The notes under the pieces are model-generated. The model was not told where the DNA came from and did no database searches. It was given only the letters and a program-made list of their open reading frames with translations. DNA of 64,000 nt from Chryseobacterium artocarpi (GTDB lineage: Bacteria; Bacteroidota; Bacteroidia; Flavobacteriales; Weeksellaceae), in NCBI RefSeq assembly GCF_001684975.1, contig NZ_MAYH01000001.1:558001-622000 (forward strand), given 5' to 3'. Shown piece after piece: positions 1 to 64,000 of this stretch (positions within the stretch are counted from its first letter, which is position 1; each line of letters opens with the position of its first letter). The translations under genes and the position numbers were made by a program.

Positions 1-108
1 TATCCGGATTATCAGCTACAGGATGCAATTTATGAGATTAAGGTAAAACCTAAAGACATGAATAAAGCAAAAAGTCTTTTGGTAAACGCCAATGTAATCC
101 TGAAATAA
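1..108 (+). CDS. C-terminal fragment of an unidentified gene
   Basis: An open frame enters from the window edge and ends at TAA (106-108), giving 35 residues that finish in NANVILK. The piece is too short to assign to a family. It ends 77 bases before the ABC-2 permease and on the same strand, so it may belong to the same export operon (such operons usually also encode an HlyD-type adaptor, a TolC-type protein or a second permease), but no HlyD or permease signature is visible in what remains. Confidence 0.6.
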   Translation, partial: YPDYQLQDAIYEIKVKPKDMNKAKSLLVNANVILK

Positions 109-185
109 TAAGAAACAAAACACAATGAAGGCTTTTCGTAAAGAAATGTTTACTCGTTGACTTTTTTAAATATTAAAATATACAG

Positions 186-1388
186 ATGAAGGAATTTTTC
201 CGTCTTTTAAAACGTGAGTTCAAGCTTTTTATCGGCAATTCTACCTTAAGGACTGTGTTCTTTTTGGCACCAGTCTTTTATGCAACCTTGCTGGGGTTTG
301 TCTACAAAAGCGGAAAAGTTGAAAATACTCCTGTACTCGTTGTTGACAGAGACAATACTCCTTTGTCAAACCAATTGACGGAAATGCTGGATGATAATAA
401 AAGCATCAAGATCATCAAGTATTTACAGGAACCTTTAAGTATAAAAGATGAAGTAATCAGGCATGAAGCAGCAGCGGTTGTTATTATTCCCTCGCGCTTT
501 GAAGGAGATATGCTTCAGAAAAAATATCCTGAACTGAACGTTTATATCAATACAGGAAACGTTCTCACAGCAAACTTCGCTTCAAAAGCACTTCAGCTTA
601 CCATCGGAACATTTTCTGCTGGAGCATCTATCAAAGCCCTACAAAAAGCGGGAATGCCGGCTGCAAAAGCCGCTACACAATACGAGCCTTTCAAAGCCAA
701 TTATATTACACTTTTCAATACCACGGGAAACTATCTGATCTTTATGTGGCCTGCAATGCTGGCTGTAGTATTACAACAGGTGATTTTATTGGCAATGGCA
801 GTGAGTTTTGCCGCAGAATTTGAAAGAGGATCCTTTGTAAAAGAATACCGAAAAATGAAAAAATGGGCATTTCCAACGATGTTAATTAAAGTAATTCCCA
901 TCTGGATTTCCTCTATTCTGATCGTAAGTATTTATTACTTTATGCATATGATTTTCAGGGTTCCGATGCCGGAAGGAATATTCAATTTTATTCTTCTGAC
1001 CTCTGTTTTTGTGGGCTCTGCCTCTTTCCTTGGTGTATTTATCAGTATATTAATTCCGGATGCATTGAAAGCAACACAGATTCTTATGGTTATTGCTTCA
1101 CCAGCTTTCATCATCAGTGGTTTTACATGGCCATTAAGTGCGATGCCTGCATTCGTTCAGTTTATCGCTAATATTATCCCGTTAACCCCTTTTTTACAGG
1201 CGTTTAAAATCTTATTGATTCAAAAAGGTTCTGTAGAACTTACCTATCCATATTTAGAACATCTAAGTATTCTTCTGATAATTTATGCTATTATAGGATG
1301 GATTGCTTTAAAAATTAAGCTTTGGTTTATCTTTAAAAAAGAAACATCTCAGGAAATTGAAGTAGAAGGAACGTCTGAAATAGAGTAG
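186..1388 (+). CDS. ABC-2 type transporter permease (YhhJ/NatB-like)
   Basis: This 400-residue integral membrane protein has the layout of the ABC2_membrane_3 family. There is one N-terminal membrane helix (about residues 22-40), a large extracytoplasmic domain (about 41-185), and a C-terminal block of five or six helices (about 185-375) with the family's Pro/Phe-rich segment ISGFTWPLSAMP. Such permeases work with an ATP-binding subunit, usually as the last gene of an HlyD-permease-permease drug or metabolite efflux operon; the ATPase is not in the window. The start at 186 directly precedes MKEFFRLLKREF, typical for the family. The substrate cannot be deduced. Confidence 0.85.
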   Translation: MKEFFRLLKREFKLFIGNSTLRTVFFLAPVFYATLLGFVYKSGKVENTPVLVVDRDNTPLSNQLTEMLDDNKSIKIIKYLQEPLSIKDEVIRHEAAAVVIIPSRFEGDMLQKKYPELNVYINTGNVLTANFASKALQLTIGTFSAGASIKALQKAGMPAAKAATQYEPFKANYITLFNTTGNYLIFMWPAMLAVVLQQVILLAMAVSFAAEFERGSFVKEYRKMKKWAFPTMLIKVIPIWISSILIVSIYYFMHMIFRVPMPEGIFNFILLTSVFVGSASFLGVFISILIPDALKATQILMVIASPAFIISGFTWPLSAMPAFVQFIANIIPLTPFLQAFKILLIQKGSVELTYPYLEHLSILLIIYAIIGWIALKIKLWFIFKKETSQEIEVEGTSEIE

Positions 1389-1487
1389 TATGTTTTTTAA
1401 TCCCTCTGATTCTTAACCTCATTAATTATTATCTCAAAACCGGCAACAAAAAATTTGTAGTCGATAAAAATCAAACGAAAAAACTAA

Positions 1488-1495
1488 TATATTTG
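1488..1495 (+). promoter_or_regulatory. -7 promoter element (TATATTTG)
   Basis: TATATTTG matches the Bacteroidota TAnnTTTG -7 consensus and lies 23 bases before the DUF1569 start. No TTG sits at the expected distance upstream, so only the -7 half is supported. Confidence 0.5.
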
Positions 1496-1518
1496 TCTAT
1501 AGTTAATTTAGAAAGTAT

Positions 1519-1974
1519 ATGGAAAATGTATTTGATGCAAAAGATGCTCAGAACTACATAGATAGAATAAACAAACTCGTTGAAGATACTCATGGATTAT
1601 GGGGGAAAATGACAGTAGACCAAATGTTGGCGCACTGTTGTGTAACTTATGAAATGATATACGAGCCGGAAAAGCATAAAAAGCCGGGAGCGATTGCTAA
1701 GTTTATTCTGAAAACTTTTGTGAAACCTAAAGTGGTGGGTGAGAAATCATACCCGAGAGATTCCCCTACAGCCCCTCAGTTTTTAGTGACGGGAAGAAAA
1801 AACTTTGATGAGGAAAAAGTAAGACTGATTGGTTTTATTCAGAAAACACAGCAGTTGGGAGCAGATGCCTTCGATGGTAAAGAATCTTTCTCTTTTGGAA
1901 AACTAAATGCGCAGGAATGGAATAATATGTTTGCAAAACATCTGAACCATCACCTGTCACAATTCGGAGTTTAA
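1519..1974 (+). CDS. DUF1569 family protein (DinB-like fold)
   Basis: The 151-residue protein matches the DUF1569 pattern: LWGKMTVDQMLAHC near residues 27-40, a central Pro-rich segment, and a C-terminal HLNHHLSQFG. The His residues at both ends resemble the metal-binding histidines of DinB/YfiT-like four-helix bundles. The biochemical role is unknown; DinB relatives are thiol-dependent transferases or stress proteins. No signal peptide is present, so it is cytoplasmic. It has its own -7 element, and the next gene follows after 10 bases, so the two may be co-transcribed. Confidence 0.8.
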   Translation: MENVFDAKDAQNYIDRINKLVEDTHGLWGKMTVDQMLAHCCVTYEMIYEPEKHKKPGAIAKFILKTFVKPKVVGEKSYPRDSPTAPQFLVTGRKNFDEEKVRLIGFIQKTQQLGADAFDGKESFSFGKLNAQEWNNMFAKHLNHHLSQFGV

Positions 1975-1984
1975 AAATCACCGT

Positions 1985-2455
1985 ATGAAAAAACTTTTAT
2001 TGCTCTTCATCCTGGCTGCCAATTTTATGTTGGGGCAAATGCCAGATATTTCAAATGCATGGCTGAATAACAGTAAACCTTACGTAGGAACAATCGGAAG
2101 TAAGGGACAGGAATTGAAGCTTAAAATCAATACCGCTGAACAGAATAAAAAGAATGATCAGGAGTATTTTGTTTCAGGATATTCGCTCGTGGATACCAAC
2201 TATGCAAAATTTGAAGGTAAAATCACAATCTCAAAATATAAAGATTCCAAGAAACAGGGAACTGTATTTGGGGAATATGAATTGGCTGAAGAGAATAAAG
2301 GAAAACATTCAGGATTATTTAAAGGTCGTTTCGTTTATAATTTTAAATGGAACAGGAAAACCGAAAAAATTGAAGGCGAGTATATTGAACTGATCGGAAA
2401 CTGGAAAAGTTATGATGGAACATTAGAGTTCAAAACAAACCTGAAAAATCAATAA
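1985..2455 (+). CDS. Secreted protein of unknown function
   Basis: The 156-residue product begins with a clear signal peptide (MKKLLLLFILAANFMLGQ, cleavage likely after the Gln near residue 18). The mature part is rich in Lys, Gly and aromatic residues in alternating beta-strand patterns (KFEGKITISKYK, GEYELAEENKG), which suggests a small beta-barrel or lipocalin-like fold. I do not recognise a named family. It follows the DUF1569 gene by 10 bases and is probably translated from the same transcript. Confidence 0.7.
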   Translation: MKKLLLLFILAANFMLGQMPDISNAWLNNSKPYVGTIGSKGQELKLKINTAEQNKKNDQEYFVSGYSLVDTNYAKFEGKITISKYKDSKKQGTVFGEYELAEENKGKHSGLFKGRFVYNFKWNRKTEKIEGEYIELIGNWKSYDGTLEFKTNLKNQ

Positions 2456-2539
2456 TCAGTTCATTCCTATTTATAAGAAATACACTTCTAAATAAGGCTC
2501 GATATTCAAAATCAGCCTCAATCTAAACTCAATCAATAT

Positions 2540-2911
2540 ATGAAACTAGGAGCATTTTCAATCAGTTTAAGTGTAAAAGACCTTCAGAAGTCTAAGGATT
2601 TTTATGAAAAATTAGGATTCAGTACAATGGCTGGGGGTACAGAACAAAATTATCTGATCATGAAAAACGGATCTACCTTGATCGGCTTGTTTCAGGCAAT
2701 GTTTGATGGTAATATGCTTACATTCAATCCTGGGTGGGATGAAAATGCACAAAATCTTGAATCTTTTGATGATGTCAGAGAGATCCAGAAACATTTAAAA
2801 GAAGGAGGAATAGAAATTGAAAAAGAAGCTGATGAAACCACTTCAGGACCGGAACACATCTATCTGAAAGATCCTGATGGGAATATGATTCTGATTGATC
2901 AGCACAGGTAG
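2540..2911 (+). CDS. VOC (glyoxalase/bleomycin-resistance) family protein
   Basis: The 123-residue protein has the vicinal oxygen chelate fold pattern: VKDLQKSKDFYEKLGF (residues 12-27), a middle strand region, and the closing IYLKDPDGNMILIDQ. The residues normally used for metal binding are only partly conserved (Glu/His near the C-terminal strand), so catalysis cannot be asserted. Members include glyoxalase I, dioxygenases and antibiotic-binding proteins. It is a standalone gene next to a second, more distant VOC protein. Confidence 0.85.
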   Translation: MKLGAFSISLSVKDLQKSKDFYEKLGFSTMAGGTEQNYLIMKNGSTLIGLFQAMFDGNMLTFNPGWDENAQNLESFDDVREIQKHLKEGGIEIEKEADETTSGPEHIYLKDPDGNMILIDQHR

Positions 2912-2978
2912 TCCTAAGATACAGTTGAAGTTACCATCTCTTAAAAACTAATTAAAACTTAACTAATAAAAAACAATC

Positions 2979-3428
2979 ATGGCATCAGTAAACGTTTATC
3001 TAACATTCAATGGAAACTGTAGAGAAGCATTTGATTTCTATAAATCAGTTTTCGGAGGAGAATATCCTTACATCGGAACTTTCGGAGAAATGCCTCCAAT
3101 GGAAGGAAAAGAAACTCCTGAGGAAGATAAAGACAAAATCATGCACGTTACCCTTCCGATTTCCAAAGAAACGGTTTTAATGGGAAGCGATACAGGTGGA
3201 GAATGGGCTTCTAACTTTAAAGCAGGGAACAATTTCTCTATTTCCATCAATGCAGAATCTAAAGAAGAAGCAGACAAACTTTTCAATGGACTTTCTTCTG
3301 AAGGACATATTACGATGCCGATGGCTGATACATTTTGGGGAGCGTATTTCGGAATGTTTACCGATAAATTCGGGATCAACTGGATGGTAAATTATGATGA
3401 TCCGGCTAAAATGCAACAACACCCGTAA
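2979..3428 (+). CDS. VOC family protein, PhnB-like
   Basis: The 149-residue protein shows the PhnB/3-demethylubiquinone-methyltransferase-like VOC pattern: VYLTFNGNCREAFDFYKSVFGG at the N-terminus and MADTFWGAYFGMFTDKFGINWMVN at the C-terminus. The second motif is diagnostic of this subgroup, which is common in Bacteroidota and mostly uncharacterised. It is cytoplasmic. A strong terminator hairpin follows 27 bases after the stop codon, so transcription ends here. Confidence 0.88.
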   Translation: MASVNVYLTFNGNCREAFDFYKSVFGGEYPYIGTFGEMPPMEGKETPEEDKDKIMHVTLPISKETVLMGSDTGGEWASNFKAGNNFSISINAESKEEADKLFNGLSSEGHITMPMADTFWGAYFGMFTDKFGINWMVNYDDPAKMQQHP

Positions 3429-3454
3429 GATAATATAGATAAAACTATAAATGT

Positions 3455-3486
3455 AAACCGACAGTACAACCTGTCGGTTTTATTTT
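3455..3486 (+). terminator. Rho-independent terminator after the PhnB-like gene
   Basis: Perfect 10-bp stem (AAACCGACAG / CTGTCGGTTT) with a 6-base loop, followed by a T-rich tail. Confidence 0.9.
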
Positions 3487-3553
3487 TAATTTTGAGTAAA
3501 AAGGGAAAAATTGTTTATTGATTTCAGTGTAAAGTGTTTAGGTAAAAATTATT

Positions 3554-3584
3554 TTGCTATTATTGATTTAAAATATTAATTTTG
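3554..3584 (+). promoter_or_regulatory. Bacteroidota-type promoter upstream of the DUF2490 gene
   Basis: TTG (3554-3556), 20-base spacer, TAATTTTG (3577-3584). This is close to the TTG-N19-TAnnTTTG consensus and lies 32 bases before the ATG at 3617. Confidence 0.7.
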
Positions 3585-3616
3585 TTAAAAACGATAGATA
3601 ATAGTAATTGATAAAC

Positions 3617-4294
3617 ATGAAAAAGATTTTTACGAAGTTGGCATTCACGGTATTGGGCTTGGGATCCGTTTTTACATTTGCGCAGAAAAGTGATCTGGGT
3701 GCCTGGTATATGTATTTTGGGAATAATAAGATCAGCAAAAAACTGAACTGGCATAATGAGATTCAGTACCGAAACTTTGATGCAGTGGGAGATCTTGAAC
3801 AGCTTTTGATTCGTACTGGGATAGGATATGATTTAACGGAAAACAATAATAATGTATTGTTGGGATATGGATTTATTCTCAGCCAGCCTTATGTAAACGG
3901 AGAGAAAAAAGAAAATATAGAACACCGAATTTTCCAGCAGTTTATTACCAAGCAGAAGTTTGGACGTTTTAATCTTCAGCATCGTTATCGTTTAGAAGAA
4001 CGTTTTTTAGAGGATGATTTCAGGATGAGGTTCCGTTATATGCTAGGATTTAATATCCCGATTACCCAAAAGGAAATGCTGCCGAAAACACTCTATGCAT
4101 CCGTTTATAATGAGATTTTCCTGCATTTTGACAGTCCGGTCTTCGATAGAAACAGGGTATATGGCGCTTTAGGATATGTCATTAATAAAAATATGAGAAT
4201 TGAAGCAGGGTATATGAACCAGATTCAGGAAAACAGAAACAGAGGACAGATTCAGATTGGTTTTTATAACAATATTCCGTTTACCAAAAACTAA
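3617..4294 (+). CDS. DUF2490 family outer-membrane-like protein
   Basis: The product is 225 residues from the ATG at 3617; an upstream in-frame TTG at 3608 is unlikely because the signal peptide begins exactly at MKKIFTKLAF. Cleavage is expected after FAQ (about residue 20). The mature chain has the DUF2490 hallmarks: WYMYFGNNKISKKLNWHNEIQYR, alternating amphipathic strands and an aromatic C-terminus ending in IGFYNNIPF. The family is predicted to form an outer membrane beta-barrel of unknown function. It has its own promoter. Confidence 0.85.
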   Translation: MKKIFTKLAFTVLGLGSVFTFAQKSDLGAWYMYFGNNKISKKLNWHNEIQYRNFDAVGDLEQLLIRTGIGYDLTENNNNVLLGYGFILSQPYVNGEKKENIEHRIFQQFITKQKFGRFNLQHRYRLEERFLEDDFRMRFRYMLGFNIPITQKEMLPKTLYASVYNEIFLHFDSPVFDRNRVYGALGYVINKNMRIEAGYMNQIQENRNRGQIQIGFYNNIPFTKN

Positions 4295-4364
4295 TATTGA
4301 CACTCCTTGCTGAATGCGACCTGATGAAAAAAACATTAAATTATTAACACAAAAAACAACACAT

Positions 4365-5369
4365 ATGCATTCAGGAAAAAGATTTGGCGCGCGTGAATTT
4401 ATCAATTGGACACGTCGCAGTATTTACGCCTTAATTGTACTGGCAGCCATTCCTACCATTCTATATTTTCTGGGATGGAAATTCCTTTCCGTGCCTTGGC
4501 AGCCCATTGCAATTATGGGAACCGCCGTTGCCTTTATTGTAGGATTTAAAAATAATGCAAGCTACAGCAGGCTTTGGGAAGCAAGACAGATTTATGGCGC
4601 GATCATCAATGACAGTCGTAGTTTTGGATATATTCTAAGAGATTCTCTTATTTCAAAAGATCCGAATAAAGTAAAAGAAATGTTTCTCCGTCATTATGCA
4701 TGGCTTACGGCTTTGAGATTTCAGCTTAGAGAACCGAGAGTCTGGGAAAATACAGGAACAGCACAGTTTGATGAATATGCCAAAAAATATGAAATCTCGG
4801 AAAGGGTTACAAAACTGGATGACGAATTGAAAAAGTACCTTTCGGGAGCAGAACTTCATTATATTTTAAGCAAAAAGAACAGAGCTACTCAATTGATGGC
4901 AAGTCAAAGTAAAGAATTATCTGAAGCTTATGAAAAAGGAGAGATCAATGATTTTCAATGGACGCAAATCAACCAGCAATTGGTGAAATTCACAGACAGT
5001 CAGGGGAAAGCTGAACGTATCAAGAATTTTCCTTATCCAAGAAACTTTTCTTCCATTACGACTTATCTTTTATTATTATTCATTGTATTTGTTCCTTTCG
5101 GATTGCTAAAAGAATTTGATAAACTGGGAGAAGGTTCTGCAGTAGAAGGCTTGACAATTTGGTTTAATATTCCCTTTTCACTATTGGTTACATGGTGTTT
5201 TCATACCTTGGATAGCGTAGGAGAGGCATCTGTAAATCCTTTCGAGGGAAGTGCCAATGATGTTCCTATCACTCAGATCAGCCGTACCATAGAAATTGAT
5301 ATGAGAGATATGCTGGATGAAACTGATCTTCCGCCAGCCATTACTCCGAAAAATAATATTGTACTTTAA
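4365..5369 (+). CDS. Bestrophin family ion channel (UPF0187/YneE-like)
   Basis: The 334-residue protein belongs to the bacterial bestrophin family of pentameric anion or cation channels. GKRFGAREFINWTRRSIYA opens the protein, and the second helix carries the family core FIVGFKNNASYSRLWEAR, followed by a soluble helical domain and a last pair of helices with FNIPFSLLVTWCFHTLD. I chose ATG 4365 because homologues begin just before the GKRFG motif; an ATG at 4314 would add 17 atypical residues. The next gene is a cation/proton antiporter 100 bases on, so both may serve ion homeostasis, but a shared transcript is not proven. Confidence 0.85.
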   Translation: MHSGKRFGAREFINWTRRSIYALIVLAAIPTILYFLGWKFLSVPWQPIAIMGTAVAFIVGFKNNASYSRLWEARQIYGAIINDSRSFGYILRDSLISKDPNKVKEMFLRHYAWLTALRFQLREPRVWENTGTAQFDEYAKKYEISERVTKLDDELKKYLSGAELHYILSKKNRATQLMASQSKELSEAYEKGEINDFQWTQINQQLVKFTDSQGKAERIKNFPYPRNFSSITTYLLLLFIVFVPFGLLKEFDKLGEGSAVEGLTIWFNIPFSLLVTWCFHTLDSVGEASVNPFEGSANDVPITQISRTIEIDMRDMLDETDLPPAITPKNNIVL

Positions 5370-5472
5370 TACAATCTAGGTCAGATAAAAAAACGATACA
5401 GTTTGAACAAAAATCAAATAAATCGTTGTTTAAACTTCAACAAAAAATAATACTTAAAAAAACTACATCAAA

Positions 5473-7083
5473 ATGATTCACAGCTATGTTATAATATCTA
5501 TTGTAGTCTTACTGTCTGTAATGATATTAGTAATGATTGGGCAGAAACTGAAGGTAGCTTATCCTATTTTCCTTGTGATCGCAGGGTTGCTGATAAGCTT
5601 CGTTCCGGGAATGCCTCGTGTAGAAATAGAACCCGATCTTGTTTTCCTTATTTTTCTTCCGCCCATTCTTTTTGAAGCCGCATGGTTTACCTCATGGCAG
5701 GATTTTCACAAATGGAGAAAACAGATCTTTTCCATGGCGTTTGGACTGGTGTTTTTAACGTCAATTGTTGTTGCATACCTTTCATCATCTATTATTCCGG
5801 GGCTTACAGTGGCAATGGGATTCTTGTTAGGAGGCGTAAATTCGCCACCAGATGCGGTAGCAGCCACTTCGGTATTGAAACACATGAAAATTCCAAAAAA
5901 GATTACCAATATTCTGGAAGGAGAAAGCTTGATCAATGATGCATCCAGTTTAATTGTGTTTAAATTTGCTTTGGCAGCCGTTATTTCAGGTCAGTTTATT
6001 TGGAGAGATGCCGTTCAGGATTTCTTTACCATGGCGATTGGTGGGATTGCTGTAGGAGTGGCTGTAGGCTTTGCTTTTGGAGCATTACTGAGAATTATTC
6101 CTACAAATTCCAATATTGATACGGTTATTACATTGATTGTTCCTTATATCATGTATGTTGGTGCAGAGCATTTTCACTTTTCAGGAGTATTAGCGGTAGT
6201 TGCGGGCGGATTATTGATGTCTTATAACTCGCATTGCTATTTAAGCCATACCTCGAGAATTCAGTCCGGAAACGTCTGGAGTGTTTTAATATTCCTGATG
6301 AATACCATTATTTTCATCCTCATCGGTCTTGAATTACCAATAGTAGTTGAAGGATTAACGGATTATACTGTTTCAGAAGGTATTTTCTATAGCGTGATAA
6401 TCGGTGGAGCTATTATCGGAACGAGAATCGTGTACAGTTATGCATTGATGTATTTTCCAAGACTTTGCTCTAAAGAATTAAGGCTAAAAGTTCCGAAACC
6501 AGATTGGAGAGAACCTTTTATCATCAGTTTTGCAGCGATGAGAGGAGTTGTTTCATTGGCAGCAGCATTATCTATTCCTGCTTTTTTACCTAATGGAGAA
6601 GCCTTTCCGCACCGTAATATTATTTTATTTGTAACCTTTGTTATTATCTTAATTACATTGGTAGGACAAGGGTTATTACTTAGCCCGATCCTGAAACTGT
6701 TAAACATACAAGATGCGGGAAGCGAGCTGCCTGAAGAAAAGCAGGAAGTCATTTTAATGCGTAAGTTGAAAGAAACAGCATTACGTAAATTAGATGATGA
6801 TTTTGCAGATTTAGCAGTAACCAACAGTTTAGTCCGCCATCAAAAGCATAAACTGGAAAATGAAATGATGCTGATGGCAGATAAAGCTCAATGTATGGCA
6901 TCCACGGGAGATTATGTCACAGCGATCAATCAAAATAAAGATGTGCTCCGTCAAGTCATTCAGGCACAGAGAAACGAACTTCACAGAATGAAAAGAGAGA
7001 AAATATTTGATGATCATGTAATGAGAACCATCGAAATGCAATTGGATTTTGATGAAGCGAAAATTACCGGCTTTTCTCACTGA
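5473..7083 (+). CDS. CPA1-type Na+/H+ antiporter
   Basis: The 536-residue membrane protein has about twelve helices over residues 1-410 and a cytoplasmic helical tail (about 420-536). Family signatures are present: FLPPILFEAAW (61-71), the ion-binding region SPPDAVA with Asp127, and the GESLINDASS motif around residues 150-159 with Asn-Asp. This matches NhaP/YjcE-like CPA1 exchangers, which export Na+ or K+ in exchange for protons. The charged tail may regulate activity. The gene stands alone on its strand between the bestrophin gene and a MITE-like inverted repeat. Confidence 0.9.
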   Translation: MIHSYVIISIVVLLSVMILVMIGQKLKVAYPIFLVIAGLLISFVPGMPRVEIEPDLVFLIFLPPILFEAAWFTSWQDFHKWRKQIFSMAFGLVFLTSIVVAYLSSSIIPGLTVAMGFLLGGVNSPPDAVAATSVLKHMKIPKKITNILEGESLINDASSLIVFKFALAAVISGQFIWRDAVQDFFTMAIGGIAVGVAVGFAFGALLRIIPTNSNIDTVITLIVPYIMYVGAEHFHFSGVLAVVAGGLLMSYNSHCYLSHTSRIQSGNVWSVLIFLMNTIIFILIGLELPIVVEGLTDYTVSEGIFYSVIIGGAIIGTRIVYSYALMYFPRLCSKELRLKVPKPDWREPFIISFAAMRGVVSLAAALSIPAFLPNGEAFPHRNIILFVTFVIILITLVGQGLLLSPILKLLNIQDAGSELPEEKQEVILMRKLKETALRKLDDDFADLAVTNSLVRHQKHKLENEMMLMADKAQCMASTGDYVTAINQNKDVLRQVIQAQRNELHRMKREKIFDDHVMRTIEMQLDFDEAKITGFSH

Positions 7084-7105
7084 TAATATTTAAAGCTATA
7101 AACTG

Positions 7106-7254
7106 CAAAAGTCACAAAAGGATTTAAGCTAAGTTTAAAATTAAAGTTAACACAAAGTGAAAATCTACAAATTTTCAAACTTAAGTGCTCTTTACAACTG
7201 TAAGATGACTAACTTTAAAACAACTTAAGTACTAAAATTCTTTTGTGACTTTTG
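7106..7254. repeat. 149-bp MITE-like inverted repeat
   Basis: The ends are a perfect 15-bp inverted repeat (CAAAAGTCACAAAAG at 7106-7120, CTTTTGTGACTTTTG at 7240-7254). Inside are weaker inverted segments (TTAAAGTTA against TAACTTTAA) and a central hairpin (TGAAAAT / ATTTTCA, 7158-7177), so the whole element can fold on itself. It contains no gene and fills most of the gap between the antiporter and the SRPBCC gene. No target-site duplication is evident. Confidence 0.75.
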
Positions 7255-7290
7255 TTGTTAAAAATAGGAGTTCATTTAAACTTTAATAAT

Positions 7291-7716
7291 ATGGATACAC
7301 CAATCATCGTTCAATATAAGATCAATGCTCCGGCTGAAAGAATATGGAAAGCATTAACAGAAAAAAGCGAAATGAAGTCCTGGTATTTTAATATCGAAGA
7401 CTTTGAACTGAAAGTAGGGAAAGTGTTTAATTTCTATGAACCTGGTGGCGAAAATAAATATCATCATCAAGGCGAAATCCTGGAAATTATTCCCAATCAA
7501 AAATTAAAACATTCCTGGGCATATCCTGATTTTTCAGCTCTGAAAACTACAGTTACTTGGGAATTACAGCCGGAAGAGCAAGAGACATTGGTGAAGTTAA
7601 TTCATGAAGGAATTGAGAATTTTAAAGATTTGGGAGACGGCTTTTCAAGAGTAAATTTTACAGCAGGATGGAATGCTATTATAAGACAAAGTTTAAAAGA
7701 GTACGTAGAAAAATAA
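7291..7716 (+). CDS. SRPBCC (AHSA1-like START) domain protein
   Basis: The 141-residue cytoplasmic protein has the AHSA1/START pattern: INAPAERIWKALTEKSEMKSWYF at the N-terminus, a central FNFYEPGG, a strand pair with LKHSWAYPD, and a C-terminal helix FTAGWNAIIRQSLKEYV. Such proteins form a hydrophobic pocket and are mostly of unknown ligand. I start at ATG 7291 rather than the in-frame TTG at 7252, which lies inside the inverted-repeat element. The next gene begins 3 bases after this stop, so the two are almost certainly co-transcribed. Confidence 0.88.
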   Translation: MDTPIIVQYKINAPAERIWKALTEKSEMKSWYFNIEDFELKVGKVFNFYEPGGENKYHHQGEILEIIPNQKLKHSWAYPDFSALKTTVTWELQPEEQETLVKLIHEGIENFKDLGDGFSRVNFTAGWNAIIRQSLKEYVEK

Positions 7717-7719
7717 ACC

Positions 7720-8229
7720 ATGATAGAGTTACAGTTATTTACCATCGATGACGCTCCAGCGTTGATTTCAAATATAAAAGATGAAAGATCATTACTTCAG
7801 TTCGCGGGTCCTATGTATCACTTCCCTTTGACGGAAGATCAGCTTGAAGGAGATTTGTCTGATGAAAAGAGAACATTATTCAAAATAGTTGATCTGGAGA
7901 ACCAGAATATCATTGGTCATGCTCAGATATTTCTAAAAGAAGACACTTTTCTGCTGGGAAGAATATTGATCTGGGACGAAAATAACCGTGGTAAAGGTTA
8001 TGGGAAGAGAGTAATGCAGGAACTTCTGAAATATGGATTCAGTCACTATAACAGAAAAATTGCCGAACTGAATGTTTATGATTGGAATACCGGAGCCATT
8101 GAGTGCTACAAAAAAGTAGGTTTTACTATTGATCCGGATGTTAGAAAAGAAGCAAAAATCGACAATGAAATCTGGGTTTCAATCAATATGAAGATTGAGA
8201 AAGAAACTTTTGAATTACAGGAAGCATGA
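7720..8229 (+). CDS. GNAT family N-acetyltransferase
   Basis: The 169-residue protein has the GNAT acetyl-CoA binding motif as NRGKGYGKRVMQ (residues 89-100), followed by the motif B region NVYDWNTGAIECYKKVGF. It probably transfers an acetyl group to an amine of a small molecule or protein; the acceptor is unknown. It lies 3 bases after the SRPBCC gene, indicating translational coupling. No signal peptide is present. Confidence 0.88.
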   Translation: MIELQLFTIDDAPALISNIKDERSLLQFAGPMYHFPLTEDQLEGDLSDEKRTLFKIVDLENQNIIGHAQIFLKEDTFLLGRILIWDENNRGKGYGKRVMQELLKYGFSHYNRKIAELNVYDWNTGAIECYKKVGFTIDPDVRKEAKIDNEIWVSINMKIEKETFELQEA

Positions 8230-8345
8230 TTAATTTACCAGACTTTGTTCCATATTTTAGATTCGTTTTGAATGGAAAGTGAGACGGTTTTAGATCTGTA
8301 ACAATAATGCTTATATCCTACAATTTGGTGAACCTGTGGATAATG

Positions 8346-8377
8346 TTGGCATTACGGAATAAAATTTGCTATTTTTG
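8346..8377 (+). promoter_or_regulatory. Promoter of the first glutaminyl-cyclase gene
   Basis: TTG (8346-8348), 21-base spacer, TATTTTTG (8370-8377), ending 20 bases before the ATG at 8398. Confidence 0.7.
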
Positions 8378-8397
8378 GGGAAATATTTAGAATATCA

Positions 8398-9420
8398 ATG
8401 AAAAAAAGTATAATAGCGGGTTTCGCAGCGATTTTATTATTGGCATCTTGTAATAAGGATAAAGAAATCCTTGATACATTGAATAACTATAATAATTCAA
8501 TGGAAGCAAAAGGATATCATTTTGGTGATAAGCTGGAGCTTCCGAAAGAGGTGACGGAAAATGCAGAAAGCGTAACCATTAGCTTTGGAGATAAAGAAAC
8601 TACCAATTTAACAATTGATCCTAAGTTTTTTACATTGGGAGACAATGCCGTTACATTTAATATCAAAACCAAAGGCGGAGAAGTATTGAATCAGGATGCA
8701 ACGATCAATGTATTCGCGAAAAATCCTGAAAAGAATTTAGCGTATGAAATTATCGCAGAATATCCTCATGATCCAAAAAACTTTGTACAGGGATTCCAGA
8801 TTGAAGGAAATACCATTTATGAAAGTGACGGACAGAACGGTTCTTCTCAGATTTTAAAATATACATTAGGAACTACAACGCCTCTCGCATCTACAAAACA
8901 GGCTCAGGAAGACTTCTCTGAAGGAAGTACCATTGTAGGAGATAAAGTATATCAACTGACATGGCAGAGTAAGAAAGGATATGTGTATGATAAAAATTCA
9001 TTAAAACTTCTTTCAGAATTTGCTTATCCAAATGTATTTGGTGAAGGTTGGGGGCTTACTTATGATGGTAAAAGCCTGATTGCATCAGACGGAAGTAAGC
9101 TTTTATATTTCCTTGATGTGAATGATCCTTCAAAACTGATCAAATATATTGCTGTGGCAGGAAGCTCTCAGGCATATGACCAATTAAATGAACTGGAATA
9201 TCACAAAGGTTTTGTATATGCTAATGTTTGGCAAAAACCAATTATCCTAAAGATCAATCCGGAAACTGGTGAAGTAGTAGGAACATTCGATTTCACAGAA
9301 ATTGCAAAACAAAATACAAAAGGAAGCGATGATGTATTGAACGGAATTGCTTTTAAAGGTGATAATATGCTGGTAACAGGTAAGAACTGGTCGAAGATTT
9401 ATGAAGTTAAGTTGAAATAA
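8398..9420 (+). CDS. Glutaminyl-peptide cyclotransferase-like lipoprotein (copy 1)
   Basis: The 340-residue lipoprotein has a signal peptide and lipobox ending LLLASC (Cys18). A short N-terminal beta domain (about 45-110) precedes a beta-propeller of the glutamine cyclotransferase type, with YPHDPKNFVQGF, ESDG, FGEGWGLTYDG, LNELEYHKGFVYANVW and VLNGIA. This matches the family that converts N-terminal Gln to pyroglutamate, as in plant-type glutaminyl cyclases. Most likely it faces the periplasm or cell surface. It is followed by a close paralogue, separated by a terminator. The exact substrate is not deducible. Confidence 0.88.
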   Translation: MKKSIIAGFAAILLLASCNKDKEILDTLNNYNNSMEAKGYHFGDKLELPKEVTENAESVTISFGDKETTNLTIDPKFFTLGDNAVTFNIKTKGGEVLNQDATINVFAKNPEKNLAYEIIAEYPHDPKNFVQGFQIEGNTIYESDGQNGSSQILKYTLGTTTPLASTKQAQEDFSEGSTIVGDKVYQLTWQSKKGYVYDKNSLKLLSEFAYPNVFGEGWGLTYDGKSLIASDGSKLLYFLDVNDPSKLIKYIAVAGSSQAYDQLNELEYHKGFVYANVWQKPIILKINPETGEVVGTFDFTEIAKQNTKGSDDVLNGIAFKGDNMLVTGKNWSKIYEVKLK

Positions 9421-9446
9421 TATTCTAATATTAGTTTATCTATAAA

Positions 9447-9477
9447 AAATAGCGTTCCTTAGGTAGCGCTATTTTTG
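9447..9477 (+). terminator. Terminator between the two glutaminyl-cyclase paralogues
   Basis: 8-bp stem (AAATAGCG / CGCTATTT) with a 12-base loop and a T-rich end, lying 26 bases after the first copy's stop codon. Confidence 0.75.
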
Positions 9478-9498
9478 TATAATCTTTATTCTTTAAAA

Positions 9499-10539
9499 AT
9501 GATGAAAAAAACCATGAGACTAAAAGTAATAGCTGGCTTTATTGCCTTTTTTCTGTTAGTATCTTGCAACAATAAAGAAAAAATGCTGGATTCTCTTGCT
9601 GACTATAATAATGAAAGAGAAACAAGAGGCTATCATTTTGGTGATAGATTAGAGCTTCCAAAAGAAGTTTCAGAATATGCAGAAAGTATTACAATTAGTT
9701 TTAATGATAAAGAAACTACCAATTTAACGATTGATCCTAAATTTTTTACTTTAGGAGATAATAAGGTTGTGTTTATTATTAAAACAAAAAACGGAGAAAC
9801 TCTCAGTCAGGATGCTACTATTAATGTATTCACAAAGAATAAAGAAAAGGAAATACCTTATCAGATTATAGCAGATTACCCTCATAACCCGGATAATTTC
9901 ATTGAAGGATTTTTAGTAGAAGGAAACACTGTATATGAAAGTGATGGTTTGGACAATGCGTCTCAACTTATAAAATATACTTTGGGTGCAACGGTTCCTA
10001 CTATCATAAAAAAACAGCCTGCAAATGTTTTTTCTGAAGGTTGTACTATTGTCGGAGATAAAGTTTACCAGCTGACTTACCGTAATAAAATTGGTTTTAT
10101 TTATGATAAAAATACATTGGAAAAACTTTCAGAATTTCCTTTACCGAATATCATTGGAGAAGGATGGGGACTTACTTATGATGGTGAAAATCTTGTAGCG
10201 ACTGATGGTTCAAAAAATCTTTACTTTTTAGATGTAAATGACCCTTCAAAAGTTGTGAAAATAGTTCCTGTTGCCGGAAATACTGAAACTTATGAAAATC
10301 TGAATGAGCTTGAATATCATAAAGGTTTTATTTATTCAAATGTATGGCATAAACCTATCATTTTAAAGATTAATCCTGCTACAGGAGAAGTTGTTGGAAA
10401 ATTTGATTTTACAAAGTTGACGAACGAAAACAACGAAGGCAATAGTGAATATGTCTTGAATGGAATTGCTTTTAAAGGTGATAATATGCTGATAACAGGA
10501 AAAAATTGGAAAAAAATCTATGAAATTGTTATTAAATAA
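9499..10539 (+). CDS. Glutaminyl-peptide cyclotransferase-like lipoprotein (copy 2)
   Basis: This is a tandem paralogue of the preceding gene, aligning over the full length with roughly two thirds of residues identical by eye. It keeps the lipobox (LLVSC), the N-terminal beta domain and the propeller motifs FIEGF, ESDG, IGEGWGLTYDG, LNELEYHKGF and VLNGIA. The start is placed at ATG 9499 (347 residues); an ATG at 9502 is equally possible, and the upstream TTG at 9475 lies in the terminator tail. Its codon choice looks slightly more AT-rich than copy 1, suggesting divergence after duplication. Confidence 0.87.
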   Translation: MMKKTMRLKVIAGFIAFFLLVSCNNKEKMLDSLADYNNERETRGYHFGDRLELPKEVSEYAESITISFNDKETTNLTIDPKFFTLGDNKVVFIIKTKNGETLSQDATINVFTKNKEKEIPYQIIADYPHNPDNFIEGFLVEGNTVYESDGLDNASQLIKYTLGATVPTIIKKQPANVFSEGCTIVGDKVYQLTYRNKIGFIYDKNTLEKLSEFPLPNIIGEGWGLTYDGENLVATDGSKNLYFLDVNDPSKVVKIVPVAGNTETYENLNELEYHKGFIYSNVWHKPIILKINPATGEVVGKFDFTKLTNENNEGNSEYVLNGIAFKGDNMLITGKNWKKIYEIVIK

Positions 10540-10571
10540 AAGTGTAAATTGCTTGCATTCTTTTTAAAGAA

Positions 10572-11543
10572 ATGATCTTTAATATTATAAAATTGAGATT
10601 AATCTATCTAATATGCATTTTCATTTTCTGTTCTTCCGCAGCACAGAAAGTTCTTCCTTTAGATACCTTAAAGTTGAAGGAAGCCAAAGATATGCTTGCC
10701 GATGACTACGGAAATCTGTATATCTATAAAAATAAAGACTTTAGTTTTACGAAATACGATTCCTTAGGAAAGCAGATCGGAAAAATGATGCTTACGGTTC
10801 CGTATAAGGTGCAATCTGTACAAAATCCATTGAATGTACCTTTGTTTTCTGAAAATGCCCAGGAAATGAAATTTGTAGATCAAAATATGAATGAAATTCA
10901 ACGTATTGATTTCAAACAGAAATTCGGGTTCATCAGAATGGCATATGCTGAAGATTTACAGCAGCTGTGGCTATTGGATGACAGTACAAAACGTTTGATA
11001 CAGTACAATTTCAGGAATGATACTACCATTAATTCATTTCCGTTCGATATCAGCTTTGAAGATTTTATGGATCTTCTGGTGTATGAAAGTAAAGTCTATA
11101 TTCTTACTAAAAATCATATCCGAATTTACAGCCTCAAATTTGAAAAACTCTTTGAAGCTCCTGTGAATAACGGAAAACGTTTTAGAAGAGAGAATGATAA
11201 TATATTAGTTATCGCTAATAATTCAATTTTAAAATATGTTCCCGAAAAAGGGATGACGATTCTTTTTGAAGATCAGGATGCACAAATTGTGGATAAAAAC
11301 ATCCTTTCTTATTTTGAAATCAACGGGAACAAACTCTATCTTTACAGTCTTGAAAAAGTAAAGAAAGCCAGGCAGCAAAAACAACTGGAAACACAGCTTG
11401 AAGCAATACAGCCACCGACAGATAAACCAGCGGAAAGTGCTGAAGAAAAAACCAATGAAAAAGGTGAAGAAATAAAACCTCAAGACAATACATTGGAAAA
11501 ATTGATTCAGGATGCTTCCGAAGTTCAGACTGCAGGCGTATAA
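10572..11543 (+). CDS. Secreted protein, propeller-like, unknown function
   Basis: The 323-residue product has an N-terminal hydrophobic signal (IYLICIFIFCSSAAQ) and a body of repeated short beta-strand units such as DDYGNLYIYK, EDLQQLWLLD and ESKVYILTKN, consistent with a WD/NHL-like propeller. The last 60 residues are charged and low-complexity (Gln, Glu, Lys, Pro). I cannot assign a family. It follows the second glutaminyl-cyclase gene by 32 bases and precedes the nucleoside kinase by 39, so all may be co-transcribed. Confidence 0.7.
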   Translation: MIFNIIKLRLIYLICIFIFCSSAAQKVLPLDTLKLKEAKDMLADDYGNLYIYKNKDFSFTKYDSLGKQIGKMMLTVPYKVQSVQNPLNVPLFSENAQEMKFVDQNMNEIQRIDFKQKFGFIRMAYAEDLQQLWLLDDSTKRLIQYNFRNDTTINSFPFDISFEDFMDLLVYESKVYILTKNHIRIYSLKFEKLFEAPVNNGKRFRRENDNILVIANNSILKYVPEKGMTILFEDQDAQIVDKNILSYFEINGNKLYLYSLEKVKKARQQKQLETQLEAIQPPTDKPAESAEEKTNEKGEEIKPQDNTLEKLIQDASEVQTAGV

Positions 11544-11582
11544 AAGCTTATCAATTAATCAGTAAATACAAGGAAAAAGAAT

Positions 11583-12197
11583 ATGCATATTGCAGTTACA
11601 GGAAACATTGGAGCAGGAAAAACAACTTTAACTACGATGCTTTCTAAGCATTACGGATGGGATGCACAGTTTGAAGACGTAGATCATAATCCTTATTTGG
11701 AGGATTTCTATTCAGATATGAGCAAATGGAGCTTTGCACTGCAGGTATATTTCTTGGGAAGCAGATTCCGTCAGGTAAAAGAAATCAGAGAAAGCGGTAA
11801 AAATATCATTCAGGACCGTACCATTTATGAAGATGCACATATTTTTGCAGAAAACTTAAATGATATGAATCTTCTTTCCGACAGAGATTTCAACAACTAT
11901 TCATCGGTTTTTGATCTGATGAAATCTTTTGTATCTGCACCGGATCTTTTAATTTATCTAAAATCAGACGTTCCGAATCTTGTAAAGAAAATCTACAAAA
12001 GAGGACGAGAATATGAAGCTTCAATAAGTATTGAATATCTTTCAAAACTTAATCAGAAGTATGAAAAATGGATCTCCAACTATACAGAAGGAAAGCTTTT
12101 AGTAATTGAAGTAGATAATTTGGATTTCGTGGAAAAACCTGAAGATTTCGGTTTTATCCTAGAAAAAATAGAAGCAGAATTACACGGATTGTTTTAA
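11583..12197 (+). CDS. Deoxynucleoside kinase
   Basis: The 204-residue cytoplasmic enzyme has a P-loop GNIGAGKTT (residues 7-15), the base-binding and LID motifs expected for the dNK family, QDRTIYEDAHIFA near residue 80, and an Arg-rich LID segment KIYKRGREYEASI. It should phosphorylate deoxyadenosine or deoxyguanosine in nucleotide salvage. The length is normal for bacterial dAK/dGK. Specificity between purine and pyrimidine deoxynucleosides cannot be told from sequence alone. Confidence 0.9.
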   Translation: MHIAVTGNIGAGKTTLTTMLSKHYGWDAQFEDVDHNPYLEDFYSDMSKWSFALQVYFLGSRFRQVKEIRESGKNIIQDRTIYEDAHIFAENLNDMNLLSDRDFNNYSSVFDLMKSFVSAPDLLIYLKSDVPNLVKKIYKRGREYEASISIEYLSKLNQKYEKWISNYTEGKLLVIEVDNLDFVEKPEDFGFILEKIEAELHGLF

Positions 12198-12242
12198 CAA
12201 ACTTTTATCACTGTATTAAGAGAACATCCATTAGATTGTTGT

Positions 12243-12250
12243 TAAATTTG
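12243..12250 (+). promoter_or_regulatory. -7 promoter element (TAAATTTG)
   Basis: TAAATTTG matches TAnnTTTG and lies 34 bases before the ArsC-like gene; no TTG is seen at the usual distance upstream. Confidence 0.45.
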
Positions 12251-12284
12251 TTACAGAGCAAGTTTAATTTTAAAATAATTAGAA

Positions 12285-12635
12285 ATGTTAGTCAAGGTTT
12301 TACATAACGGAAACTGTTCAAAGTCAAATGCTGTATTAGAGTATCTTGATGAAAACGGAGTGTCTTTTGAGATTATCAATATTGTTGAAGATCCATTAAG
12401 TGTTTTGGAGATTAAAACAGTATTGAAAAAGCTAAACCAGAGTGTTTTCCATATCATTCGTAAAACGGATAAGCTATATACGGAAAATTACGCTGATAAA
12501 AATTATTCAGAAGAAGAGTGGATCAAAATCCTATCTGAAAATCCTTCACTGATCCAGCGACCAATATTGGTAAAGGGTTCAGTTGCAATGTTGGGAAGAC
12601 CTATTGAAAATGTAAAGTTCTTTATTGAGAAATAA
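12285..12635 (+). CDS. ArsC/Spx-like thioredoxin-fold protein
   Basis: The 116-residue protein has the ArsC family layout with a single N-terminal Cys11 in HNGNCSKS, where arsenate reductases carry their catalytic Cys, and a C-terminal LIQRPILVKG that provides the usual Arg and cis-Pro. It may reduce arsenate with glutathione or glutaredoxin, but the family also includes proteins of unknown role, and no other ars genes are nearby. A 15-bp terminator hairpin follows directly. Confidence 0.85.
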   Translation: MLVKVLHNGNCSKSNAVLEYLDENGVSFEIINIVEDPLSVLEIKTVLKKLNQSVFHIIRKTDKLYTENYADKNYSEEEWIKILSENPSLIQRPILVKGSVAMLGRPIENVKFFIEK

Positions 12636-12647
12636 TAAATACATATA

Positions 12648-12690
12648 AAAACCGGCTGTTTCTAAATGAAACAGCCGGTTTTGTTTTTTA
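12648..12690 (+). terminator. Strong terminator after the ArsC-like gene
   Basis: Perfect 15-bp stem (AAAACCGGCTGTTTC and its complement) with a 5-base loop, then a T-rich tract. It could act in both directions between convergent genes. Confidence 0.92.
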
Positions 12691-12709
12691 TTAAGATGCT
12701 ATTTATTTT

Positions 12710-12742
12710 TAAAAATAAAAAAGACTGTCAAATCTGACAGTC
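12710..12742 (-). terminator. Terminator of the DUF493 gene
   Basis: Read on the minus strand: 8-bp stem GACTGTCA / TGACAGTC, 4-base loop, then a long T tract; it begins 10 bases after the DUF493 stop codon. Confidence 0.88.
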
Positions 12743-12751
12743 CTTAATGTT

Positions 12752-13057
12752 TTACAATAGAATAACGCCTTCTATTTTTGCTACTTCTTTATAAATATTC
12801 ACTACCTGATTAGCATCCAATACAAATGCATTGATATTGCAGGCTGTGTATTTTCCATTTTTGCTTTCGCGGTTTCCTAATGTAAACTTGATGCCATCAA
12901 AAACCCTGTAAATTTCAGTAAGTTTTGTCTGGTCTGTAGGAATAATAAATTTAAATAAATAATCCTCAGGAAAATCATGATGACCTTCCAGTTTTTCCTT
13001 TAAAGACTTGTAGAAATCTTCAGGACTTGCGTGTTGATTTCCTTGTAATATATCCAT
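12752..13057 (-). CDS. DUF493 family protein (YbeD-like)
   Basis: The 101-residue cytoplasmic protein matches the DUF493/YbeD ACT-like fold: a charged N-terminal helix followed by FPEDYLFKFIIPT, a middle strand with FTLGNRESKNGKYTACNINAFV, and a last helix ANQVVNIYKEVAKIEGVILL. Function is unknown; the E. coli homologue neighbours lipoate genes and is considered a regulator-like small protein. ATG 13057 is preferred over the in-frame TTG at 13063. Confidence 0.85.
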   Translation of the reverse strand: MDILQGNQHASPEDFYKSLKEKLEGHHDFPEDYLFKFIIPTDQTKLTEIYRVFDGIKFTLGNRESKNGKYTACNINAFVLDANQVVNIYKEVAKIEGVILL

Positions 13058-13097
13058 CTGCAATTATTAATATAATATAAATATAACGAAATTTTTC

Positions 13098-13769
13098 CTA
13101 TTTTCCAAATGGTCCTAACAGGGACTTGGAGTTCTGATGTTCATAATCCTCGATAATATTGAAAAGCCCGCTCACCAATTGTTCAGAGGCAAGTTTACTC
13201 AGTCCACCTGAATTTACAGTGTTTGTATTTCCGCCTAAAAGGCTTCCCAAAAAATTGCTTCCGGACAAGGCTGTGTTGATGGTTTTTACGATTCCGTATT
13301 CATTCAGCTTTTCATCTACTTTTGGAGCGATAGCTGCAATAAGTTGCTGCGATGTTTTTTCCTTCAAAATTTGAGTGGCTGTAGTTCCCTGAATAATTCT
13401 GGTAACGTCCTGTGCATTCAGACTGTTTACTGCACCTTGTAAGATGGGTCTGGAAGTGTTTACGGTATAAGCCGCAGCCTGAGCAATATAATCTCTTTCT
13501 TTAGCCACCAATGATGGTGCAATCTTCTCAAGAAGGGAGTTTATTTCTCTCAATTCCTTAGGAAGGGCTTTGTCTACCATATTATTTTGTAAAAAGGCTT
13601 CTTTATTGGTATAAATTCCCATTCCTTTATCAATACCATTGAGTAGCATTCTTTTGATGATAGAAAGTCCCATATCGGAAGTGGCAAGTGTAGTACAAGA
13701 TTGTACCGTAGTTGTAATAACAGCACCGGTCCCGATTGCAAGAGCGGCTGCAATGATATATTTTTTCAT
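13098..13769 (-). CDS. DUF4197 domain lipoprotein-like protein
   Basis: The 223-residue protein begins with a signal segment MKKYIIAAALAIGTGAVI ending in TVQSC, a plausible lipobox. The body is alpha-helical and matches DUF4197, with IKRMLLNGIDKGM, LPKELREINSLLEKI, and a Gly/Ser/Asn-rich stretch near residue 190. The family is widespread in Gram-negative bacteria and uncharacterised. ATG 13769 restores the signal peptide; the longer frame from TTG 13805 would run into the promoter. A near-perfect promoter lies 34 bases upstream. Confidence 0.85.
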   Translation of the reverse strand: MKKYIIAAALAIGTGAVITTTVQSCTTLATSDMGLSIIKRMLLNGIDKGMGIYTNKEAFLQNNMVDKALPKELREINSLLEKIAPSLVAKERDYIAQAAAYTVNTSRPILQGAVNSLNAQDVTRIIQGTTATQILKEKTSQQLIAAIAPKVDEKLNEYGIVKTINTALSGSNFLGSLLGGNTNTVNSGGLSKLASEQLVSGLFNIIEDYEHQNSKSLLGPFGK

Positions 13770-13802
13770 TGATCTTTTTATTGCTTTTTTCAAAAACTGC
13801 AC

Positions 13803-13832
13803 CAAAGGTAAATACTATTATCTATTTAACAA
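13803..13832 (-). promoter_or_regulatory. Consensus promoter of the DUF4197 gene
   Basis: On the minus strand: TTG (13832-13830), exactly 19 bases, TACCTTTG (13810-13803). This is a textbook TTG-N19-TAnnTTTG arrangement. Confidence 0.85.
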
Positions 13833-14026
13833 AATATTAAATTTAGTGTTATGATTTGGTGAATTTTTTAACGGAAATTGATATTTTATAATTAGGGATA
13901 TGATGGTTATTTGATGTATAAATTGGGTTTTAGTTTGTGGAATTTAAATATTTACTTGTTTATGTTTAAAAAAACAGAATTGTTTTTAAATTTTTAACAA
14001 AATTTAACATGGTTCGGTTTTTTTTA

Positions 14027-14034
14027 TATTTTTG
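14027..14034 (+). promoter_or_regulatory. -7 promoter element upstream of susC
   Basis: TATTTTTG matches TAnnTTTG and lies 84 bases before the SusC start; the TTG half is absent. The rest of the 313-base gap between the divergent genes is AT-rich and holds nothing else I recognise. Confidence 0.5.
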
Positions 14035-14118
14035 GCTAATGTCTTTTTTTGAGAAATTAATTTAACTCAAACAAAGATGTTACCGAAATTTTGATTGTAC
14101 GAATAAAATTGAAACTAT

Positions 14119-16956
14119 ATGAAACAAAGTAATTTAAAGTATCCATGTCTCATCGCCGTTTTATACTTCGGAATGAACGTGAATGCACAGGTTACAAATG
14201 ACTCCACCAAGGTCCAGAAAATTGACGAAGTTGTCATGATTGGATATGGTAGTCGTAAGAAAGTAGATAACACCACATCAATTAGCTCTATCAGTGCCGA
14301 GGAAGTGACCAAGACTAAAGTTTTGAATGCTACGCAGGCAATTCAAGGGAAAGCTGCAGGGGTACAGATTATCGCATCTGATATGCCGGGATCTACTCCT
14401 TCTGTAATGATCAGAGGTATGGGAACTGTTACAGGTGCAAGATCACCATTGTATGTTGTGGATGGAATGTATTTCAATAATATCAATAATATCAATTCCA
14501 ATGATATTTTAACTTATGATATTCTAAAGGATGCAGCTGCATTGGCTATTTATGGTAACAGAGCTGCTAATGGAGTAATTATTATCACAACAAAATCAGG
14601 AAAAGGAAAATTAAATATTTCTTATGACGGATTAGTGGGTGTAAGAACTCCTCTGAAAACAGTAAAAATGGCGAACGCGTCAGAATTTGCTGCTTATAAT
14701 AATATAGCACTCAACCAGGATAGGTTTTCTACTAATCAGCCTGTAAATACTGACTGGTTTAAAGAAATAACAAGAACTGGGGTTTACAATCAGCATAATC
14801 TTTCTATTTCTGGTTCTTCCGAGGCTGCAAAATATTTCTTTAGTTTAAGTAATTATGATGAGCAGTCTATTTTGAGAGGTACAGATTATAACCGTGCTAC
14901 AATTAGGACTAATAATGAGTTTAAAATTACAAAGGGAATTACTTTATCTCAAAATTTAAGTGTTGCCTTCACAAAAGCTACTCCTAAACCTTTTAATGCT
15001 TTTACTACAGCATATAAGCAATCTCCAATGGTTCCTGTATATTATGCTTCTGGACAGTTTGGAATGCCTTATGTAAATACTACAACAGGTATTGTGGATT
15101 ATACCGGTTATAAGTTTAATGATGTAACAAACCCTGTAAGTCAGCTATTGCTTAATAATGAGCAGAATAGAAATACAGTATTACAAGGAGGGCTGAAACT
15201 AGATATAGATATTATTCAAGGATTGAAATTTACATCTCAATTTAGTGGAGAATATAGTAACTATAAAGCTTATAATTTTAAAGATGAAGTTGCTATCTGG
15301 CTTGCTGGGGATCCTACAAGAGTTCCAAACGGTTTTTCTAGTACAAACCCTAAAAATACGCTTGAAAATACAAGAGAAGATTATTATAACTGGGCTTTAT
15401 CCAATTATTTAACATATAATAAAAAATTAGGAGTTCATGATATTGAGGCAACAATAGGTACTGAAACTACTGTTATGAATGGTATTGATCAGTTAATTGT
15501 TAAAAGAAAAAATTTATTATTAAATGATTCTAACTACTGGAACTTAAATGGAACTGATTATGTGAATAATGTTCAGAGTTTAAAATCAGTGAAATACGAT
15601 AGAAATACAACAGTTTCTTACTTTGCTCGAGCTCAGTATAAATTAATGAATCGTTATTTATTAAGTGCAACAATCAGACGTGACGGATCTTCTCAGTTTG
15701 CAGCTGGACAAAAATGGGGTACTTTCCCTTCATTCGGTGCAGGATGGATTATCTCTGAAGAAGAATTTATGAAAGACGGATTCTTCGACTTATTAAAATT
15801 AAGAGGAGGTTGGGGTAAATTAGGAAACCAAAAAGTTCCATTAAATTATCTTCCATTAAATTCTGGTGTAAATTATAATTATGGATTTGGAAATGCAAAT
15901 CCGGTAAGTAACGGTATTACTGTAAACAAAGGGTATGACCCGGTATTAGGATGGGAAGTTACGGAAGAAAGCTCTTTAGGTTTGGATTTCGGAATGTTCA
16001 ATAAGAGATTAACAGGTAGCATTGATGCCTATAACAGAGAAACAACGAACCTTATTCTTGGTATTACGAATTATATGACATCAGGACAGTCTGAAACTTA
16101 TTACTCTCACGTTGGTGCAGTAAGAAACAGAGGTATGGAATTCTCCATGAACTGGGCTGATAAAGTAGGTGAAAACTGGTCTTACTCTTTAGGAGCTAAT
16201 TACTCTTTCAATGAAAATAAACTTACCAGAGTAGATACAAACAAAAATATTGCTCAGCTAAGTGGAGGAAGTTTAAGTAACGGAGAATGGGTAAAATTAT
16301 TTAATGGTTCTACTGTAGGTCACGCGTTAGGAAGTTTTTATTTATGGGAATACGACGGCTTGGATGCTAATGGAAATATGAAGTATAAAGACCTTAACGG
16401 AAATGGTGTTACAGGACGAGCGGATGCTGGTGATAGAAAATACTTCAACTCTTATATTCCAAAGTCAATGTTAGGAGTTAATGTTTCAGTAAGTTATAAA
16501 AACTGGGATTTTGCTGCAAATGGATACGGAGCATTTGGGTTTAGTGTTTATAATGGTAAAAAAGCTCAAAGAAGTAACAACGTAAATATTGAATCATCAG
16601 TAGCACAAGATTATTGGACTTCAGCCAATCCAACTGGTACAAATCCAAAACCAGCTACAGATAATCCGTTGGCATCTACATATTACCTTGAAGACGGAGA
16701 TTATTTTAGAATTAATAATATATCAATTGGTTATACTGTGAAAAATGTAGTGGATTATGTGAAATCTGTGAAGTTTTATGTAAGTGCAATCAATCCTTTT
16801 GTATGGCAAAAATATTCAGGATATTCAACAGAATTATCAGGATATGATCCTGCAGATGCAAAAACAGAAGGTGATCCTTACAAATTGGCTGGGGTAGAAT
16901 TGAATGCTTATCCTACTTTAAGATCCTTTGTATTCGGTGTAAACGTAAACTTTTAG
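14119..16956 (+). CDS. SusC/RagA family TonB-linked outer membrane transporter
   Basis: The 945-residue protein has a signal peptide (cleavage after NVNAQ, about residue 24), a TonB-box-like IDEVVMIGYGS (35-45), a plug with TQAIQGKAAGVQI, SPLYVVDGM and LKDAAALAIYGNRAANGVIIITTK, and a long beta-barrel ending in an aromatic strand (FVFGVNVNF). It imports oligosaccharides bound by its SusD partner. The usual N-terminal CarboxypepD-like domain is missing, making it a short-type SusC. The gene is 5 bases ahead of susD and opens a locus with GH144 and GH3 enzymes, so the likely cargo is beta-1,2-gluco-oligosaccharide (inference). Confidence 0.93.
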   Translation: MKQSNLKYPCLIAVLYFGMNVNAQVTNDSTKVQKIDEVVMIGYGSRKKVDNTTSISSISAEEVTKTKVLNATQAIQGKAAGVQIIASDMPGSTPSVMIRGMGTVTGARSPLYVVDGMYFNNINNINSNDILTYDILKDAAALAIYGNRAANGVIIITTKSGKGKLNISYDGLVGVRTPLKTVKMANASEFAAYNNIALNQDRFSTNQPVNTDWFKEITRTGVYNQHNLSISGSSEAAKYFFSLSNYDEQSILRGTDYNRATIRTNNEFKITKGITLSQNLSVAFTKATPKPFNAFTTAYKQSPMVPVYYASGQFGMPYVNTTTGIVDYTGYKFNDVTNPVSQLLLNNEQNRNTVLQGGLKLDIDIIQGLKFTSQFSGEYSNYKAYNFKDEVAIWLAGDPTRVPNGFSSTNPKNTLENTREDYYNWALSNYLTYNKKLGVHDIEATIGTETTVMNGIDQLIVKRKNLLLNDSNYWNLNGTDYVNNVQSLKSVKYDRNTTVSYFARAQYKLMNRYLLSATIRRDGSSQFAAGQKWGTFPSFGAGWIISEEEFMKDGFFDLLKLRGGWGKLGNQKVPLNYLPLNSGVNYNYGFGNANPVSNGITVNKGYDPVLGWEVTEESSLGLDFGMFNKRLTGSIDAYNRETTNLILGITNYMTSGQSETYYSHVGAVRNRGMEFSMNWADKVGENWSYSLGANYSFNENKLTRVDTNKNIAQLSGGSLSNGEWVKLFNGSTVGHALGSFYLWEYDGLDANGNMKYKDLNGNGVTGRADAGDRKYFNSYIPKSMLGVNVSVSYKNWDFAANGYGAFGFSVYNGKKAQRSNNVNIESSVAQDYWTSANPTGTNPKPATDNPLASTYYLEDGDYFRINNISIGYTVKNVVDYVKSVKFYVSAINPFVWQKYSGYSTELSGYDPADAKTEGDPYKLAGVELNAYPTLRSFVFGVNVNF

Positions 16957-16961
16957 AAAAA

Positions 16962-18437
16962 ATGAAAAGAAATAAGATATTATTAGTCTCTTTAATGTTA
17001 TTAGGATCAGTAGCTGCTGTACAAAGTTGCAGTGATGAGTTTGTAGATGTGAAGCCTTCAGAATCTATGACAATTGATGATCTTGATAAATTTAATAATA
17101 ATGACGGTGCTACTTACTTTGTAAACTCTATTTATGCTAAGTTTCTAGATTGGGATATGAGTACATTTGCCTGGATCGGAGTAACTTCTATTATTTCTGA
17201 TGATGCAGATAAAGGTTCTACGGTTGGGGATAATGGTTCAGATAAAAATCTTTTGGATGCTTTAGATATTACTGCAACTACTCCTTCTTTTAAAGAATTG
17301 TTTACGTCTAATTATCAGGGGATCAATAGAGCTAACCAGGCGTTGAAATATATTCCACAATTGGATAAGGCAGATGCTGAGTTACGTAAAAGATTAACAG
17401 GTGAAGCAAAATTCCTAAGAGCTTTTATGTATTTTACGTTGGTAAGATCATTTGGAGGAGTACCAATGGTAGATCGAGTGCCTGTTTTAGGAAATGAAGA
17501 AGATAAGAAAATGCAGCTTTCAAGAGTGTCCAAAGAGGAAATATATGCTTTTATTGAAAAGGATTTGAAAGATGCTATAGAATCGTTGCCTAATAAATCT
17601 GTATATTCCGGAAATAATATTGGTAGAGCTTCAGTAGGAGCTGCTCATGCGCTTCTTGCTAAGGTTTATTTATATCAGAAAAAATGGCAATTGGCAGCGG
17701 AGCAATGCGATTTGGTAACAGGATATTCTCTAACTCCTAATTTTATTGATATTTATAAAGTTTCAGGAGAAAATAATGCAGAATCTATCTTTGAAATCCA
17801 AGGCTCAGGTGCCGATGCTGGTAGAGCTATAAAACAATATAGTCAGGTACAAGGAGTTCGTGGTTCCGGAGGTTGGGGCTGGGGATTTGCAACGCCTACT
17901 CAAGGATTGTATGATGCCTATACAGCAGAAGGAGATACAGAAAGAAGAGATGCTACTATCATTCACAGAGATATGACTTTGTATGATGGAAGATATATTC
18001 CTAAAACAGTGGAAAATAAGTTCTACAATTATAAGGCTTATTCATCTGCGTTCTACGATAAAGAAAATACAGACACCAATATCCGTTATCTGAGATATGC
18101 TGAGGTTCTTTTAATCAAAGCAGAAGCAGCTAATGAATTAGGTCAGACAAGTACTGCGATTACATTATTAAACCAAGTAAGAGAAAGAGCTAAGATTAAT
18201 CCAACTACAGCAACTTCCCAAGCAGATGTAAGAACAGCAATCTGGAAAGAAAGAAGATTAGAATTGGCTTTTGAGCATGACAGATGGTTCGATCTTGTTA
18301 GAACAGGTCAGGCGCCAGCTGCAATGGCTGCGGATGGCGGAAAAGTTTTCAAGGTTGGAAAACATGAGCTATTCCCACTTCCTTATGAATTCATCATGGA
18401 ATCAGGAGGTCTATCCCAACAAAACCCAGGATATTAA
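16962..18437 (+). CDS. SusD/RagB family glycan-binding lipoprotein
   Basis: The 491-residue lipoprotein has a lipobox AVQSC (Cys23), a SusD N-terminal region, TPR-like helices (FLRAFMYFTLVRSFGGVPMV, ALLAKVYLYQKKWQLAAEQC), and the conserved C-terminal RYAEVLLIKAEAANELG and KERRLELAFEHDRWFDLVRTG. It forms the hinged lid over the SusC barrel and binds the polysaccharide at the cell surface. It starts 5 bases after susC, and a hairpin that may attenuate read-through sits after its stop codon. Confidence 0.93.
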   Translation: MKRNKILLVSLMLLGSVAAVQSCSDEFVDVKPSESMTIDDLDKFNNNDGATYFVNSIYAKFLDWDMSTFAWIGVTSIISDDADKGSTVGDNGSDKNLLDALDITATTPSFKELFTSNYQGINRANQALKYIPQLDKADAELRKRLTGEAKFLRAFMYFTLVRSFGGVPMVDRVPVLGNEEDKKMQLSRVSKEEIYAFIEKDLKDAIESLPNKSVYSGNNIGRASVGAAHALLAKVYLYQKKWQLAAEQCDLVTGYSLTPNFIDIYKVSGENNAESIFEIQGSGADAGRAIKQYSQVQGVRGSGGWGWGFATPTQGLYDAYTAEGDTERRDATIIHRDMTLYDGRYIPKTVENKFYNYKAYSSAFYDKENTDTNIRYLRYAEVLLIKAEAANELGQTSTAITLLNQVRERAKINPTTATSQADVRTAIWKERRLELAFEHDRWFDLVRTGQAPAAMAADGGKVFKVGKHELFPLPYEFIMESGGLSQQNPGY

Positions 18438-18451
18438 TAATAATCATAAAC

Positions 18452-18484
18452 TAGAGGAGAGTGAAAATTCTCCTCTAATTTTAT
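18452..18484 (+). terminator. Hairpin between susD and the GH144 gene (possible attenuator)
   Basis: Perfect 9-bp stem (TAGAGGAGA / TCTCCTCTA) with an 8-base loop followed by AATTTTAT. The T tract is weak, so partial termination or transcript processing is more likely than a full stop. Confidence 0.6.
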
Positions 18485-18505
18485 AACCAGTAAACAACGA
18501 TACCA

Positions 18506-19897
18506 ATGAAAAGGACCCTACTGACAATTGCCGTAACTTCTTTATTTTTTACTTATTCCTGTAAAAATGCTCAGGTTTCCCAACCAAAAACAACAGAAAA
18601 TAAAACTGTCAAAAGTAATATTACCGATGAACAGTTGATGGATAAAGTACAGCAAGATGCACTTAAGTACTTCTGGGACTATGCTGAACCCAACTCAATG
18701 TTGGGAAGAGAACGTTACCACGAAGATGATATCTATCCCGATAATGATAAGCATGTAATTACTACAGGTGGTTCAGGTTTTGGGCTGGCAACTATTCTGG
18801 TAGGTGTTGAAAGAGGCTTTGTTCCAAGAAAAGAAGCAGTGAAAAGACTGACGAAAATGATGGATTTTCTTGCAAAAGCAGATCGCCATAAAGGAGCATG
18901 GTCACATTGGATCAATGGAGAAACAGGAAAAACAGTCCCTTTTGGTAAAAAAGATAACGGTGGAGATCTTGTAGAAACCGCATTTCTTACTTCAGGAATA
19001 CTGATGGTTCGTGAATACTTCAAAAACGGAAATGCTGAAGAAAAAGCGTTAGCTGCAAAATGTGATGAATTATGGAAAGGAATTCAATGGAACTGGTACA
19101 CAAAAGGCGGTGAAAAAGTATTGTACTGGCATTGGTCTCCAGAATATCAATGGGAAATGAACTTCCCACTCGAAGGCTATAACGAATGTCTTATTACTTA
19201 CATTCTGGCGGCATCTTCACCCACATATTCCATAGATGCAGAAACTTATTATAAAGGCTGGACCAGAAACGGCACCTACCTTACAGACAAAACAAAATAC
19301 GGATTACCTCTGTATGTAAAACACAACTATGCCGAAGAATATGGCGGTCCATTATTCTGGGCTCAATATTCCTATATCGGGCTTGATCCGACAGGATTAT
19401 CCGATAAATTGGTAAAGAATTACTTTGACGTAAATAAAAACCAAACCCTTATTGATTACAAATACTGTGTTGAAAATCCAAAACAATGGAAAGGCTACGG
19501 ATCAAACTATTGGGGATTGACAGCCGGCTATACAAGAAATCAGGACGGAAGTACAGGATACACTGCTCACATGCCAACCAATGATAACGGAGTCATTACT
19601 CCTACAGCAGCTTTAAGCAGTTTTCCATATACTCCAAAAGAATCAATGGATTTTTTAAGGTTTATCTACACCCAAAAACCTGAATTTATAGGATCAGCAG
19701 GTCCTTATGATGCAACATCTGTCAATTATAACAATTGGTTTACCCCAAGGTATCTTGCTATAGATCAGGGAACCATTGCACCGATGATTGAAAACTACAG
19801 AACAGGATTCCTATGGAAACTATTTATGAATGCCCCGGAAATTCAGCAAGGATTGAAAAAACTAAGCTTTCAATCTTCAAAATATGGAATAAAATAA
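18506..19897 (+). CDS. GH144-type endo-beta-1,2-glucanase (PF10091 glycoamylase family)
   Basis: The 463-residue lipoprotein has a signal peptide ending FFTYSC (Cys19). It matches the PF10091 alpha/alpha-barrel family: ALKYFWDYAEPNSMLGRER, TTGGSGFGLATILVGVERGFV, then NGGDLVETAFLTSG, WHWSPEYQWEMNFPLEGYNECLITY and AIDQGTIAPMIENYRTGFLW. Characterised members from Chitinophaga and Parabacteroides are endo-beta-1,2-glucanases (GH144). It should cut beta-1,2-glucan at the surface or in the periplasm into sophoro-oligosaccharides. Specificity is inferred from family and context. It follows susD by 68 bases, with a hairpin in between. Confidence 0.88.
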   Translation: MKRTLLTIAVTSLFFTYSCKNAQVSQPKTTENKTVKSNITDEQLMDKVQQDALKYFWDYAEPNSMLGRERYHEDDIYPDNDKHVITTGGSGFGLATILVGVERGFVPRKEAVKRLTKMMDFLAKADRHKGAWSHWINGETGKTVPFGKKDNGGDLVETAFLTSGILMVREYFKNGNAEEKALAAKCDELWKGIQWNWYTKGGEKVLYWHWSPEYQWEMNFPLEGYNECLITYILAASSPTYSIDAETYYKGWTRNGTYLTDKTKYGLPLYVKHNYAEEYGGPLFWAQYSYIGLDPTGLSDKLVKNYFDVNKNQTLIDYKYCVENPKQWKGYGSNYWGLTAGYTRNQDGSTGYTAHMPTNDNGVITPTAALSSFPYTPKESMDFLRFIYTQKPEFIGSAGPYDATSVNYNNWFTPRYLAIDQGTIAPMIENYRTGFLWKLFMNAPEIQQGLKKLSFQSSKYGIK

Positions 19898-19945
19898 AGG
19901 CACATATTGCTTTTGAATTTATAAAGATCTGCATATTTTTAAATA

Positions 19946-19985
19946 CGATCATCTGCCCGATCTGAAAAATCTGCGAGAGAAAAAA
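19946..19985 (-). repeat. Dispersed repeat, CTCGCAGATT family
   Basis: Read on the minus strand the segment carries CTCGCAGATT, then CAGAT, then GCAGAT, spaced as in a second copy at 34981-35016 on the plus strand. It lies in the 190-base gap between GH144 and esterase genes and codes for nothing. Confidence 0.6.
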
Positions 19986-20015
19986 AATACAATCCTCTCA
20001 CATAATATTCAATAG

Positions 20016-20035
20016 AAATGGGCTTTAGCCCATTT
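20016..20035. repeat. Palindromic repeat, GGGCTTTAGCCC family
   Basis: AAATGGGCT-TT-AGCCCATTT is a 9-bp stem with a 2-base loop. The same core recurs at 36372-36391 with a co-varying base pair (T-A changed to C-G). Confidence 0.75.
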
Positions 20036-20087
20036 AAAATAAACAAAGCACAAAATTCAAAGGCTTTGGTCAAAACCTAACAGCATT

Positions 20088-20789
20088 ATGAAATTAAAAT
20101 ATCTTACCCTTTTGCTCTTACCCTTTTCCTTACAGCTCAACGCACAGGAAATAAAAGCAGAACTAAATAAAGAAATCAAACGAACAGAGAAAATATCTTA
20201 CATCCTTGATTACCCCCAAAAGGTAAAAGGAAATGTACCGTTAATTGTATTTCTTCATGGTTCAGGAGAAAGAGGAAATAATCTGGAAATGGTAAAAGCA
20301 CACAGCCCGTTTACTTATAAAGATCAAATTAAAGAACCGGTTGCGATTCTTGCTCCACAATGTCCGGCAGATACCTGGTGGGATACCGTAACCGTCTATA
20401 ATCTGATTAAAGAAATTCAGAAAAAATATAAAATAGATGCCTCCAGAATTTACCTTACCGGACTTTCAATGGGAGGCTGGGGAACCTTGAAGCTTGCAAT
20501 GGAACATCCTGAAATGTTTGCAGCCGTAGCTTCTGTCTGTGCCCCTACAGATCACGTAATGACAGCCAATATTCAACAGTATAAAAATTTGAATATGAAA
20601 ATATACCATGGCGGAATGGATGATATTGTATTACCAGAGAACGCTTTTAAGTTCTATCAAAAACTTCATCCGGTAAACCCATCCGCAGAATTGATCATTT
20701 TCCCAAATGATAACCACAATTCATGGGACTCTGCATATTCAAATCCACAATTGTATGAATGGATGCTTTCAAAGAAAAAGAATAATTAA
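20088..20789 (+). CDS. Secreted alpha/beta-hydrolase (prolyl oligopeptidase-like esterase)
   Basis: The 233-residue protein has a signal peptide (cleavage after LNAQ, residue 20) and an alpha/beta-hydrolase core: oxyanion loop FLHGSGERG (55-63), nucleophile elbow GLSMGG with Ser127, Asp179 in GMDDIV, and His210 in DNHNSW. This resembles the esterase/PHB-depolymerase-like hydrolases seen in many polysaccharide loci. It may remove acyl groups from the glucan, or be an unrelated esterase carried by the locus. The 190-base upstream gap holds two repeat elements and no clear promoter. Confidence 0.85.
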   Translation: MKLKYLTLLLLPFSLQLNAQEIKAELNKEIKRTEKISYILDYPQKVKGNVPLIVFLHGSGERGNNLEMVKAHSPFTYKDQIKEPVAILAPQCPADTWWDTVTVYNLIKEIQKKYKIDASRIYLTGLSMGGWGTLKLAMEHPEMFAAVASVCAPTDHVMTANIQQYKNLNMKIYHGGMDDIVLPENAFKFYQKLHPVNPSAELIIFPNDNHNSWDSAYSNPQLYEWMLSKKKNN

Positions 20790-20855
20790 TCCGTATTTAA
20801 AAAGAAAACTTTTAAAACCTTAAGATTAATACTCAATAATATAGAAGAAATTTCA

Positions 20856-20960
20856 TATTTTTGAATATTGTCTTTTTTAGAGACAATAATAAATCTGTTC
20901 AGTCAGATTAAAATTAAAAATAGATCTTTACTGAATATCAATGCCTTCAGTATTAAAGAT
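20856..20960 (+). promoter_or_regulatory. Promoter and structured leader of the GH3 gene
   Basis: TATTTTTG (20856-20863) is a -7 element. The following leader holds three successive hairpins: ATTGTCT/AGACAAT (20867-20887), AATCTG/CAGATT (20892-20909), and a long one pairing 20924-20935 with 20946-20960 with a 3-base bulge. The gene starts about 60 bases later. This points to independent transcription and post-transcriptional control of the GH3 gene. Confidence 0.55.
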
Positions 20961-21019
20961 TAAAATAAAAAAGTAACGTTCTTGCGTTAAATAAAACAGA
21001 ACAATAAGAAGTTAGATTT

Positions 21020-23347
21020 ATGAAAAAACTAATCGTCCTTGCTACTTTAGCACTTTCACCTGTATTTTCGGCACAGGAAATGGTAGACAAGCCCGTGCAG
21101 TCCTATCAGACAGCTCAGTATCAGGCAAAAAAGAAAGCCTTTGTAGACAATCTTTTATCTAAAATGACCTTGGATGAGAAAATCGGTCAGTTGAACCTTC
21201 CTACTTCCGGAGACTTTACAACCGGGATGGCTCAGAGTTCAGATATCGGAAAGAAAGTAGAGCAGGGATTAGTAGGAGGACTGTTTAATATCAAAGGAGC
21301 AGATAAAATCAAAGCGGTTCAGAAAGTAGCCGTTGAAAAAAGCCGCCTTAAAATCCCAATGATCTTCGGAATGGATGTGATCCACGGATACGAAACCACT
21401 TTCCCTATTCCATTAGGATTAGCCGCTTCATGGGATATGAATCTCGTACAGCAATCCGCAAAAGTTGCTGCAAGAGAAGCCGCTTCAGACGGAATCAACT
21501 GGACATTTTCGCCAATGGTAGACATTTCCCGCGAACCAAGATGGGGTAGAGTTTCCGAAGGATCAGGTGAAGATCCGTTTCTGGGAAGCGAAATCTCCAA
21601 AAACATGGTATACGGTTATCAAGGGAAAGATCTGGCTAACGGAACCAATATTTTAGCTTGTGTAAAGCACTTTGCTTTATACGGAGCAGGTGAATCCGGA
21701 AGAGATTATAACACAGTTGATATGAGTCATGTGAGAATGTTCAACGAATATTTTCCACCTTATAAAGCAGCTGTAGATGCCGGAGTTGCTTCAGTAATGG
21801 CTTCCTTCAATGAAGTAGACGGAGTTCCAGCTACCGGAAACAGATGGCTTCAGACAGAAGTGTTGAGAAACCAATGGAAATTTAAAGGTTTTGTGGTAAC
21901 AGACTATACCGGAATCAATGAAATGGTTGATCACGGTATGGGAGATCTTCAGCAGGTGTCAGCTTTAGCTTTAAAAGCAGGAGTTGATATGGATATGGTA
22001 GGAGAAGGGTTCTTAACCACATTAAAAAAATCTCTATCCGAAGGAAAAGTTACGCAGGCAGAAATTGATATGGCTGCAAAAAGAATCCTTGAAGCAAAAT
22101 ATGACCTTGGATTATTCGACAATCCTTACAAACATGGAGATGCAAAGCTGGCAGCAAAAGAAGTTTACAACTTAGAAAACAGAAATATTGCAAGAAACGT
22201 AGCTGCACAGTCGATGGTTTTAATGAAAAATGAAAACCAGGTTTTACCTTTGAAAAAATCAGGAACAGTTGCAGTGATCGGTCCATTGGTTAATAACTCT
22301 ATGAATATGGCAGGAACCTGGAGTGTTGCAACAAAACATGCCGTTTCTGTTAATTTAATGCAGGGACTTCAGGCAAACTACGGAAAAGAAGTAAAATTCC
22401 TTTCTGCAAAGGGCGCTAACATCGATTATGATGCGAAATTGGAAGAAATCTACGCAGCTCACGGAAAGAAAACAGACAGAGACAGCCGTTCAAAAGAAGA
22501 ATTATTAAAAGAAGCTGTTGACGTTGCTAATAAAGCAGATGTGATCGTTCTTGCCATCGGAGAATCAGCAGAAATGAGTGGCGAATCTTCATCAAGATCA
22601 GAAATTACCATTCCTCAATCTCAGGTAGACCTTTTGAACGAATTGAAGAAAACAGGAAAACCAATCGCCATGATCCTATTCACAGGACGTCCGTTAGCTT
22701 TAACGAATGTAAAAGATACTCCGGACGCAATCCTTAATGCATGGTTCCCGGGATCTGAAGCAGGAAATGCAATGGCAGACGTTCTTTTTGGAAAAGTAAA
22801 CCCATCAGGAAAGCTTCCAATGACCTTTCCTAGAAGCTTAGGACAGATTCCAATCTATTATAACGCTAAAAATACAGGTCGTCCTTTAGATCAGAAATTG
22901 ACGGATAAATGTGAATACCAAAGATTCCGATCCAATTATATGGATGAATGTAATACACCTTTATACGCTTTTGGATACGGATTGAGCTATACCCAATTTA
23001 ATTACTCCGATATCAGTATTTCCAATGCAAACCCAAAAGGAGATCAAACCATTCAGGCATCAGTTACTATTACTAATACCGGAAACTATGATGGAGCAGA
23101 AGTTGCTCAGTTATACATTCGTGATATGGTAGGAAGTATCACAAGACCTGTAAAAGAATTAAAAGGTTTCCAGAAAATATTTTTGAAAAAAGGAGAATCG
23201 AAAAAAGTAAGCTTCAATATCACCCCGGAAAGCCTGAAATTCTATAACGGAGATCTTAAATACGACTGGGAATCAGGAGAGTTTGATATCATGATCGGAA
23301 CCAGCTCAGATAATGTGAAACATTCAAAAATTACATGGACAAAGTAG
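21020..23347 (+). CDS. GH3 family beta-glucosidase (BglX-like)
   Basis: The 775-residue enzyme has a signal peptide (cleavage near residue 18), a GH3 N-terminal barrel (about 45-370) with VKHFALYGAGESGRDYN and the nucleophile Asp295 in GFVVTDYTG, the C-terminal alpha/beta sandwich (about 400-640), and a fibronectin-III-like domain (about 665-765). It matches periplasmic BglX. A Bacteroides GH3 next to a GH144 gene is known to split sophoro-oligosaccharides, so this gene probably converts the glucanase products to glucose. That specificity is inference. It has its own promoter and leader. Confidence 0.92.
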   Translation: MKKLIVLATLALSPVFSAQEMVDKPVQSYQTAQYQAKKKAFVDNLLSKMTLDEKIGQLNLPTSGDFTTGMAQSSDIGKKVEQGLVGGLFNIKGADKIKAVQKVAVEKSRLKIPMIFGMDVIHGYETTFPIPLGLAASWDMNLVQQSAKVAAREAASDGINWTFSPMVDISREPRWGRVSEGSGEDPFLGSEISKNMVYGYQGKDLANGTNILACVKHFALYGAGESGRDYNTVDMSHVRMFNEYFPPYKAAVDAGVASVMASFNEVDGVPATGNRWLQTEVLRNQWKFKGFVVTDYTGINEMVDHGMGDLQQVSALALKAGVDMDMVGEGFLTTLKKSLSEGKVTQAEIDMAAKRILEAKYDLGLFDNPYKHGDAKLAAKEVYNLENRNIARNVAAQSMVLMKNENQVLPLKKSGTVAVIGPLVNNSMNMAGTWSVATKHAVSVNLMQGLQANYGKEVKFLSAKGANIDYDAKLEEIYAAHGKKTDRDSRSKEELLKEAVDVANKADVIVLAIGESAEMSGESSSRSEITIPQSQVDLLNELKKTGKPIAMILFTGRPLALTNVKDTPDAILNAWFPGSEAGNAMADVLFGKVNPSGKLPMTFPRSLGQIPIYYNAKNTGRPLDQKLTDKCEYQRFRSNYMDECNTPLYAFGYGLSYTQFNYSDISISNANPKGDQTIQASVTITNTGNYDGAEVAQLYIRDMVGSITRPVKELKGFQKIFLKKGESKKVSFNITPESLKFYNGDLKYDWESGEFDIMIGTSSDNVKHSKITWTK

Positions 23348-23440
23348 GAACGTAAGAAAGTTTTTCACAGGAATGTGTATTTTTCTTTTTTGGCATGATT
23401 TTTAATAATACCCAGCTTAGTTAATATTATACAAAAAAGC

Positions 23441-23830
23441 ATGAAAAAAACAATTTTATTGAGCGCAATGTTCCTTGGTACTTTAGCATTCGCACAGCAA
23501 ACACCAGTATTAGGTGGCGATAAAGATGCTCACGGATGTATCGGTTCAGCAGGATATACTTATTCACAGATCAAGAAAAACTGTGTAAGAACTTTTGAAG
23601 AGAAAATTAAGTTAAAAGAAGTAGCCACAAATGGCGACTATATTGCAGCTGTTATTTTCAGTAAAGACAAGAAAAAAGCTGAGGTTTTCGTGAAAGATGC
23701 CGAAGGAGGAAGCGTAATTCTTACCAGACCAGGAAAAGCAAAAGCTTGGAAAAAAGACGGTTATGTGTTGACCCCTTACAAAAAGAGCGGTTTTCAGCTT
23801 AAAAAGGACAATGTTGTGATCTATCAATAA
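23441..23830 (+). CDS. Small secreted protein of unknown function
   Basis: The 129-residue product has a signal peptide (MKKTILLSAMFLGTLAFAQQ, cleavage near residue 19). The mature N-terminus holds a short Cys-containing motif, GGDKDAHGCIGSAGYTYSQI followed by KKNCVRTFE, whose two Cys could form a disulphide. The rest is a basic beta-rich domain with repeated Lys-Lys-Asp. Proteins with this opening occur in many Gram-negative bacteria, but I know no function. It follows the GH3 gene by 93 bases and may not be part of the glucan locus. Confidence 0.75.
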   Translation: MKKTILLSAMFLGTLAFAQQTPVLGGDKDAHGCIGSAGYTYSQIKKNCVRTFEEKIKLKEVATNGDYIAAVIFSKDKKKAEVFVKDAEGGSVILTRPGKAKAWKKDGYVLTPYKKSGFQLKKDNVVIYQ

Positions 23831-23881
23831 AATCCGGTTTACAAAAAAATAAAGTCACTCGAAAGGGTGACTTTTCTTATT

Positions 23882-24000
23882 TTCAGGAGCTTCATCCCGC
23901 TATCCACTCATACTCCTCGCGCCAAACTTTCCCACTTCCAAACCTTCAGTCCTTCCAATCTGTGCTGTGGGGTAACCGTTTCTATCGGGGCTAGGTTATT
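23882..24000 (+). other. Structured non-coding element of atypical composition
   Basis: Within the 408-base gap, about 120 bases differ sharply from their surroundings, being C-rich at first and G-rich at the end. Complementary blocks occur in nested order: AGC...CCCG near the 5' end with CGGG-GCT near the 3' end, and TATCCAC with GTGGGGTA inside. The interior between them is unstructured pyrimidine-rich sequence. No reading frame of note crosses it. From memory it resembles dispersed structured elements of flavobacterial gaps; no second copy is in this window. Confidence 0.5.
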
Positions 24001-24238
24001 ATCTCTTTTTTAGATTTTCAGATCAATTTAAAAATATTTTTAATGGTTTAAAATACGTCGAGTTCTGTCGTTGTGCTGAAGTAGCTTTGTACAAGAGATA
24101 AGGGTGATGATTGTTGAAAAAAACTTTCTCACGTTTAGAAAAAAATTACATTAAATCAGATATGATTTTTGTGAATTAAAAAAATAAAAAAATCCCTTTC
24201 AAAAATAAACTAAGGGACTACATTTAAACCAAAGCAAT

Positions 24239-26188
24239 ATGAAAAATCAATTTTTAATTAAGGACACAATGAATGCTATGTATAACATGTGTCCATGTGA
24301 CTTACATGATTTACAAACTGGAGTTTATGCGGGAGTAAAGTTATTAGGATATTACCGCAAAGGAGATACACCAGCTCCGATTGTTTATTATGTATCTCCA
24401 ATGGAAACCAGACCGGATGATGGAGGAAGTATCATTCATGTTGGTACAATAAAGTTGGTACACACTTTTACGAACTCTATAGATGTGAAATATTACGGTG
24501 CTTTCCCTGATTTGGATGCTAACGATACAACAGTTAGAATTAATAAAGCGATTAAAGGGTCTTGTCCCAAGATCTTTATTGGTGATGGTGATTATAGAAT
24601 TGTTGGTGATGATCCTAGTACCTCAGTAACAGATTTTTTACGTGATGCCGGAGGAATTGAGATGCAGGATAATAAAATGTTGGTTATGTCTGATAATTGT
24701 TATTTAATTCAAAGACCTACAAATAAGCAACAATATAACGTCATTCGTGCGTATAATAAAAAGAATGTTTCTATAACAGGTGGTAATATCACAGGAGATA
24801 GAGATACTCATACAGGAGTCGGTGGTGAATGGGGGTATGGAATAGCTGTTTCCGGAGGAAGTAACATCTCTTTAAAGAACATTAAAATTAAGGACTGCTG
24901 GGGTGATGGATTAAATATTCAGCATTATTATGATGAAAAAAACGTACTCCATTTATTAAATGGTTTGACCGCAGACAAAATTATTTCATCCAATAACAGA
25001 AGACAGGGGATGTCTATTGAAGCTGGAGAAAACCTTTATTTTACAAATTGTGCATTTAATAATAGTAATGGAACTGCACCTGAATGCGGAGTAGATATAG
25101 AACCTTTGGATTCTGGATCTATCGTGAGAAATGTTTTATTCGATAATTGTGAATTTCTAAATAACAACCATGCCGGATTACTGGCAGGAGGTAGTGCAAA
25201 TGTGTCACATGTAACGATCCAAAATTCAAGAGCGTATGGTAATAAAATTCCATCAGAAAGTGGGGGACAGATCAGTTCATATAGGGAAAATAATGATATT
25301 ATTATTAAAAATTCATTTCTTGAAGGTAGCGCAGAAAGCTTATATGGAGTCTCACTCTTTAACTCTCCCAATTCACAAATAATAGGTAATACTTTCAAAA
25401 ACTGTATGTTCAATAACCAAGGAGTGATAGGGTCGGAAAACCTTGTTATTCGTGGCAACAATGTCCGTTTCTTTAAAGATTTTCAAGGAGCTGGAGATAT
25501 TTACTATTATAATTCAGACAGGTTGCCTGATAATAATATTAACCAGGAAATATCCTATAATACGATACTTAATGAAAATACAGGAATCAAGCTCCTTTTA
25601 TTCTTTAATGTGACAAAGAGTATTATTCAAAATAATCTGATTTCCAACTACACACTTATTGATTTGAAAGGAAAACATAATGTTTTTGAATCTAATAAGC
25701 TGTATGATGCAAAATATCATTCTCTGAATATTAAAGAAGATTCAGATCATTCAGTAATCAGTGGAAATATTGTGAGCGGAGGTCTTGCAGAGGATCAGGG
25801 AAGTTCTTTTATTGCTGTTGGGAAGTCAGATAATTTAGTGATTACAGATAACATTATCTCCAAAAAATCTTATTATACAGGAGCTGTTAGTCCATACACG
25901 AATGCTTTTTTTATCAATTCAGCTATTGAGAATATGATCTTTAAAGGGAATGTTCCATTAGACCTGTTAAACTTTCATGCTAGTGGAACTCCATCTGACA
26001 GTCAGAATATCGTTGTTTTAAATAAAGCAACTAATGAGTACAGTGGAGCGGTCAAAAGCTCAGAAGCATCGGGAGATACAGCAGTAGATGTAGGTGATAA
26101 CTATTCTAAGACCGAAGTTCAGGCAATTTTAGCTGAACTCCGAGATTTGAAATCTAAACTTAGAACAGCAAAAATATTAACGACATAA
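24239..26188 (+). CDS. Parallel beta-helix (pectate-lyase-like), tail-spike-like protein
   Basis: The 649-residue protein has no signal peptide. Residues 1-85 form a compact N-terminal domain ending VHTFTNSIDVKYYGAFPD, the transition seen before phage tail-spike helices. Residues 90-590 show repeated Asn/Ile/Gly turns (ISGNIVSGG, LVIRGNNVRF, IQNNLIS) typical of right-handed beta-helices. The C-terminus (about 615-645) is heptad-like, VQAILAELRDLKSKLRTA, and could trimerise. It could be a glycan depolymerase or orphan tail spike. No phage genes flank it. It has its own leader hairpin (TCCCTT/AAGGGA, 24193-24217) and a terminator. Confidence 0.7.
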   Translation: MKNQFLIKDTMNAMYNMCPCDLHDLQTGVYAGVKLLGYYRKGDTPAPIVYYVSPMETRPDDGGSIIHVGTIKLVHTFTNSIDVKYYGAFPDLDANDTTVRINKAIKGSCPKIFIGDGDYRIVGDDPSTSVTDFLRDAGGIEMQDNKMLVMSDNCYLIQRPTNKQQYNVIRAYNKKNVSITGGNITGDRDTHTGVGGEWGYGIAVSGGSNISLKNIKIKDCWGDGLNIQHYYDEKNVLHLLNGLTADKIISSNNRRQGMSIEAGENLYFTNCAFNNSNGTAPECGVDIEPLDSGSIVRNVLFDNCEFLNNNHAGLLAGGSANVSHVTIQNSRAYGNKIPSESGGQISSYRENNDIIIKNSFLEGSAESLYGVSLFNSPNSQIIGNTFKNCMFNNQGVIGSENLVIRGNNVRFFKDFQGAGDIYYYNSDRLPDNNINQEISYNTILNENTGIKLLLFFNVTKSIIQNNLISNYTLIDLKGKHNVFESNKLYDAKYHSLNIKEDSDHSVISGNIVSGGLAEDQGSSFIAVGKSDNLVITDNIISKKSYYTGAVSPYTNAFFINSAIENMIFKGNVPLDLLNFHASGTPSDSQNIVVLNKATNEYSGAVKSSEASGDTAVDVGDNYSKTEVQAILAELRDLKSKLRTAKILTT

Positions 26189-26208
26189 AAATGTGTTTCT
26201 AAATAATT

Positions 26209-26232
26209 AAACCTTGCAATAGCAAGGTTTTT
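26209..26232 (+). terminator. Terminator of the beta-helix gene
   Basis: Perfect 9-bp stem (AAACCTTGC / GCAAGGTTT), 4-base loop, T tract. Confidence 0.9.
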
Positions 26233-26362
26233 CTGCTTTTATATCCTCCTTCACATATTAAATAAGCCTTGAATTTTAGCCAATAAAAAATGTTTAAAAT
26301 TTATCCAAAAAAACAACACAAAAATCATAAAACCAAGATTTTTATCTCTCACCGAAAAACCG

Positions 26363-26370
26363 TATTTTTG
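26363..26370 (+). promoter_or_regulatory. -7 promoter element of purB
   Basis: TATTTTTG matches TAnnTTTG, 24 bases before the purB start; no upstream TTG at the usual spacing. Confidence 0.55.
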
Positions 26371-26394
26371 TACATCTAAAAAGTAAAAGAACGA

Positions 26395-27822
26395 ATGAAT
26401 TCCTACAAAAATCCATTGGAAGAGCGCTATTCCAGTGAAGAAATGTTGTTTAATTTCTCACATAATAACAAATTCCGTACCTGGAGAAAGCTTTGGATCG
26501 CTTTAGCAGAGATCGAAAAAGACTTAGGGCTGGAAATTACAGACGAGCAAATCGCTGAATTAAAAGCTAATGCTGAAAATATCGATTTCGATAAAGCAGC
26601 AGAATACGAAAAAAAATTCCGTCATGATGTAATGGCTCACGTTCACACCTATGGTGATGTGGCACCTTCAGCTAAAGGAATTATTCACTTGGGAGCTACT
26701 TCAGCTTTTGTAGGAGATAATACAGACTTAATTCAGATCCGTGACGGACTTTTAATCCTGAAGAAGAAGTTGGTGAACGTAATGAAGAACTTAGCAGACT
26801 TTGCGATTCAGTACAAAGACCTTCCGACATTAGGATTTACACACTTTCAGCCAGCTCAGTTAACAACAGTTGGAAAAAGAGCAACCCTTTGGTTACAGAG
26901 TTTAGTTCTTGATATCGAAGAATTAGATTTCTTCCTTGAAACACTACGTTTCAGAGGAGTAAAAGGAACTACAGGAACAGCTGCAAGTTTCCTTGAGTTA
27001 TTCAACGGAGATTATTCAAAAGTAAAACACTTAGATAAAGAACTTTCAAAAAGATTTGGTTTCGAAAAAGTGTTCGGAGTTTCAGGACAGACTTACGATA
27101 GAAAAATCGACGCTAAAGTTGTTGCTTTATTAGGAAATATCGCTCAATCTGCTCATAAATTCACCAACGATTTACGTTTACTTCAAAACCTTAAAGAAAT
27201 TGAAGAACCATTCGAGAAAAACCAGATCGGTTCATCCGCAATGGCATACAAGCGTAACCCAATGAGAAGTGAAAGAATCGGAGCATTGGCAAAATATGTA
27301 ATGTCTTTAACGACAAGTTCTGCAATGGTGGCATCTACACAATGGTTCGAAAGAACATTGGATGATTCTGCAAACAAGAGATTAACAATTCCTCAGGCAT
27401 TCTTAGCCGTTGATGCAATCCTATTGATCTGGAACAATATCCTGAACGGAATCGTAGTATATCCGAACAGAATCAACAAACATATCGAAGAAGAACTTCC
27501 TTTCATGGCAACAGAATACATTATCATGGAAGAAGTGAAAGCGGGTGGTGACCGTCAGGAAATTCACGAAGTAATCAGAGTTCATTCTATGGAAGCTTCC
27601 AAGAAAGTGAAGGAAGAAGGTAAAGAAAACGACCTGATTGAAAGAATCTTAAACGATGATTCTTTAAAACTAGATAAATCAAAATTAAAAGAAGTTTTAG
27701 ATCCGAAGAACTTTATCGGGTTCGCGCCAATTCAGACAGAAGAATTTGTCAAGAATGAAGTGCAGCCGATTATAGACCAAAACAAAGATTTGATAGGATT
27801 AGAAGCTGATCTTAAAGTATAA
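26395..27822 (+). CDS. purB: Adenylosuccinate lyase
   Basis: The 475-residue enzyme carries the fumarase/aspartase superfamily signature GSSAMAYKRNPMRSERIGA in its active-site loop, plus HDVMAHVHTYGD and HLGATSAFVGDNTD, the two other conserved regions that build the composite active site of the homotetramer. It releases fumarate from SAICAR and from adenylosuccinate, steps of de novo purine and AMP synthesis. The length fits the longer bacterial/eukaryotic PurB class. A terminator follows directly after the stop codon. purL lies 2.8 kb downstream but in a separate transcription unit. Confidence 0.96.
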   Translation: MNSYKNPLEERYSSEEMLFNFSHNNKFRTWRKLWIALAEIEKDLGLEITDEQIAELKANAENIDFDKAAEYEKKFRHDVMAHVHTYGDVAPSAKGIIHLGATSAFVGDNTDLIQIRDGLLILKKKLVNVMKNLADFAIQYKDLPTLGFTHFQPAQLTTVGKRATLWLQSLVLDIEELDFFLETLRFRGVKGTTGTAASFLELFNGDYSKVKHLDKELSKRFGFEKVFGVSGQTYDRKIDAKVVALLGNIAQSAHKFTNDLRLLQNLKEIEEPFEKNQIGSSAMAYKRNPMRSERIGALAKYVMSLTTSSAMVASTQWFERTLDDSANKRLTIPQAFLAVDAILLIWNNILNGIVVYPNRINKHIEEELPFMATEYIIMEEVKAGGDRQEIHEVIRVHSMEASKKVKEEGKENDLIERILNDDSLKLDKSKLKEVLDPKNFIGFAPIQTEEFVKNEVQPIIDQNKDLIGLEADLKV

Positions 27823-27825
27823 AAC

Positions 27826-27860
27826 AATATGCAGCCTTTTGGGCTGCATATTTTATTTTA
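27826..27860 (+). terminator. Terminator after purB
   Basis: 11-bp stem (AATATGCAGCC / GGCTGCATATT), 5-base loop, T-rich tail, starting 4 bases after the stop codon. Confidence 0.9.
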
Positions 27861-27868
27861 GACCTGCC

Positions 27869-28855
27869 ATGAACAAAGCCCTTTTATTGATTGCAATGAT
27901 TCCCGTACTGACTTTCTCTCAGAAGAAAGAAGTATTGAAGTATTTTATTTCCAAAGATTCTTTAATTGGAGTTAAAAATCAGGCTGGAAAAATCATCATT
28001 CCAGCAGAATTTAAAGATTATACCGGCATCAAAGACGGAGAATTACTAAAAGAAGGAATTGGCAATGAAACCATTCTCTTTGTTGGTGGGAAAAGAAATG
28101 ACAAGTATGAAAAAAATACCTCTGGATATGTTTATGACAGAAAAGGTAATTTTTTATACAAACCTTATTTATATGATAACGGAGCCGATTATTTTTCAGA
28201 AGGGCTCAGAAGGTTTGTGAAAAACGGAAAAATAGGATTTGCAGACCGTAACGGAAATATCATTATTCAACCCAATCACGACTTTGCTTCTTCTTTCAAT
28301 TATGGTTATGCTGTATTCTGTGATGGTTGTGACTGGGAAAAAACAGACGATGAACATCCTGCAATGGTAGGTGGTACTTGGGGAGTGATGAATATCAAAG
28401 GAGAAACTGTTCAACCCCTTACAAAACATTCAGAGAAAGATGTTGATATTGATGGGAAATATTATCCCTATTCATTTCAATACAACGAAAAAGAAAAAAA
28501 TATTCTTAACTTCTTTGAAAAATACAATAAAATCATTTCAGCAATTCATTATGTCAACGTTTATAATGAAATGTCCGAAGATGAAAAAAAACTTTTTTTT
28601 GAAATTGTAGAAAGACCACAGGAAAACTTTCCATATTATCAGATTAATACCTATGATAATAAGAAAACAAACTTAGCTGCATTTGATGATCTGAAATTTT
28701 TTGTGTCAGAAGATGGAAAAAACGTTTTTACTATAAATTATGAAGATAAAATGATTCCTTTTGAAAGATGGTTGAAAGAGGAAATCAGACAAGCAGAAGA
28801 ATACCAAAAAAAACATTCTAATAACCCGAATAAATTCAAAAATACCCCGAATTAA
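27869..28855 (+). CDS. WG-repeat-like secreted protein
   Basis: The 328-residue protein begins with a signal peptide (MNKALLLIAMIPVLTFSQ). It contains several WG-like units, such as LIGVKNQAGKIIIPAEFKDY, KIGFADRNGNIIIQP and TWGVMNIKGETVQPL, a repeat found in Bacteroidota surface or periplasmic proteins of unknown role. The C-terminal third is Lys/Glu-rich and lacks the repeat. ATG 27869 restores the signal peptide, whereas the TTG at 27839 lies in the purB terminator. The next gene starts 5 bases after the stop, so the pair forms one operon. Confidence 0.78.
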   Translation: MNKALLLIAMIPVLTFSQKKEVLKYFISKDSLIGVKNQAGKIIIPAEFKDYTGIKDGELLKEGIGNETILFVGGKRNDKYEKNTSGYVYDRKGNFLYKPYLYDNGADYFSEGLRRFVKNGKIGFADRNGNIIIQPNHDFASSFNYGYAVFCDGCDWEKTDDEHPAMVGGTWGVMNIKGETVQPLTKHSEKDVDIDGKYYPYSFQYNEKEKNILNFFEKYNKIISAIHYVNVYNEMSEDEKKLFFEIVERPQENFPYYQINTYDNKKTNLAAFDDLKFFVSEDGKNVFTINYEDKMIPFERWLKEEIRQAEEYQKKHSNNPNKFKNTPN

Positions 28856-28860
28856 ACTTA

Positions 28861-30288
28861 ATGAGAAAAAACATACTTGTATTTATTTTTGCCTTGGCAT
28901 TTGTGAACAATCATGCGCAAAGCGATAAAAAAGTGTACTCAATGATAGGTGCCGCAGCTCAGAAAGTTGCCGCAGAATCCAAAGCATATTCTGTTTCTGT
29001 CGGAATAATCAAAGATGGAAAAATCTATACCAAGCACTTTGGTGAAATAGACAAAGGAAAAGGAAATAAAGCAGATAATAATACTTATTTCTCCATCGCT
29101 TCCGTTACCAAGCTTTTCACTGGGCAGTTATTGGCTCAGGCAGTTCTGGAAGGGAAAATAAATCTTGATGATGATGTACGTAAATACCTTAAAGAATCTT
29201 ATCCTAACTTAGAATATAACGGGATTCCCATAAAAATAAGAAACTTAATTTCTTACGAAACAGCGCTTCCAAGAAATCTTCCTATTGATGATGAATTAAG
29301 GAAAAATATGAACGATGAAACGGCATTTCTTTACGAGAAGCTCAATAAAGGATATACCAAAGAAGACTTTAAAAAAGATCTGGCTACCGTTACATTAAAT
29401 ATGGAGCCTGGTAAAGAATATAAATACAGTAATTTAAGCCTTGAGTTAGCCGGTCTCATGCTGGAAAATATTTACGGGAAAAGTTATGAAACGCTTTTAA
29501 AAGAAAATATCTTCTCAAAAGCTGGAATGAATCATACCAAACTGGAACTTGGGAAAAATGAAACTCAAGCCAATGGATATCATGAAAATTATCGTCTGAT
29601 GCCTGTTGGACAAAGCCTTTTATGGGGCTCTGGTGGATCAAAAACCGAATCTACGATGGGGGATATGATGAAATTTTTAAAAGAAGAACTGAACCCGCAA
29701 GATAAAATAGTACAAGAGTCCCAAAGAAACATAAACAACAGCAAAGAAAGCTGGTATGGATATTTTTGGGATAGATACTGTATTTCTGAACATGGTAAAA
29801 GAGGATTTAAACATGGTGGATCCTATGGAATAAATACCTTGTTTACTGTATTTCCTGAGCTGAATATCGGAATCTGTATAATAGTGAACATCAATGGACC
29901 AGAAACATTTACCGCACTTTATAATGGAACGGACAGTTTAATCGCCGATCTTACTTCAACCTCAAATAAAAAACAAGTATACGGATATTCCGTAAAGGGA
30001 GATAAAATCGTTTTCTCTTACACACATCCGAAAAATCTTGATGGAAGCCTTATCAATACCGTATCTGTAGCGGGAAGTTTCAATAATTGGAATTCTGAAA
30101 ATAAAGAATATCAGATGGTAAAAAAGGATAAAAACCTTTATGAATTGGAGGTTCCTGTCTCCCAATTTGAAAAAGGAAAGCCCTATTCTTTTAAATTTGT
30201 ATTGAATAAAGAAGAGTGGATTGGAGCTTCTAAAAATGCATCCAATAATGACGGTACCAAAGATAATAATCTGGCATTGGTATTATAA
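28861..30288 (+). CDS. Serine hydrolase (beta-lactamase fold) with C-terminal glycogen-binding domain
   Basis: The 475-residue protein has a signal peptide (cleavage near residue 20) and a class C/AmpH-type serine hydrolase domain (about 25-365) with the catalytic S81-V-T-K84, Y189-S-N191 and H318-G-G320. A second domain (about 379-475), VSVAGSFNNWN through YSFKFVLNKEEWIGA, matches the CBM48/AMPK glycogen-binding fold. The family includes D-aminopeptidases, esterases and penicillin-binding-like proteins; the substrate is unknown. The added carbohydrate-binding domain hints at a glycan-linked ester or peptide. It lies 5 bases after the WG-like gene. Confidence 0.85.
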   Translation: MRKNILVFIFALAFVNNHAQSDKKVYSMIGAAAQKVAAESKAYSVSVGIIKDGKIYTKHFGEIDKGKGNKADNNTYFSIASVTKLFTGQLLAQAVLEGKINLDDDVRKYLKESYPNLEYNGIPIKIRNLISYETALPRNLPIDDELRKNMNDETAFLYEKLNKGYTKEDFKKDLATVTLNMEPGKEYKYSNLSLELAGLMLENIYGKSYETLLKENIFSKAGMNHTKLELGKNETQANGYHENYRLMPVGQSLLWGSGGSKTESTMGDMMKFLKEELNPQDKIVQESQRNINNSKESWYGYFWDRYCISEHGKRGFKHGGSYGINTLFTVFPELNIGICIIVNINGPETFTALYNGTDSLIADLTSTSNKKQVYGYSVKGDKIVFSYTHPKNLDGSLINTVSVAGSFNNWNSENKEYQMVKKDKNLYELEVPVSQFEKGKPYSFKFVLNKEEWIGASKNASNNDGTKDNNLALVL

Positions 30289-30440
30289 AAAAAAGATTGA
30301 GGAAAAAGAAAGTAAAAAGAGTAAATTTGTACTCCGGAATGAGACCAATGTGGATCAACAGAAAGTAACAATCTGACATAGGTTCTCTGAAAAATATCTG
30401 ATGAATGAGGTAATCTGATTCTGTCTTTGTTAATTTGAAA

Positions 30441-30463
30441 TTGTCGCATCAGCGATGTGACAA
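30441..30463 (+). promoter_or_regulatory. Hairpin in the purL leader region
   Basis: TTGTCGCATC-AGC-GATGTGACAA forms a 10-bp stem with one G-T pair and a 3-base loop, 114 bases before purL. No T tract follows. The 288-base gap has no purine-riboswitch core and no TAnnTTTG element that I can find. Confidence 0.5.
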
Positions 30464-30576
30464 TTATAGAGAAAGTTTTTGATGCTACATTCTGTATCTG
30501 AAAATGGTTATCATTCAATAGATATAAAAAATTGAAAGGAAAAATAAATCTAATATTAAATAAAATCTGACATCTA

Positions 30577-33500
30577 ATGTCTAATAACAAAAGAATTTTC
30601 GTAGAAAAAAGAGGAATTTTCGATGTTGAAAGTCCAAAAATTTTTGATGAAGTAAAAGCAGTTGTTCCGGCAATTCAAAGTGTAAAAGTATACAATGTGT
30701 ATGACATCTTCAATTTGAATGACGGAGAATTCGAAAAAGTAGTTAACAATACTTTCGTAGATCCGGTAACTGATATTTTACATACAGAAAACCCTGCAAA
30801 AAGCATCCATTTCGGAATGGAGTTCCTGCCTGGTCAGTACGATCAGAGAGCAGACTCTGCACAGCAATGTATCGCTCTTTTGACAGAAAATGAAAAATCA
30901 AAAGTAAGAAGTGGAAAGCTGATCGAATTTGAAGGAGTTTCAGAAACTGACCTGGTGAAAATCAAAGATCTTTTGATCAATAAAGTAGAATCTCAGGAAA
31001 AAGATTTGTCTATATTGGATATTCCTGCTGATGAAACACCATCAAAGGTTTTGATCCACGAAAATTTTATTAATTTTAATGATGCAGAACTTGAAAATTT
31101 CTACAATAATCACGGTTTTGCATTAGGATTAGATGACCTGAAATTTATTCAGGAATACTTTAAAACTGAAGAAAGAAACCCTACAGAAACTGAACTGAAA
31201 GTATTAGACACTTATTGGAGTGATCACTGTCGTCACACGACTTTCGAAACAGAATTGTCAGACATTCAGTTTGAAGGAAAATTCAAACAGACATTGGATA
31301 CTATTTTCAATGACTATATCGAAAAAAGAAAATTCTTAGGTCGCGAATTGAAACCTATTTCCTTAATGGATCTGGCAACAGTATGCGGTAAATATTTCCA
31401 TAAAACCGGTAACCTTGATAACCTTGTAATCTCTGACGAGATCAATGCTTGTACCATCCAGATTGAAGCAGAATACGACGGTAAAAAAGAGCCTTGGTAT
31501 TTATTATTCAAAAATGAAACGCACAATCACCCAACGGAAATTGAGCCTTTTGGAGGAGCCTCTACCTGTTTAGGAGGTGCAATCAGAGACCCTTTATCTG
31601 GTAGATCTTTTGTTTTCCAGGCGATGAGGTTAACAGGTGCTGCAGACGTTTTGGAATCAGTAGACAAAACATTACCAGGGAAATTACCTCAAAAAACAAT
31701 CACTAAACAGGCTGCGAACGGATATTCATCTTATGGTAACCAGATCGGTCTTGCAACCACTATGGTTTCTGAAATCTACGACGAAGGTTACAAGGCAAAA
31801 AGAATGGAAGTTGGTTTTGTAACCGGAGCTGTTCCTGTAGATTGGGTAAGACGTGAAAAACCTGCAAACGGTGATTCTATCATCATCTTAGGAGGAGCAA
31901 CAGGTCGTGATGGAGTAGGAGGAGCAAGCGGAAGTTCAAAAGAACAGGACGAAACTTCTATTCACACCATGAGTTCTGAAGTTCAGAAAGGAAATGCTGT
32001 TGAAGAACGTAAGATCCAGAGACTATTCAGAAACCCTGAATTAACAAAACTAATCAAGAAGTCAAACGACTTTGGTGCAGGAGGAGTTTCTGTTGCTATC
32101 GGGGAAATTGCTGACTCTTTAGAAGTAAATCTTGATGTATTACCATTAAAATATGAAGGTCTAAACGGAACAGAACTGGCTATTTCCGAATCTCAGGAAA
32201 GAATGGCAGTTGTAGTAGATCCGAAAGACAAAGAAAAGTTCATCAAATTCTGTGAAGCTGAAAACATTGTTGCGGTAGAGGTAGCAAAAGTAACGGACTC
32301 AGGAAGAATGCAGATGTTCTGGAAAGGAGATAAAATTGTTGACCTTTCAAGAGCTTTCCTTGATACAAACGGATGTTCAAAATCTCAGGAGGTAAAAATT
32401 AACCATCTTGAAGAAGTAAAAACAGAAACTAAGGCATTCAACGAAGAAAACTTCCTGAATACTTTAAAAGATAAAAATGTAGCTTCCCAAAAAGGACTAT
32501 TGGAAATGTTTGATTCTTCTGTAGGAGGAACAACAGTGGCAATGCCTTTAGGTGGAAAGTACCAGCAGACCCTAATGGAAGGGAGTGTGCAGACATTACC
32601 GATCTTAGGAGCAAAAGATATCAGAACCGTTTCCTTAGCAAGCTGGGGATTCGATGCTGAAATCTCAAAACAAAACTCATTATTAGGAGCATCTTATGCT
32701 GTAGTAGAAAGTGTGGCGAAGATTGTTGCAATGGGTGGTGACTATAAAAACATCAGATTAAGCTTCCAGGAATATTTTGAGAAATTAGGACAGGCACCTG
32801 AAAAATGGGGTAAGCCATTAGCTTCTCTTCTAGGGGCTTATGATGCACAGATCAATCTTGGATTAGCTGCTATCGGAGGTAAAGACTCGATGAGTGGAAC
32901 TTATCAGGATCTTAATGTGCCACCAACATTGATTTCTTTTGCATGTGCAAACGGAAATAAAGAAAATATCATTTCTCCAGAACTTAAGGCTGCTGGAAAC
33001 AAAGTATATTTCTTCAACCACATCGCTGAGGAAAATGGTCTTCCAAATTATGATGCTTTAAAAGGTATTTATGAATTTATCTTTGAAAACATCAAAGCAG
33101 GAAAAATTGTTTCTGTGAAAACAGTAAAAGACGGAGGAGTAGCAGTAGCATTAGCAAAAATGAGTTTCGGAAACAGATTGGGAGCTGAAATCAATGCTGA
33201 TGAAAATACTTTATTAGCTAAAAATATCGGTAGCTTAATCATCGAAGCTAAAGAAGAACTAGGCAATGCATCTCTTCAACTTATCGGAGAAGTAAAAGAT
33301 TCAGGAGTTTTAAAGATCAACAATCTTGAAACCCGCATCACAAATCTCGAAGCAGCTTATACTGGGACATTTGAAAACCTTTTCCCAACAATAGAAAAAG
33401 GAAAGATTACGGTTGAAATTGATGAAAAATCAAACTCAATAAATCCAAGAAATATCATCATCAAGAAACACGGAATTGCACAACCTAAAGTATTTGCTCC

Positions 33501-34272
33501 AGTGTTCCCGGGAACAAACTGTGAATATGATACCTTAAATGCATTCCAGAAAGAAGGAGCTGTAGTAAGCAGTTTACCTTTAATCAATATCAGCCACCAA
33601 TTGCTGGATGAAAGTATTGATGCATGGGTAGAAGAGATCAGAACTTCTCAGATCTTAGCTTTCTCAGGAGGTTTCTCAGCAGGAGATGAGCCGGATGGTT
33701 CTGCAAAATTCATCGTAAACGTTTTAAAGAACGAAAAAATGAGAAATGCAGTTCACGAATTATTAGACAGAGACGGTATGATCATCGGAATCTGTAATGG
33801 TTTCCAGGCTTTAGTTAAATCAGGGCTATTACCTTACGGAAGAATTAAGGATCTGGATGAAAATTCTCCTACATTGGCTCATAACGCTATCAGAAGACAC
33901 ATCTCTCAGATGGTTACCGTAAAAGTAGTGAACGATGAAAGCCCGTGGTTAAAAGGAATGAAAGGTCAGACTTTCACTATTCCAATCTCTCACGGTGAAG
34001 GACGTTTCATGGCTTCAGAAGAAGAAATCAAGAAGTTATATGAAAACGGACAGATCGCAACGCAATACATCGATTTCGATGGAAACATTGCTCACGGAAT
34101 GCCATTCAACCCAAATAACTCATTATTCGGAATTGAAGGAGTTACCAGCCCATGTGGAAAGATCTACGGAAGAATGGGACACCCTGAAAGATTTGCAGAC
34201 GGACTTATGAAGAATATACCAACCGCGAATTATCACAATATATTCAAAAACGGTGTTGAATACTTCAAATAA
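30577..34272 (+). CDS. purL: Phosphoribosylformylglycinamidine synthase (large, fused type)
   Basis: The 1231-residue enzyme is the fused FGAM synthase. It has an N-terminal PurS-like region and linker, two AIRS-type synthetase halves (with DHCRHTTFETEL, NETHNHPTEIEPFGGAST and GGKDSMSGTYQDL), and a C-terminal glutaminase domain (VFAPVFPGTNCEYDT, IIGICNGFQALV with the catalytic Cys, ISHGEGRF and GHPERF). It converts FGAR and glutamine to FGAM in de novo purine synthesis. The length equals that of proteobacterial PurL. A small barstar-like gene follows after 13 bases, so they may be co-transcribed. Confidence 0.97.
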   Translation: MSNNKRIFVEKRGIFDVESPKIFDEVKAVVPAIQSVKVYNVYDIFNLNDGEFEKVVNNTFVDPVTDILHTENPAKSIHFGMEFLPGQYDQRADSAQQCIALLTENEKSKVRSGKLIEFEGVSETDLVKIKDLLINKVESQEKDLSILDIPADETPSKVLIHENFINFNDAELENFYNNHGFALGLDDLKFIQEYFKTEERNPTETELKVLDTYWSDHCRHTTFETELSDIQFEGKFKQTLDTIFNDYIEKRKFLGRELKPISLMDLATVCGKYFHKTGNLDNLVISDEINACTIQIEAEYDGKKEPWYLLFKNETHNHPTEIEPFGGASTCLGGAIRDPLSGRSFVFQAMRLTGAADVLESVDKTLPGKLPQKTITKQAANGYSSYGNQIGLATTMVSEIYDEGYKAKRMEVGFVTGAVPVDWVRREKPANGDSIIILGGATGRDGVGGASGSSKEQDETSIHTMSSEVQKGNAVEERKIQRLFRNPELTKLIKKSNDFGAGGVSVAIGEIADSLEVNLDVLPLKYEGLNGTELAISESQERMAVVVDPKDKEKFIKFCEAENIVAVEVAKVTDSGRMQMFWKGDKIVDLSRAFLDTNGCSKSQEVKINHLEEVKTETKAFNEENFLNTLKDKNVASQKGLLEMFDSSVGGTTVAMPLGGKYQQTLMEGSVQTLPILGAKDIRTVSLASWGFDAEISKQNSLLGASYAVVESVAKIVAMGGDYKNIRLSFQEYFEKLGQAPEKWGKPLASLLGAYDAQINLGLAAIGGKDSMSGTYQDLNVPPTLISFACANGNKENIISPELKAAGNKVYFFNHIAEENGLPNYDALKGIYEFIFENIKAGKIVSVKTVKDGGVAVALAKMSFGNRLGAEINADENTLLAKNIGSLIIEAKEELGNASLQLIGEVKDSGVLKINNLETRITNLEAAYTGTFENLFPTIEKGKITVEIDEKSNSINPRNIIIKKHGIAQPKVFAPVFPGTNCEYDTLNAFQKEGAVVSSLPLINISHQLLDESIDAWVEEIRTSQILAFSGGFSAGDEPDGSAKFIVNVLKNEKMRNAVHELLDRDGMIIGICNGFQALVKSGLLPYGRIKDLDENSPTLAHNAIRRHISQMVTVKVVNDESPWLKGMKGQTFTIPISHGEGRFMASEEEIKKLYENGQIATQYIDFDGNIAHGMPFNPNNSLFGIEGVTSPCGKIYGRMGHPERFADGLMKNIPTANYHNIFKNGVEYFK

Positions 34273-34285
34273 CAATACAAGAAAA

Positions 34286-34666
34286 ATGATCGTCATCCAT
34301 GGCGGTCATTTTTCGTCTTTAGACGGTTTCTACGAAGAAGTTTCCAAAGTCTTAATGAAAGACACAGATTGGGAAGTAGGAACTTTAGATGGTTTTGATG
34401 ATATTCTGTACGGTGGTTTCGGAGTCTTTGAAAATAAAGAAGAAATTGAAATCATTTGGAAAGGAGCTCAAAAATCAAAAGAAGATTTAGGGTTTAAAGC
34501 AACTCGTGAATTCTACGAAAACAAAATAAAACAGGGAAAACCTTTCAATACAGAATTGATACAACAAAAATTGGATGATCTGAATGAAGGAAAAGGTCAA
34601 ACACTGTTTGATATTCTGGTAGAAATTATTGAATCACACAAGAATATTACCCTGAAACTAGATTGA
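34286..34666 (+). CDS. Barstar-like (ribonuclease inhibitor) family protein
   Basis: The 126-residue cytoplasmic protein fits the barstar fold: VIHGGHFSSLDGFYEEVSKVL (start of strand and helix 1), TLDGFDDILYGGFG corresponding to the family's LDALYDxLxG loop, and a C-terminal strand KNITLKL. Barstar proteins bind and block extracellular ribonucleases and other toxins. There is no barnase-like gene next to it. ATG 34286 is chosen; the in-frame GTG at 34253 overlaps the purL coding end. It is probably co-transcribed with purL. Confidence 0.75.
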   Translation: MIVIHGGHFSSLDGFYEEVSKVLMKDTDWEVGTLDGFDDILYGGFGVFENKEEIEIIWKGAQKSKEDLGFKATREFYENKIKQGKPFNTELIQQKLDDLNEGKGQTLFDILVEIIESHKNITLKLD

Positions 34667-34932
34667 TGAATAATGAGTGGGAAGTTTACAATAATACTAC
34701 TTATTTGTTTTCAAAGCTTTCCAGCCAGTTTCATCCAATCAACTTGTTGATTCTATCTTAGTTCTCTGAAATCTACAGAATCATAATAAAAACTTTGCGT
34801 CAAGAAAATATATTTCAACCATTAAGAAAAATGAAACTTTAAGGTAAATTAAGCTTTATCAAAGATGAATTTAGGAAGCCGCTTAATAATAGTTTCAGCT
34901 ATATTCTTAACTTTTCTTAGCTTCTTAAATTA

Positions 34933-35016
34933 TTTTAATGGTTTAAAATAATATTTTCAATATAATTTTATGTTGAAAATTTCTCGCAGATTAAACAGAT
35001 TCAGCAGATTTTTATC
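34933..35016 (+). repeat. Composite dispersed repeat in the barstar-GDSL gap
   Basis: The 419-base gap (34667-35085) has no gene. It holds TTTTAATGGTTTAAAATA (34933-34950), also found at 24038-24055 and, inverted, at 39423-39439, followed by the CTCGCAGATT repeat (34981-35016) that recurs inverted at 19946-19985. A further CTTTGCGTCAAG motif sits near 34793. The rest is AT-rich with no promoter I can support. Confidence 0.55.
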
Positions 35017-35085
35017 TTACTTTGAAAAATATTTGAAAAGCTTTAAAATAAGGAGCAGAAATCAATAAACAAAAGAATTAATTGA

Positions 35086-35715
35086 ATGAAGAAAATAGTG
35101 TACGGATTGTTCTTTGGAGACAGTATAACATATGGAGAATATGACGGCGTTTTTGGAGGTTGGGTAGACATTTTAAAGAGATATGCCCTGCAAAAATTCC
35201 ACGAAGGAAATGGTGATGAACTGATTTTATTCAATTTAGGAATAGGTGGCGAAACAACAGAAGGATTATTAAAGAGAATGCCTGTTGAATTGGCGGCAAG
35301 AAATTCCGCTGATGGTAACCTTGTTTTTATCAGCTATGGAGCCAATGATCTTGCAATAAAAGACGGAGTTTATAGTGTAGAACCGGATAAATTTAAAGAA
35401 AATATCAAGATTGCTGTTCAGCATGCAAAGCAGTTTTCTAAAGACATTTATTTGGTAAGTATCCTTCCCATTGCTCAAAAAATAGATGGAATAGTGGTGG
35501 GATCCGGAAAATTAAGAACCAACGAAGAAGTTATCGTTTACAACCAGATTCTCAAAGATATTGCAGTAGAAAATTCCTTAAGTTATATTGATTTTTATAA
35601 TGCAGTATTAGATGATAAAGAAATTCTACTTTCTGCAGACGGAGTTCACCCAAACGAAAAAGGCTATGGAATCATGGCTGAAATAGCAATACCAATCATT
35701 GAAAAATATTTATAA
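35086..35715 (+). CDS. SGNH/GDSL hydrolase
   Basis: The 209-residue protein has the SGNH blocks: FFGDSITYGEYDG with the catalytic Ser in GDSI (residues 9-13), a Gly block LGIGGET, YGANDLA with the Asn, and the Asp/His pair DGVHPNEKGY near the C-terminus. There is no signal peptide, so it is a cytoplasmic esterase or lipase-like hydrolase; substrates in this family range from acyl-CoA to carbohydrate esters. Its stop codon overlaps the start of the next gene (TAATG), which indicates translational coupling. Confidence 0.9.
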   Translation: MKKIVYGLFFGDSITYGEYDGVFGGWVDILKRYALQKFHEGNGDELILFNLGIGGETTEGLLKRMPVELAARNSADGNLVFISYGANDLAIKDGVYSVEPDKFKENIKIAVQHAKQFSKDIYLVSILPIAQKIDGIVVGSGKLRTNEEVIVYNQILKDIAVENSLSYIDFYNAVLDDKEILLSADGVHPNEKGYGIMAEIAIPIIEKYL

Positions 35716-36047
35716 TGCCTAATTTATTTTCTTACGGAACCTTACAGAAAGAACAGGTTCAGATTGAAACATTCGGACGTATCTTACAGGGAGAAAAAGA
35801 TATTTTATCAGGATATAAGCTGAATATGCTTGAAATTACAGATCCGGAAGTTCTACGCAAAAGCGGACAAAAGTACCATCCTGTTCTTGAGTTTTCAGGA
35901 AAAAGTGATGACGAAGTAGAAGGAGTGCTTTTTGAAGTGACAGAAACAGAAATTTTACAAGCAGATGAATATGAAGTAGATGATTATAAAAGAATAGAAA
36001 CCGTTTTTAAATCCGGAAACAAAGGATTTATTTATGTAGGAAAATAA
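35715..36047 (+). CDS. Gamma-glutamylcyclotransferase (AIG2-like) family protein
   Basis: The 110-residue protein begins with the family motif NLFSYGTLQ, the substrate-binding YGTL loop, and has ADEYEVDDYKRIETV, which carries the conserved Glu/Tyr of the GGCT fold. Members include gamma-glutamylcyclotransferases and gamma-glutamylamine cyclotransferases as well as proteins without known activity. It overlaps the GDSL gene by one base, so the two products are made together. Confidence 0.87.
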   Translation: MPNLFSYGTLQKEQVQIETFGRILQGEKDILSGYKLNMLEITDPEVLRKSGQKYHPVLEFSGKSDDEVEGVLFEVTETEILQADEYEVDDYKRIETVFKSGNKGFIYVGK

Positions 36048-36116
36048 ACCTGCTTAAATTTATCTAAGCAGAGTGAATTTTATTTAGTAGTTTTAAGCTA
36101 CAAAAATAAAATTACC

Positions 36117-36305
36117 ATGAAAAATTTAAAAAGAATTAAAAGAAAAGAATTAAAAACGGTAAAAGGAGGAGGGGCAAACCCACCTAGAATTATTTATCCT
36201 AAAGATGAAAATGGAAACTGCAGCACTTCACCCTATTATTACTATTGCCCAAAATATGATGGATGTATGACGGGGGAAGCATGGGATGCTTATTGTCCAC
36301 TGTAA
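36117..36305 (+). CDS. Short double-glycine-leader peptide (bacteriocin/RiPP-like)
   Basis: The 62-residue peptide has a basic leader MKNLKRIKRKELKTVKGG, whose LKTVKGG end is the classic double-glycine cleavage site of peptides exported by C39-peptidase ABC transporters. The core of about 44 residues has four Cys, several Tyr and Pro, and is not strongly hydrophobic. Chryseobacterium-type genomes carry many such short leaders without an adjacent transporter. No C39 transporter, radical SAM or other maturation gene lies nearby. Whether it is an antimicrobial, a signal or a scaffold is not known. Confidence 0.75.
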   Translation: MKNLKRIKRKELKTVKGGGANPPRIIYPKDENGNCSTSPYYYYCPKYDGCMTGEAWDAYCPL

Positions 36306-36371
36306 AATTTAAATAATCTAATGAACATAACGTTTTAGAAACGTTTTTGATTAAAAAAATATTATCAATAT

Positions 36372-36426
36372 AAACGGGCTTTAGCCCGTTTTTACATTTA
36401 AATATCTATCCATTGGCTTTAGCCAA
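36372..36426. repeat. Paired palindromic repeats, GGGCTTTAGCCC family
   Basis: AAACGGGCT-TT-AGCCCGTTT (36372-36391) followed 21 bases on by TTGGCT-TT-AGCCAA (36413-36426). The first recurs at 20016-20035. It may double as a terminator for the small peptide gene, since T's follow the stem. Confidence 0.75.
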
Positions 36427-36476
36427 ATCATAAAAACCTGAGAAAGAAAAACAATTATTCATCTCAAAAACACTCC

Positions 36477-36511
36477 TGACAAACAGTTGTCACAACTTCA
36501 TTCTATCTTTG
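36477..36511 (+). promoter_or_regulatory. Promoter with dyad operator upstream of the GyrI-like gene
   Basis: A perfect dyad TGACAA-ACAG-TTGTCA (36477-36492) lies at the -33 position of a -7 element TATCTTTG (36504-36511), 22 bases ahead of the start codon. A repressor or activator bound here would control the promoter. Confidence 0.6.
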
Positions 36512-36533
36512 TCATACAACAAAATATCAAGAA

Positions 36534-36992
36534 ATGAACAACGTGAAAATTGAACCTTTTAAGGTGATCGGAATTGCAGTAAGAACAACTAATGAAAACA
36601 ATCAGGCAGCACAGGATATTCCGGTATTATGGGAGAAATTGATGAAAGAAAATATTGTGGAGAACATTCCAAATAAAATAAATAATACTATCTATTCCAT
36701 TTATACCGATTATGAAAAAGACCATACAAAACCTTACACAACATTACTTGGATGTAAAGTAGAAAATCTTGATATAATTCCTGAAGGAATGATTGGGAAA
36801 TCTTTTGAAGGCGGAAACTATGTGAAATTTACTCCAAAAGGAAACCTTGCAGAAGATCTGGTGATCAATGAATGGATTAAAATATGGAATATGGATTTAC
36901 AAAGAATATTTACCGCTGACTTTGAAATGTATGGTGAAAAAGCTCAGAATCCTTCAGATGCAGAAGTAGATATTTTGATTGCGGTGAAATAA
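36534..36992 (+). CDS. GyrI-like/AraC effector-binding domain protein
   Basis: The 152-residue cytoplasmic protein is a standalone effector-binding (GyrI-like small-molecule-binding) domain: VIGIAVRTTNENNQAAQDIPVLWEKL, then YTDYEKDHTKPYTTLLGC, and FEMYGEKAQNPSDAEVDILIAVK. Such domains bind hydrophobic or cationic drugs and are fused to AraC or MerR DNA-binding parts elsewhere, or act alone, as SbmC/GyrI does. The dyad-bearing promoter suggests regulated expression. A convergent terminator follows. Confidence 0.85.
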   Translation: MNNVKIEPFKVIGIAVRTTNENNQAAQDIPVLWEKLMKENIVENIPNKINNTIYSIYTDYEKDHTKPYTTLLGCKVENLDIIPEGMIGKSFEGGNYVKFTPKGNLAEDLVINEWIKIWNMDLQRIFTADFEMYGEKAQNPSDAEVDILIAVK

Positions 36993-37020
36993 GTTTAGCA
37001 ACTACTTTTCGAAATACAAG

Positions 37021-37055
37021 AAAAGCCTGCTATTCTAAGATAGCAGGCTTTTTAT
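37021..37055. terminator. Convergent terminator hairpin
   Basis: Perfect 12-bp stem (AAAAGCCTGCTA / TAGCAGGCTTTT), 8-base loop, T-rich on the plus side. It ends the GyrI-like gene and faces the lipoprotein gene. Confidence 0.92.
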
Positions 37056-37068
37056 TTGTAAGTGCTTT

Positions 37069-37530
37069 TTATTTGTAAAAAACAGTTTTATCATAGTCTT
37101 TGATACCATCCCCATTGTAGTCTTCATTTGTAGCTACTAGAATAACAAGCTTGCTGGAAGAAAGTTCAAGTACATCAGCTACATTGCTTCCAATTGTAAG
37201 CTTCATGTGAGCAGGATTATATTCATAAGGAGTAGTAGCCTCCGTTTTTTTACAAACAGAATCTACATTGTTATAATCTGCCATATAATATTTCCCGTCA
37301 TTTTTGAACTCATAAGTTCCCTGTTTCTTACAATCATCAGGAACTTTTTCTGCAATAACAGTTTCTTTATTAGTTCCCGAAATCTGATATTGAGTTTGTA
37401 TTTTCCAAACTCCAACAATATTAGTATTGTTATTATTTCCAGAATTATCAGGCATCGGTAAAGTATCATCACCCACGCTACAAGATGAAATAGCCCCTGC
37501 AGCAAAGATTCCGACTAATAACTTTTTCAT
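37069..37530 (-). CDS. Lipocalin-like lipoprotein of unknown function
   Basis: The 153-residue lipoprotein has a lipobox ISSC (Cys17), an Asn-rich linker (NSGNNNNTN) and a small lipocalin-like domain of Bacteroidota type that opens with IVGVWKIQTQYQ and closes with a C-terminal strand. It contains Cys in DDCKKQG and DSVCKK that could pair. The Asp/Asn-rich segment NEDYNGDGIKDYD resembles a calcium-binding loop. The function is unknown. It is probably anchored in the outer membrane. Confidence 0.78.
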   Translation of the reverse strand: MKKLLVGIFAAGAISSCSVGDDTLPMPDNSGNNNNTNIVGVWKIQTQYQISGTNKETVIAEKVPDDCKKQGTYEFKNDGKYYMADYNNVDSVCKKTEATTPYEYNPAHMKLTIGSNVADVLELSSSKLVILVATNEDYNGDGIKDYDKTVFYK

Positions 37531-37615
37531 AAGATTAATTTTTGGCGAACTTAATAAAAAATATCAAATTAAATGAATATCTTTTCTATTTTATAGAAAT
37601 TTTATGAAATGTTGA

Positions 37616-37972
37616 TCAAATGAAAAGATACTTCCAATAAATAAGAATTCCAATTATAACAGACGAAACAGCGATTATTACAACTGCTCCGGCTGAAATA
37701 TCTTTGATGAAGCCAATTCTTTTATCATAGTCTGGTTGTATGAAATCACAAATCTTTTCAATGGCAGTGTTGAAAATTTCAGCACTCAAGACGGCTGTGG
37801 AAACAATAAGAATAATAGCAGCATCAGTATTGGAAAGCTTTAAATAGGAAATAAGAAATATATTGACGAAAAAAGCAAAAAGTTCAATCTGAAAATTTCT
37901 TTCAGTCTTTATCATCACAAAAACACCCCGAAAAGCATTGAGAAAACTTTTATGAAGAGGAGGTTTTTGCAT
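37616..37972 (-). CDS. dgkA: Diacylglycerol/undecaprenol kinase
   Basis: The 118-residue membrane protein has the DagK signatures: KTERNFQIEL near the first helix, then SAEIFNTAIEKICDFI with the catalytic-site Glu65, Asn68 and Glu72, and IKDISAGAV before the last helix. Three membrane helices are visible. The Gram-positive-like family members phosphorylate undecaprenol and proteobacterial ones diacylglycerol; which applies is uncertain. It recycles lipid carriers or lipids at the inner membrane. It is divergent from dnaN. Confidence 0.9.
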   Translation of the reverse strand: MQKPPLHKSFLNAFRGVFVMIKTERNFQIELFAFFVNIFLISYLKLSNTDAAIILIVSTAVLSAEIFNTAIEKICDFIQPDYDKRIGFIKDISAGAVVIIAVSSVIIGILIYWKYLFI

Positions 37973-38010
37973 TTTTTTAAATTATTTTTAACAAAGATAG
38001 GTTTTGTATT

Positions 38011-38040
38011 TTGATTGTTCCACCGAATCTGCTATATTTG
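38011..38040 (+). promoter_or_regulatory. Near-perfect promoter upstream of dnaN
   Basis: TTG (38011-38013), exactly 19 bases, TATATTTG (38033-38040). It points toward dnaN, whose start is 193 bases farther, so it would give a long leader or a separate short RNA. Confidence 0.75.
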
Positions 38041-38045
38041 AAATA

Positions 38046-38089
38046 CAAGATTAAAAATCAGCTTGAGGATTCCCAATCGAATCTTTTTT
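38046..38089 (+). ncRNA. Candidate short transcript upstream of dnaN
   Basis: The stretch after the promoter ends in GATTC-CCAATC-GAATC followed by six T's (38068-38089), a weak terminator-like hairpin. This could produce a 40-50 nt RNA or simply be part of the dnaN leader. The stem is only 5 bp of Watson-Crick pairs, extended by wobbles. Confidence 0.3.
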
Positions 38090-38203
38090 GAACAAAAATA
38101 AATGATTCAGAAAATTTGAACGTAATGTCAAGGCTTAAAACAGGTTGACGATGATTGTTCAAAACTCCGCAAGATTATTTTTTTCTTTGTTGTATGTATT
38201 TAT

Positions 38204-38211
38204 TATATTTG
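38204..38211 (+). promoter_or_regulatory. Proximal -7 element of dnaN
   Basis: TATATTTG matches TAnnTTTG, 22 bases before the dnaN start. The TTG copies upstream are closer than 19 bases. Confidence 0.5.
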
Positions 38212-38233
38212 TAGAAACTTATTATATAAATCT

Positions 38234-39364
38234 ATGAAATTTATTATTTCAAGTGGTGAACTGCAGAAGGCGTTGCAAACTGTAAGTGGCGTAATATCAA
38301 GCTCTCAATCGAGACCTATTTTAGAAAACTATCTTTTTGAATTAGACGGAAATAATGTTACCATTACAGCATCTGACGGTGAGACGACTCTTGTTACTTC
38401 ATTGGAAGTAAAGTCTGATGACTCAGGTAAATTTGCTGTTCCTGCTAAGATTTTTCAGGATTTTATCAAGACATATGGAGAACAGCCTTTAACATTTGTA
38501 GTAAAGGACAATGCGGAAGGAACTGGAAGCCAGCTTGAGATTTTAGATGAAAAAGATAATTTCGCAGTAGCATTAGATAACGCTGATGACTACCCTGAAC
38601 TACCAGAATTTGACGCTTCACAAAGTGTAATAATGCCAGCAGGTGTTTTATCTGAAGCTTTAACTAATACATTATTTGCTACAAGTAATGACTCTCTTCG
38701 TCCGGTAATGACAGGAGTTCTTTTCCAATTTGGAGAAAATGAAACCAACTTTGTTTCTACAGATTCTCACAGATTGGTTGTTTATAAAAGAACAGACCTG
38801 ATGAATGCCGAGCCAATGGAATTCATTATGCCTAAAAAGCCTTTGAATATCTTCAAAAATATTCTGGCAAGCTCAAATGACGAGGTAAGAATCGATTTCA
38901 ATGAGAACATGGCGAAGTTTACTTTTGATAAGCATATCTGGATCTGTAGACTGATTGATGGTAAATATCCAAACTATACAGCGGTAATTCCTAAGGAAAA
39001 TCCAAATGTATTGACAATCAACAGAAACCTTTTATTAGGAGCTATCAAGAGAGCATCTATCATGTCTAATAAATCTACCAATCAGGTAAGATTCAAGCTT
39101 TCAGGAAACATTCTTCACTTACATGCTGAAGATACTGAATATGCAAACAAAGCAGACATGCAGATTCCTTGTGACTATAACGGAGAAGATATCAATATCG
39201 GATTCAGCTCTAAATTCTTAACTGAAATGTTAACTATTTTAGGATCTGATGATATTACCATGAAAATGTCTCAACCAAACAGACCTGGTATCATTGAACC
39301 ACTTGACGGTCTTGAAGAAAACGAAAATATCTTAATGTTATCAATGCCAGTAATCGGATTGTAA
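38234..39364 (+). CDS. dnaN: DNA polymerase III sliding clamp, beta subunit
   Basis: The 376-residue protein has three consecutive clamp domains (about 1-120, 125-245, 250-376). Recognisable segments are MKFIISSGELQKALQTVSGVI at the start, TDSHRLVVYKR in the second domain, and NILMLSMPVIGL at the C-terminus, the loop close to the clamp's protein-binding pocket. It forms the ring that tethers polymerases to DNA. Here it is not next to dnaA or recF. A good promoter about 200 bases upstream and a second -7 element closer by suggest two transcripts. Confidence 0.97.
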   Translation: MKFIISSGELQKALQTVSGVISSSQSRPILENYLFELDGNNVTITASDGETTLVTSLEVKSDDSGKFAVPAKIFQDFIKTYGEQPLTFVVKDNAEGTGSQLEILDEKDNFAVALDNADDYPELPEFDASQSVIMPAGVLSEALTNTLFATSNDSLRPVMTGVLFQFGENETNFVSTDSHRLVVYKRTDLMNAEPMEFIMPKKPLNIFKNILASSNDEVRIDFNENMAKFTFDKHIWICRLIDGKYPNYTAVIPKENPNVLTINRNLLLGAIKRASIMSNKSTNQVRFKLSGNILHLHAEDTEYANKADMQIPCDYNGEDINIGFSSKFLTEMLTILGSDDITMKMSQPNRPGIIEPLDGLEENENILMLSMPVIGL

Positions 39365-39382
39365 TATTAAAAATGAATATTA

Positions 39383-39409
39383 AAAAGCTGGAGTAATCCG
39401 GCTTTTTTT
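39383..39409 (+). terminator. Terminator after dnaN
   Basis: Ten-base-pair stem with one G-T pair around AGCTGGA-GTAA-TCCGGCT, followed by a T tract. Confidence 0.85.
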
Positions 39410-39592
39410 GTTTTCAATCTGAATTTTAAACCATTAAAAAAGTAAAATTTCAATTTCTTGCTGAGTGAAACGCCTTTGTGATCTTAAAAATCATATTATC
39501 ATTATAAAATCTTAGCATTCGTTGCGTTAAAAGAGTAATTCAGAATGTAAGTGAAATAATCACGTTATTTGTATTAGATAAGAACTCTCATT

Positions 39593-40423
39593 ATGGAAGT
39601 AAAAATACAATCTTACCTATCATCACATTTTCTTTCAGAATTCACTACTGAAAACTATAGTGTTATTGTATGGAAGGGGACAGGTGTATTTTCCGTGGAT
39701 GGAATCAATTATTCTTATAATGGTTATAATATTCTGTTTCTTTCACCTTATCAAAAGCTAAAGTTTTTTGCTGATTCAGGAGAGAATATGAACGTTCTTC
39801 TTTTTCATGGGGATTATTACTGTATTGAATATCATAAAGATGAGGTGGCATGCAACGGACTTCTTTTCAATAATATTTATTTAAATCCGGGAATAGAACT
39901 TTCTAAGGAGAATTATGAATATATTCTGGAACTTTTTAATCATATTCAGAAAGAAGGAAGAGAGAATCATCAGTTCTCGCAATCTATTATTAAAACGTAT
40001 ATACAGCTAATTCTTGCTATCTGCAGCAAACAAAAAAGTGGTGCTGAAAGTGGCGTTACTGTTAGTGAAAAACTACCCAATAAAAATGCAGTAGAATTTC
40101 AGAAACTACTTGAAATTAACTTTAAGCAAGAGAAAGAACTTTCATTTTACAGCAATAAACTGAATGTCACAAACAGTACTTTAAGCAAAACTGTAAAAAA
40201 AGAATTTGCAAAAACACCTACTCAGTTGATCAATGAAAGAATCATTCTTGAGTCTAAAAAATTACTTCATCTCACTTACCGTTCAGTAAAGGAAATAGCT
40301 TCAGAACTAGGGTTTGGTGATGAATTTTATTTCAGCAGATATTTTAAAAAATCTGTAGGATGTTCACCAAAACAATACAGAGAAAAAGTTGGAATTTCTG
40401 TAGTGGCAAAAATGTCCATGTAA
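39593..40423 (+). CDS. AraC family transcriptional regulator (RclR-like context)
   Basis: The 276-residue protein has a cupin-like N-terminal sensing domain (about 10-120; VWKGTGVFSVDGINYSYNGYNILFLSP) and a C-terminal AraC double helix-turn-helix (about 170-270) with KLNVTNSTLSKTVKKEFAKTPTQLIN and the signature IASELGFGDEFYFSRYFKKSVGCSPKQYR. It should bind DNA near the following DUF417 gene, 64 bases downstream. In E. coli an AraC regulator (RclR) controls rclC, a DUF417 gene, in response to reactive chlorine; the same gene pair here suggests a related stress response (inference). Confidence 0.88.
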   Translation: MEVKIQSYLSSHFLSEFTTENYSVIVWKGTGVFSVDGINYSYNGYNILFLSPYQKLKFFADSGENMNVLLFHGDYYCIEYHKDEVACNGLLFNNIYLNPGIELSKENYEYILELFNHIQKEGRENHQFSQSIIKTYIQLILAICSKQKSGAESGVTVSEKLPNKNAVEFQKLLEINFKQEKELSFYSNKLNVTNSTLSKTVKKEFAKTPTQLINERIILESKKLLHLTYRSVKEIASELGFGDEFYFSRYFKKSVGCSPKQYREKVGISVVAKMSM

Positions 40424-40462
40424 TGTCCTGAAATATCTATGGTAAAGCACTAAGCATGTGAA

Positions 40463-40470
40463 TACCTTTG
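40463..40470 (+). promoter_or_regulatory. -7 element of the DUF417 gene
   Basis: TACCTTTG matches TAnnTTTG, 17 bases before the start codon; no TTG at the proper distance, which fits a promoter that needs an activator such as the adjacent AraC protein. Confidence 0.5.
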
Positions 40471-40487
40471 TTTAAAAAGTAAATCAT

Positions 40488-41111
40488 ATGCAAAACAGTA
40501 GATTATACAATAGTTTATTAAAATTAGATGCTTATTTCTTCAATTTTCTAAGAATATCAATATTTATCGTTATGGCATGGATTGGGGTACTTAAAGCCTT
40601 TCAATATGAGGCTGACGGAATTGTGCCATTTGTTGCCAATAGTCCTTTCATGAGCTTTTTCTATAAAAATGCAGGAAATAAAGTATTGAATGAAAACCAA
40701 AAATTTGTTTCAGAATATACATTGTATAAAAACCTGGAAGGAAAAATAGTGAAGAAGAATATTGATTGGCATACAGCCAACGGAACATATATATTTTCGT
40801 ACGGATTGGGAACAATGATTGTGGGGATTGGAATATTAGTACTATTAGGCATTTGGTTTCCAAAAATTGGAGCAATAGGAGGAGCTTTGACATTTTTTAT
40901 GTCGTTAGTTACTTTATCATTTCTGGTGACCACACCTGAAGTATATGTTCCGAACCTTGGAGGTGACTTTCCTACACCACAATATGGCTTTCCTTATCTT
41001 TCCGGAGCAGGGAGACTTGTATTGAAAGATATTATTATGATGGCGGGTGGATTGGTCTTATTTTCAGATAGTTTAAAAAAATTGATGAAGCCCTCTTCGA
41101 ATTTAGCTTAA
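40488..41111 (+). CDS. DUF417/RclC-like inner membrane protein
   Basis: The 207-residue membrane protein matches DUF417 (YkgB/RclC): FLRISIFIVMAWIGVLKAFQYEADGIVPFVANSPFMSFFY at the N-terminus, a central helix pair (about 105-150), and FPTPQYGFPYLSGAGRLVLKDIIMMAGG at the C-terminus. E. coli RclC is part of the reactive-chlorine resistance operon; its mechanism is unclear. Four membrane helices are predicted. The AraC gene immediately upstream is the likely regulator. Confidence 0.87.
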   Translation: MQNSRLYNSLLKLDAYFFNFLRISIFIVMAWIGVLKAFQYEADGIVPFVANSPFMSFFYKNAGNKVLNENQKFVSEYTLYKNLEGKIVKKNIDWHTANGTYIFSYGLGTMIVGIGILVLLGIWFPKIGAIGGALTFFMSLVTLSFLVTTPEVYVPNLGGDFPTPQYGFPYLSGAGRLVLKDIIMMAGGLVLFSDSLKKLMKPSSNLA

Positions 41112-41359
41112 AATCATATATTAAAATTATTAGAGAAGCATGCTGTAAAGTGATTTATTCAATCCATATAAGAGAAAAAAAACAAAATTATTTATCTTAA
41201 AATCGCTTTGAAATTTCTGTATTTCTCAAAAAAACACGACATTTGTACCGCGAAAAACCGGCTAAATAACTAGCAGGGAATTCAAACAAAAATTTCAAAA
41301 TAGTGCAAGTGAGACCCAAAGTTTCGTTTGACGAATTAAACAAGTAGATAGATAAGCAA

Positions 41360-43762
41360 ATGAAAATATCAAACAACTGGCTGAAGGACTTTGTGACAAC
41401 GGAATTGAAAACTGAAAGAATCGGTGAATTCCTTACAGATATAGGTCTTGAAGTTGAAGGGATAGATAAATTTGAAAGTGTAAGAGGCAGCCTGGAAGGA
41501 ATTGTTGTAGGTAAAGTTTTAACCTGCGAAAAACATCCTAATGCCGATAAACTGAAGAAGACAACAGTAGACGTAGGAAACGGAAAAGTGTTGAACATTG
41601 TTTGCGGAGCTCCTAACGTAGATGCAGGGCAAACTGTACCTGTAGCGGTTGTTGGAACAAAAATCTATGATAAAACAGGAAACTTTTTTGAAATTAAAGA
41701 AGCAAAAATCAGAGGTGAGGTTTCTCAAGGAATGATTTGTGCAGAAGATGAGCTTGGTCTTAGTGAAGATCATGGCGGAATCATGGTTTTGGATGAAACG
41801 AAATATGAAGTAGGAAAAAACTTTGCTGATTATTTTGAATTAACAAACGATGAGGTTTTCGAAATTGGTTTAACGCCAAACAGAACCGATGCAATGTCTC
41901 ACTATGGTGTTGCAAGAGATCTGCATGCTTACCTTTCTACAAATCAACTCAAGTCAAAATTCAATAAAGTAGCTTCTGAAGCTCTAAATAATGAAGGTTC
42001 TCATGATTTCAAACTTGAAATTGAGGATGCTGAACTATGCCCAAGATATATTGGAGCCGTTATTGAAGATGTAAAGGTAGCAGAATCTCCATCTTGGTTA
42101 AAAGACAGATTGAAAGCTATCGGATTAAGCCCAATCAATAATGTAGTAGACATTACAAACTATATTCTTCATGGATACGGACAGCCGCTTCACGCATTTG
42201 ATGCAGATAAAATCGCAGATAAAAAAGTGAAAGTAGGCGTTGTAAAGCCGGGAACGAAATTCACCACTTTAGACGGTGTTGAAAGAACATTGAACGGTAC
42301 TGAAATCATGATTAAAGATGGTCAGGACAATCCAATGTGTATTGCCGGAGTTTTCGGAGGTGCAGATTCAGGAGTTTCTGAAACTACAAAGACTGTATTT
42401 TTAGAAAGTGCTTACTTTAACCCTATTGCGGTAAGAAAAGGGGCGAAACTTCACAACTTAAATACCGATGCATCTTTCAGATTTGAAAGAGGTGTTGATC
42501 CAAATATTACAAGAACAGCAATTACTCACGCCATTAAAATGATCCAGGAAATAGCAGAAGGAAAGTTAGTGGGAGAGTTGTTGGAAGAATATCCTAAGAA
42601 AATTGAGGATAGCTATGTGATTTTAAGATTCTCTAAGATCGAGCAGATTTTAGGAACAAAAATTCACAGAGAAAAAGTAAAAGAGATCTTAAAAGCTTTG
42701 GAAATTCAGGTTTTAAATGAAATTCCTAACGGGTTTGAAATCTCTGTACCCGCTTACAGAGCTGATGTGACAAGAGAAATCGATGTTATCGAAGAGATTT
42801 TAAGAATCTATGGTTACAATAAAATTGATGCTCCGCAGAAGATTTCTTTCACTCCGGTTAAGCTAAGTGCAAACGACCAGGATGAATTGGAAAACAGCTG
42901 GGCAAGAGGTTTACAAAGTCTTGGATTCAATGAGGTAATGAACAATTCATTAACTTCTGTAAAAGATGAAACAGATGCTGTAAAACTTTTAAATCCTTTA
43001 AGTGGTGACCTTGCATTTATGAGAAAGTCTTTATTGGAAGGACTTCTTCAGAATACGGTATATAACATCAACAGAAAAAATCAAGATATTAAATTCTTTG
43101 AATTCGGAAAAATCTACCATAAAAAAGATAAGTACGAAGAAAGAAAACAATTGGCTATCATCGTTTCAGGAAGAGATGTTGCTGAAAACTGGTTACAACC
43201 TAAATCCGCTGTAAGTTTTTATAATCTGAAAGCATATGTTAAGGTATTATTGGAGAGATTAGCTGTTGATTACAAAGAAGTAGCTTTATCTGACGACAGA
43301 TTCTCCGATGCATTAGCTTATGAAGCAGAAGGAAAAACACTAGTAAGAATCGGTAAAGTAGCTCCGGCTCTTTTAAAGGATTTTGATATTGATCAGGATT
43401 GTTTCTATGCAGAAATCGAACTTGAATTTGCTCAGGAATTACGTTCTAAAAACGAATTGAAGTTTAAGGATATTCCTAAATTCAACAAGATCAGAAGGGA
43501 CTTAGCTTTATTGATTGATAAGAGTGTAAATTATCAGGATTTATATCAGACTGCGAAGAAAAATAAATCTCCATTCATTAAGAGTATTAATTTATTCGAC
43601 GTTTATGAAGGGAAAAATTTACCTGAAGGCAAGAAGTCTTACGCGATGAGCTTCGAACTGTTAAACGAAGAGAAAACACTGGAAGAAAAGGAAATTACAG
43701 AAGTAATGGATTCTTTAATCAAATCTTTCCAGAAAGAATTCAACGCAGAATTAAGATCTTAA
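41360..43762 (+). CDS. pheT: Phenylalanyl-tRNA synthetase beta subunit
   Basis: The 800-residue protein shows the full PheT domain order: N-terminal tRNA-binding (EMAP-like) domain (about 40-155; VGKVLTCEKHPNADKLKKTTVDVG), the B3/B4 editing domain (about 205-385), B5 (about 405-475), the catalytic-like core (about 485-685), and the C-terminal anticodon-binding FDX-ACB domain (about 705-798). It forms the alpha2-beta2 enzyme with PheS, which is not in the window. The gene is alone. The 248-base gap before it holds no feature I can support beyond AT-rich sequence. Confidence 0.97.
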   Translation: MKISNNWLKDFVTTELKTERIGEFLTDIGLEVEGIDKFESVRGSLEGIVVGKVLTCEKHPNADKLKKTTVDVGNGKVLNIVCGAPNVDAGQTVPVAVVGTKIYDKTGNFFEIKEAKIRGEVSQGMICAEDELGLSEDHGGIMVLDETKYEVGKNFADYFELTNDEVFEIGLTPNRTDAMSHYGVARDLHAYLSTNQLKSKFNKVASEALNNEGSHDFKLEIEDAELCPRYIGAVIEDVKVAESPSWLKDRLKAIGLSPINNVVDITNYILHGYGQPLHAFDADKIADKKVKVGVVKPGTKFTTLDGVERTLNGTEIMIKDGQDNPMCIAGVFGGADSGVSETTKTVFLESAYFNPIAVRKGAKLHNLNTDASFRFERGVDPNITRTAITHAIKMIQEIAEGKLVGELLEEYPKKIEDSYVILRFSKIEQILGTKIHREKVKEILKALEIQVLNEIPNGFEISVPAYRADVTREIDVIEEILRIYGYNKIDAPQKISFTPVKLSANDQDELENSWARGLQSLGFNEVMNNSLTSVKDETDAVKLLNPLSGDLAFMRKSLLEGLLQNTVYNINRKNQDIKFFEFGKIYHKKDKYEERKQLAIIVSGRDVAENWLQPKSAVSFYNLKAYVKVLLERLAVDYKEVALSDDRFSDALAYEAEGKTLVRIGKVAPALLKDFDIDQDCFYAEIELEFAQELRSKNELKFKDIPKFNKIRRDLALLIDKSVNYQDLYQTAKKNKSPFIKSINLFDVYEGKNLPEGKKSYAMSFELLNEEKTLEEKEITEVMDSLIKSFQKEFNAELRS

Positions 43763-43786
43763 TATAAAAGATTGAAAAATATATAG

Positions 43787-43816
43787 AAACGGACTTTTTT
43801 AAGTCCGTTTTTTTGT
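43787..43816 (+). terminator. Terminator after pheT
   Basis: Perfect 10-bp stem (AAACGGACTT / AAGTCCGTTT), 4-base loop, T tract. Confidence 0.92.
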
Positions 43817-43843
43817 TTAGAAAACCTTACGAGGTATTTTAAT

Positions 43844-44234
43844 TTGGAATTACACAAAGGCGCAAAGAATTATCATGTTAGTTATTTTTTAAACGCAAGT
43901 GAATCAAAGATTCAAAGCAAAGAATACACTTTCAAATAACCTCTCCGTTACAAAATTTATGTGATAAAAATATTTAACCACATAGTTTCATAGGCTTTTA
44001 GAGTTATAATATTTCATCTGTGTTCGTGGCAATTATAGAATAAATTTGCATCATACCATTTTATCGGAGATAAAATCCTTGCGTCTTTTTTTCAATCATT
44101 AAAAATGAATTTGCATCTTAGCGTTTCCCAACTTATTAAAATTATATTTCAAAGTTGAGATTGCGCGCTTTATTCGTAATGAAAGGATTGTGATATTTGT
44201 GCAAGTATTAGTGTCATTTGTGTTTAAAAAGTTC
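43844..44234. repeat. Non-coding composite repeat, tandem copy A
   Basis: The unit begins TTGGAATTACACAAAGGCGC and ends GTGTTTAAAAAG. It is repeated right away as copy B (period about 396 bases) with most positions conserved. Motifs in order: ACAAAGGCGCAAAG, an AAATC/GATTT-type short palindrome, TTTTATC-GGA-GATAAAA (44059-44075), CTTGCGTCTT, and AGCGTTTCCCAACTT. The first and last motifs are inverted relatives. No reading frame of note. Confidence 0.85.
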
Positions 44235-44239
44235 TATAG

Positions 44240-44636
44240 TTGGATTACGCAAAGGCACAAAGAATTATCATGCTAACTGTTTATTAAGGCGCAAGTAAAT
44301 CAAAGATTTACGGCAAGAAATATGCAGTTTTCAAATAACCTTTCCATTACAAGGTTGATGTAATAAAAATATTTAACCACATAGTTTCATAGGCTTTTGA
44401 GTTATAATATTTCATCTGTGTATTCGCGGCAATTATAGAATATATTTGCATCATTCCATTTTATCGGAGATAAAATCCTTGCGTCTTTTTGCCCAATTAT
44501 TGAAAAAATCTTGCGTCTTCGCGTTTCCCAACTTATTAAAATTATATTTCAAAGTTGAGATTGCTGCGTTTCATTCGTAATGAAAGGATTGTGATATTTA
44601 TGAAAATATTAGTGTTATTTGTGTTTAAAAAGAACT
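44240..44636. repeat. Non-coding composite repeat, tandem copy B
   Basis: Second copy of the 43.8-kb unit. Left end ACGCAAAGGCACAAAG and right part CTTGCGTCTTCGCGTTT (about 44510-44527) are near-perfect inverted relatives. It carries TAAATC-AAA-GATTTA and the same TTTTATC-GGA-GATAAAA hairpin (44459-44475). Degenerate relatives occur at 56890-57131 and 58251-58314. Confidence 0.85.
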
Positions 44637-44687
44637 GTTAAAGAATAATAAAATTCACCGCAACCCGTTTAAATAATATAAAATCCG

Positions 44688-44695
44688 TAAATTTG
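44688..44695 (+). promoter_or_regulatory. -7 element of the META lipoprotein gene
   Basis: TAAATTTG matches TAnnTTTG, 21 bases before the start codon. Confidence 0.5.
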
Positions 44696-44716
44696 GATTA
44701 ATTCAAAAAGAAAAAA

Positions 44717-45127
44717 ATGAAAAATCTTTTTTTAAGTATATGTACAGCAGCGGTATTGGCTTCATGTGGATCCATGACCAGCCCATCTGCCTCGAAAGTA
44801 GGAAAGGCTCAGCCGGCTCTTGCCAATACTAAATGGACATTGGCTGACAATGTTAAAGGAAAAGTTCCGACATTGAATATTGAAGGAGAAAAAATTACTG
44901 GAAATGCAGGATGTAATAACTATTTCGGAACAGCTCAAATAGACCCTTCTACAGGTGGCTTTACAGCTGGACAAATGGGATCTACAAAAATGATGTGTAA
45001 TAACATTGGGGTAGAGCAGAACTTTATGGATATGATGGGAAAAGCAAATAAATATGTGATTTCCGGAACCACTTTAGAGCTTTATAAAGACAATCTTTTA
45101 CTATTGAAATTCAATAAATCAGAATAA
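44717..45127 (+). CDS. META domain lipoprotein (HslJ-like)
   Basis: The 136-residue lipoprotein has a lipobox AVLASC (Cys17) and a META domain: LANTKWTLADNV, then ITGNAGCNNYFGTAQID, GSTKMMCNN and a final strand LLLLKFNKSE. E. coli HslJ, the name-giver, is an outer membrane lipoprotein linked to heat shock and novobiocin resistance; the molecular role is unknown. The conserved Cys in GNAGCNNY and MMCNN could be paired. A terminator follows the gene. Confidence 0.9.
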   Translation: MKNLFLSICTAAVLASCGSMTSPSASKVGKAQPALANTKWTLADNVKGKVPTLNIEGEKITGNAGCNNYFGTAQIDPSTGGFTAGQMGSTKMMCNNIGVEQNFMDMMGKANKYVISGTTLELYKDNLLLLKFNKSE

Positions 45128-45132
45128 AAAAC

Positions 45133-45160
45133 AAAAGGAACTCAATTTGAGTTCCTTTTT
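45133..45160 (+). terminator. Terminator after the META gene
   Basis: 12-bp stem (AAAAGGAACTCA / TGAGTTCCTTTT), 3-base loop, T's. On the minus strand it also ends 17 bases past the acidic protein gene. Confidence 0.9.
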
Positions 45161-45176
45161 TATGTTTAGAGTGTTA

Positions 45177-45416
45177 TTAATCTTCCTCTTCTTCGTCGTA
45201 CTTAGCCAACTCTTCATCGCACCATTTGAATGCTGCTTCTACCACCTTTGTAGCTTCGTCTGCCATAGTTTCCTCGTCATCTCCTTCTAAATCGTCTAGC
45301 CACTCAACTTCCTCTTCTTCAACGTTTAAGATGAATCTTGGATATTCAGTGTGTACTACGAATAGATCCTCTGGAAACTCCGAATTATCTGCTAATAAAA
45401 ACTTTGGTAATTTCAT
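45177..45416 (-). CDS. Small acidic protein of unknown function
   Basis: The 79-residue cytoplasmic protein is strongly acidic, with runs such as VEEEEVEWLDDLEGDDEE and a tail YDEEEED. The N-terminal part MKLPKFLLADNSEFPEDLF looks folded. Proteins of this kind are conserved in Chryseobacterium-like genomes as far as I recall, but no function is known. A -7 element TATCTTTG (minus strand, 45441-45448) lies 24 bases before the start. Confidence 0.78.
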   Translation of the reverse strand: MKLPKFLLADNSEFPEDLFVVHTEYPRFILNVEEEEVEWLDDLEGDDEETMADEATKVVEAAFKWCDEELAKYDEEEED

Positions 45417-45454
45417 TTTTTTAATGTTTTAACTTTAAATCAAAGATAATAAAA

Positions 45455-46771
45455 TTATTGATATTTGTTCTTGTCGATCTTAACTTTTTGTAAAACTTTA
45501 TAGCTTGTAAGTGTTGTTTTATGTAAAGTATCCTGTGGCTTGAATGTGAGACTTATCTGAGGATTTACCGTACTTATCAACTCAGCCATCTGTATTTTAT
45601 CCAGATCTTCTTCCTCTACAATATAAAACTTCAATGGAACTTTATCAAGACCTTCTTCTTTTAAATATTTTGTAATCATTTTTCTGTTTTCCAAATAATT
45701 ACCTTTTGATAACCAGGTGAAAAGCATACCGGACATTAAACTTAAAATACCGATTACATAAGCTTTGGTATTAAACAGTTCAAATAGCTTCTTAAAATAA
45801 ACCAACCATATAGGAAAGCTAAAAGGAGCCAATAATCTATAATCCATCGGCGTTATAGAGTAGAAATATTGTATGAAATAAGAGCATACAATCCCGGAAA
45901 CACCTATGAAAATGTTAAAATAGTCACTATCTGAAAGTTTCTGTTTTATAAAAAGGAAAGTCATGAAAAGAATATTCATAAGCCCAATTCCGTAGATTCC
46001 ATAGTTGATAATTCCTCCCGCAGGATTCGCCATATGAATAAAAGGATTAAAAGTGGTACATAATCCTTGAAATAATTCTACCAATAGCTCGGGAGTCGTA
46101 TGAAGTCCCATCTCCAGGAAATGTTGCACATATTCTTTATTAAAATAATCAATGAATAAGAATTTGTACAAAACAATGAAAACCATTCCAATAGCTGCCG
46201 AAATGATAAAGGAAAGTCCATACTTTCTCTTCCAGAAAATAAGTCCGTACAAGCCCGTTCCTCCGATGATAAAAAGAGCGCTGTATCTTATATTATAAAG
46301 CAAAATCAAAGACAGAGAAAGGTAAAAAACAGCTTTCCAGCCTGATAGCTTTCCATTGATAACCAATGATGCAGCGTATAAAAAGAGAAAAACAAAAGGT
46401 AGGATCAATGCCTCACTCATCGTAAAAGCAAAAACAGATAAGAAGCTGAATAAACTGCATAAAACAATAGATTCCCTGAAATAGAATTTCTTTTTCCAGG
46501 CAAATAAAACAATAAAAAGGCAGGCAAGAATACCAATAACTTTACTGCTCCAGAACTCATCAAAACCAAAATAGGTGAAGAATTTTATAGCAGCAGGATA
46601 GCCTAAGGGAGTTGTCGTATTGTCAATGACAGGTAATCCGTGAGCAAATCTCATATATCGGATAGAATCCGGATTTACCCTTCCTTTTTCATTGAGTAAA
46701 AAACGAAAAATGGTCATCACTAAAGTAATGATGACCAATAATATTTGAATGTTTTTTTCTTTAATTTTCAT
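45455..46771 (-). CDS. Polytopic membrane protein (GT-C-like), unknown function
   Basis: The 438-residue protein has ten or more membrane helices across residues 5-365 and a soluble C-terminal domain of about 70 residues. The first loop carries NPDSIRYMRFAHGLP, the place where GT-C glycosyltransferases such as ArnT-like proteins have catalytic Asp residues, and TTPLGYPAAIKF. This hints at lipid-linked sugar transfer but no family match is firm. ATG 46771 is used. Nothing in the neighbouring genes points to a glycan pathway. Confidence 0.7.
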   Translation of the reverse strand: MKIKEKNIQILLVIITLVMTIFRFLLNEKGRVNPDSIRYMRFAHGLPVIDNTTTPLGYPAAIKFFTYFGFDEFWSSKVIGILACLFIVLFAWKKKFYFRESIVLCSLFSFLSVFAFTMSEALILPFVFLFLYAASLVINGKLSGWKAVFYLSLSLILLYNIRYSALFIIGGTGLYGLIFWKRKYGLSFIISAAIGMVFIVLYKFLFIDYFNKEYVQHFLEMGLHTTPELLVELFQGLCTTFNPFIHMANPAGGIINYGIYGIGLMNILFMTFLFIKQKLSDSDYFNIFIGVSGIVCSYFIQYFYSITPMDYRLLAPFSFPIWLVYFKKLFELFNTKAYVIGILSLMSGMLFTWLSKGNYLENRKMITKYLKEEGLDKVPLKFYIVEEEDLDKIQMAELISTVNPQISLTFKPQDTLHKTTLTSYKVLQKVKIDKNKYQ

Positions 46772-46852
46772 CAAAGTTATAGTTATTAAGTATCAATAAA
46801 GGTTGAGAACCCAAATTTAGGACTTATAACCCACAACTCATAATCTGACGAA

Positions 46853-47746
46853 TTATTTCAAAAACATTTTTGATACTTTTTCAGCTTTTTTGCTTTCAGA
46901 ATAGTCGTAGAAACCTTCTCCTGATTTTACTCCCAGTTTTCCTGCAGTTACCATATTTACCAATAGCGGGTTTGGAGCATACTTAGGATTTTTGAAACCG
47001 TCGTACATTACATTAAGAATAGCAAGACATACATCAAGACCAATGAAGTCAGCCAATTGAAGTGGTCCCATTGGATGAGCCATACCTAATTTCATTACCG
47101 TATCAATTTCCTCTACACCAGCAACTCCATTGTAAAGCGTTTCGATAGATTCATTGATCATCGGCATTAAGATTCTGTTTGCAACGAAACCTGGGTAATC
47201 GTTCACTTCCACAGGAACTTTACCTAAAGTCTTACTCATTTCGTAAATAGAATCAAAAGTTTCCTTAGAAGTAGAATATCCTTTGATGATTTCTACAAGC
47301 TTCATGATGGGAACCGGGTTCATAAAATGCATTCCGATTACTTTATCAGCTCTTTTTGTAGCTGCAGCAATTTTAGTAATGGAAATAGAAGAAGTATTGG
47401 TTGCAAGAATACATCCGGCAGGTGCCAACTCGTCCATCTGACCGAAGATCTTTAATTTAAGATCAAGATTCTCAGTCGCAGCTTCTACAATCAGGTCAGC
47501 AGCTCCTACAGCATCATTAAGAGCTGTGAAAGTCGTAATATTTCCTAATGTTTCCGCTTTTTGTTCCTCTGTAAGATTTCCTTTTGCAATGATTCTGTCA
47601 AGGTTCGTAGTAATGGTTTTCAATCCTCTGTCCAAAGCTTCCTGAGACACATCTACAAGATTTACTTTGAAACCGCTTTGTGCGAAAGTGTGCGCAATAC
47701 CATTTCCCATGGTTCCAGCTCCGATAACTACAATGTTTTTGATCAT
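46853..47746 (-). CDS. 3-hydroxybutyryl-CoA dehydrogenase
   Basis: The 297-residue enzyme has the Rossmann motif VVIGAGTMGNGIAHTFA (residues 6-22), the acid after the second strand (LVDVS), ATNTSSISITKIA, and the family signature GMHFMNPVPIMKLVEII with the catalytic His, plus the C-terminal helical domain DYPGFVANRILMPMINESI. It oxidises 3-hydroxyacyl-CoA or reduces acetoacetyl-CoA with NAD(P), in fatty acid, phenylacetate or butanoate metabolism. The length fits the short single-domain form (Hbd/PaaH). No partner thiolase or crotonase is nearby. Confidence 0.93.
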   Translation of the reverse strand: MIKNIVVIGAGTMGNGIAHTFAQSGFKVNLVDVSQEALDRGLKTITTNLDRIIAKGNLTEEQKAETLGNITTFTALNDAVGAADLIVEAATENLDLKLKIFGQMDELAPAGCILATNTSSISITKIAAATKRADKVIGMHFMNPVPIMKLVEIIKGYSTSKETFDSIYEMSKTLGKVPVEVNDYPGFVANRILMPMINESIETLYNGVAGVEEIDTVMKLGMAHPMGPLQLADFIGLDVCLAILNVMYDGFKNPKYAPNPLLVNMVTAGKLGVKSGEGFYDYSESKKAEKVSKMFLK

Positions 47747-47753
47747 TTTTCCT

Positions 47754-48164
47754 TTATTTTTTATAGATAGTTAAATTTTTTGCGTTGACAAGATCCTGTT
47801 GATGAGCAATATCCGCAGAATCAAAATGTAACATACCGTTGCTTTCCTGTTTCCTGCCATTGTTTTGGTTGGAAACAGCAGCATTCAGTCCTCGTATCAA
47901 ACGACTTCTTTGATTGATCGAAAGAAAATCTGTTCCTACATATATATTGAATTCACCTTCTTTTCCCAGCCCTTTTTGCATTAAAATTTCCAGACTTCTG
48001 ATCTGATTTTTCCTTTTAAACTCTTTAAGATAACTGATGACAGGTTTTTCAGAGGCAGGACCACAACATACACTTGCATAGCTGATCTTTAAATAGTTTT
48101 GATTCTTCTGTGAAAAGAAGAGTGCGAAGCAAAATAAAGCCCCAGCTGATAGTACTTTTTTCAT
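47754..48164 (-). CDS. Secreted protein of unknown function
   Basis: The 136-residue protein starts with a signal peptide (MKKVLSAGALFCFALFFSQ). The mature part has a vicinal Cys pair in YASVCCGPASEKPVISYLKEF and a basic helical region. The last segment, HFDSADIAHQQDLVNAKNL, resembles a small alpha/beta fold. I do not recognise a family. It is 7 bases upstream of the dehydrogenase gene on the same strand, so the two are likely co-transcribed, an odd pairing of a secreted protein with a CoA-dependent enzyme. Confidence 0.68.
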   Translation of the reverse strand: MKKVLSAGALFCFALFFSQKNQNYLKISYASVCCGPASEKPVISYLKEFKRKNQIRSLEILMQKGLGKEGEFNIYVGTDFLSINQRSRLIRGLNAAVSNQNNGRKQESNGMLHFDSADIAHQQDLVNAKNLTIYKK

Positions 48165-48404
48165 ATTGACAAATACAAAGAACCGATACAATTCTCCGCG
48201 CTAAAATTAAGCTTAATATTTTATTTATTAAAATAATCCCAGACTGTCTTCGAAATATCTGAAAATATTTTGCAGTTTATGGTTTTAGATGTTATGTAAT
48301 TATTTGTAAATTAGGTATTTGTGCGATGCTTGCTATTGGGCAAAGTGATGATTCCTGTACCATTTTTTGTAATCGTAAGAATATTGTTAAGTGTATTCCC
48401 AAAA

Positions 48405-50135
48405 CTACTTTATCTCAAAATAATTCAGGTTCACTCCGTCATTTTCAAAAATAATTCTGATTTTATTTTCTCCTTTCTGAAGATTAATATTCTTTGCAGA
48501 AACGGTTTTCCAATTTTCATTTCCTCCTGTAGAAGGTAGAGAAACTGTCGCTAAGTTTTTCCCTGAAGCTGTTTCAATTCTTATTTTTGAATCTTTAGAT
48601 GAAGAATATCTGATATCAAAACTATAATTCTTAGCTGATTTTGTGGTAAAAGTATACTGAAGCCATTCGCCAGATTCAGTTTTTCCAACATAATATTGAT
48701 TGGTTACCTTATCATTACATTGATAAATATCTACACCATCGTTTCTCATCTGTTGTCCGGAATTCCATTCAGACCTTTTTGCAGGGTCACTTACCCAAAG
48801 ATTAATGAAATCCTTATCCTGATATGCAGAACCTATTCTTCCAAGATCATACTCTGTTGCAAATATTTTCCCGGGGATCTGATGATTTTTAAATGGTTTT
48901 GTAGAACCATCCGTCACCTGTCTGAACATGGCATCAATAACATCATTTTTAATTTCTACATTATTGAATTTATAATGATCAGCAATTTGCATCAAAGCTT
49001 TAGTGGCATATTCTTTCGACGGTTTTTCACCTCCGTTTTTCCAATATTCCAGAAGTTTTTCATATTCTGGTGTGGTTTTTACATTGGTGATTCCAGCTAT
49101 ATTATCGATCTTTTTCATCGGCCAGAATGCGTAGCCAATATTATGTTGATCCAAAAGTTGTATCAGTTCTGTAAACCAGACGTTGGAGTTTTCTCCGGTT
49201 TCACCAAGCCAGATGGGCATATTATACTTTTCCCTAAGGTCCAGTGCTGCCTTTATCGTTGGTTCATCATTATAGTTCCAGTATTTATGAAAGCTGAACG
49301 CCATATTGTTGTCCCAGATAGGAATTAATCCATTATAATTATTTCCCCATCCGTTTCCTTCAATGAAAATAATATGTTTTTGATCCACTTCACGGATTGC
49401 TGCTGTGATATCCTTCTGCAATTTCCAAAGAGGAGCATTAGACATTTCATCTGTTCCGTTTGGATTCTTCCCTGTAAAATTGATATTCGGTTCATTGATG
49501 AGGTCATAACCACCGATCCAAGGGCTGTCTTTATAACGTTCCGCTAGTTTTTTCCATAGAGCAATCGTTTTTTTCTGATTTTCTTCGTTTTCCCAAAGTG
49601 ATGGTTTGGATTTATCATTATCAGAAATATTGACATCATTTCCCTGACCTCCAGGAGCCGCATGCAGATCAAGAATCAGATATATTTTATTATCAGCACA
49701 CCATTGAAGAAGGTCATCTGTCATTTTAAAGCCTTCTTCCAGCCATGTATTTTTACCCTTTGTTGGCTCTTTTTCAATGGGAAGTGTATACAGGTTATAA
49801 TGCATCGGAAGCCTTATAGAATTGAAGCCTGCTTTTGCCAGAAAGTCAATATCCTGTTTAGTAATACCATTTTTCAGATAAGCTTTATAAAAGTTATTCA
49901 TTCCGTCTTCTCCAATCAGTTCAGCAATCTTTTCCTTGATTTTGTATTGTGGTCCGGCAAAATCAGCTGTTTTCAGCATATATCCTTCCTGAAGCATCCA
50001 TCCTCCTAAGCCAAGACCTCTTAACTGAACATTTTCACCTCTATCATTAACGATTTTCTTTCCAGAAGTCTTTAATAATTGTGATGTCCCAAATTGAGAC
50101 AATAATAAAGCGGATAATAGAATGACTCTTTTCAT
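48405..50135 (-). CDS. GH5 family glucanase with C-terminal CBM6
   Basis: The 576-residue secreted enzyme has a signal peptide (cleavage near residue 19), a GH5 barrel (about 30-370) with acid/base Glu215 in LINEPN and nucleophile Glu312 in LGETGEN, and HKYWNYND between them, a linker region, and a CBM6-type jelly roll (about 422-576; WLQYTFTTKSAKNYSFDIRYSS). GH5 enzymes cleave beta-1,4- or beta-1,3-glucans or mannans; substrate is not deducible. It lies outside the SusC/D locus and in no obvious operon. Confidence 0.9.
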   Translation of the reverse strand: MKRVILLSALLLSQFGTSQLLKTSGKKIVNDRGENVQLRGLGLGGWMLQEGYMLKTADFAGPQYKIKEKIAELIGEDGMNNFYKAYLKNGITKQDIDFLAKAGFNSIRLPMHYNLYTLPIEKEPTKGKNTWLEEGFKMTDDLLQWCADNKIYLILDLHAAPGGQGNDVNISDNDKSKPSLWENEENQKKTIALWKKLAERYKDSPWIGGYDLINEPNINFTGKNPNGTDEMSNAPLWKLQKDITAAIREVDQKHIIFIEGNGWGNNYNGLIPIWDNNMAFSFHKYWNYNDEPTIKAALDLREKYNMPIWLGETGENSNVWFTELIQLLDQHNIGYAFWPMKKIDNIAGITNVKTTPEYEKLLEYWKNGGEKPSKEYATKALMQIADHYKFNNVEIKNDVIDAMFRQVTDGSTKPFKNHQIPGKIFATEYDLGRIGSAYQDKDFINLWVSDPAKRSEWNSGQQMRNDGVDIYQCNDKVTNQYYVGKTESGEWLQYTFTTKSAKNYSFDIRYSSSKDSKIRIETASGKNLATVSLPSTGGNENWKTVSAKNINLQKGENKIRIIFENDGVNLNYFEIK

Positions 50136-50178
50136 AATTATTTTGATTTTAAATAGTAAAGGGGAATTTTTTTAGAGT

Positions 50179-50798
50179 TTAATTATAATGGATAGTAACG
50201 TCATAATAAGAGTCTACATTCAGACTGCTTATTTTGCCGGGAATCCATTGCGTATGTAAAACAAATTCTTTCAATTGTTTATTGAATTGTTTTTCAAATA
50301 TATTGTTTTTTTTGTTTTGAAATTCGCTTTCTATTGATAAATCTTTAATTTTTCCGTCTTTAGTAAGAATGAAATTCGCTGAAGTGAAAGAATAATACTT
50401 TTCGTTTTTCCTGATATATTCTTTGAGGAGTAGGATATTTTGATAAATAATCGTCCTGCATCTTATCAAACTGATTATTTATTGTTGAATTGGGATATTT
50501 GGAAAATTCATCACAGTATTCAAAAGAAAAAACTTCTTCCGGATGACTTTTAATGAAAGTCTGTTTTGCGATGTATCGTAAAGAATCAATAAATTTTTTG
50601 CCAAACTTTTTTTCAATAAGCCTGTTCATCTCAATCTCCTCACAATTTTCATATTGATCATTTGGAAATCTGACACAAACTATTAGGAAGCATCTTGTTT
50701 TTTATTAAACTCACAATCTATCTCGTAACCATTTTTTTCTGATTACAAGATAGCATTGTGAGGACTGCGAATGATAGTATTGCAGTCTTTATTTTCAT
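50179..50798 (-). pseudogene. Frameshifted lipoprotein gene (TonB-C-like C-terminus)
   Basis: Read on the minus strand, ATG 50798 opens a good lipoprotein signal MKIKTAILSFAVLTMLSC, then the frame breaks in an A-run near 50724-50730, again in the A-run near 50698-50703, and once more in the A-run near 50400-50404. Joining the frames gives one protein of about 205 residues that ends with a TonB-C-like region (NFILTKDGKIKDLSIES ... FVLHTQWIPGK). It begins immediately after the stop codon of the oxidoreductase gene. It is either a recent pseudogene or hit by homopolymer sequencing errors. Confidence 0.75.
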
Positions 50799-51761
50799 TT
50801 AGCTGATAAGCTTCATAATTTCTAATGCAACTTTCAATGCTTCAGTTCCGTCCTCAAGAGAAACCTCTACATTTTTATCACCTGTAATGGCATCCGCGAA
50901 TGAATTCAATTCATCAAGAATGGCGTTATTAGGCTGAATATTCGGATATTCAAACAGAATCTGGTTCTTCTCTCCCTCAGCATTTTCAATGATCATATCA
51001 AATGGAGTCGGATTTTCAGGGGCATCCTTCATTTTGATTACTTCTGCTTTCTTTTCAAGAAAATCTACAGAGATATAAGCGTCTTTCTGGAAGAATCTGC
51101 TTTTTCTCATTGCCTTCATAGATATTCTGGAAGTTGTAAGATTAGCAACACATCCGTTCTCAAATTCAATTCTTGCATTGGCAATATCCGGTGTCTTACT
51201 TACTACACAAACCCCGCTTGCATGAATGTTTTTCACTTTAGATTTAGCAATACTCAATAAAATATCAAGATCGTGAATCATAAGATCCAATACCACAGAA
51301 ACATCTGTACCACGAGGATTAAACTCTGCCAGCCTGTGAATCTCGATGAACATAGGATTGTTGATGTATTCTTTTGTCGCAATAAAGGCAGGATTGTATC
51401 TTTCAACGTGTCCTACCTGTGCTTTAATACCATTTTCCTGGCACAGACGAAGGATTTCCTCTGCTTGTTCCAGTGTTTGGGTAACCGGTTTTTCAATAAA
51501 GAAATGCAACCCTTTTTCAATTGCTTTTAAGGCATAATCATAATGATAAACGGTAGGAGTAACAATATCAAGCATATCGATCTGCTCCAATAATTCATCA
51601 AAATTTTCAAAATATTTATAACCGAATTCGGCTTCTAATTTCTTTCCGTTTTCAACATCTTTATCATGGAAACCTACAAACTCATATCTATCTGACTGAT
51701 TAAGAAGTTTTAAGTGTATCTTTCCCAAGTGTCCGGCACCTACCAAACCTGCTTTTAACAT
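50799..51761 (-). CDS. Gfo/Idh/MocA family oxidoreductase
   Basis: The 320-residue enzyme begins MLKAGLVGAGHLGKIH, with the NAD(P)-binding Rossmann motif at residues 8-14. It has the family's FFIEKPVTQTLEQA with the EKP motif, and GHVERYNPAF, then DLMIHDLDILLSIA with the His involved in substrate contact. Members act on sugars, inositols or biliverdin-like compounds. ATG 51761 is the right start; a longer frame upstream overlaps the divergent pcm promoter. A damaged lipoprotein gene follows directly after its stop. Confidence 0.9.
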   Translation of the reverse strand: MLKAGLVGAGHLGKIHLKLLNQSDRYEFVGFHDKDVENGKKLEAEFGYKYFENFDELLEQIDMLDIVTPTVYHYDYALKAIEKGLHFFIEKPVTQTLEQAEEILRLCQENGIKAQVGHVERYNPAFIATKEYINNPMFIEIHRLAEFNPRGTDVSVVLDLMIHDLDILLSIAKSKVKNIHASGVCVVSKTPDIANARIEFENGCVANLTTSRISMKAMRKSRFFQKDAYISVDFLEKKAEVIKMKDAPENPTPFDMIIENAEGEKNQILFEYPNIQPNNAILDELNSFADAITGDKNVEVSLEDGTEALKVALEIMKLIS

Positions 51762-51874
51762 AGCTGTATTAAATTTTTGTAAAGATAAGAAAGAAGTTAG
51801 ATTCCTGAAGGCAGAAATTGGCTTTTTGTGGATAATTCTTTTCTGTAATCCATGAAATCTCAAATCTAATTTCT

Positions 51875-51882
51875 TACTTTTG
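51875..51882 (+). promoter_or_regulatory. -7 element directly ahead of pcm
   Basis: TACTTTTG matches TAnnTTTG and ends only 4 bases before the pcm start codon, so the transcript would be leaderless or nearly so. Confidence 0.5.
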
Positions 51883-51886
51883 TCAC

Positions 51887-52537
51887 ATGCAGGATTCGTT
51901 TGTACATAAAGGAAAGAGAAAGAATTTAGTAGAATATCTCCGATATAGAATCGGGATTTCGGATGAAAATGTACTTTCGGCAATGAATGAAATTCCGAGA
52001 CACCTTTTCATTGAAAGTATTTTTGAGGATTTTGCCTATGAAGACAGGGCATTTCCTATTATGGCGCATCAAACAATTTCACACCCTTCAACGGTGGCGG
52101 AGCAGTCTGAATTGTTGCAGGTGAAAGCTGGAGAAAGAGTATTGGAAATCGGAACAGGATGTGGATATCAAACCGCTGTTTTATTGGCAATGAAAGCTCA
52201 TGTATTCACAGTAGAAAGACAGAAGGATTTGTTTGACTTTTCCAAAAATAAATTAAGAGAACTTGGGTTATATCCGAAATTCCAAAGTTTTGGAGACGGG
52301 TTTGCCGGGCTTCCGACTTTTGCTCCTTTTGATAAAATCATTGTTACCTGTGGTGCCGGAACCTTACCTACAGAACTTTTAAAACAATTAAGAGTAGGCG
52401 GAAAAATGGTGATTCCATTAGGTCCTACAGATGAACAGGTTCTTTACAGATTTACAAAAGTAGGTCCTACAGAATTTGAAAAAGAAGAGTTCGGAGCTTA
52501 TAAATTTGTTCCGATGCTGGGGAATACAAATCAATAG
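51887..52537 (+). CDS. pcm: Protein-L-isoaspartate O-methyltransferase
   Basis: The 216-residue enzyme has the PCMT pattern: VLSAMNEIPRHLFI, FAYEDRAFPIMAHQTISHPSTVA (substrate site) and the SAM-binding EIGTGCGYQTAVL (residues 87-99). It uses SAM to methylate isoaspartyl residues so that they can be repaired. The start fits homologues, which also begin about 8 residues before HKGKRKNLVEYL. It is divergent from the oxidoreductase gene, with 125 bases between the two starts. Confidence 0.95.
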   Translation: MQDSFVHKGKRKNLVEYLRYRIGISDENVLSAMNEIPRHLFIESIFEDFAYEDRAFPIMAHQTISHPSTVAEQSELLQVKAGERVLEIGTGCGYQTAVLLAMKAHVFTVERQKDLFDFSKNKLRELGLYPKFQSFGDGFAGLPTFAPFDKIIVTCGAGTLPTELLKQLRVGGKMVIPLGPTDEQVLYRFTKVGPTEFEKEEFGAYKFVPMLGNTNQ

Positions 52538-52767
52538 AAAACAAAACTCTGGATTATAAAAAATAATACCCAGATAAGGAGTTGATACTTTAGATCTGTT
52601 CTCTTTTTATAACCGCCAAAGTATAATTTATAATTAAAATAATTCTTGAATAATTTGTGTATTTATTGCAAAAAATATGTTCACATAATTTAATATTTTT
52701 TAATAAATTTTAGTTCTGCTTCGGAATAGAAATTGGACTCTTTCAAAGACAAACCACTTAAAATCTT

Positions 52768-53037
52768 ATGATTATGGACACAAACAGATTCAAAGCTTCA
52801 CATGATTTTAGTAATGTTCAGAAAAACCTGCACAATAATCCGGGATACAGCGTAGAAAGCTATTCTCAACAGGTGAAAGATTACATGAATGATATGAAAA
52901 GTAAGAATCAGGAAGCTACCAAACAGGGATTTATGACACAAGCTCAGAAGTCAGCAAAAGATGTTTGGGAAGAAATTCAGGATATGGCTTCTGAGGCTTG
53001 GGAGAACAATGAGAAACATTGGGATGAAAAGAAATAG
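52768..53037 (+). CDS. Small helical protein of unknown function
   Basis: The 89-residue product has no signal peptide. It is rich in Gln, Lys, Asn and Trp, with an amphipathic helical C-terminal half QKSAKDVWEEIQDMASEAWEN, reminiscent of stress-induced LEA- or CsbD-like proteins, though not a clear member of either. Start ATG 52768 or 52774. It stands alone with a terminator behind it. The 230-base gap before it is AT-rich with no consensus promoter found. Confidence 0.7.
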   Translation: MIMDTNRFKASHDFSNVQKNLHNNPGYSVESYSQQVKDYMNDMKSKNQEATKQGFMTQAQKSAKDVWEEIQDMASEAWENNEKHWDEKK

Positions 53038-53058
53038 TTTTTAATATTAAAGTTAAAG

Positions 53059-53088
53059 AACCTTACTTCTGGCAAGTGAGGTTTTTAT
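53059..53088 (+). terminator. Terminator after the small helical protein
   Basis: 10-bp stem (AACCTTACTT / AAGTGAGGTT, one G-T pair), 5-base loop, T's. Confidence 0.85.
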
Positions 53089-53107
53089 TTTAAACTCAAT
53101 ATATAAT

Positions 53108-54091
53108 ATGAAGGTTTTTATCAATAAAAGAATTCCTGAAGTAGGAGTTGAAATACTAAAGCAAGCAGGATTACAGATCATACTTCCTGAAAATGAGAAT
53201 TTATCTTATGAAGAATGGATAAAATACTGCCAAAATACAGATACAATTTTAAGTATTGGTGGTGATTTTAAATATGACAAAGCATTCTTTGATGTGTGCC
53301 CGAATATTAAAGCAATAGCATTATATTCCGTAGGTTTTGATCATGTAGATATTCAAGAAGCCAATCAAAGGAATATTCCTATAGGAAATACACCGGAGGT
53401 GTTGAGTAGAGCTACTTCCGATGTCGCTTTTTTATTAATGCAATCGGTGGCAAGACGAGCAAGTTATAACTTTCAAAAAGTAAAAGAAGGAAATTGGGGA
53501 GCATTTGATCCATTGCATGCTTTAGGACAGGAACTGTATGGAAAGACACTTGGTATTTTCGGTTTGGGAAGAATTGGGTATCAAATGGCTGAAAAATGTA
53601 GAAAAGCGTTTGATATGGAGATCATTTATCATAACCGTAGTCATAATGAGGAAGCAGAAACAGAGCTTGGTGCGAAGTATGTTTCTTTTGATGAGCTGAT
53701 CAGAAATTCAGATGTATTAAGTATTCATGCTAATTTCACTCCCGAACATAAAGATCTTTTCAATTATTCTGTATTTGAAAAAATGAACCCTAATGCAATC
53801 TTTATTAATACAGCGAGAGGAGGTTTTCAAAACGAACAGGATTTATATAGAGCCTTGACTGAACGAAAAATTTGGGGTGCAGGTCTGGATGTTACCAATC
53901 CGGAACCTATGTCAGCAGATAGTCCTCTTTTGGAGCTGTCTGATGTCTGCGTGTTACCTCATATAGGTTCTGCTACCATTGAGGCAAGAGAGGGTATGGC
54001 TAGGCTTGCTGCAGAAAATATTGTTGCCTTTTCAAATGGCGACAAAATGCCATATTGTGCCAATCCTGAAGTTTATGCTGAGCATTCATAA
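53108..54091 (+). CDS. D-2-hydroxyacid dehydrogenase (glyoxylate/hydroxypyruvate reductase-like)
   Basis: The 327-residue enzyme has the split substrate and NAD domains of the family: the Rossmann motif GKTLGIFGLGRIG (145-157), catalytic Arg237 in NTARGGF, Glu266 in NPEPM and His285 in LPHIGSATIEAR. This GhrB-like group reduces glyoxylate, hydroxypyruvate or 2-ketogluconate with NAD(P)H. The exact substrate is uncertain. It is flanked by two small unknown genes. Confidence 0.92.
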   Translation: MKVFINKRIPEVGVEILKQAGLQIILPENENLSYEEWIKYCQNTDTILSIGGDFKYDKAFFDVCPNIKAIALYSVGFDHVDIQEANQRNIPIGNTPEVLSRATSDVAFLLMQSVARRASYNFQKVKEGNWGAFDPLHALGQELYGKTLGIFGLGRIGYQMAEKCRKAFDMEIIYHNRSHNEEAETELGAKYVSFDELIRNSDVLSIHANFTPEHKDLFNYSVFEKMNPNAIFINTARGGFQNEQDLYRALTERKIWGAGLDVTNPEPMSADSPLLELSDVCVLPHIGSATIEAREGMARLAAENIVAFSNGDKMPYCANPEVYAEHS

Positions 54092-54143
54092 TAAGTTGGA
54101 ATTATTTTTGTTCTCAATATATAAACCTTAAAACCCAAATATC

Positions 54144-54437
54144 ATGGTACCGGAAAACAATATTAATGAACAAAACAAAAGATTGCAACGCATGGATTAT
54201 GACCCTAACGAAGATATATTTAAAAGAGAAAAACATATCTCGCTTGATGGAGACGGAAATCCCATCTTTGACGAGGATATTGATGAAGATAAATTAGATA
54301 AGGGATTAGATATTCCTGGTGCGGATGAAGATGATGATATGGAGGAAATAGGAGAGGAGGATGAAGAAAATAACTATTGGAGTCTAAGTGATAATGCGGA
54401 CGATCATGAAGAAGAGAATGATGATGTTTTAACCTAA
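54144..54437 (+). CDS. Small highly acidic protein of unknown function
   Basis: The 97-residue product is very acidic, with blocks DEDIDEDKLDKGLDIPGADEDDD and a Glu/Asp-rich C-terminus around a single Trp (ENNYWSLSDN). The first 30 residues are basic to neutral and could form the only folded part. There is no signal peptide. A -7 element TATTTTTG (54103-54110) precedes it, and a terminator follows. Likely conserved among close relatives, without known role. Confidence 0.72.
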   Translation: MVPENNINEQNKRLQRMDYDPNEDIFKREKHISLDGDGNPIFDEDIDEDKLDKGLDIPGADEDDDMEEIGEEDEENNYWSLSDNADDHEEENDDVLT

Positions 54438-54467
54438 AATTTGAATGTCCTATAGAATAATAGAATG

Positions 54468-54496
54468 CCTTACTGATTTTCAGTGAGGTTTTCTAT
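54468..54496 (+). terminator. Terminator after the acidic protein gene
   Basis: 8-bp stem (CCTTACTG / CAGTGAGG, one G-T pair) with 5-base loop, T's. The remaining gap to hutU holds a -7-like TATTTTTG at 54636-54643 and nothing else. Confidence 0.8.
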
Positions 54497-54733
54497 TTTC
54501 CTTATCATGTAAGAAGAAATTCCACTCCAAGGAAGGGGAATATAAGTGCGTTTATTCAAATATAGTATTAAAAAAATACTGTCGATTATATTTTCATAGG
54601 ATTGATAATCAGTTTTCTTATCTTTTCCTGCTTTGTATTTTTGCTTTTCCCCTCTTTTGTTGTCTATTTTTCATATTTTGAATATCTTTAAGACTTCAAA
54701 CATTGTTTAAAACATAGAACTTTAAATAGCAAT

Positions 54734-56719
54734 ATGACATTTCAAGAACAGATACAGCAGGGGATTCCTAATCAGCTGCCACAACCAAAACCATACGAAA
54801 CAAATATCAATCATGCTCCGAAGCGTAAAGAAATTTTAGGTGAAGAAGAGAAAAAACTGGCATTAAAGAATGCCTTACGTTATTTCGATCCGAAGTTTCA
54901 TGCAGAGTTAATCCCTGAATTTAAGCAGGAATTAGAGGATTACGGAAGAATTTATATGTATCGTTTCCGTCCGGATTATGAGATGAAAGCGAGATCTATT
55001 GAAGATTATCCGGGAAAATCTGAGCAGGCAAAAGCTATTATGTTGATGATTCAGAACAATCTGGATTATGCCGTAGCTCAGCACCCTCATGAACTGATTA
55101 CTTATGGTGGAAACGGAGCAGTTTTCTCTAACTGGGCACAGTATCTGTTGACAATGAAATATCTGTCCGAAATGACCAATGAGCAAACTTTGGTAATGTA
55201 TTCCGGACACCCGATGGGATTATTTCCTTCCCATAAAGATGCGCCAAGAGTTGTAGTAACAAACGGAATGATGATTCCAAACTATTCCAAACCGGATGAT
55301 TGGGAGAAATTCAATGCACTTGGAGTGACTCAATATGGACAGATGACGGCAGGAAGTTATATGTATATCGGACCGCAGGGAATCGTTCATGGAACAACGA
55401 TTACAGCTTTAAATGCTTTCAGAAAAATCAATAAAGAGCCAAAAGGAGGACTTTTCGTGACTTCAGGTTTAGGAGGAATGAGTGGAGCTCAGCCTAAAGC
55501 AGGAAATATTGCCGGCTGTGTTACGGTATGTGCGGAAGTAAATCCAAAGATTACAAAAATCCGTCATGATCAGAAGTGGGTAAATGAAATCTATGAAGAT
55601 CTTGATGCGCTGGTAAAGAGAGTAAGAGAAGCGCAGGAGAATAAAGAAACTGTTTCTTTAGCTTACCTTGGAAATATTGTTGACGTTTGGGAAAAATTTG
55701 ATCAGGAAGATTTAAGAATCGATATCGGTTCAGATCAGACTTCTCTACACAATCCTTGGGCTGGTGGATACTATCCAGTGGGACAAAGTTTTGAGGAATC
55801 TAACAAAATGATGGCTGAAGACCCTGAGTTATTCAAAGAAAAAGTTCAGGAAACATTGAGAAGACACGCTGCAGCGATCAACAAACATACAGAAAAAGGA
55901 ACCTATTTCTTCGATTACGGAAATGCTTTCTTACTGGAGGCTTCAAGAGCCGGAGCAGATGTAATGGCAGATAATCCTACATTGGGAAGAGAGTTCAAGT
56001 ATCCTAGCTACGTTCAGGATATCATGGGACCTATGTGTTTTGATTACGGATTCGGTCCGTTCCGTTGGGTATGTACAAGCGGAAAACCGGAAGATCTACA
56101 GAAAACCGATGATATTGCATGTGCGGTATTAGAGGAAATGATCAAAAACTCTCCTGAAGAGATCCAGCAGCAGATGAAGGATAATATTCAATGGATTAAA
56201 GGAGCACAGGAAAATAAATTAGTTGTAGGTTCACAGGCAAGAATCCTTTATGCCGATGCAGAAGGAAGAATGAAGATTGCCGAAGCATTCAATAAAGCTA
56301 TTAAAAACGGTGAAATAGGTCCTGTAGTATTAGGTAGAGATCACCATGATGTTTCCGGCACAGATTCTCCTTATAGAGAGACTTCCAATATCTACGATGG
56401 TTCAAGATTCACGGCAGATATGGCTATTCATAACGTTATTGGGGATAGTTTCCGTGGTGCAACCTGGGTTTCTATTCACAATGGTGGTGGAGTAGGCTGG
56501 GGAGAAGTAATCAACGGAGGTTTCGGAATGCTACTAGATGGAAGCGAAGACGCCGACAGAAGATTAAAATCTATGCTTTTCTGGGATGTAAATAACGGAA
56601 TCTCAAGAAGAAGCTGGGCAAGAAATGAAGGGGCTATTTTCGCTATTAAAAGAGCAATGGAAGTAGAACCAAATCTAAAGGTAACCCTTCCTAATCTGGT
56701 AGATGAAAACTTACTATAA
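54734..56719 (+). CDS. hutU: Urocanate hydratase
   Basis: The 661-residue enzyme matches urocanase: YGGNGAVFSNWAQY, YSGHPMGLFPSHKDAPRVVVTNGMMIPNY, the NAD-binding TSGLGGMSGAQPKAGNIAGC, DIGSDQTSLHNPWAGGYYPVG and DYGFGPFRWVCTSG with the active-site Cys. It hydrates urocanate to imidazolonepropionate using NAD as electrophile, the second step of histidine degradation. It is about 100 residues longer than the typical bacterial enzyme and belongs to the long class. No hutH, hutI or hutG is next to it. Confidence 0.96.
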   Translation: MTFQEQIQQGIPNQLPQPKPYETNINHAPKRKEILGEEEKKLALKNALRYFDPKFHAELIPEFKQELEDYGRIYMYRFRPDYEMKARSIEDYPGKSEQAKAIMLMIQNNLDYAVAQHPHELITYGGNGAVFSNWAQYLLTMKYLSEMTNEQTLVMYSGHPMGLFPSHKDAPRVVVTNGMMIPNYSKPDDWEKFNALGVTQYGQMTAGSYMYIGPQGIVHGTTITALNAFRKINKEPKGGLFVTSGLGGMSGAQPKAGNIAGCVTVCAEVNPKITKIRHDQKWVNEIYEDLDALVKRVREAQENKETVSLAYLGNIVDVWEKFDQEDLRIDIGSDQTSLHNPWAGGYYPVGQSFEESNKMMAEDPELFKEKVQETLRRHAAAINKHTEKGTYFFDYGNAFLLEASRAGADVMADNPTLGREFKYPSYVQDIMGPMCFDYGFGPFRWVCTSGKPEDLQKTDDIACAVLEEMIKNSPEEIQQQMKDNIQWIKGAQENKLVVGSQARILYADAEGRMKIAEAFNKAIKNGEIGPVVLGRDHHDVSGTDSPYRETSNIYDGSRFTADMAIHNVIGDSFRGATWVSIHNGGGVGWGEVINGGFGMLLDGSEDADRRLKSMLFWDVNNGISRRSWARNEGAIFAIKRAMEVEPNLKVTLPNLVDENLL

Positions 56720-56736
56720 ATACTTCTATATATAAA

Positions 56737-56765
56737 GAAAGCCTGCTGTGAAGCAGGTTTTTTTA
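56737..56765 (+). terminator. Terminator after hutU
   Basis: Stem CCTGCT / AGCAGG extended by A-T and G-T pairs, then a T tract. Confidence 0.88.
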
Positions 56766-56827
56766 TTTTTAATAAATGTTTAAACTCTGTAGAAATAAAA
56801 AGCAGTTAATCTTTATAGTGTTTTTAT

Positions 56828-56869
56828 GCCACTAATGCACGAATAAAAAAGAATCCGTGCATTAATGGC
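56828..56869. repeat. Palindrome, GCCACTAATGCACG family
   Basis: GCCACTAATGCACG (56828-56841) pairs with CGTGCATTAATGGC (56856-56869) with a single mismatch. Relatives lie at 57149-57187 and 59044-59131. It sits in the 552-base gap after hutU. Confidence 0.8.
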
Positions 56870-56889
56870 TAATCTAAAAACGGTGTACA

Positions 56890-57131
56890 ATTTTATCATC
56901 GATAAAATCCTTGCGCCTTACAGCATCCAGTTTTTAATATCAATTGCGTCTTAGCGATTTCCAACGAGATCCACTTACATTTTCAAAGTAGGGATTTCTT
57001 CGCCTTGTTCACAATGAAAAGTTTGTCATAATTAAGAAACTGTTTCTTTGTTGAAAATTCACAAAGGCACAAAAATTTTTGAATTTTATGATATTTTAAG
57101 GCGCAAGAAAATCTGAGATTTTCAGAAAGTA
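56890..57131. repeat. Degenerate third copy of the composite repeat
   Basis: Contains in order TTTTATC-ATC-GATAAAA (56891-56907), CCTTGCGCCTT, TTGCGTCTTAGCGATTTCC, TTTTCAAAGTAGGGATT, CACAATGAAAAG, ACAAAGGCACAAAAAT, AAGGCGCAAG and a short palindrome AAAATCT-G-AGATTTT, matching the order in the 43.8-44.6 kb copies across a unit boundary. Confidence 0.7.
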
Positions 57132-57148
57132 TTACGCTGATTTTTTAA

Positions 57149-57187
57149 GCCACGGATACACTAATAAATCATTTGTATATTCGTGGC
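57149..57187. repeat. Palindrome, GCCACGGATACAC variant
   Basis: GCCACGGATACAC (57149-57161) pairs with GTATATTCGTGGC (57175-57187), one mismatch and one G-T pair. Confidence 0.7.
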
Positions 57188-57231
57188 TAATCTAAAAACA
57201 GTATTTTTTTACCTGTTATTCTAAAGTTTAT

Positions 57232-57239
57232 TATTTTTG
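57232..57239 (+). promoter_or_regulatory. -7 element of the TPR gene
   Basis: TATTTTTG matches TAnnTTTG, 32 bases before the start codon. Confidence 0.5.
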
Positions 57240-57271
57240 AAGCTTATAACAACCACCAAAGCACAATATGT

Positions 57272-58195
57272 ATGATGAATAAACTTGTTTTTATGTTTAC
57301 TTTACTGTCAATCCTACAGGTTCGTTTTATCTGTGGTGTTAAAGACGGTCCACCCCCAAGTAGCAAAGATTTAGCTTATGAGGATATTACAAGTGAAGTT
57401 CCATATGAGCGTCAATTTTTAGACAAGGAGAAACTGGAAATATATCAGCATAGGCAGAGGTATGAGTACCATCGAACAAAAGATTTGGACTTTCTGTCTA
57501 ATAGAGGATATATCCTGATCGTTTTAGGAAAATACAACGAAGCAATAAAGCAGCTTAAAGAAATTGAATCTATACAACCTGGCAGATACTCTACCTATTC
57601 CAATATGGGAACAGCCTTTGAAATGGCAGGCAATAATACGGAAGCAATTCAATGGATTGAAAAAGCTTTAAAAGCAGACCCTAAGGGACGTTTATCTTCA
57701 GAATGGATTCATATAAATATTCTGAAAACTCATATAAAGGGAGATCGTTATATCTCCTCGATGAATCTTATTGGACAAGATTTTGGAAATGAAGAATCCC
57801 CAAAGTCCAGCCTTACGCCGAATGAGCTTAAGACTCTCAAAATGCAGCTTTATGACCAAGTGAAAGAAAGAATGGCTTTAGTAAAGCCCAAAGACAAAAT
57901 CATAGCACAGCTTTTGTTTGATCTGGGAAATGTTACTTTTTTAGAGGGGAAGAAAAAAGATGCGATGGAGGAATATCAGATGGCAAAAAAGTATGGCTTT
58001 TATGATCCTATTTTAAACAAAAGACTGCATCTATATCCTTCAGATCTTTTAAAGGTAGATGAAAAAGACGCGATTCATGCAGCAGATACCAAAGAATTTC
58101 GAGGGATAGTAATTGGTGTTTCTTTAGCTGCACTTTTGCTATCCGGGCTGATCATCTTTATTTTCCGGAAGAAAGTTGCTTTAATGCTTAAGTAA
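57272..58195 (+). CDS. TPR-repeat membrane-anchored protein
   Basis: The 307-residue protein has an N-terminal signal (MMNKLVFMFTLLSILQV), TPR-like units (about 70-170; LDFLSNRGYILIVLGKYNEAIKQLKEI, YSTYSNMGTAFEMAGNNTEAIQWIEKALKADP; and about 215-245, LLFDLGNVTFLEGKKKDAMEEYQMAKKYG), and one C-terminal membrane helix (about 275-297) followed by a basic tail. It would face the periplasm with a membrane anchor, serving as a scaffold. The partner is unknown. Confidence 0.78.
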   Translation: MMNKLVFMFTLLSILQVRFICGVKDGPPPSSKDLAYEDITSEVPYERQFLDKEKLEIYQHRQRYEYHRTKDLDFLSNRGYILIVLGKYNEAIKQLKEIESIQPGRYSTYSNMGTAFEMAGNNTEAIQWIEKALKADPKGRLSSEWIHINILKTHIKGDRYISSMNLIGQDFGNEESPKSSLTPNELKTLKMQLYDQVKERMALVKPKDKIIAQLLFDLGNVTFLEGKKKDAMEEYQMAKKYGFYDPILNKRLHLYPSDLLKVDEKDAIHAADTKEFRGIVIGVSLAALLLSGLIIFIFRKKVALMLK

Positions 58196-58250
58196 AACAA
58201 TTTGTGCTTTCACTGATGTCTGTAGATTGTTTGGCTGGAAAATCGCAATG

Positions 58251-58314
58251 ACGCAAAGTTTTTTAAGTTTTTATGATGCTTGAAGGCGCAAGAAAATCCA
58301 AAATTTCCAGCAAG
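58251..58314. repeat. Fragment of the composite repeat
   Basis: ACGCAAAGTTTTTTAAG, then ATGATGCTTGAAGGCGCAAG and a short AT palindrome with CAGCAAG match the left part of the repeat units at 43.8-44.6 kb. A weak inverted pair CGAATCC (58329-58335) / GGATTCG (58381-58387) follows. Confidence 0.6.
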
Positions 58315-58471
58315 CTTTTTTATTACTGCGAATCCACAATATTTATACTTTTATTAGTATGATTTACAGTTAGTTAAATGGGATTCGTGCATATTAGCTT
58401 TAGGGAATTTTTCACAACTTTTCCAACCTTTTTCATCATTATTACATCTTTTTTATAGTAAAAGATATACT

Positions 58472-59023
58472 ATGAAAATTACAATACCTAAACCATGTCA
58501 TGAAAACTGGGATAACATGAGCGAGGATGAGAAAGGAAAATTCTGTGCTGTTTGTTCCAGAAACGTTTTTGATTTTACAGAATGTTCTGATGAAGAGCTT
58601 ATTAATACCTTTAGTTCTGGAAGTGATATTTGTGGAAGATTCCGCGAAGATCAACTAGAAAGGGACTTAAGTCCTTCAATAGTAGGTAAAATAACGTTAG
58701 GATTATTAATGATGAGCGGAACTTTAATGAATGCTCAGGAGAGTAAAAGTGTCGAACAAATGAATGTTGGCAAAATTGCGATCTGTCAACCATCCCATAA
58801 AGTGGTTCCTTTAAGAATTGGAGCACCTGTTTCCACAAAGGAAAGACCAATGGTTTTAGTAAACAATAAAAAAATATCACAAGAAGAGGTTAATAAATTG
58901 GATACTAAGAATATTGAGAGCGTTCGTATACTTCAATATAAAGATGCAGTAAAAGAGTATGGTGAAGATGCAAAAAATGGAGTACTCATTATCACTACTA
59001 AAAAGAAAAAAAGACAGAAGTAA
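58472..59023 (+). CDS. Cys-rich N-terminal domain protein with TonB-plug-like tail
   Basis: The 183-residue protein opens with a domain shared by many flavobacterial proteins: PKPCHENWDNMSEDEKGKFC, CAVCSRNVFDFTECSDEEL and ICGRFREDQLERDL; the four Cys and one His could bind a metal or form disulphides. A hydrophobic segment (about 70-89) that looks like a membrane helix or signal follows. The last 40 residues, VRILQYKDAVKEYGEDAKNG ending in VLIITTK, copy the plug motif of TonB-linked receptors. Function unknown; no sigma factor or receptor is adjacent. Confidence 0.75.
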   Translation: MKITIPKPCHENWDNMSEDEKGKFCAVCSRNVFDFTECSDEELINTFSSGSDICGRFREDQLERDLSPSIVGKITLGLLMMSGTLMNAQESKSVEQMNVGKIAICQPSHKVVPLRIGAPVSTKERPMVLVNNKKISQEEVNKLDTKNIESVRILQYKDAVKEYGEDAKNGVLIITTKKKKRQK

Positions 59024-59043
59024 ACATATAAGCATTTATTTTT

Positions 59044-59131
59044 GCCACTAATACACGAATGTTTATACATTATCTATCTATAAATATATAATTGCCACCC
59101 ATACACTGTTAATTATTCGTGCATTGGTGGC
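59044..59131. repeat. Long-spaced palindrome, GCCACTAATGCACGAAT family
   Basis: GCCACTAATACACGAAT (59044-59060) pairs with ATTCGTGCATTGGTGGC (59115-59131), 16 of 17 positions including one G-T. A third half-copy GCCACCCATACAC starts at 59094. The loop is 54 bases. Confidence 0.8.
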
Positions 59132-59159
59132 GATTATTTTATTATTTTATATTAGAAGC

Positions 59160-59732
59160 TTAGCTTTTCACAGCCTGAATAGCTGCAGCATAGTTTGGCT
59201 CCTGAGAAATATCCGGTACCTGCTCTTCATAGATTATATTTCCGGAAGGATCAATCACTACAACAGCTCTGCTTAGTAGACCTTTCATGGAAGATTCTAT
59301 CATTTCAACTCCGTAATTCCACCCAAAATCTGAACGGAAATCTGAAAGCATGACCACATTATCTATACCTTCAGCTCCACAAAATCTCTTTTGAGCAAAA
59401 GGTAAATCTTTGGAAATACAAAGAACAACCGTATTGGGCAGATTTCCTGCCTCTTCATTAAAATGATGAACAGATGCAGAGCAAACACCTGTATCTACAC
59501 TTGGAAAGATATTGAGAATAACATATCTCCCTTTATAAGCATCTAAGCTTTGATCATTCATATTAACATCCGTAAGAGTGAATTTAGGAGCCGGCTTGTT
59601 TACCTCCGGTAACTTGGCATAAGTACGTACAGGCGTTCCTTTTAGCATAACAGTATTGATAGACTTAGATTTTTGAGCAAATACCAATACTGAACAAAAG
59701 AAAAACGTACCGAAAACTATTTTTGAAAACAT
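59160..59732 (-). CDS. tpx: Thiol peroxidase (Tpx), with signal peptide
   Basis: The 190-residue peroxiredoxin begins with a signal peptide MFSKIVFGTFFFCSVLVFAQ; an upstream in-frame GTG at 59777 gives a basic extension and is less likely. The Tpx motifs are intact: LNIFPSVDTGVCSASVHHFNEEA with peroxidatic Cys84 and AQKRFCGAEG with resolving Cys118, and SRAVVVIDPSGNIIYEE. It reduces hydroperoxides in the periplasm with a thioredoxin-like partner. A -7 element TAGATTTG (minus strand, 59811-59818) lies about 80 bases upstream. Confidence 0.92.
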   Translation of the reverse strand: MFSKIVFGTFFFCSVLVFAQKSKSINTVMLKGTPVRTYAKLPEVNKPAPKFTLTDVNMNDQSLDAYKGRYVILNIFPSVDTGVCSASVHHFNEEAGNLPNTVVLCISKDLPFAQKRFCGAEGIDNVVMLSDFRSDFGWNYGVEMIESSMKGLLSRAVVVIDPSGNIIYEEQVPDISQEPNYAAAIQAVKS

Positions 59733-59889
59733 TGAAAATTTATTTTTAACAAAATTATTCTTTTTTCGGTTAGCCACATTAATTTTAGTTCAAATAGCTT
59801 GTAAATAGAACAAATCTATTGAATCATTGTCCTGAAACTGAATTTTTCCCTCTACCTTTATTATTCAGAAAGTAGAGTTAAATTATTAA

Positions 59890-61530
59890 ATGAAAACACT
59901 TATGAATTCAGAAAACAAAGCATTGTTTCAAAACATTTTTAAAAGTGAAAGTGAAATTCCCGAGGAATACAAAGTTCCAGAAATACATCAGAAAGTTTAT
60001 CTTCTTAATGGAGAATTGATAGAGTGGAAGGGAGAAACTCAAAATATTTATTCCCCGGTTTGCATTCCTACAGAAAACGGACTGGAAAGGAAACTATTGG
60101 GCAGCATACCCAATATTGGTCCTGATGATGCAATGGAGGTATTGGAAGCTTGTGTAAAGGCTTATAATAATGGACTTGGAGAATGGCCAACGATGTCTGT
60201 AGAAGGCAGAATCAAGTGTATGCAGAAATTTGTTTATCTGATGATCCAGCAGCGGGATCTTGTCATTAAACTATTGATGTGGGAAATTGGAAAAACACTT
60301 GCCGATTCTACAAAGGAGTTTGATCGTACGGTAGATTATATCAATCAGACTATAGATGCACTCAAGGATTTAGACCGAGAATCTTCGCGTTTCCAGCAGG
60401 CGGAAGGAACCATTGCCCAGATCAGAAGAGCTCCGCTTGGAGTGGTGCTGAGTATGGGACCTTTCAATTATCCTTTAAACGAGATTTTTACTACTTTGAT
60501 CCCAGCATTGATCATGGGGAATACAATTTTATTTAAACTTCCCAAACATGGTGTGCTAGCACATTATCCGCTGTTAAACGCTTTCAAAGAAGCTTTTCCG
60601 AAAGGAACTGTGAATACTTTATATGGTAAAGGTTCAGAAATAATTACTCCAATTATGGAAAGCGGAAAGATAAATGTACTCGCATTTATCGGTTCAAGTA
60701 AAGTGGCTAATGGGTTGAAGAAACTACATCCAAAAGTAAATCGTTTAAGAGCTATTTTAAGTCTTGATGCAAAAAATGCAGCGATTGTTACTAAAAATGC
60801 AAACCTTGATGTTGCTGTATCTGAATGTATTTTAGGAGCGCTTTCCTTTAATGGACAACGTTGTACAGCTTTAAAACTAATCTTTGTTCAGAAAGAAATT
60901 GCAGAAGAATTTACAAAAAAATTAAGTGAAGCTGTTTCCGCTTTAAAAGCAGGGTTACCATGGGAAAAAGATGTAAAAGTAACGCCGCTTCCGGAAATAA
61001 ACAAGCCGCCTTATCTTCATGAATGTATTGAAGATGCATTATCAAAAGGAGCTTCGGTTTTGAATAAAGATGGTGGGTATACAGAGGAGTCTTTCGTGTT
61101 TCCGGCTGTGGTTTATCCCGTAAACAGTGATATGAAACTGTATCATGAGGAGCAGTTTGGTCCGGTAATTCCTGTGGTGCCTTTCGAAGATATTGAAGAA
61201 CCTATAGAATATCAGGTGAATGCTTCACACGGGATGCAGGTAAGTATTTTCAGTGAAGATCCAGAAGAAGTGGCAAAGCTGATAGATCCGTTTGTGAATC
61301 TCGTGAGTCGTGTGAATATCAACTGTCAGGCACAGCGTGGTCCGGATGTCTTTCCATTTACGGGAAGAAAAGATAGTGCGGAAGGTACTCTTTCTGTTTT
61401 TGATGCATTGCGCTCATTTTCAATTCGTTCTTTGGTGGCTGCAAAACTTACGGAATCCAATAAAGAATTATTAAATACTATTGTAAGAGATCATGATTCT
61501 AACTTTTTAAGCACAGATTATATTTTCTAG
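59890..61530 (+). CDS. GapN-like NADP-dependent glyceraldehyde-3-phosphate dehydrogenase (ALDH family)
   Basis: The 546-residue enzyme has the ALDH fold with FNYPLNEIFTTLIPALIMGNTILFKLPKH, IGSSKVANGLKKLHPK and catalytic Cys325 in SFNGQRCTALK. It matches the GapN-like group found in Bacteroidota, which makes 3-phosphoglycerate and NADPH without ATP. The normal LELGGK segment with its general-base Glu reads LSLDAKN here (290-296), so Ser291 replaces the Glu, a subgroup feature as far as I recall. The gene has its own terminator. Confidence 0.85.
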   Translation: MKTLMNSENKALFQNIFKSESEIPEEYKVPEIHQKVYLLNGELIEWKGETQNIYSPVCIPTENGLERKLLGSIPNIGPDDAMEVLEACVKAYNNGLGEWPTMSVEGRIKCMQKFVYLMIQQRDLVIKLLMWEIGKTLADSTKEFDRTVDYINQTIDALKDLDRESSRFQQAEGTIAQIRRAPLGVVLSMGPFNYPLNEIFTTLIPALIMGNTILFKLPKHGVLAHYPLLNAFKEAFPKGTVNTLYGKGSEIITPIMESGKINVLAFIGSSKVANGLKKLHPKVNRLRAILSLDAKNAAIVTKNANLDVAVSECILGALSFNGQRCTALKLIFVQKEIAEEFTKKLSEAVSALKAGLPWEKDVKVTPLPEINKPPYLHECIEDALSKGASVLNKDGGYTEESFVFPAVVYPVNSDMKLYHEEQFGPVIPVVPFEDIEEPIEYQVNASHGMQVSIFSEDPEEVAKLIDPFVNLVSRVNINCQAQRGPDVFPFTGRKDSAEGTLSVFDALRSFSIRSLVAAKLTESNKELLNTIVRDHDSNFLSTDYIF

Positions 61531-61562
61531 TATAAATCTCAAGCTGTATTTAACATAAAATA

Positions 61563-61606
61563 AAAATCCTTAATTAACTTCGCTGTTCTTTAAGGATTTT
61601 TTAATT
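61563..61606 (+). terminator. Terminator after the GapN-like gene
   Basis: 11-bp stem (AAAATCCTTAA / TTAAGGATTTT), 16-base loop, T's. Confidence 0.85.
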
Positions 61607-61689
61607 TAATGGCTGGAATTAGAATTTTTGTGTTATAAATAAAGGTGAAACTTGTATAAAGTATTGCCCTAAGGATTAGTGTGTAAATC

Positions 61690-62199
61690 ATGTCTGGATC
61701 GGAAAAAGAATTTTTAGCGAAAATTGAGAAGCACAAAGGTGTTATTTTCAAGATCTCTAAAATGTATATGGATAATAAGGACGATCAGAATGATCTCTAT
61801 CAGGAGATTATTTACCAAGCCTGGAAATCGTATGGTGATTTTCAGAGGAGGAGTGATTTCTCAACCTGGCTCTATAGAACTGCGCTGAACACTGCAATTG
61901 TTTTCCTGCGAAGTGAAAAAAAGCGTAGTTTTATACAGAATCAGAATATTGATGGATTGAATGCTAAGCAGGAACCTTATAATGATACGGATGATAAGAA
62001 TATGAAGATGATGTATGATGCAATTCATCAACTAAGCCCTATTGATAAGGCTTTGATTTTTTTCTTTCTTGAGGATTTCCCGGGAAAGGAAATTGCCCGA
62101 CAGCTGGGAATAACAGAAGTAAATGCAAGAGTGAAGCTTAAAAGAGCAAAAGAACGATTGAAAGAAATTATATCCAAGCAGACTGCGGGTTCAAATTAA
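61690..62199 (+). CDS. ECF-type RNA polymerase sigma factor (copy 1)
   Basis: The 169-residue protein has sigma-2 (about 20-85; FKISKMYMDNKDDQNDLYQEIIYQAWKSYGDF, SDFSTWLYRTALNTAI) and sigma-4 (about 110-165; LSPIDKALIFFFLEDFPGKEIARQLGITEVNARVKLKRAKERLKEII). It should direct RNA polymerase to a stress or surface regulon. It is followed after 5 bases by a membrane protein that may be its anti-sigma factor. The second module starting at 63274 is a close relative in the same order. Confidence 0.93.
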   Translation: MSGSEKEFLAKIEKHKGVIFKISKMYMDNKDDQNDLYQEIIYQAWKSYGDFQRRSDFSTWLYRTALNTAIVFLRSEKKRSFIQNQNIDGLNAKQEPYNDTDDKNMKMMYDAIHQLSPIDKALIFFFLEDFPGKEIARQLGITEVNARVKLKRAKERLKEIISKQTAGSN

Positions 62200-62204
62200 C
62201 ACAT

Positions 62205-63026
62205 ATGAACATGGAGTTAGAAAATTTTAAAGAACTTTGGAATAAAGATACAGGTAAGGATCAACCTGAAATTTCCCTGGAGAAACAACGAGAGATACAT
62301 TCTCCTATTCAGATGCTGAAAATAAATATGAAGACTGAGTTTTGGCTTATGGTCATTACTTTACCTTTGTTGTTTACCAGTGTCCCTTTTGCTTCGGCAG
62401 ACTCTAATATCAGAACTATCTCTGCATTTGTCACGGTGCTTACAGTGGCTTTTATAACGTATTTTTATTCTCGTTTTCTTAAGCTTTACAAATTGCTTCA
62501 AAAGAATAGCATTAATACAAATTACGATTTGTTTAATCTTAAAACCCAGCTTCTTATATCGAAAGAAATCTATATCTCATACTACATTTCCTATATTCCG
62601 CTTGCTTTTCTACTATCTCTTATTAAGATCAATTTCCATTTTGATATAGAGTATAACTTAGCTATTTTCGGGATTAGCTTTTTGATTACTTTACTGTTGG
62701 TTTGTTTTATCATTAAATACTGGATCTATTATATGTATGGCAGGTATATAGATGATGTAATAAGCCTCGTAGATGAGTTAAATGGTTTGGAAATAAAGCA
62801 TAAAGCTGAAAAGAAAAGAACTTGGTTTGAGAGGTCACAGAAGTTTTTCATGAATAAAATGGGTGTAAAAGGGAATATATTGAATACAATTATTTGGTTT
62901 GTTTCGGTGTATATATTCATTATTTTATTTTTGACATTTGTTCTTTTAATCATTATCATCATTGGTGCAAAATTGGACTTTATTGATCTTGTAAGCTTAC
63001 AAAGAGCTTTAAACAGGGTGAATTAA
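62205..63026 (+). CDS. Putative anti-sigma-like membrane protein (copy 1)
   Basis: The 273-residue protein has a short cytoplasmic N-terminal part (ELENFKELWNKDTGKDQPEISLEKQ), membrane helices (about 47-65, 71-88, 125-141, 150-172, 240-262) and no zinc anti-sigma motif. Its place 5 bases after a sigma gene, and the recurrence of the same pair in the next module, suggest that it controls the sigma factor. This is inference from order. The family has no name that I know. Confidence 0.75.
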   Translation: MNMELENFKELWNKDTGKDQPEISLEKQREIHSPIQMLKINMKTEFWLMVITLPLLFTSVPFASADSNIRTISAFVTVLTVAFITYFYSRFLKLYKLLQKNSINTNYDLFNLKTQLLISKEIYISYYISYIPLAFLLSLIKINFHFDIEYNLAIFGISFLITLLLVCFIIKYWIYYMYGRYIDDVISLVDELNGLEIKHKAEKKRTWFERSQKFFMNKMGVKGNILNTIIWFVSVYIFIILFLTFVLLIIIIIGAKLDFIDLVSLQRALNRVN

Positions 63027-63045
63027 AAATATATTCTAAATAGAA

Positions 63046-63080
63046 ACAAAGCCGGACAAAAAAAATGTCCGGCTTTGTTT
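63046..63080 (+). terminator. Terminator of module 1
   Basis: 13-bp stem (ACAAAGCCGGACA / TGTCCGGCTTTGT) with a 7-base A-loop, T's after. Confidence 0.9.
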
Positions 63081-63088
63081 TGAAATAG

Positions 63089-63118
63089 TGTAACATTTTC
63101 AAATTTTCTCTACTAACT
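63089..63118 (+). promoter_or_regulatory. Candidate ECF promoter 1 (TGTAACA-N16-ACTAACT)
   Basis: TGTAACA (63089-63095), 16 bases, ACTAACT (63112-63118). The same pair with the same spacing is found at 63227-63256. An AAC-containing -35 and 16-base spacing fit ECF promoters. Confidence 0.6.
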
Positions 63119-63119
63119 A

Positions 63120-63209
63120 CAAAAATTATTTCGACTTGTACTATCCTAAAAAATAGTAAAAACTCAAAACACAATGAGGACCTGACAGTATTTTCTGTTA
63201 GGTTTTTTT
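63120..63209 (+). ncRNA. Candidate short RNA between the two ECF-type promoters
   Basis: From the expected start after promoter 1 to a terminator at 63181-63209 is about 85-90 bases. Only a three-codon ATG frame lies inside, overlapping the terminator stem. The stretch could be a small RNA or an attenuated leader of module 2. Confidence 0.35.
63181..63209 (+). terminator. Terminator between the twin promoters
   Basis: 8-bp stem (CCTGACAG / CTGTTAGG, one G-T pair), 6-base loop and seven T's. Confidence 0.85.
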
Positions 63210-63226
63210 ATTTTTTTCAAATATTC

Positions 63227-63264
63227 TGTAACAATTTTTTTAAACGAAAACTAACTCTATAGAG
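63227..63264 (+). promoter_or_regulatory. Candidate ECF promoter 2 with palindrome
   Basis: TGTAACA (63227-63233), 16 bases, ACTAACT (63250-63256), overlapping CTCTATAGAG (63255-63264), a perfect 10-base palindrome. It ends 9 bases before the second sigma gene. Confidence 0.6.
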
Positions 63265-63273
63265 TAACAAGCT

Positions 63274-63771
63274 ATGACCTCACCAGAGCAAAAGTTTATC
63301 CGTACAATAGAAAAGCATAAAGGAATCATTTTTAAGATTTCTAAGATGTACATGTCTGAAAAAGATGATCAGGATGACCTTTTTCAGGAAATTACTTATC
63401 AGCTTTGGAAAGCATATTCCAGCTTCAGGGGAGAAAGTGAATTTTCAACATGGTTGTACAGAATTGCTTTAAATACAGCTATTATTTTCCTTAAAACCAA
63501 TAAGCGGAGAAGTTTTATAGCAAATGAAGATGTTTCCAATTATGTTATCACTCAGGAAGACTATGATTATAGTAAGGAGGAAAGATTAGCCAAAATGTAT
63601 AATGCCATCCAGCAGCTTAATCCTATTGACAAAGCCTTTATTTTTTATTATCTGGAAGATTTCTCGGGAAAACAGATTGCCGATCAGATGGGCATTTCCG
63701 AAGGAAATGTAAGAGTGAAAATGAACAGGGCAAAAAATAAACTTAAAGATATCTTAAGCCAACATAATTAA
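63274..63771 (+). CDS. ECF-type RNA polymerase sigma factor (copy 2)
   Basis: The 165-residue protein resembles copy 1 closely: FKISKMYMSEKDDQDDLFQEITYQLWKAYSSF, SEFSTWLYRIALNTAIIFLKTNKRRSF and LNPIDKAFIFYYLEDFSGKQIADQMGISEGNVRVKMNRAKNKLKDIL, with the same two sigma domains. More than half of the residues appear identical. It has an ECF-type promoter of its own, unlike copy 1, where I find no such motif. The module continues with a membrane protein cut by the window edge. Confidence 0.93.
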   Translation: MTSPEQKFIRTIEKHKGIIFKISKMYMSEKDDQDDLFQEITYQLWKAYSSFRGESEFSTWLYRIALNTAIIFLKTNKRRSFIANEDVSNYVITQEDYDYSKEERLAKMYNAIQQLNPIDKAFIFYYLEDFSGKQIADQMGISEGNVRVKMNRAKNKLKDILSQHN

Positions 63772-63792
63772 CCACATTAAATCAACAATCCA

Positions 63793-64000
63793 ATGAATAT
63801 AGATGAATTGAAAAATACATGGAATGAAGATATTACGGATAAAACTCCGGAAATTAGTATAGAACAACAAAATAAAATACATCTTCCTCTTGAAAAGGTA
63901 CGTAAAAATATGCGTAATGAATTCTGGTGGATCATCGGAATCTTTGTCTTTGCCTTTTTGGTTTGTTCAATTTGCAGACCTTTTAAATTACAGTTATATA
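63793..64000 (+). CDS. Anti-sigma-like membrane protein (copy 2), truncated by window edge
   Basis: An open frame from ATG 63793 runs off the end after 69 codons. It aligns with the start of the copy-1 protein: NIDELKNTWNEDITDKTPEIS against ELENFKELWNKDTGKDQPEIS, then EFWWIIGIF against EFWLMVITL at the first membrane helix. It begins 21 bases after the sigma gene's stop. The stop codon is outside the window. Confidence 0.85.
   Translation, partial: MNIDELKNTWNEDITDKTPEISIEQQNKIHLPLEKVRKNMRNEFWWIIGIFVFAFLVCSICRPFKLQLY

Follow-up and report, generated by a model that had tools for sequence, protein, structure and literature searches.

A predicted headless tailspike in a Chryseobacterium chromosome and its putative mosaic family

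Why a bacterium should encode a protein with the build of a phage tail spike, at a place where no phage gene adjoins it, is the question raised by one gene of Chryseobacterium artocarpi, a close relative of Chryseobacterium ureilyticum. The gene occupies positions 24239-26188 (+) of a 64,000-nucleotide stretch of DNA, here called the window, and its ATG-initiated product of 649 amino acids, the window protein, has no recognisable signal peptide. A preliminary description had proposed a tail-spike-like beta-helix protein with a head-like N-terminal domain and with neither phage nor secretion genes beside it, perhaps a domesticated spike for an injection machine encoded elsewhere. The tail-spike-like ORF itself is confirmed by a Pfam match, an AlphaFold helix and orthologues, and a scan of ten neighbours likewise revealed no phage or secretion gene.

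The ORF is not a chance one, because a full-length orthologue with 96% identity is found in C. ureilyticum and another with 80% protein identity in Chryseobacterium sp. c4a (G015), and because the window gene and the c4a orthologue differ by a dN of 0.117 and a dS of 0.791. With a dN/dS of about 0.15, taken from this one pair only, the gene is under purifying selection. The DNA of C. ureilyticum DSM 18017 is 95% identical to the window over 22 kb that include the spike gene, while c4a has the same genes upstream of its orthologue and different genes downstream. Upstream of the window gene lie genes for SusC, SusD, a glucoamylase-like protein, an esterase, a GH3 protein and a 129-amino-acid protein without a match, and downstream of it genes for adenylosuccinate lyase, a WG-repeat protein, a beta-lactamase-type serine hydrolase and FGAM synthase. 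The context formed by these ten neighbours is metabolic and Sus-type, not that of a phage tail module.

The gene is preceded by a small 5'-UTR hairpin (TCCCTT/AAGGGA, positions 24193-24217, +), 21 nucleotides before the start codon. Its z-score is -3.1 in the window, -3.1 in L107 and a weak -1.6 in L108; the hairpins of both orthologues have altered stem bases and still fold, weakly in L108. At two loci from two species (L107:12426-17539 and L098:11658-16378) a protein of 539/540 amino acids, 86% identical between them, is encoded downstream of the beta-helix spike gene, as is a related repeat-type protein of about 1,030-1,160 amino acids.

The right-handed beta-helix is the best defined part of the protein and is borne out by three lines of evidence. 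Pfam Beta_helix (PF13229) matches at 1.4e-17, AlphaFold models a helix, and the modelled helix has close structural matches. The confidently modelled portion covers residues 80-330 (24476-25228, +), where the 10-residue mean pLDDT is 68-98; it continues at moderate confidence to residue 390 (62-80 at residues 331-390), with further low-confidence coils to about residue 570. The mean over the whole protein, from a 15-sequence alignment, is 63.8, and the model is poor at residues 1-74 and in most of 394-620. A sub-threshold match to Pfam DUF4957 and matches to two PHROGs families of unknown function were also found, and an NCBIfam search led nowhere. The best PDB match by sequence is phi-crAss001 gp22 (E 7.6e-23, residues 134-476), and tblastn gave matches in 365 phage records, none of which covers 80% of the window protein. 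Using VIA-align, the helix matches 8ja4 with Z 35.2 over 355 residues at 3.4 A, followed by AlgE4 and AlgE6 (Z about 34.5), phi29 gp12 (33.5), the adhesin PfbA (30.9) and many tailspikes (27-30). On these models the helix has the fold of glycan enzymes, which alone cannot distinguish phage proteins from secreted enzymes, and which would also fit epimerases, lyases, hydrolases and an adhesin.

Within the helix, residues 196-289 (24824-25105, +) carry the signature GEWG...CWGDG...NRRQG...DIEP, a candidate active site. In general form the four blocks read GEWG, WGDG, NRR.G (or NVRRNG) and G(I/V)D(I/L)EP, and a set of 15 sequences, which includes three orthologues, conserves E197, D223, R255, D286 and E288 at 90% or more. 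Bacterial carriers of the signature are the window protein, its orthologues, other Chryseobacterium proteins and three Sphingobacterium members; it is also found in the viral contigs L135, L136 and L153. Because it occurs in four exported proteins of 350-379 amino acids as well, phage descent does not follow from the helix by itself.

A more specific link to tailspikes comes from the N-terminus. Residues 1-106 (24239-24556, +; domain B) form a module common to the family and to phage, prophage and eCIS-locus proteins. Residues 1-108, folded alone from 30 relatives (pLDDT 78), were compared with known structures by re-aligning 266 chains. Every one of the 19 PDB entries that reach Z 3.8 is a tailspike-type protein or a depolymerase, with some proteins appearing twice, and the next rows drop to Z 2.4. 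The best match is 8iqe_A (Z 8.6, 79 residues, 3.6 A), followed by 7xyc (7.3), 7w1d (6.6) and WceF, 6tgf (5.0); Foldseek E-values are weak, 6.5e-3 at best. A viral structure library was also searched, and since it contains viral proteins only, the order of its matches does not discriminate between a phage and a bacterial origin. The matches align at the segment directly before the helix of the solved spikes, that is, at their neck. The head-like domain of the preliminary description is thereby not borne out: comparison of the first 85 residues with head-binding domains was proposed there, and that assignment is rejected because the structural matches lie on necks.

No residue precedes the neck in the window protein. 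This missing anchor is not decisive, because L092, a protein encoded at an eCIS locus, also starts directly at the neck and because several phage spikes of known structure (8iqe, 7w1d, 7xyc, 6eu4) have their aligned neck starting at residues 6-16 of the chain. A long anchor is not universal, and short or docked spikes exist. Long N-terminal regions do precede the neck in three other proteins. The first is a 1200-amino-acid protein (PHROGs tail fibre, 4.4e-20) of the integrase-bearing viral contig L182, in which the neck, 51% identical over about 70 residues, follows about 295 residues into the chain. The second is a 1459-amino-acid protein of the Chryseobacterium phage MA9V-3 (PV245944, annotated as hypothetical), which contains the neck twice and gives 3e-12 against the neck model (9.6e-7 for its best copy taken singly, both in a pool of 634 ORFs). 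The third is L095 (G024); judged by eye, the genes around it look like those of CIS and phages, with a phage-type lysozyme among them.

The genome of the window bacterium has a second neck gene, L049:8727-10676 (G000:C51), with an extra N-terminal module, domain A, in common with the MA9V-3 protein. Another link to that phage is an orphan neck gene, L096:8095-9990 (G095), whose product is 54% identical to the MA9V-3 protein over 600 amino acids; L096 adjoins purM/N/H/D and guaA, by eye. The window protein itself stands further off, with only a distant relation between its body and MA9V-3 or L182 and with two weak matches of its neck alone to phage records (E 0.03 and 0.7). Taken together, the neck in a prophage fibre, a phage protein and an eCIS-locus protein and the identity between L096 and MA9V-3 lend support to the earlier idea of a domesticated spike.

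The protein ends in a cap, C1, at residues 608-649 (26060-26185, +), with a predicted helix at residues 624-643 of moderate confidence (mean pLDDT 56-73). The cap is also found in Sphingobacterium paralogues, and in the 27 Chryseobacterium members the only caps are those of the window protein and its two orthologues, all of them C1. A first C1 model had the window cap among its seeds; repeated with eight Sphingobacterium-only seeds, it recovers the window cap at 2.7e-18 (cap-model E-values refer to a pool of 1359 ORFs). A second cap, C2, is carried by L092 (G051:C22; L092:13259-15268) and by Sphingobacterium orphan arrays, which suggests exchange between injection systems and orphans. Of 67 members of at least 450 amino acids, 14 have C1, 13 have C2 and 40 have neither. 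Against phages the window cap has no match and the C1 cap gives a head fibre as its best hit (E 0.04); C2, which the window protein does not carry, gives 1e-4 against a head-fibre protein from a phage, over 30 residues.

The proteins with this neck form one family across Chryseobacterium and Sphingobacterium, with swapped middles and two recurrent C-caps. The neck model finds 35 of 148 genomes of the genus at E<=1e-3 (21 at E<=1e-20), 7 of 395 in the order at E<=1e-4 (six in the genus and one weak), and 13 of 301 in the family of the Sphingobacterium G511 at E<=1e-10. A scan of a genome-contig collection yielded 28 neck loci, 3 from Chryseobacterium and 25 from Sphingobacterium. In the viral contig collection an A2 query returned 61 stretches without a relative and a single-protein query returned no stretch, and a search of the plasmid collection led nowhere; such scans of collections first filter by short patterns, which makes an absence weak evidence. 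The stretches retrieved reduced to loci as 91 to 28 for the scan above, 68 to 27 for another, and 12 to 1 for the scan that gave L182. ORFs were called mechanically, with starts that can be too early (as in L040-L042), and identical proteins were collapsed.

Copy number varies widely among carriers. At E<=1e-4 the neck matches in ten carrier genomes number 2, 15, 8, 8, 4, 2, 10, 8, 2 and 1, counts that include broken copies, so that the maximum is 15 full or broken. Tandem arrays of four copies each are present in L115 and L119 and of three, one being a fragment, in L123, and L113 has four copies with one on the other strand; tandem and broken copies were observed in L115, L119, L113, L123, L122 and other Sphingobacterium loci. 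Among 34 Sphingobacterium members, 10 of the 14 pairs with necks more than 85% identical have middles below 30%, and some pairs have the reverse pattern (L131 and L115: neck 68%, middle 94%, cap 93%). Necks, bodies and caps therefore recombine.

Most Sphingobacterium copies aligned are also preceded by a near-identical promoter-leader of about 88 nucleotides. Sites above 25 bits number 69 in 45 loci, which partly overlap so that some sites are counted twice; 49 of them stand immediately upstream of a neck start that is in register, and the remaining 20 precede neck starts that were judged by eye to be shifted or broken. No other gene of the 45 loci was seen to follow the leader. It is absent from the Chryseobacterium orthologues, which have the small 5' hairpin instead.

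We consider it probable that the window protein is a headless tailspike owned by the bacterium, a predicted polysaccharide-cleaving (or polysaccharide-binding) enzyme made of neck, helix and C-cap and without a separate particle anchor. Such a protein would fold into a trimer in the cytoplasm, with the C-cap holding the chains together. In some of the cells it would get outside, by lysis or by another route, and would there degrade a particular capsule or exopolysaccharide, so that swapping the body would change the sugar target. We infer the glycan activity, the trimerisation and the export, and the extracellular role is a conjecture. For the family as a whole we put forward, more tentatively and with less assurance than for the protein, that host-owned cassettes could diversify soluble tailspikes without a phage or an injection machine. 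The promoter-leader, the neck and the two C-caps would capture and express new bodies in tandem arrays and so might give each strain its own polysaccharide-targeting set.

The same material can be read differently, with the orphan genes as spare spike bodies, remnants or a reservoir for recombination by phages and eCIS, of little direct use to the cell. Broken and truncated copies beside intact ones fit this reading, as do a neck common to prophage, phage and eCIS-locus proteins, a C2 cap common to L092 and the orphans, the kinship of L096 to a lytic-phage protein and the patchy distribution over the 301 genomes. We nevertheless think it unlikely, because the window gene is under purifying selection, the Sphingobacterium copies retain their near-identical promoter-leader, and, of 20 loci fetched, 12 have one type, of 665-716 amino acids, at one and the same place in the chromosome.

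A headless tailspike acting on its own must also be weighed against a role in an injection machine, with the window protein as the receptor-binding spike of the bacterium's own eCIS (or T6SS), encoded away from the cluster. The genome search proposed in the preliminary description did find such machines. The genome has a T6SSiii TssC and, on the same contig about 93 kb from the window gene and outside the window (L102:942-17554 and L103; G000:C1 about 450942-489148), an eCIS with a sheath C-terminal domain, tube gp19, hub, PAAR, gp25 and AAA. The slot that L092 fills in G051 is taken here by three 'REELKTYFETGKYPT'-type proteins of 283-297 amino acids, in which no beta-helix is seen by eye and of which one, scanned with Pfam, gave no match. 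The locus also encodes a 1363-amino-acid protein with a weak nuclease match. C. ureilyticum has the spike gene together with sheath genes, and the start at the neck that L092 and the window protein have in common makes an eCIS role in the window's own genome more possible.

The distribution of the machines argues the other way. The sheath model PF04984 matches 56 of the 148 genomes of the genus, only 28 of these over the cut-off; it detects these sheaths weakly, so some may be missed. With that limit, the sheath is found in 4 of 21 neck genomes and in 52 of 127 others (Fisher p 0.09), a direction against association, and c4a retains its 80% orthologue without a sheath match. Among ten traced carriers the sheath matches in one, C. 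ureilyticum, and TssC in three, including G512 and G517 with 8 copies each; G511 (15 copies), G516 (10) and G513 (8) match neither. In the genus, by comparison, TssC is found in 145 of 148 genomes with PF17541 and in none of the 148 with the other TssC model, PF05943. Because c4a has no sheath match and the two copy-richest genomes have neither marker, the role of injection-machine spike does not explain the family in general, and the family appears, within the limits of the models used, not to depend on eCIS or T6SS. The earlier suggestion of a spike for a machine encoded elsewhere is thus unsupported as a general answer, and for the window's own genome we regard it, on balance, as improbable.

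How a headless tailspike would leave the cell bears on the two remaining alternatives. The absence of a signal peptide claimed at the outset agrees with simple tests, consisting of an 11-residue Kyte-Doolittle window and a Tat pattern in place of a dedicated predictor. At its N-terminus the window protein peaks at a hydrophobicity of 0.35; two cytosolic enzymes give -0.26 and 1.0, and four neighbours judged by eye to be exported give 1.93-3.36. Upstream of the ATG the reading frame stays open for only 10 codons. In the 54 members that start at the neck the median is 0.72 and no Tat-like motif occurs; their maximum, 1.97, belongs to L050, the only member to overlap the 15 exported core relatives (1.80-3.23). 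By these tests Sec, Tat or lipoprotein export is rejected, L050 falling inside the control range.

Export by a type I (C39-peptidase ABC) transporter was suggested by the neighbourhood, since in nine Sphingobacterium genomes 6 of 22 C39-peptidase ABC genes have a neck gene no more than 15 kb away where 0.47 would be expected, a Poisson estimate that treats genes as independent and an excess that shared genomic islands could explain. Such transporters were observed near spike genes in L113, L111, L123/L165, L125 and L176. The spacing of the N-terminus does resemble that of a double-glycine leader. Such a leader is rejected, however, by alignments of 15 and 30 rows in which position -2 is never glycine, position -1 varies and an insertion of two residues occurs at that point in some copies. 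Moreover, L125 and L165 carry, next to the transporter, a peptide gene with its own double-glycine leader (by eye), which points to peptide natural-product islands, and the three C39 genes of the window's own genome lie on other contigs than both neck genes. We therefore hold this route to be very unlikely.

Least credible of all is a secreted enzyme of the ordinary pectate-lyase-like kind whose signal went unrecognised. Many core relatives in the genus, 350-403 amino acids long, do have an exported-looking N-terminus (such an ORF is present in 15 of the 27 loci L005-L031), but they match only about residues 96-350 of the window protein and have neither neck nor cap at a significant score (best neck E 0.038 among 15 proteins), and the window protein has no hydrophobic N-terminus, no Tat motif and only those 10 open codons upstream; the Sec or type IX signal of such an enzyme, named in the preliminary description as the finding that would speak against it, was not found by the simple tests.

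A headless tailspike owned by the cell therefore stays the reading we favour. If the proteins are active, the family would supply Bacteroidota-specific glycan depolymerases and serve as a natural experiment on spike function freed from the particle, and the exit route of a folded spike from the cell becomes a directly testable question.

Among known systems, the window protein shares its helix fold with AlgE-type mannuronan epimerases and with the alginate epimerase/lyase 8ja4 (Z about 35), at 14-17% identity. These are secreted enzymes that are not known to carry such a neck or cap. The combination of neck and right-handed beta-helix is that of phage tailspike depolymerases such as Klebsiella K2-2 TSP (8iqe) and Fri1 gp49 (6c72), from which the window protein differs in being encoded outside any phage tail module and, it appears, in lacking a separate particle anchor. 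The MA9V-3 protein and the L182 tail fibre have the same neck but long N-terminal regions ahead of it, whereas L092 (G051) and L095 (G024) have it in proteins encoded inside an injection-system or CIS-like locus. The core signature is shared with phi-crAss001 gp22 (7qoj), described in its structure report as a trimeric tail fibre protein whose residues 1-26 lie in a docking hub (PMC10172136).

Tailspike-like enzymes owned by bacteria are already known as single cases, and the closest of them is WceF of Pantoea stewartii (6tgf). According to the published account, WceF is a chromosomal bacterial protein with a tailspike neck (residues 166-229) and a trimeric beta-helix, preceded by a Tat signal and a P22-like head domain (PMC7949094). 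Our neck model aligns to WceF residues 167-265, its neck and helix entry. Against WceF as so described, the window protein has neither Tat signal nor P22-like head; it ends in a C1 cap, and its family is mosaic and multi-copy. In the open-access literature searched, no paper was found that describes, for Sphingobacterium and Chryseobacterium, a multi-copy family of recombining spikes without heads and signals. The window protein thus has a spike-like build; we assign it neither to the phage tailspikes, since it has no tail module, nor to the WceF type, as it has no Tat signal and no head, nor, going by its context, to the eCIS fibres.
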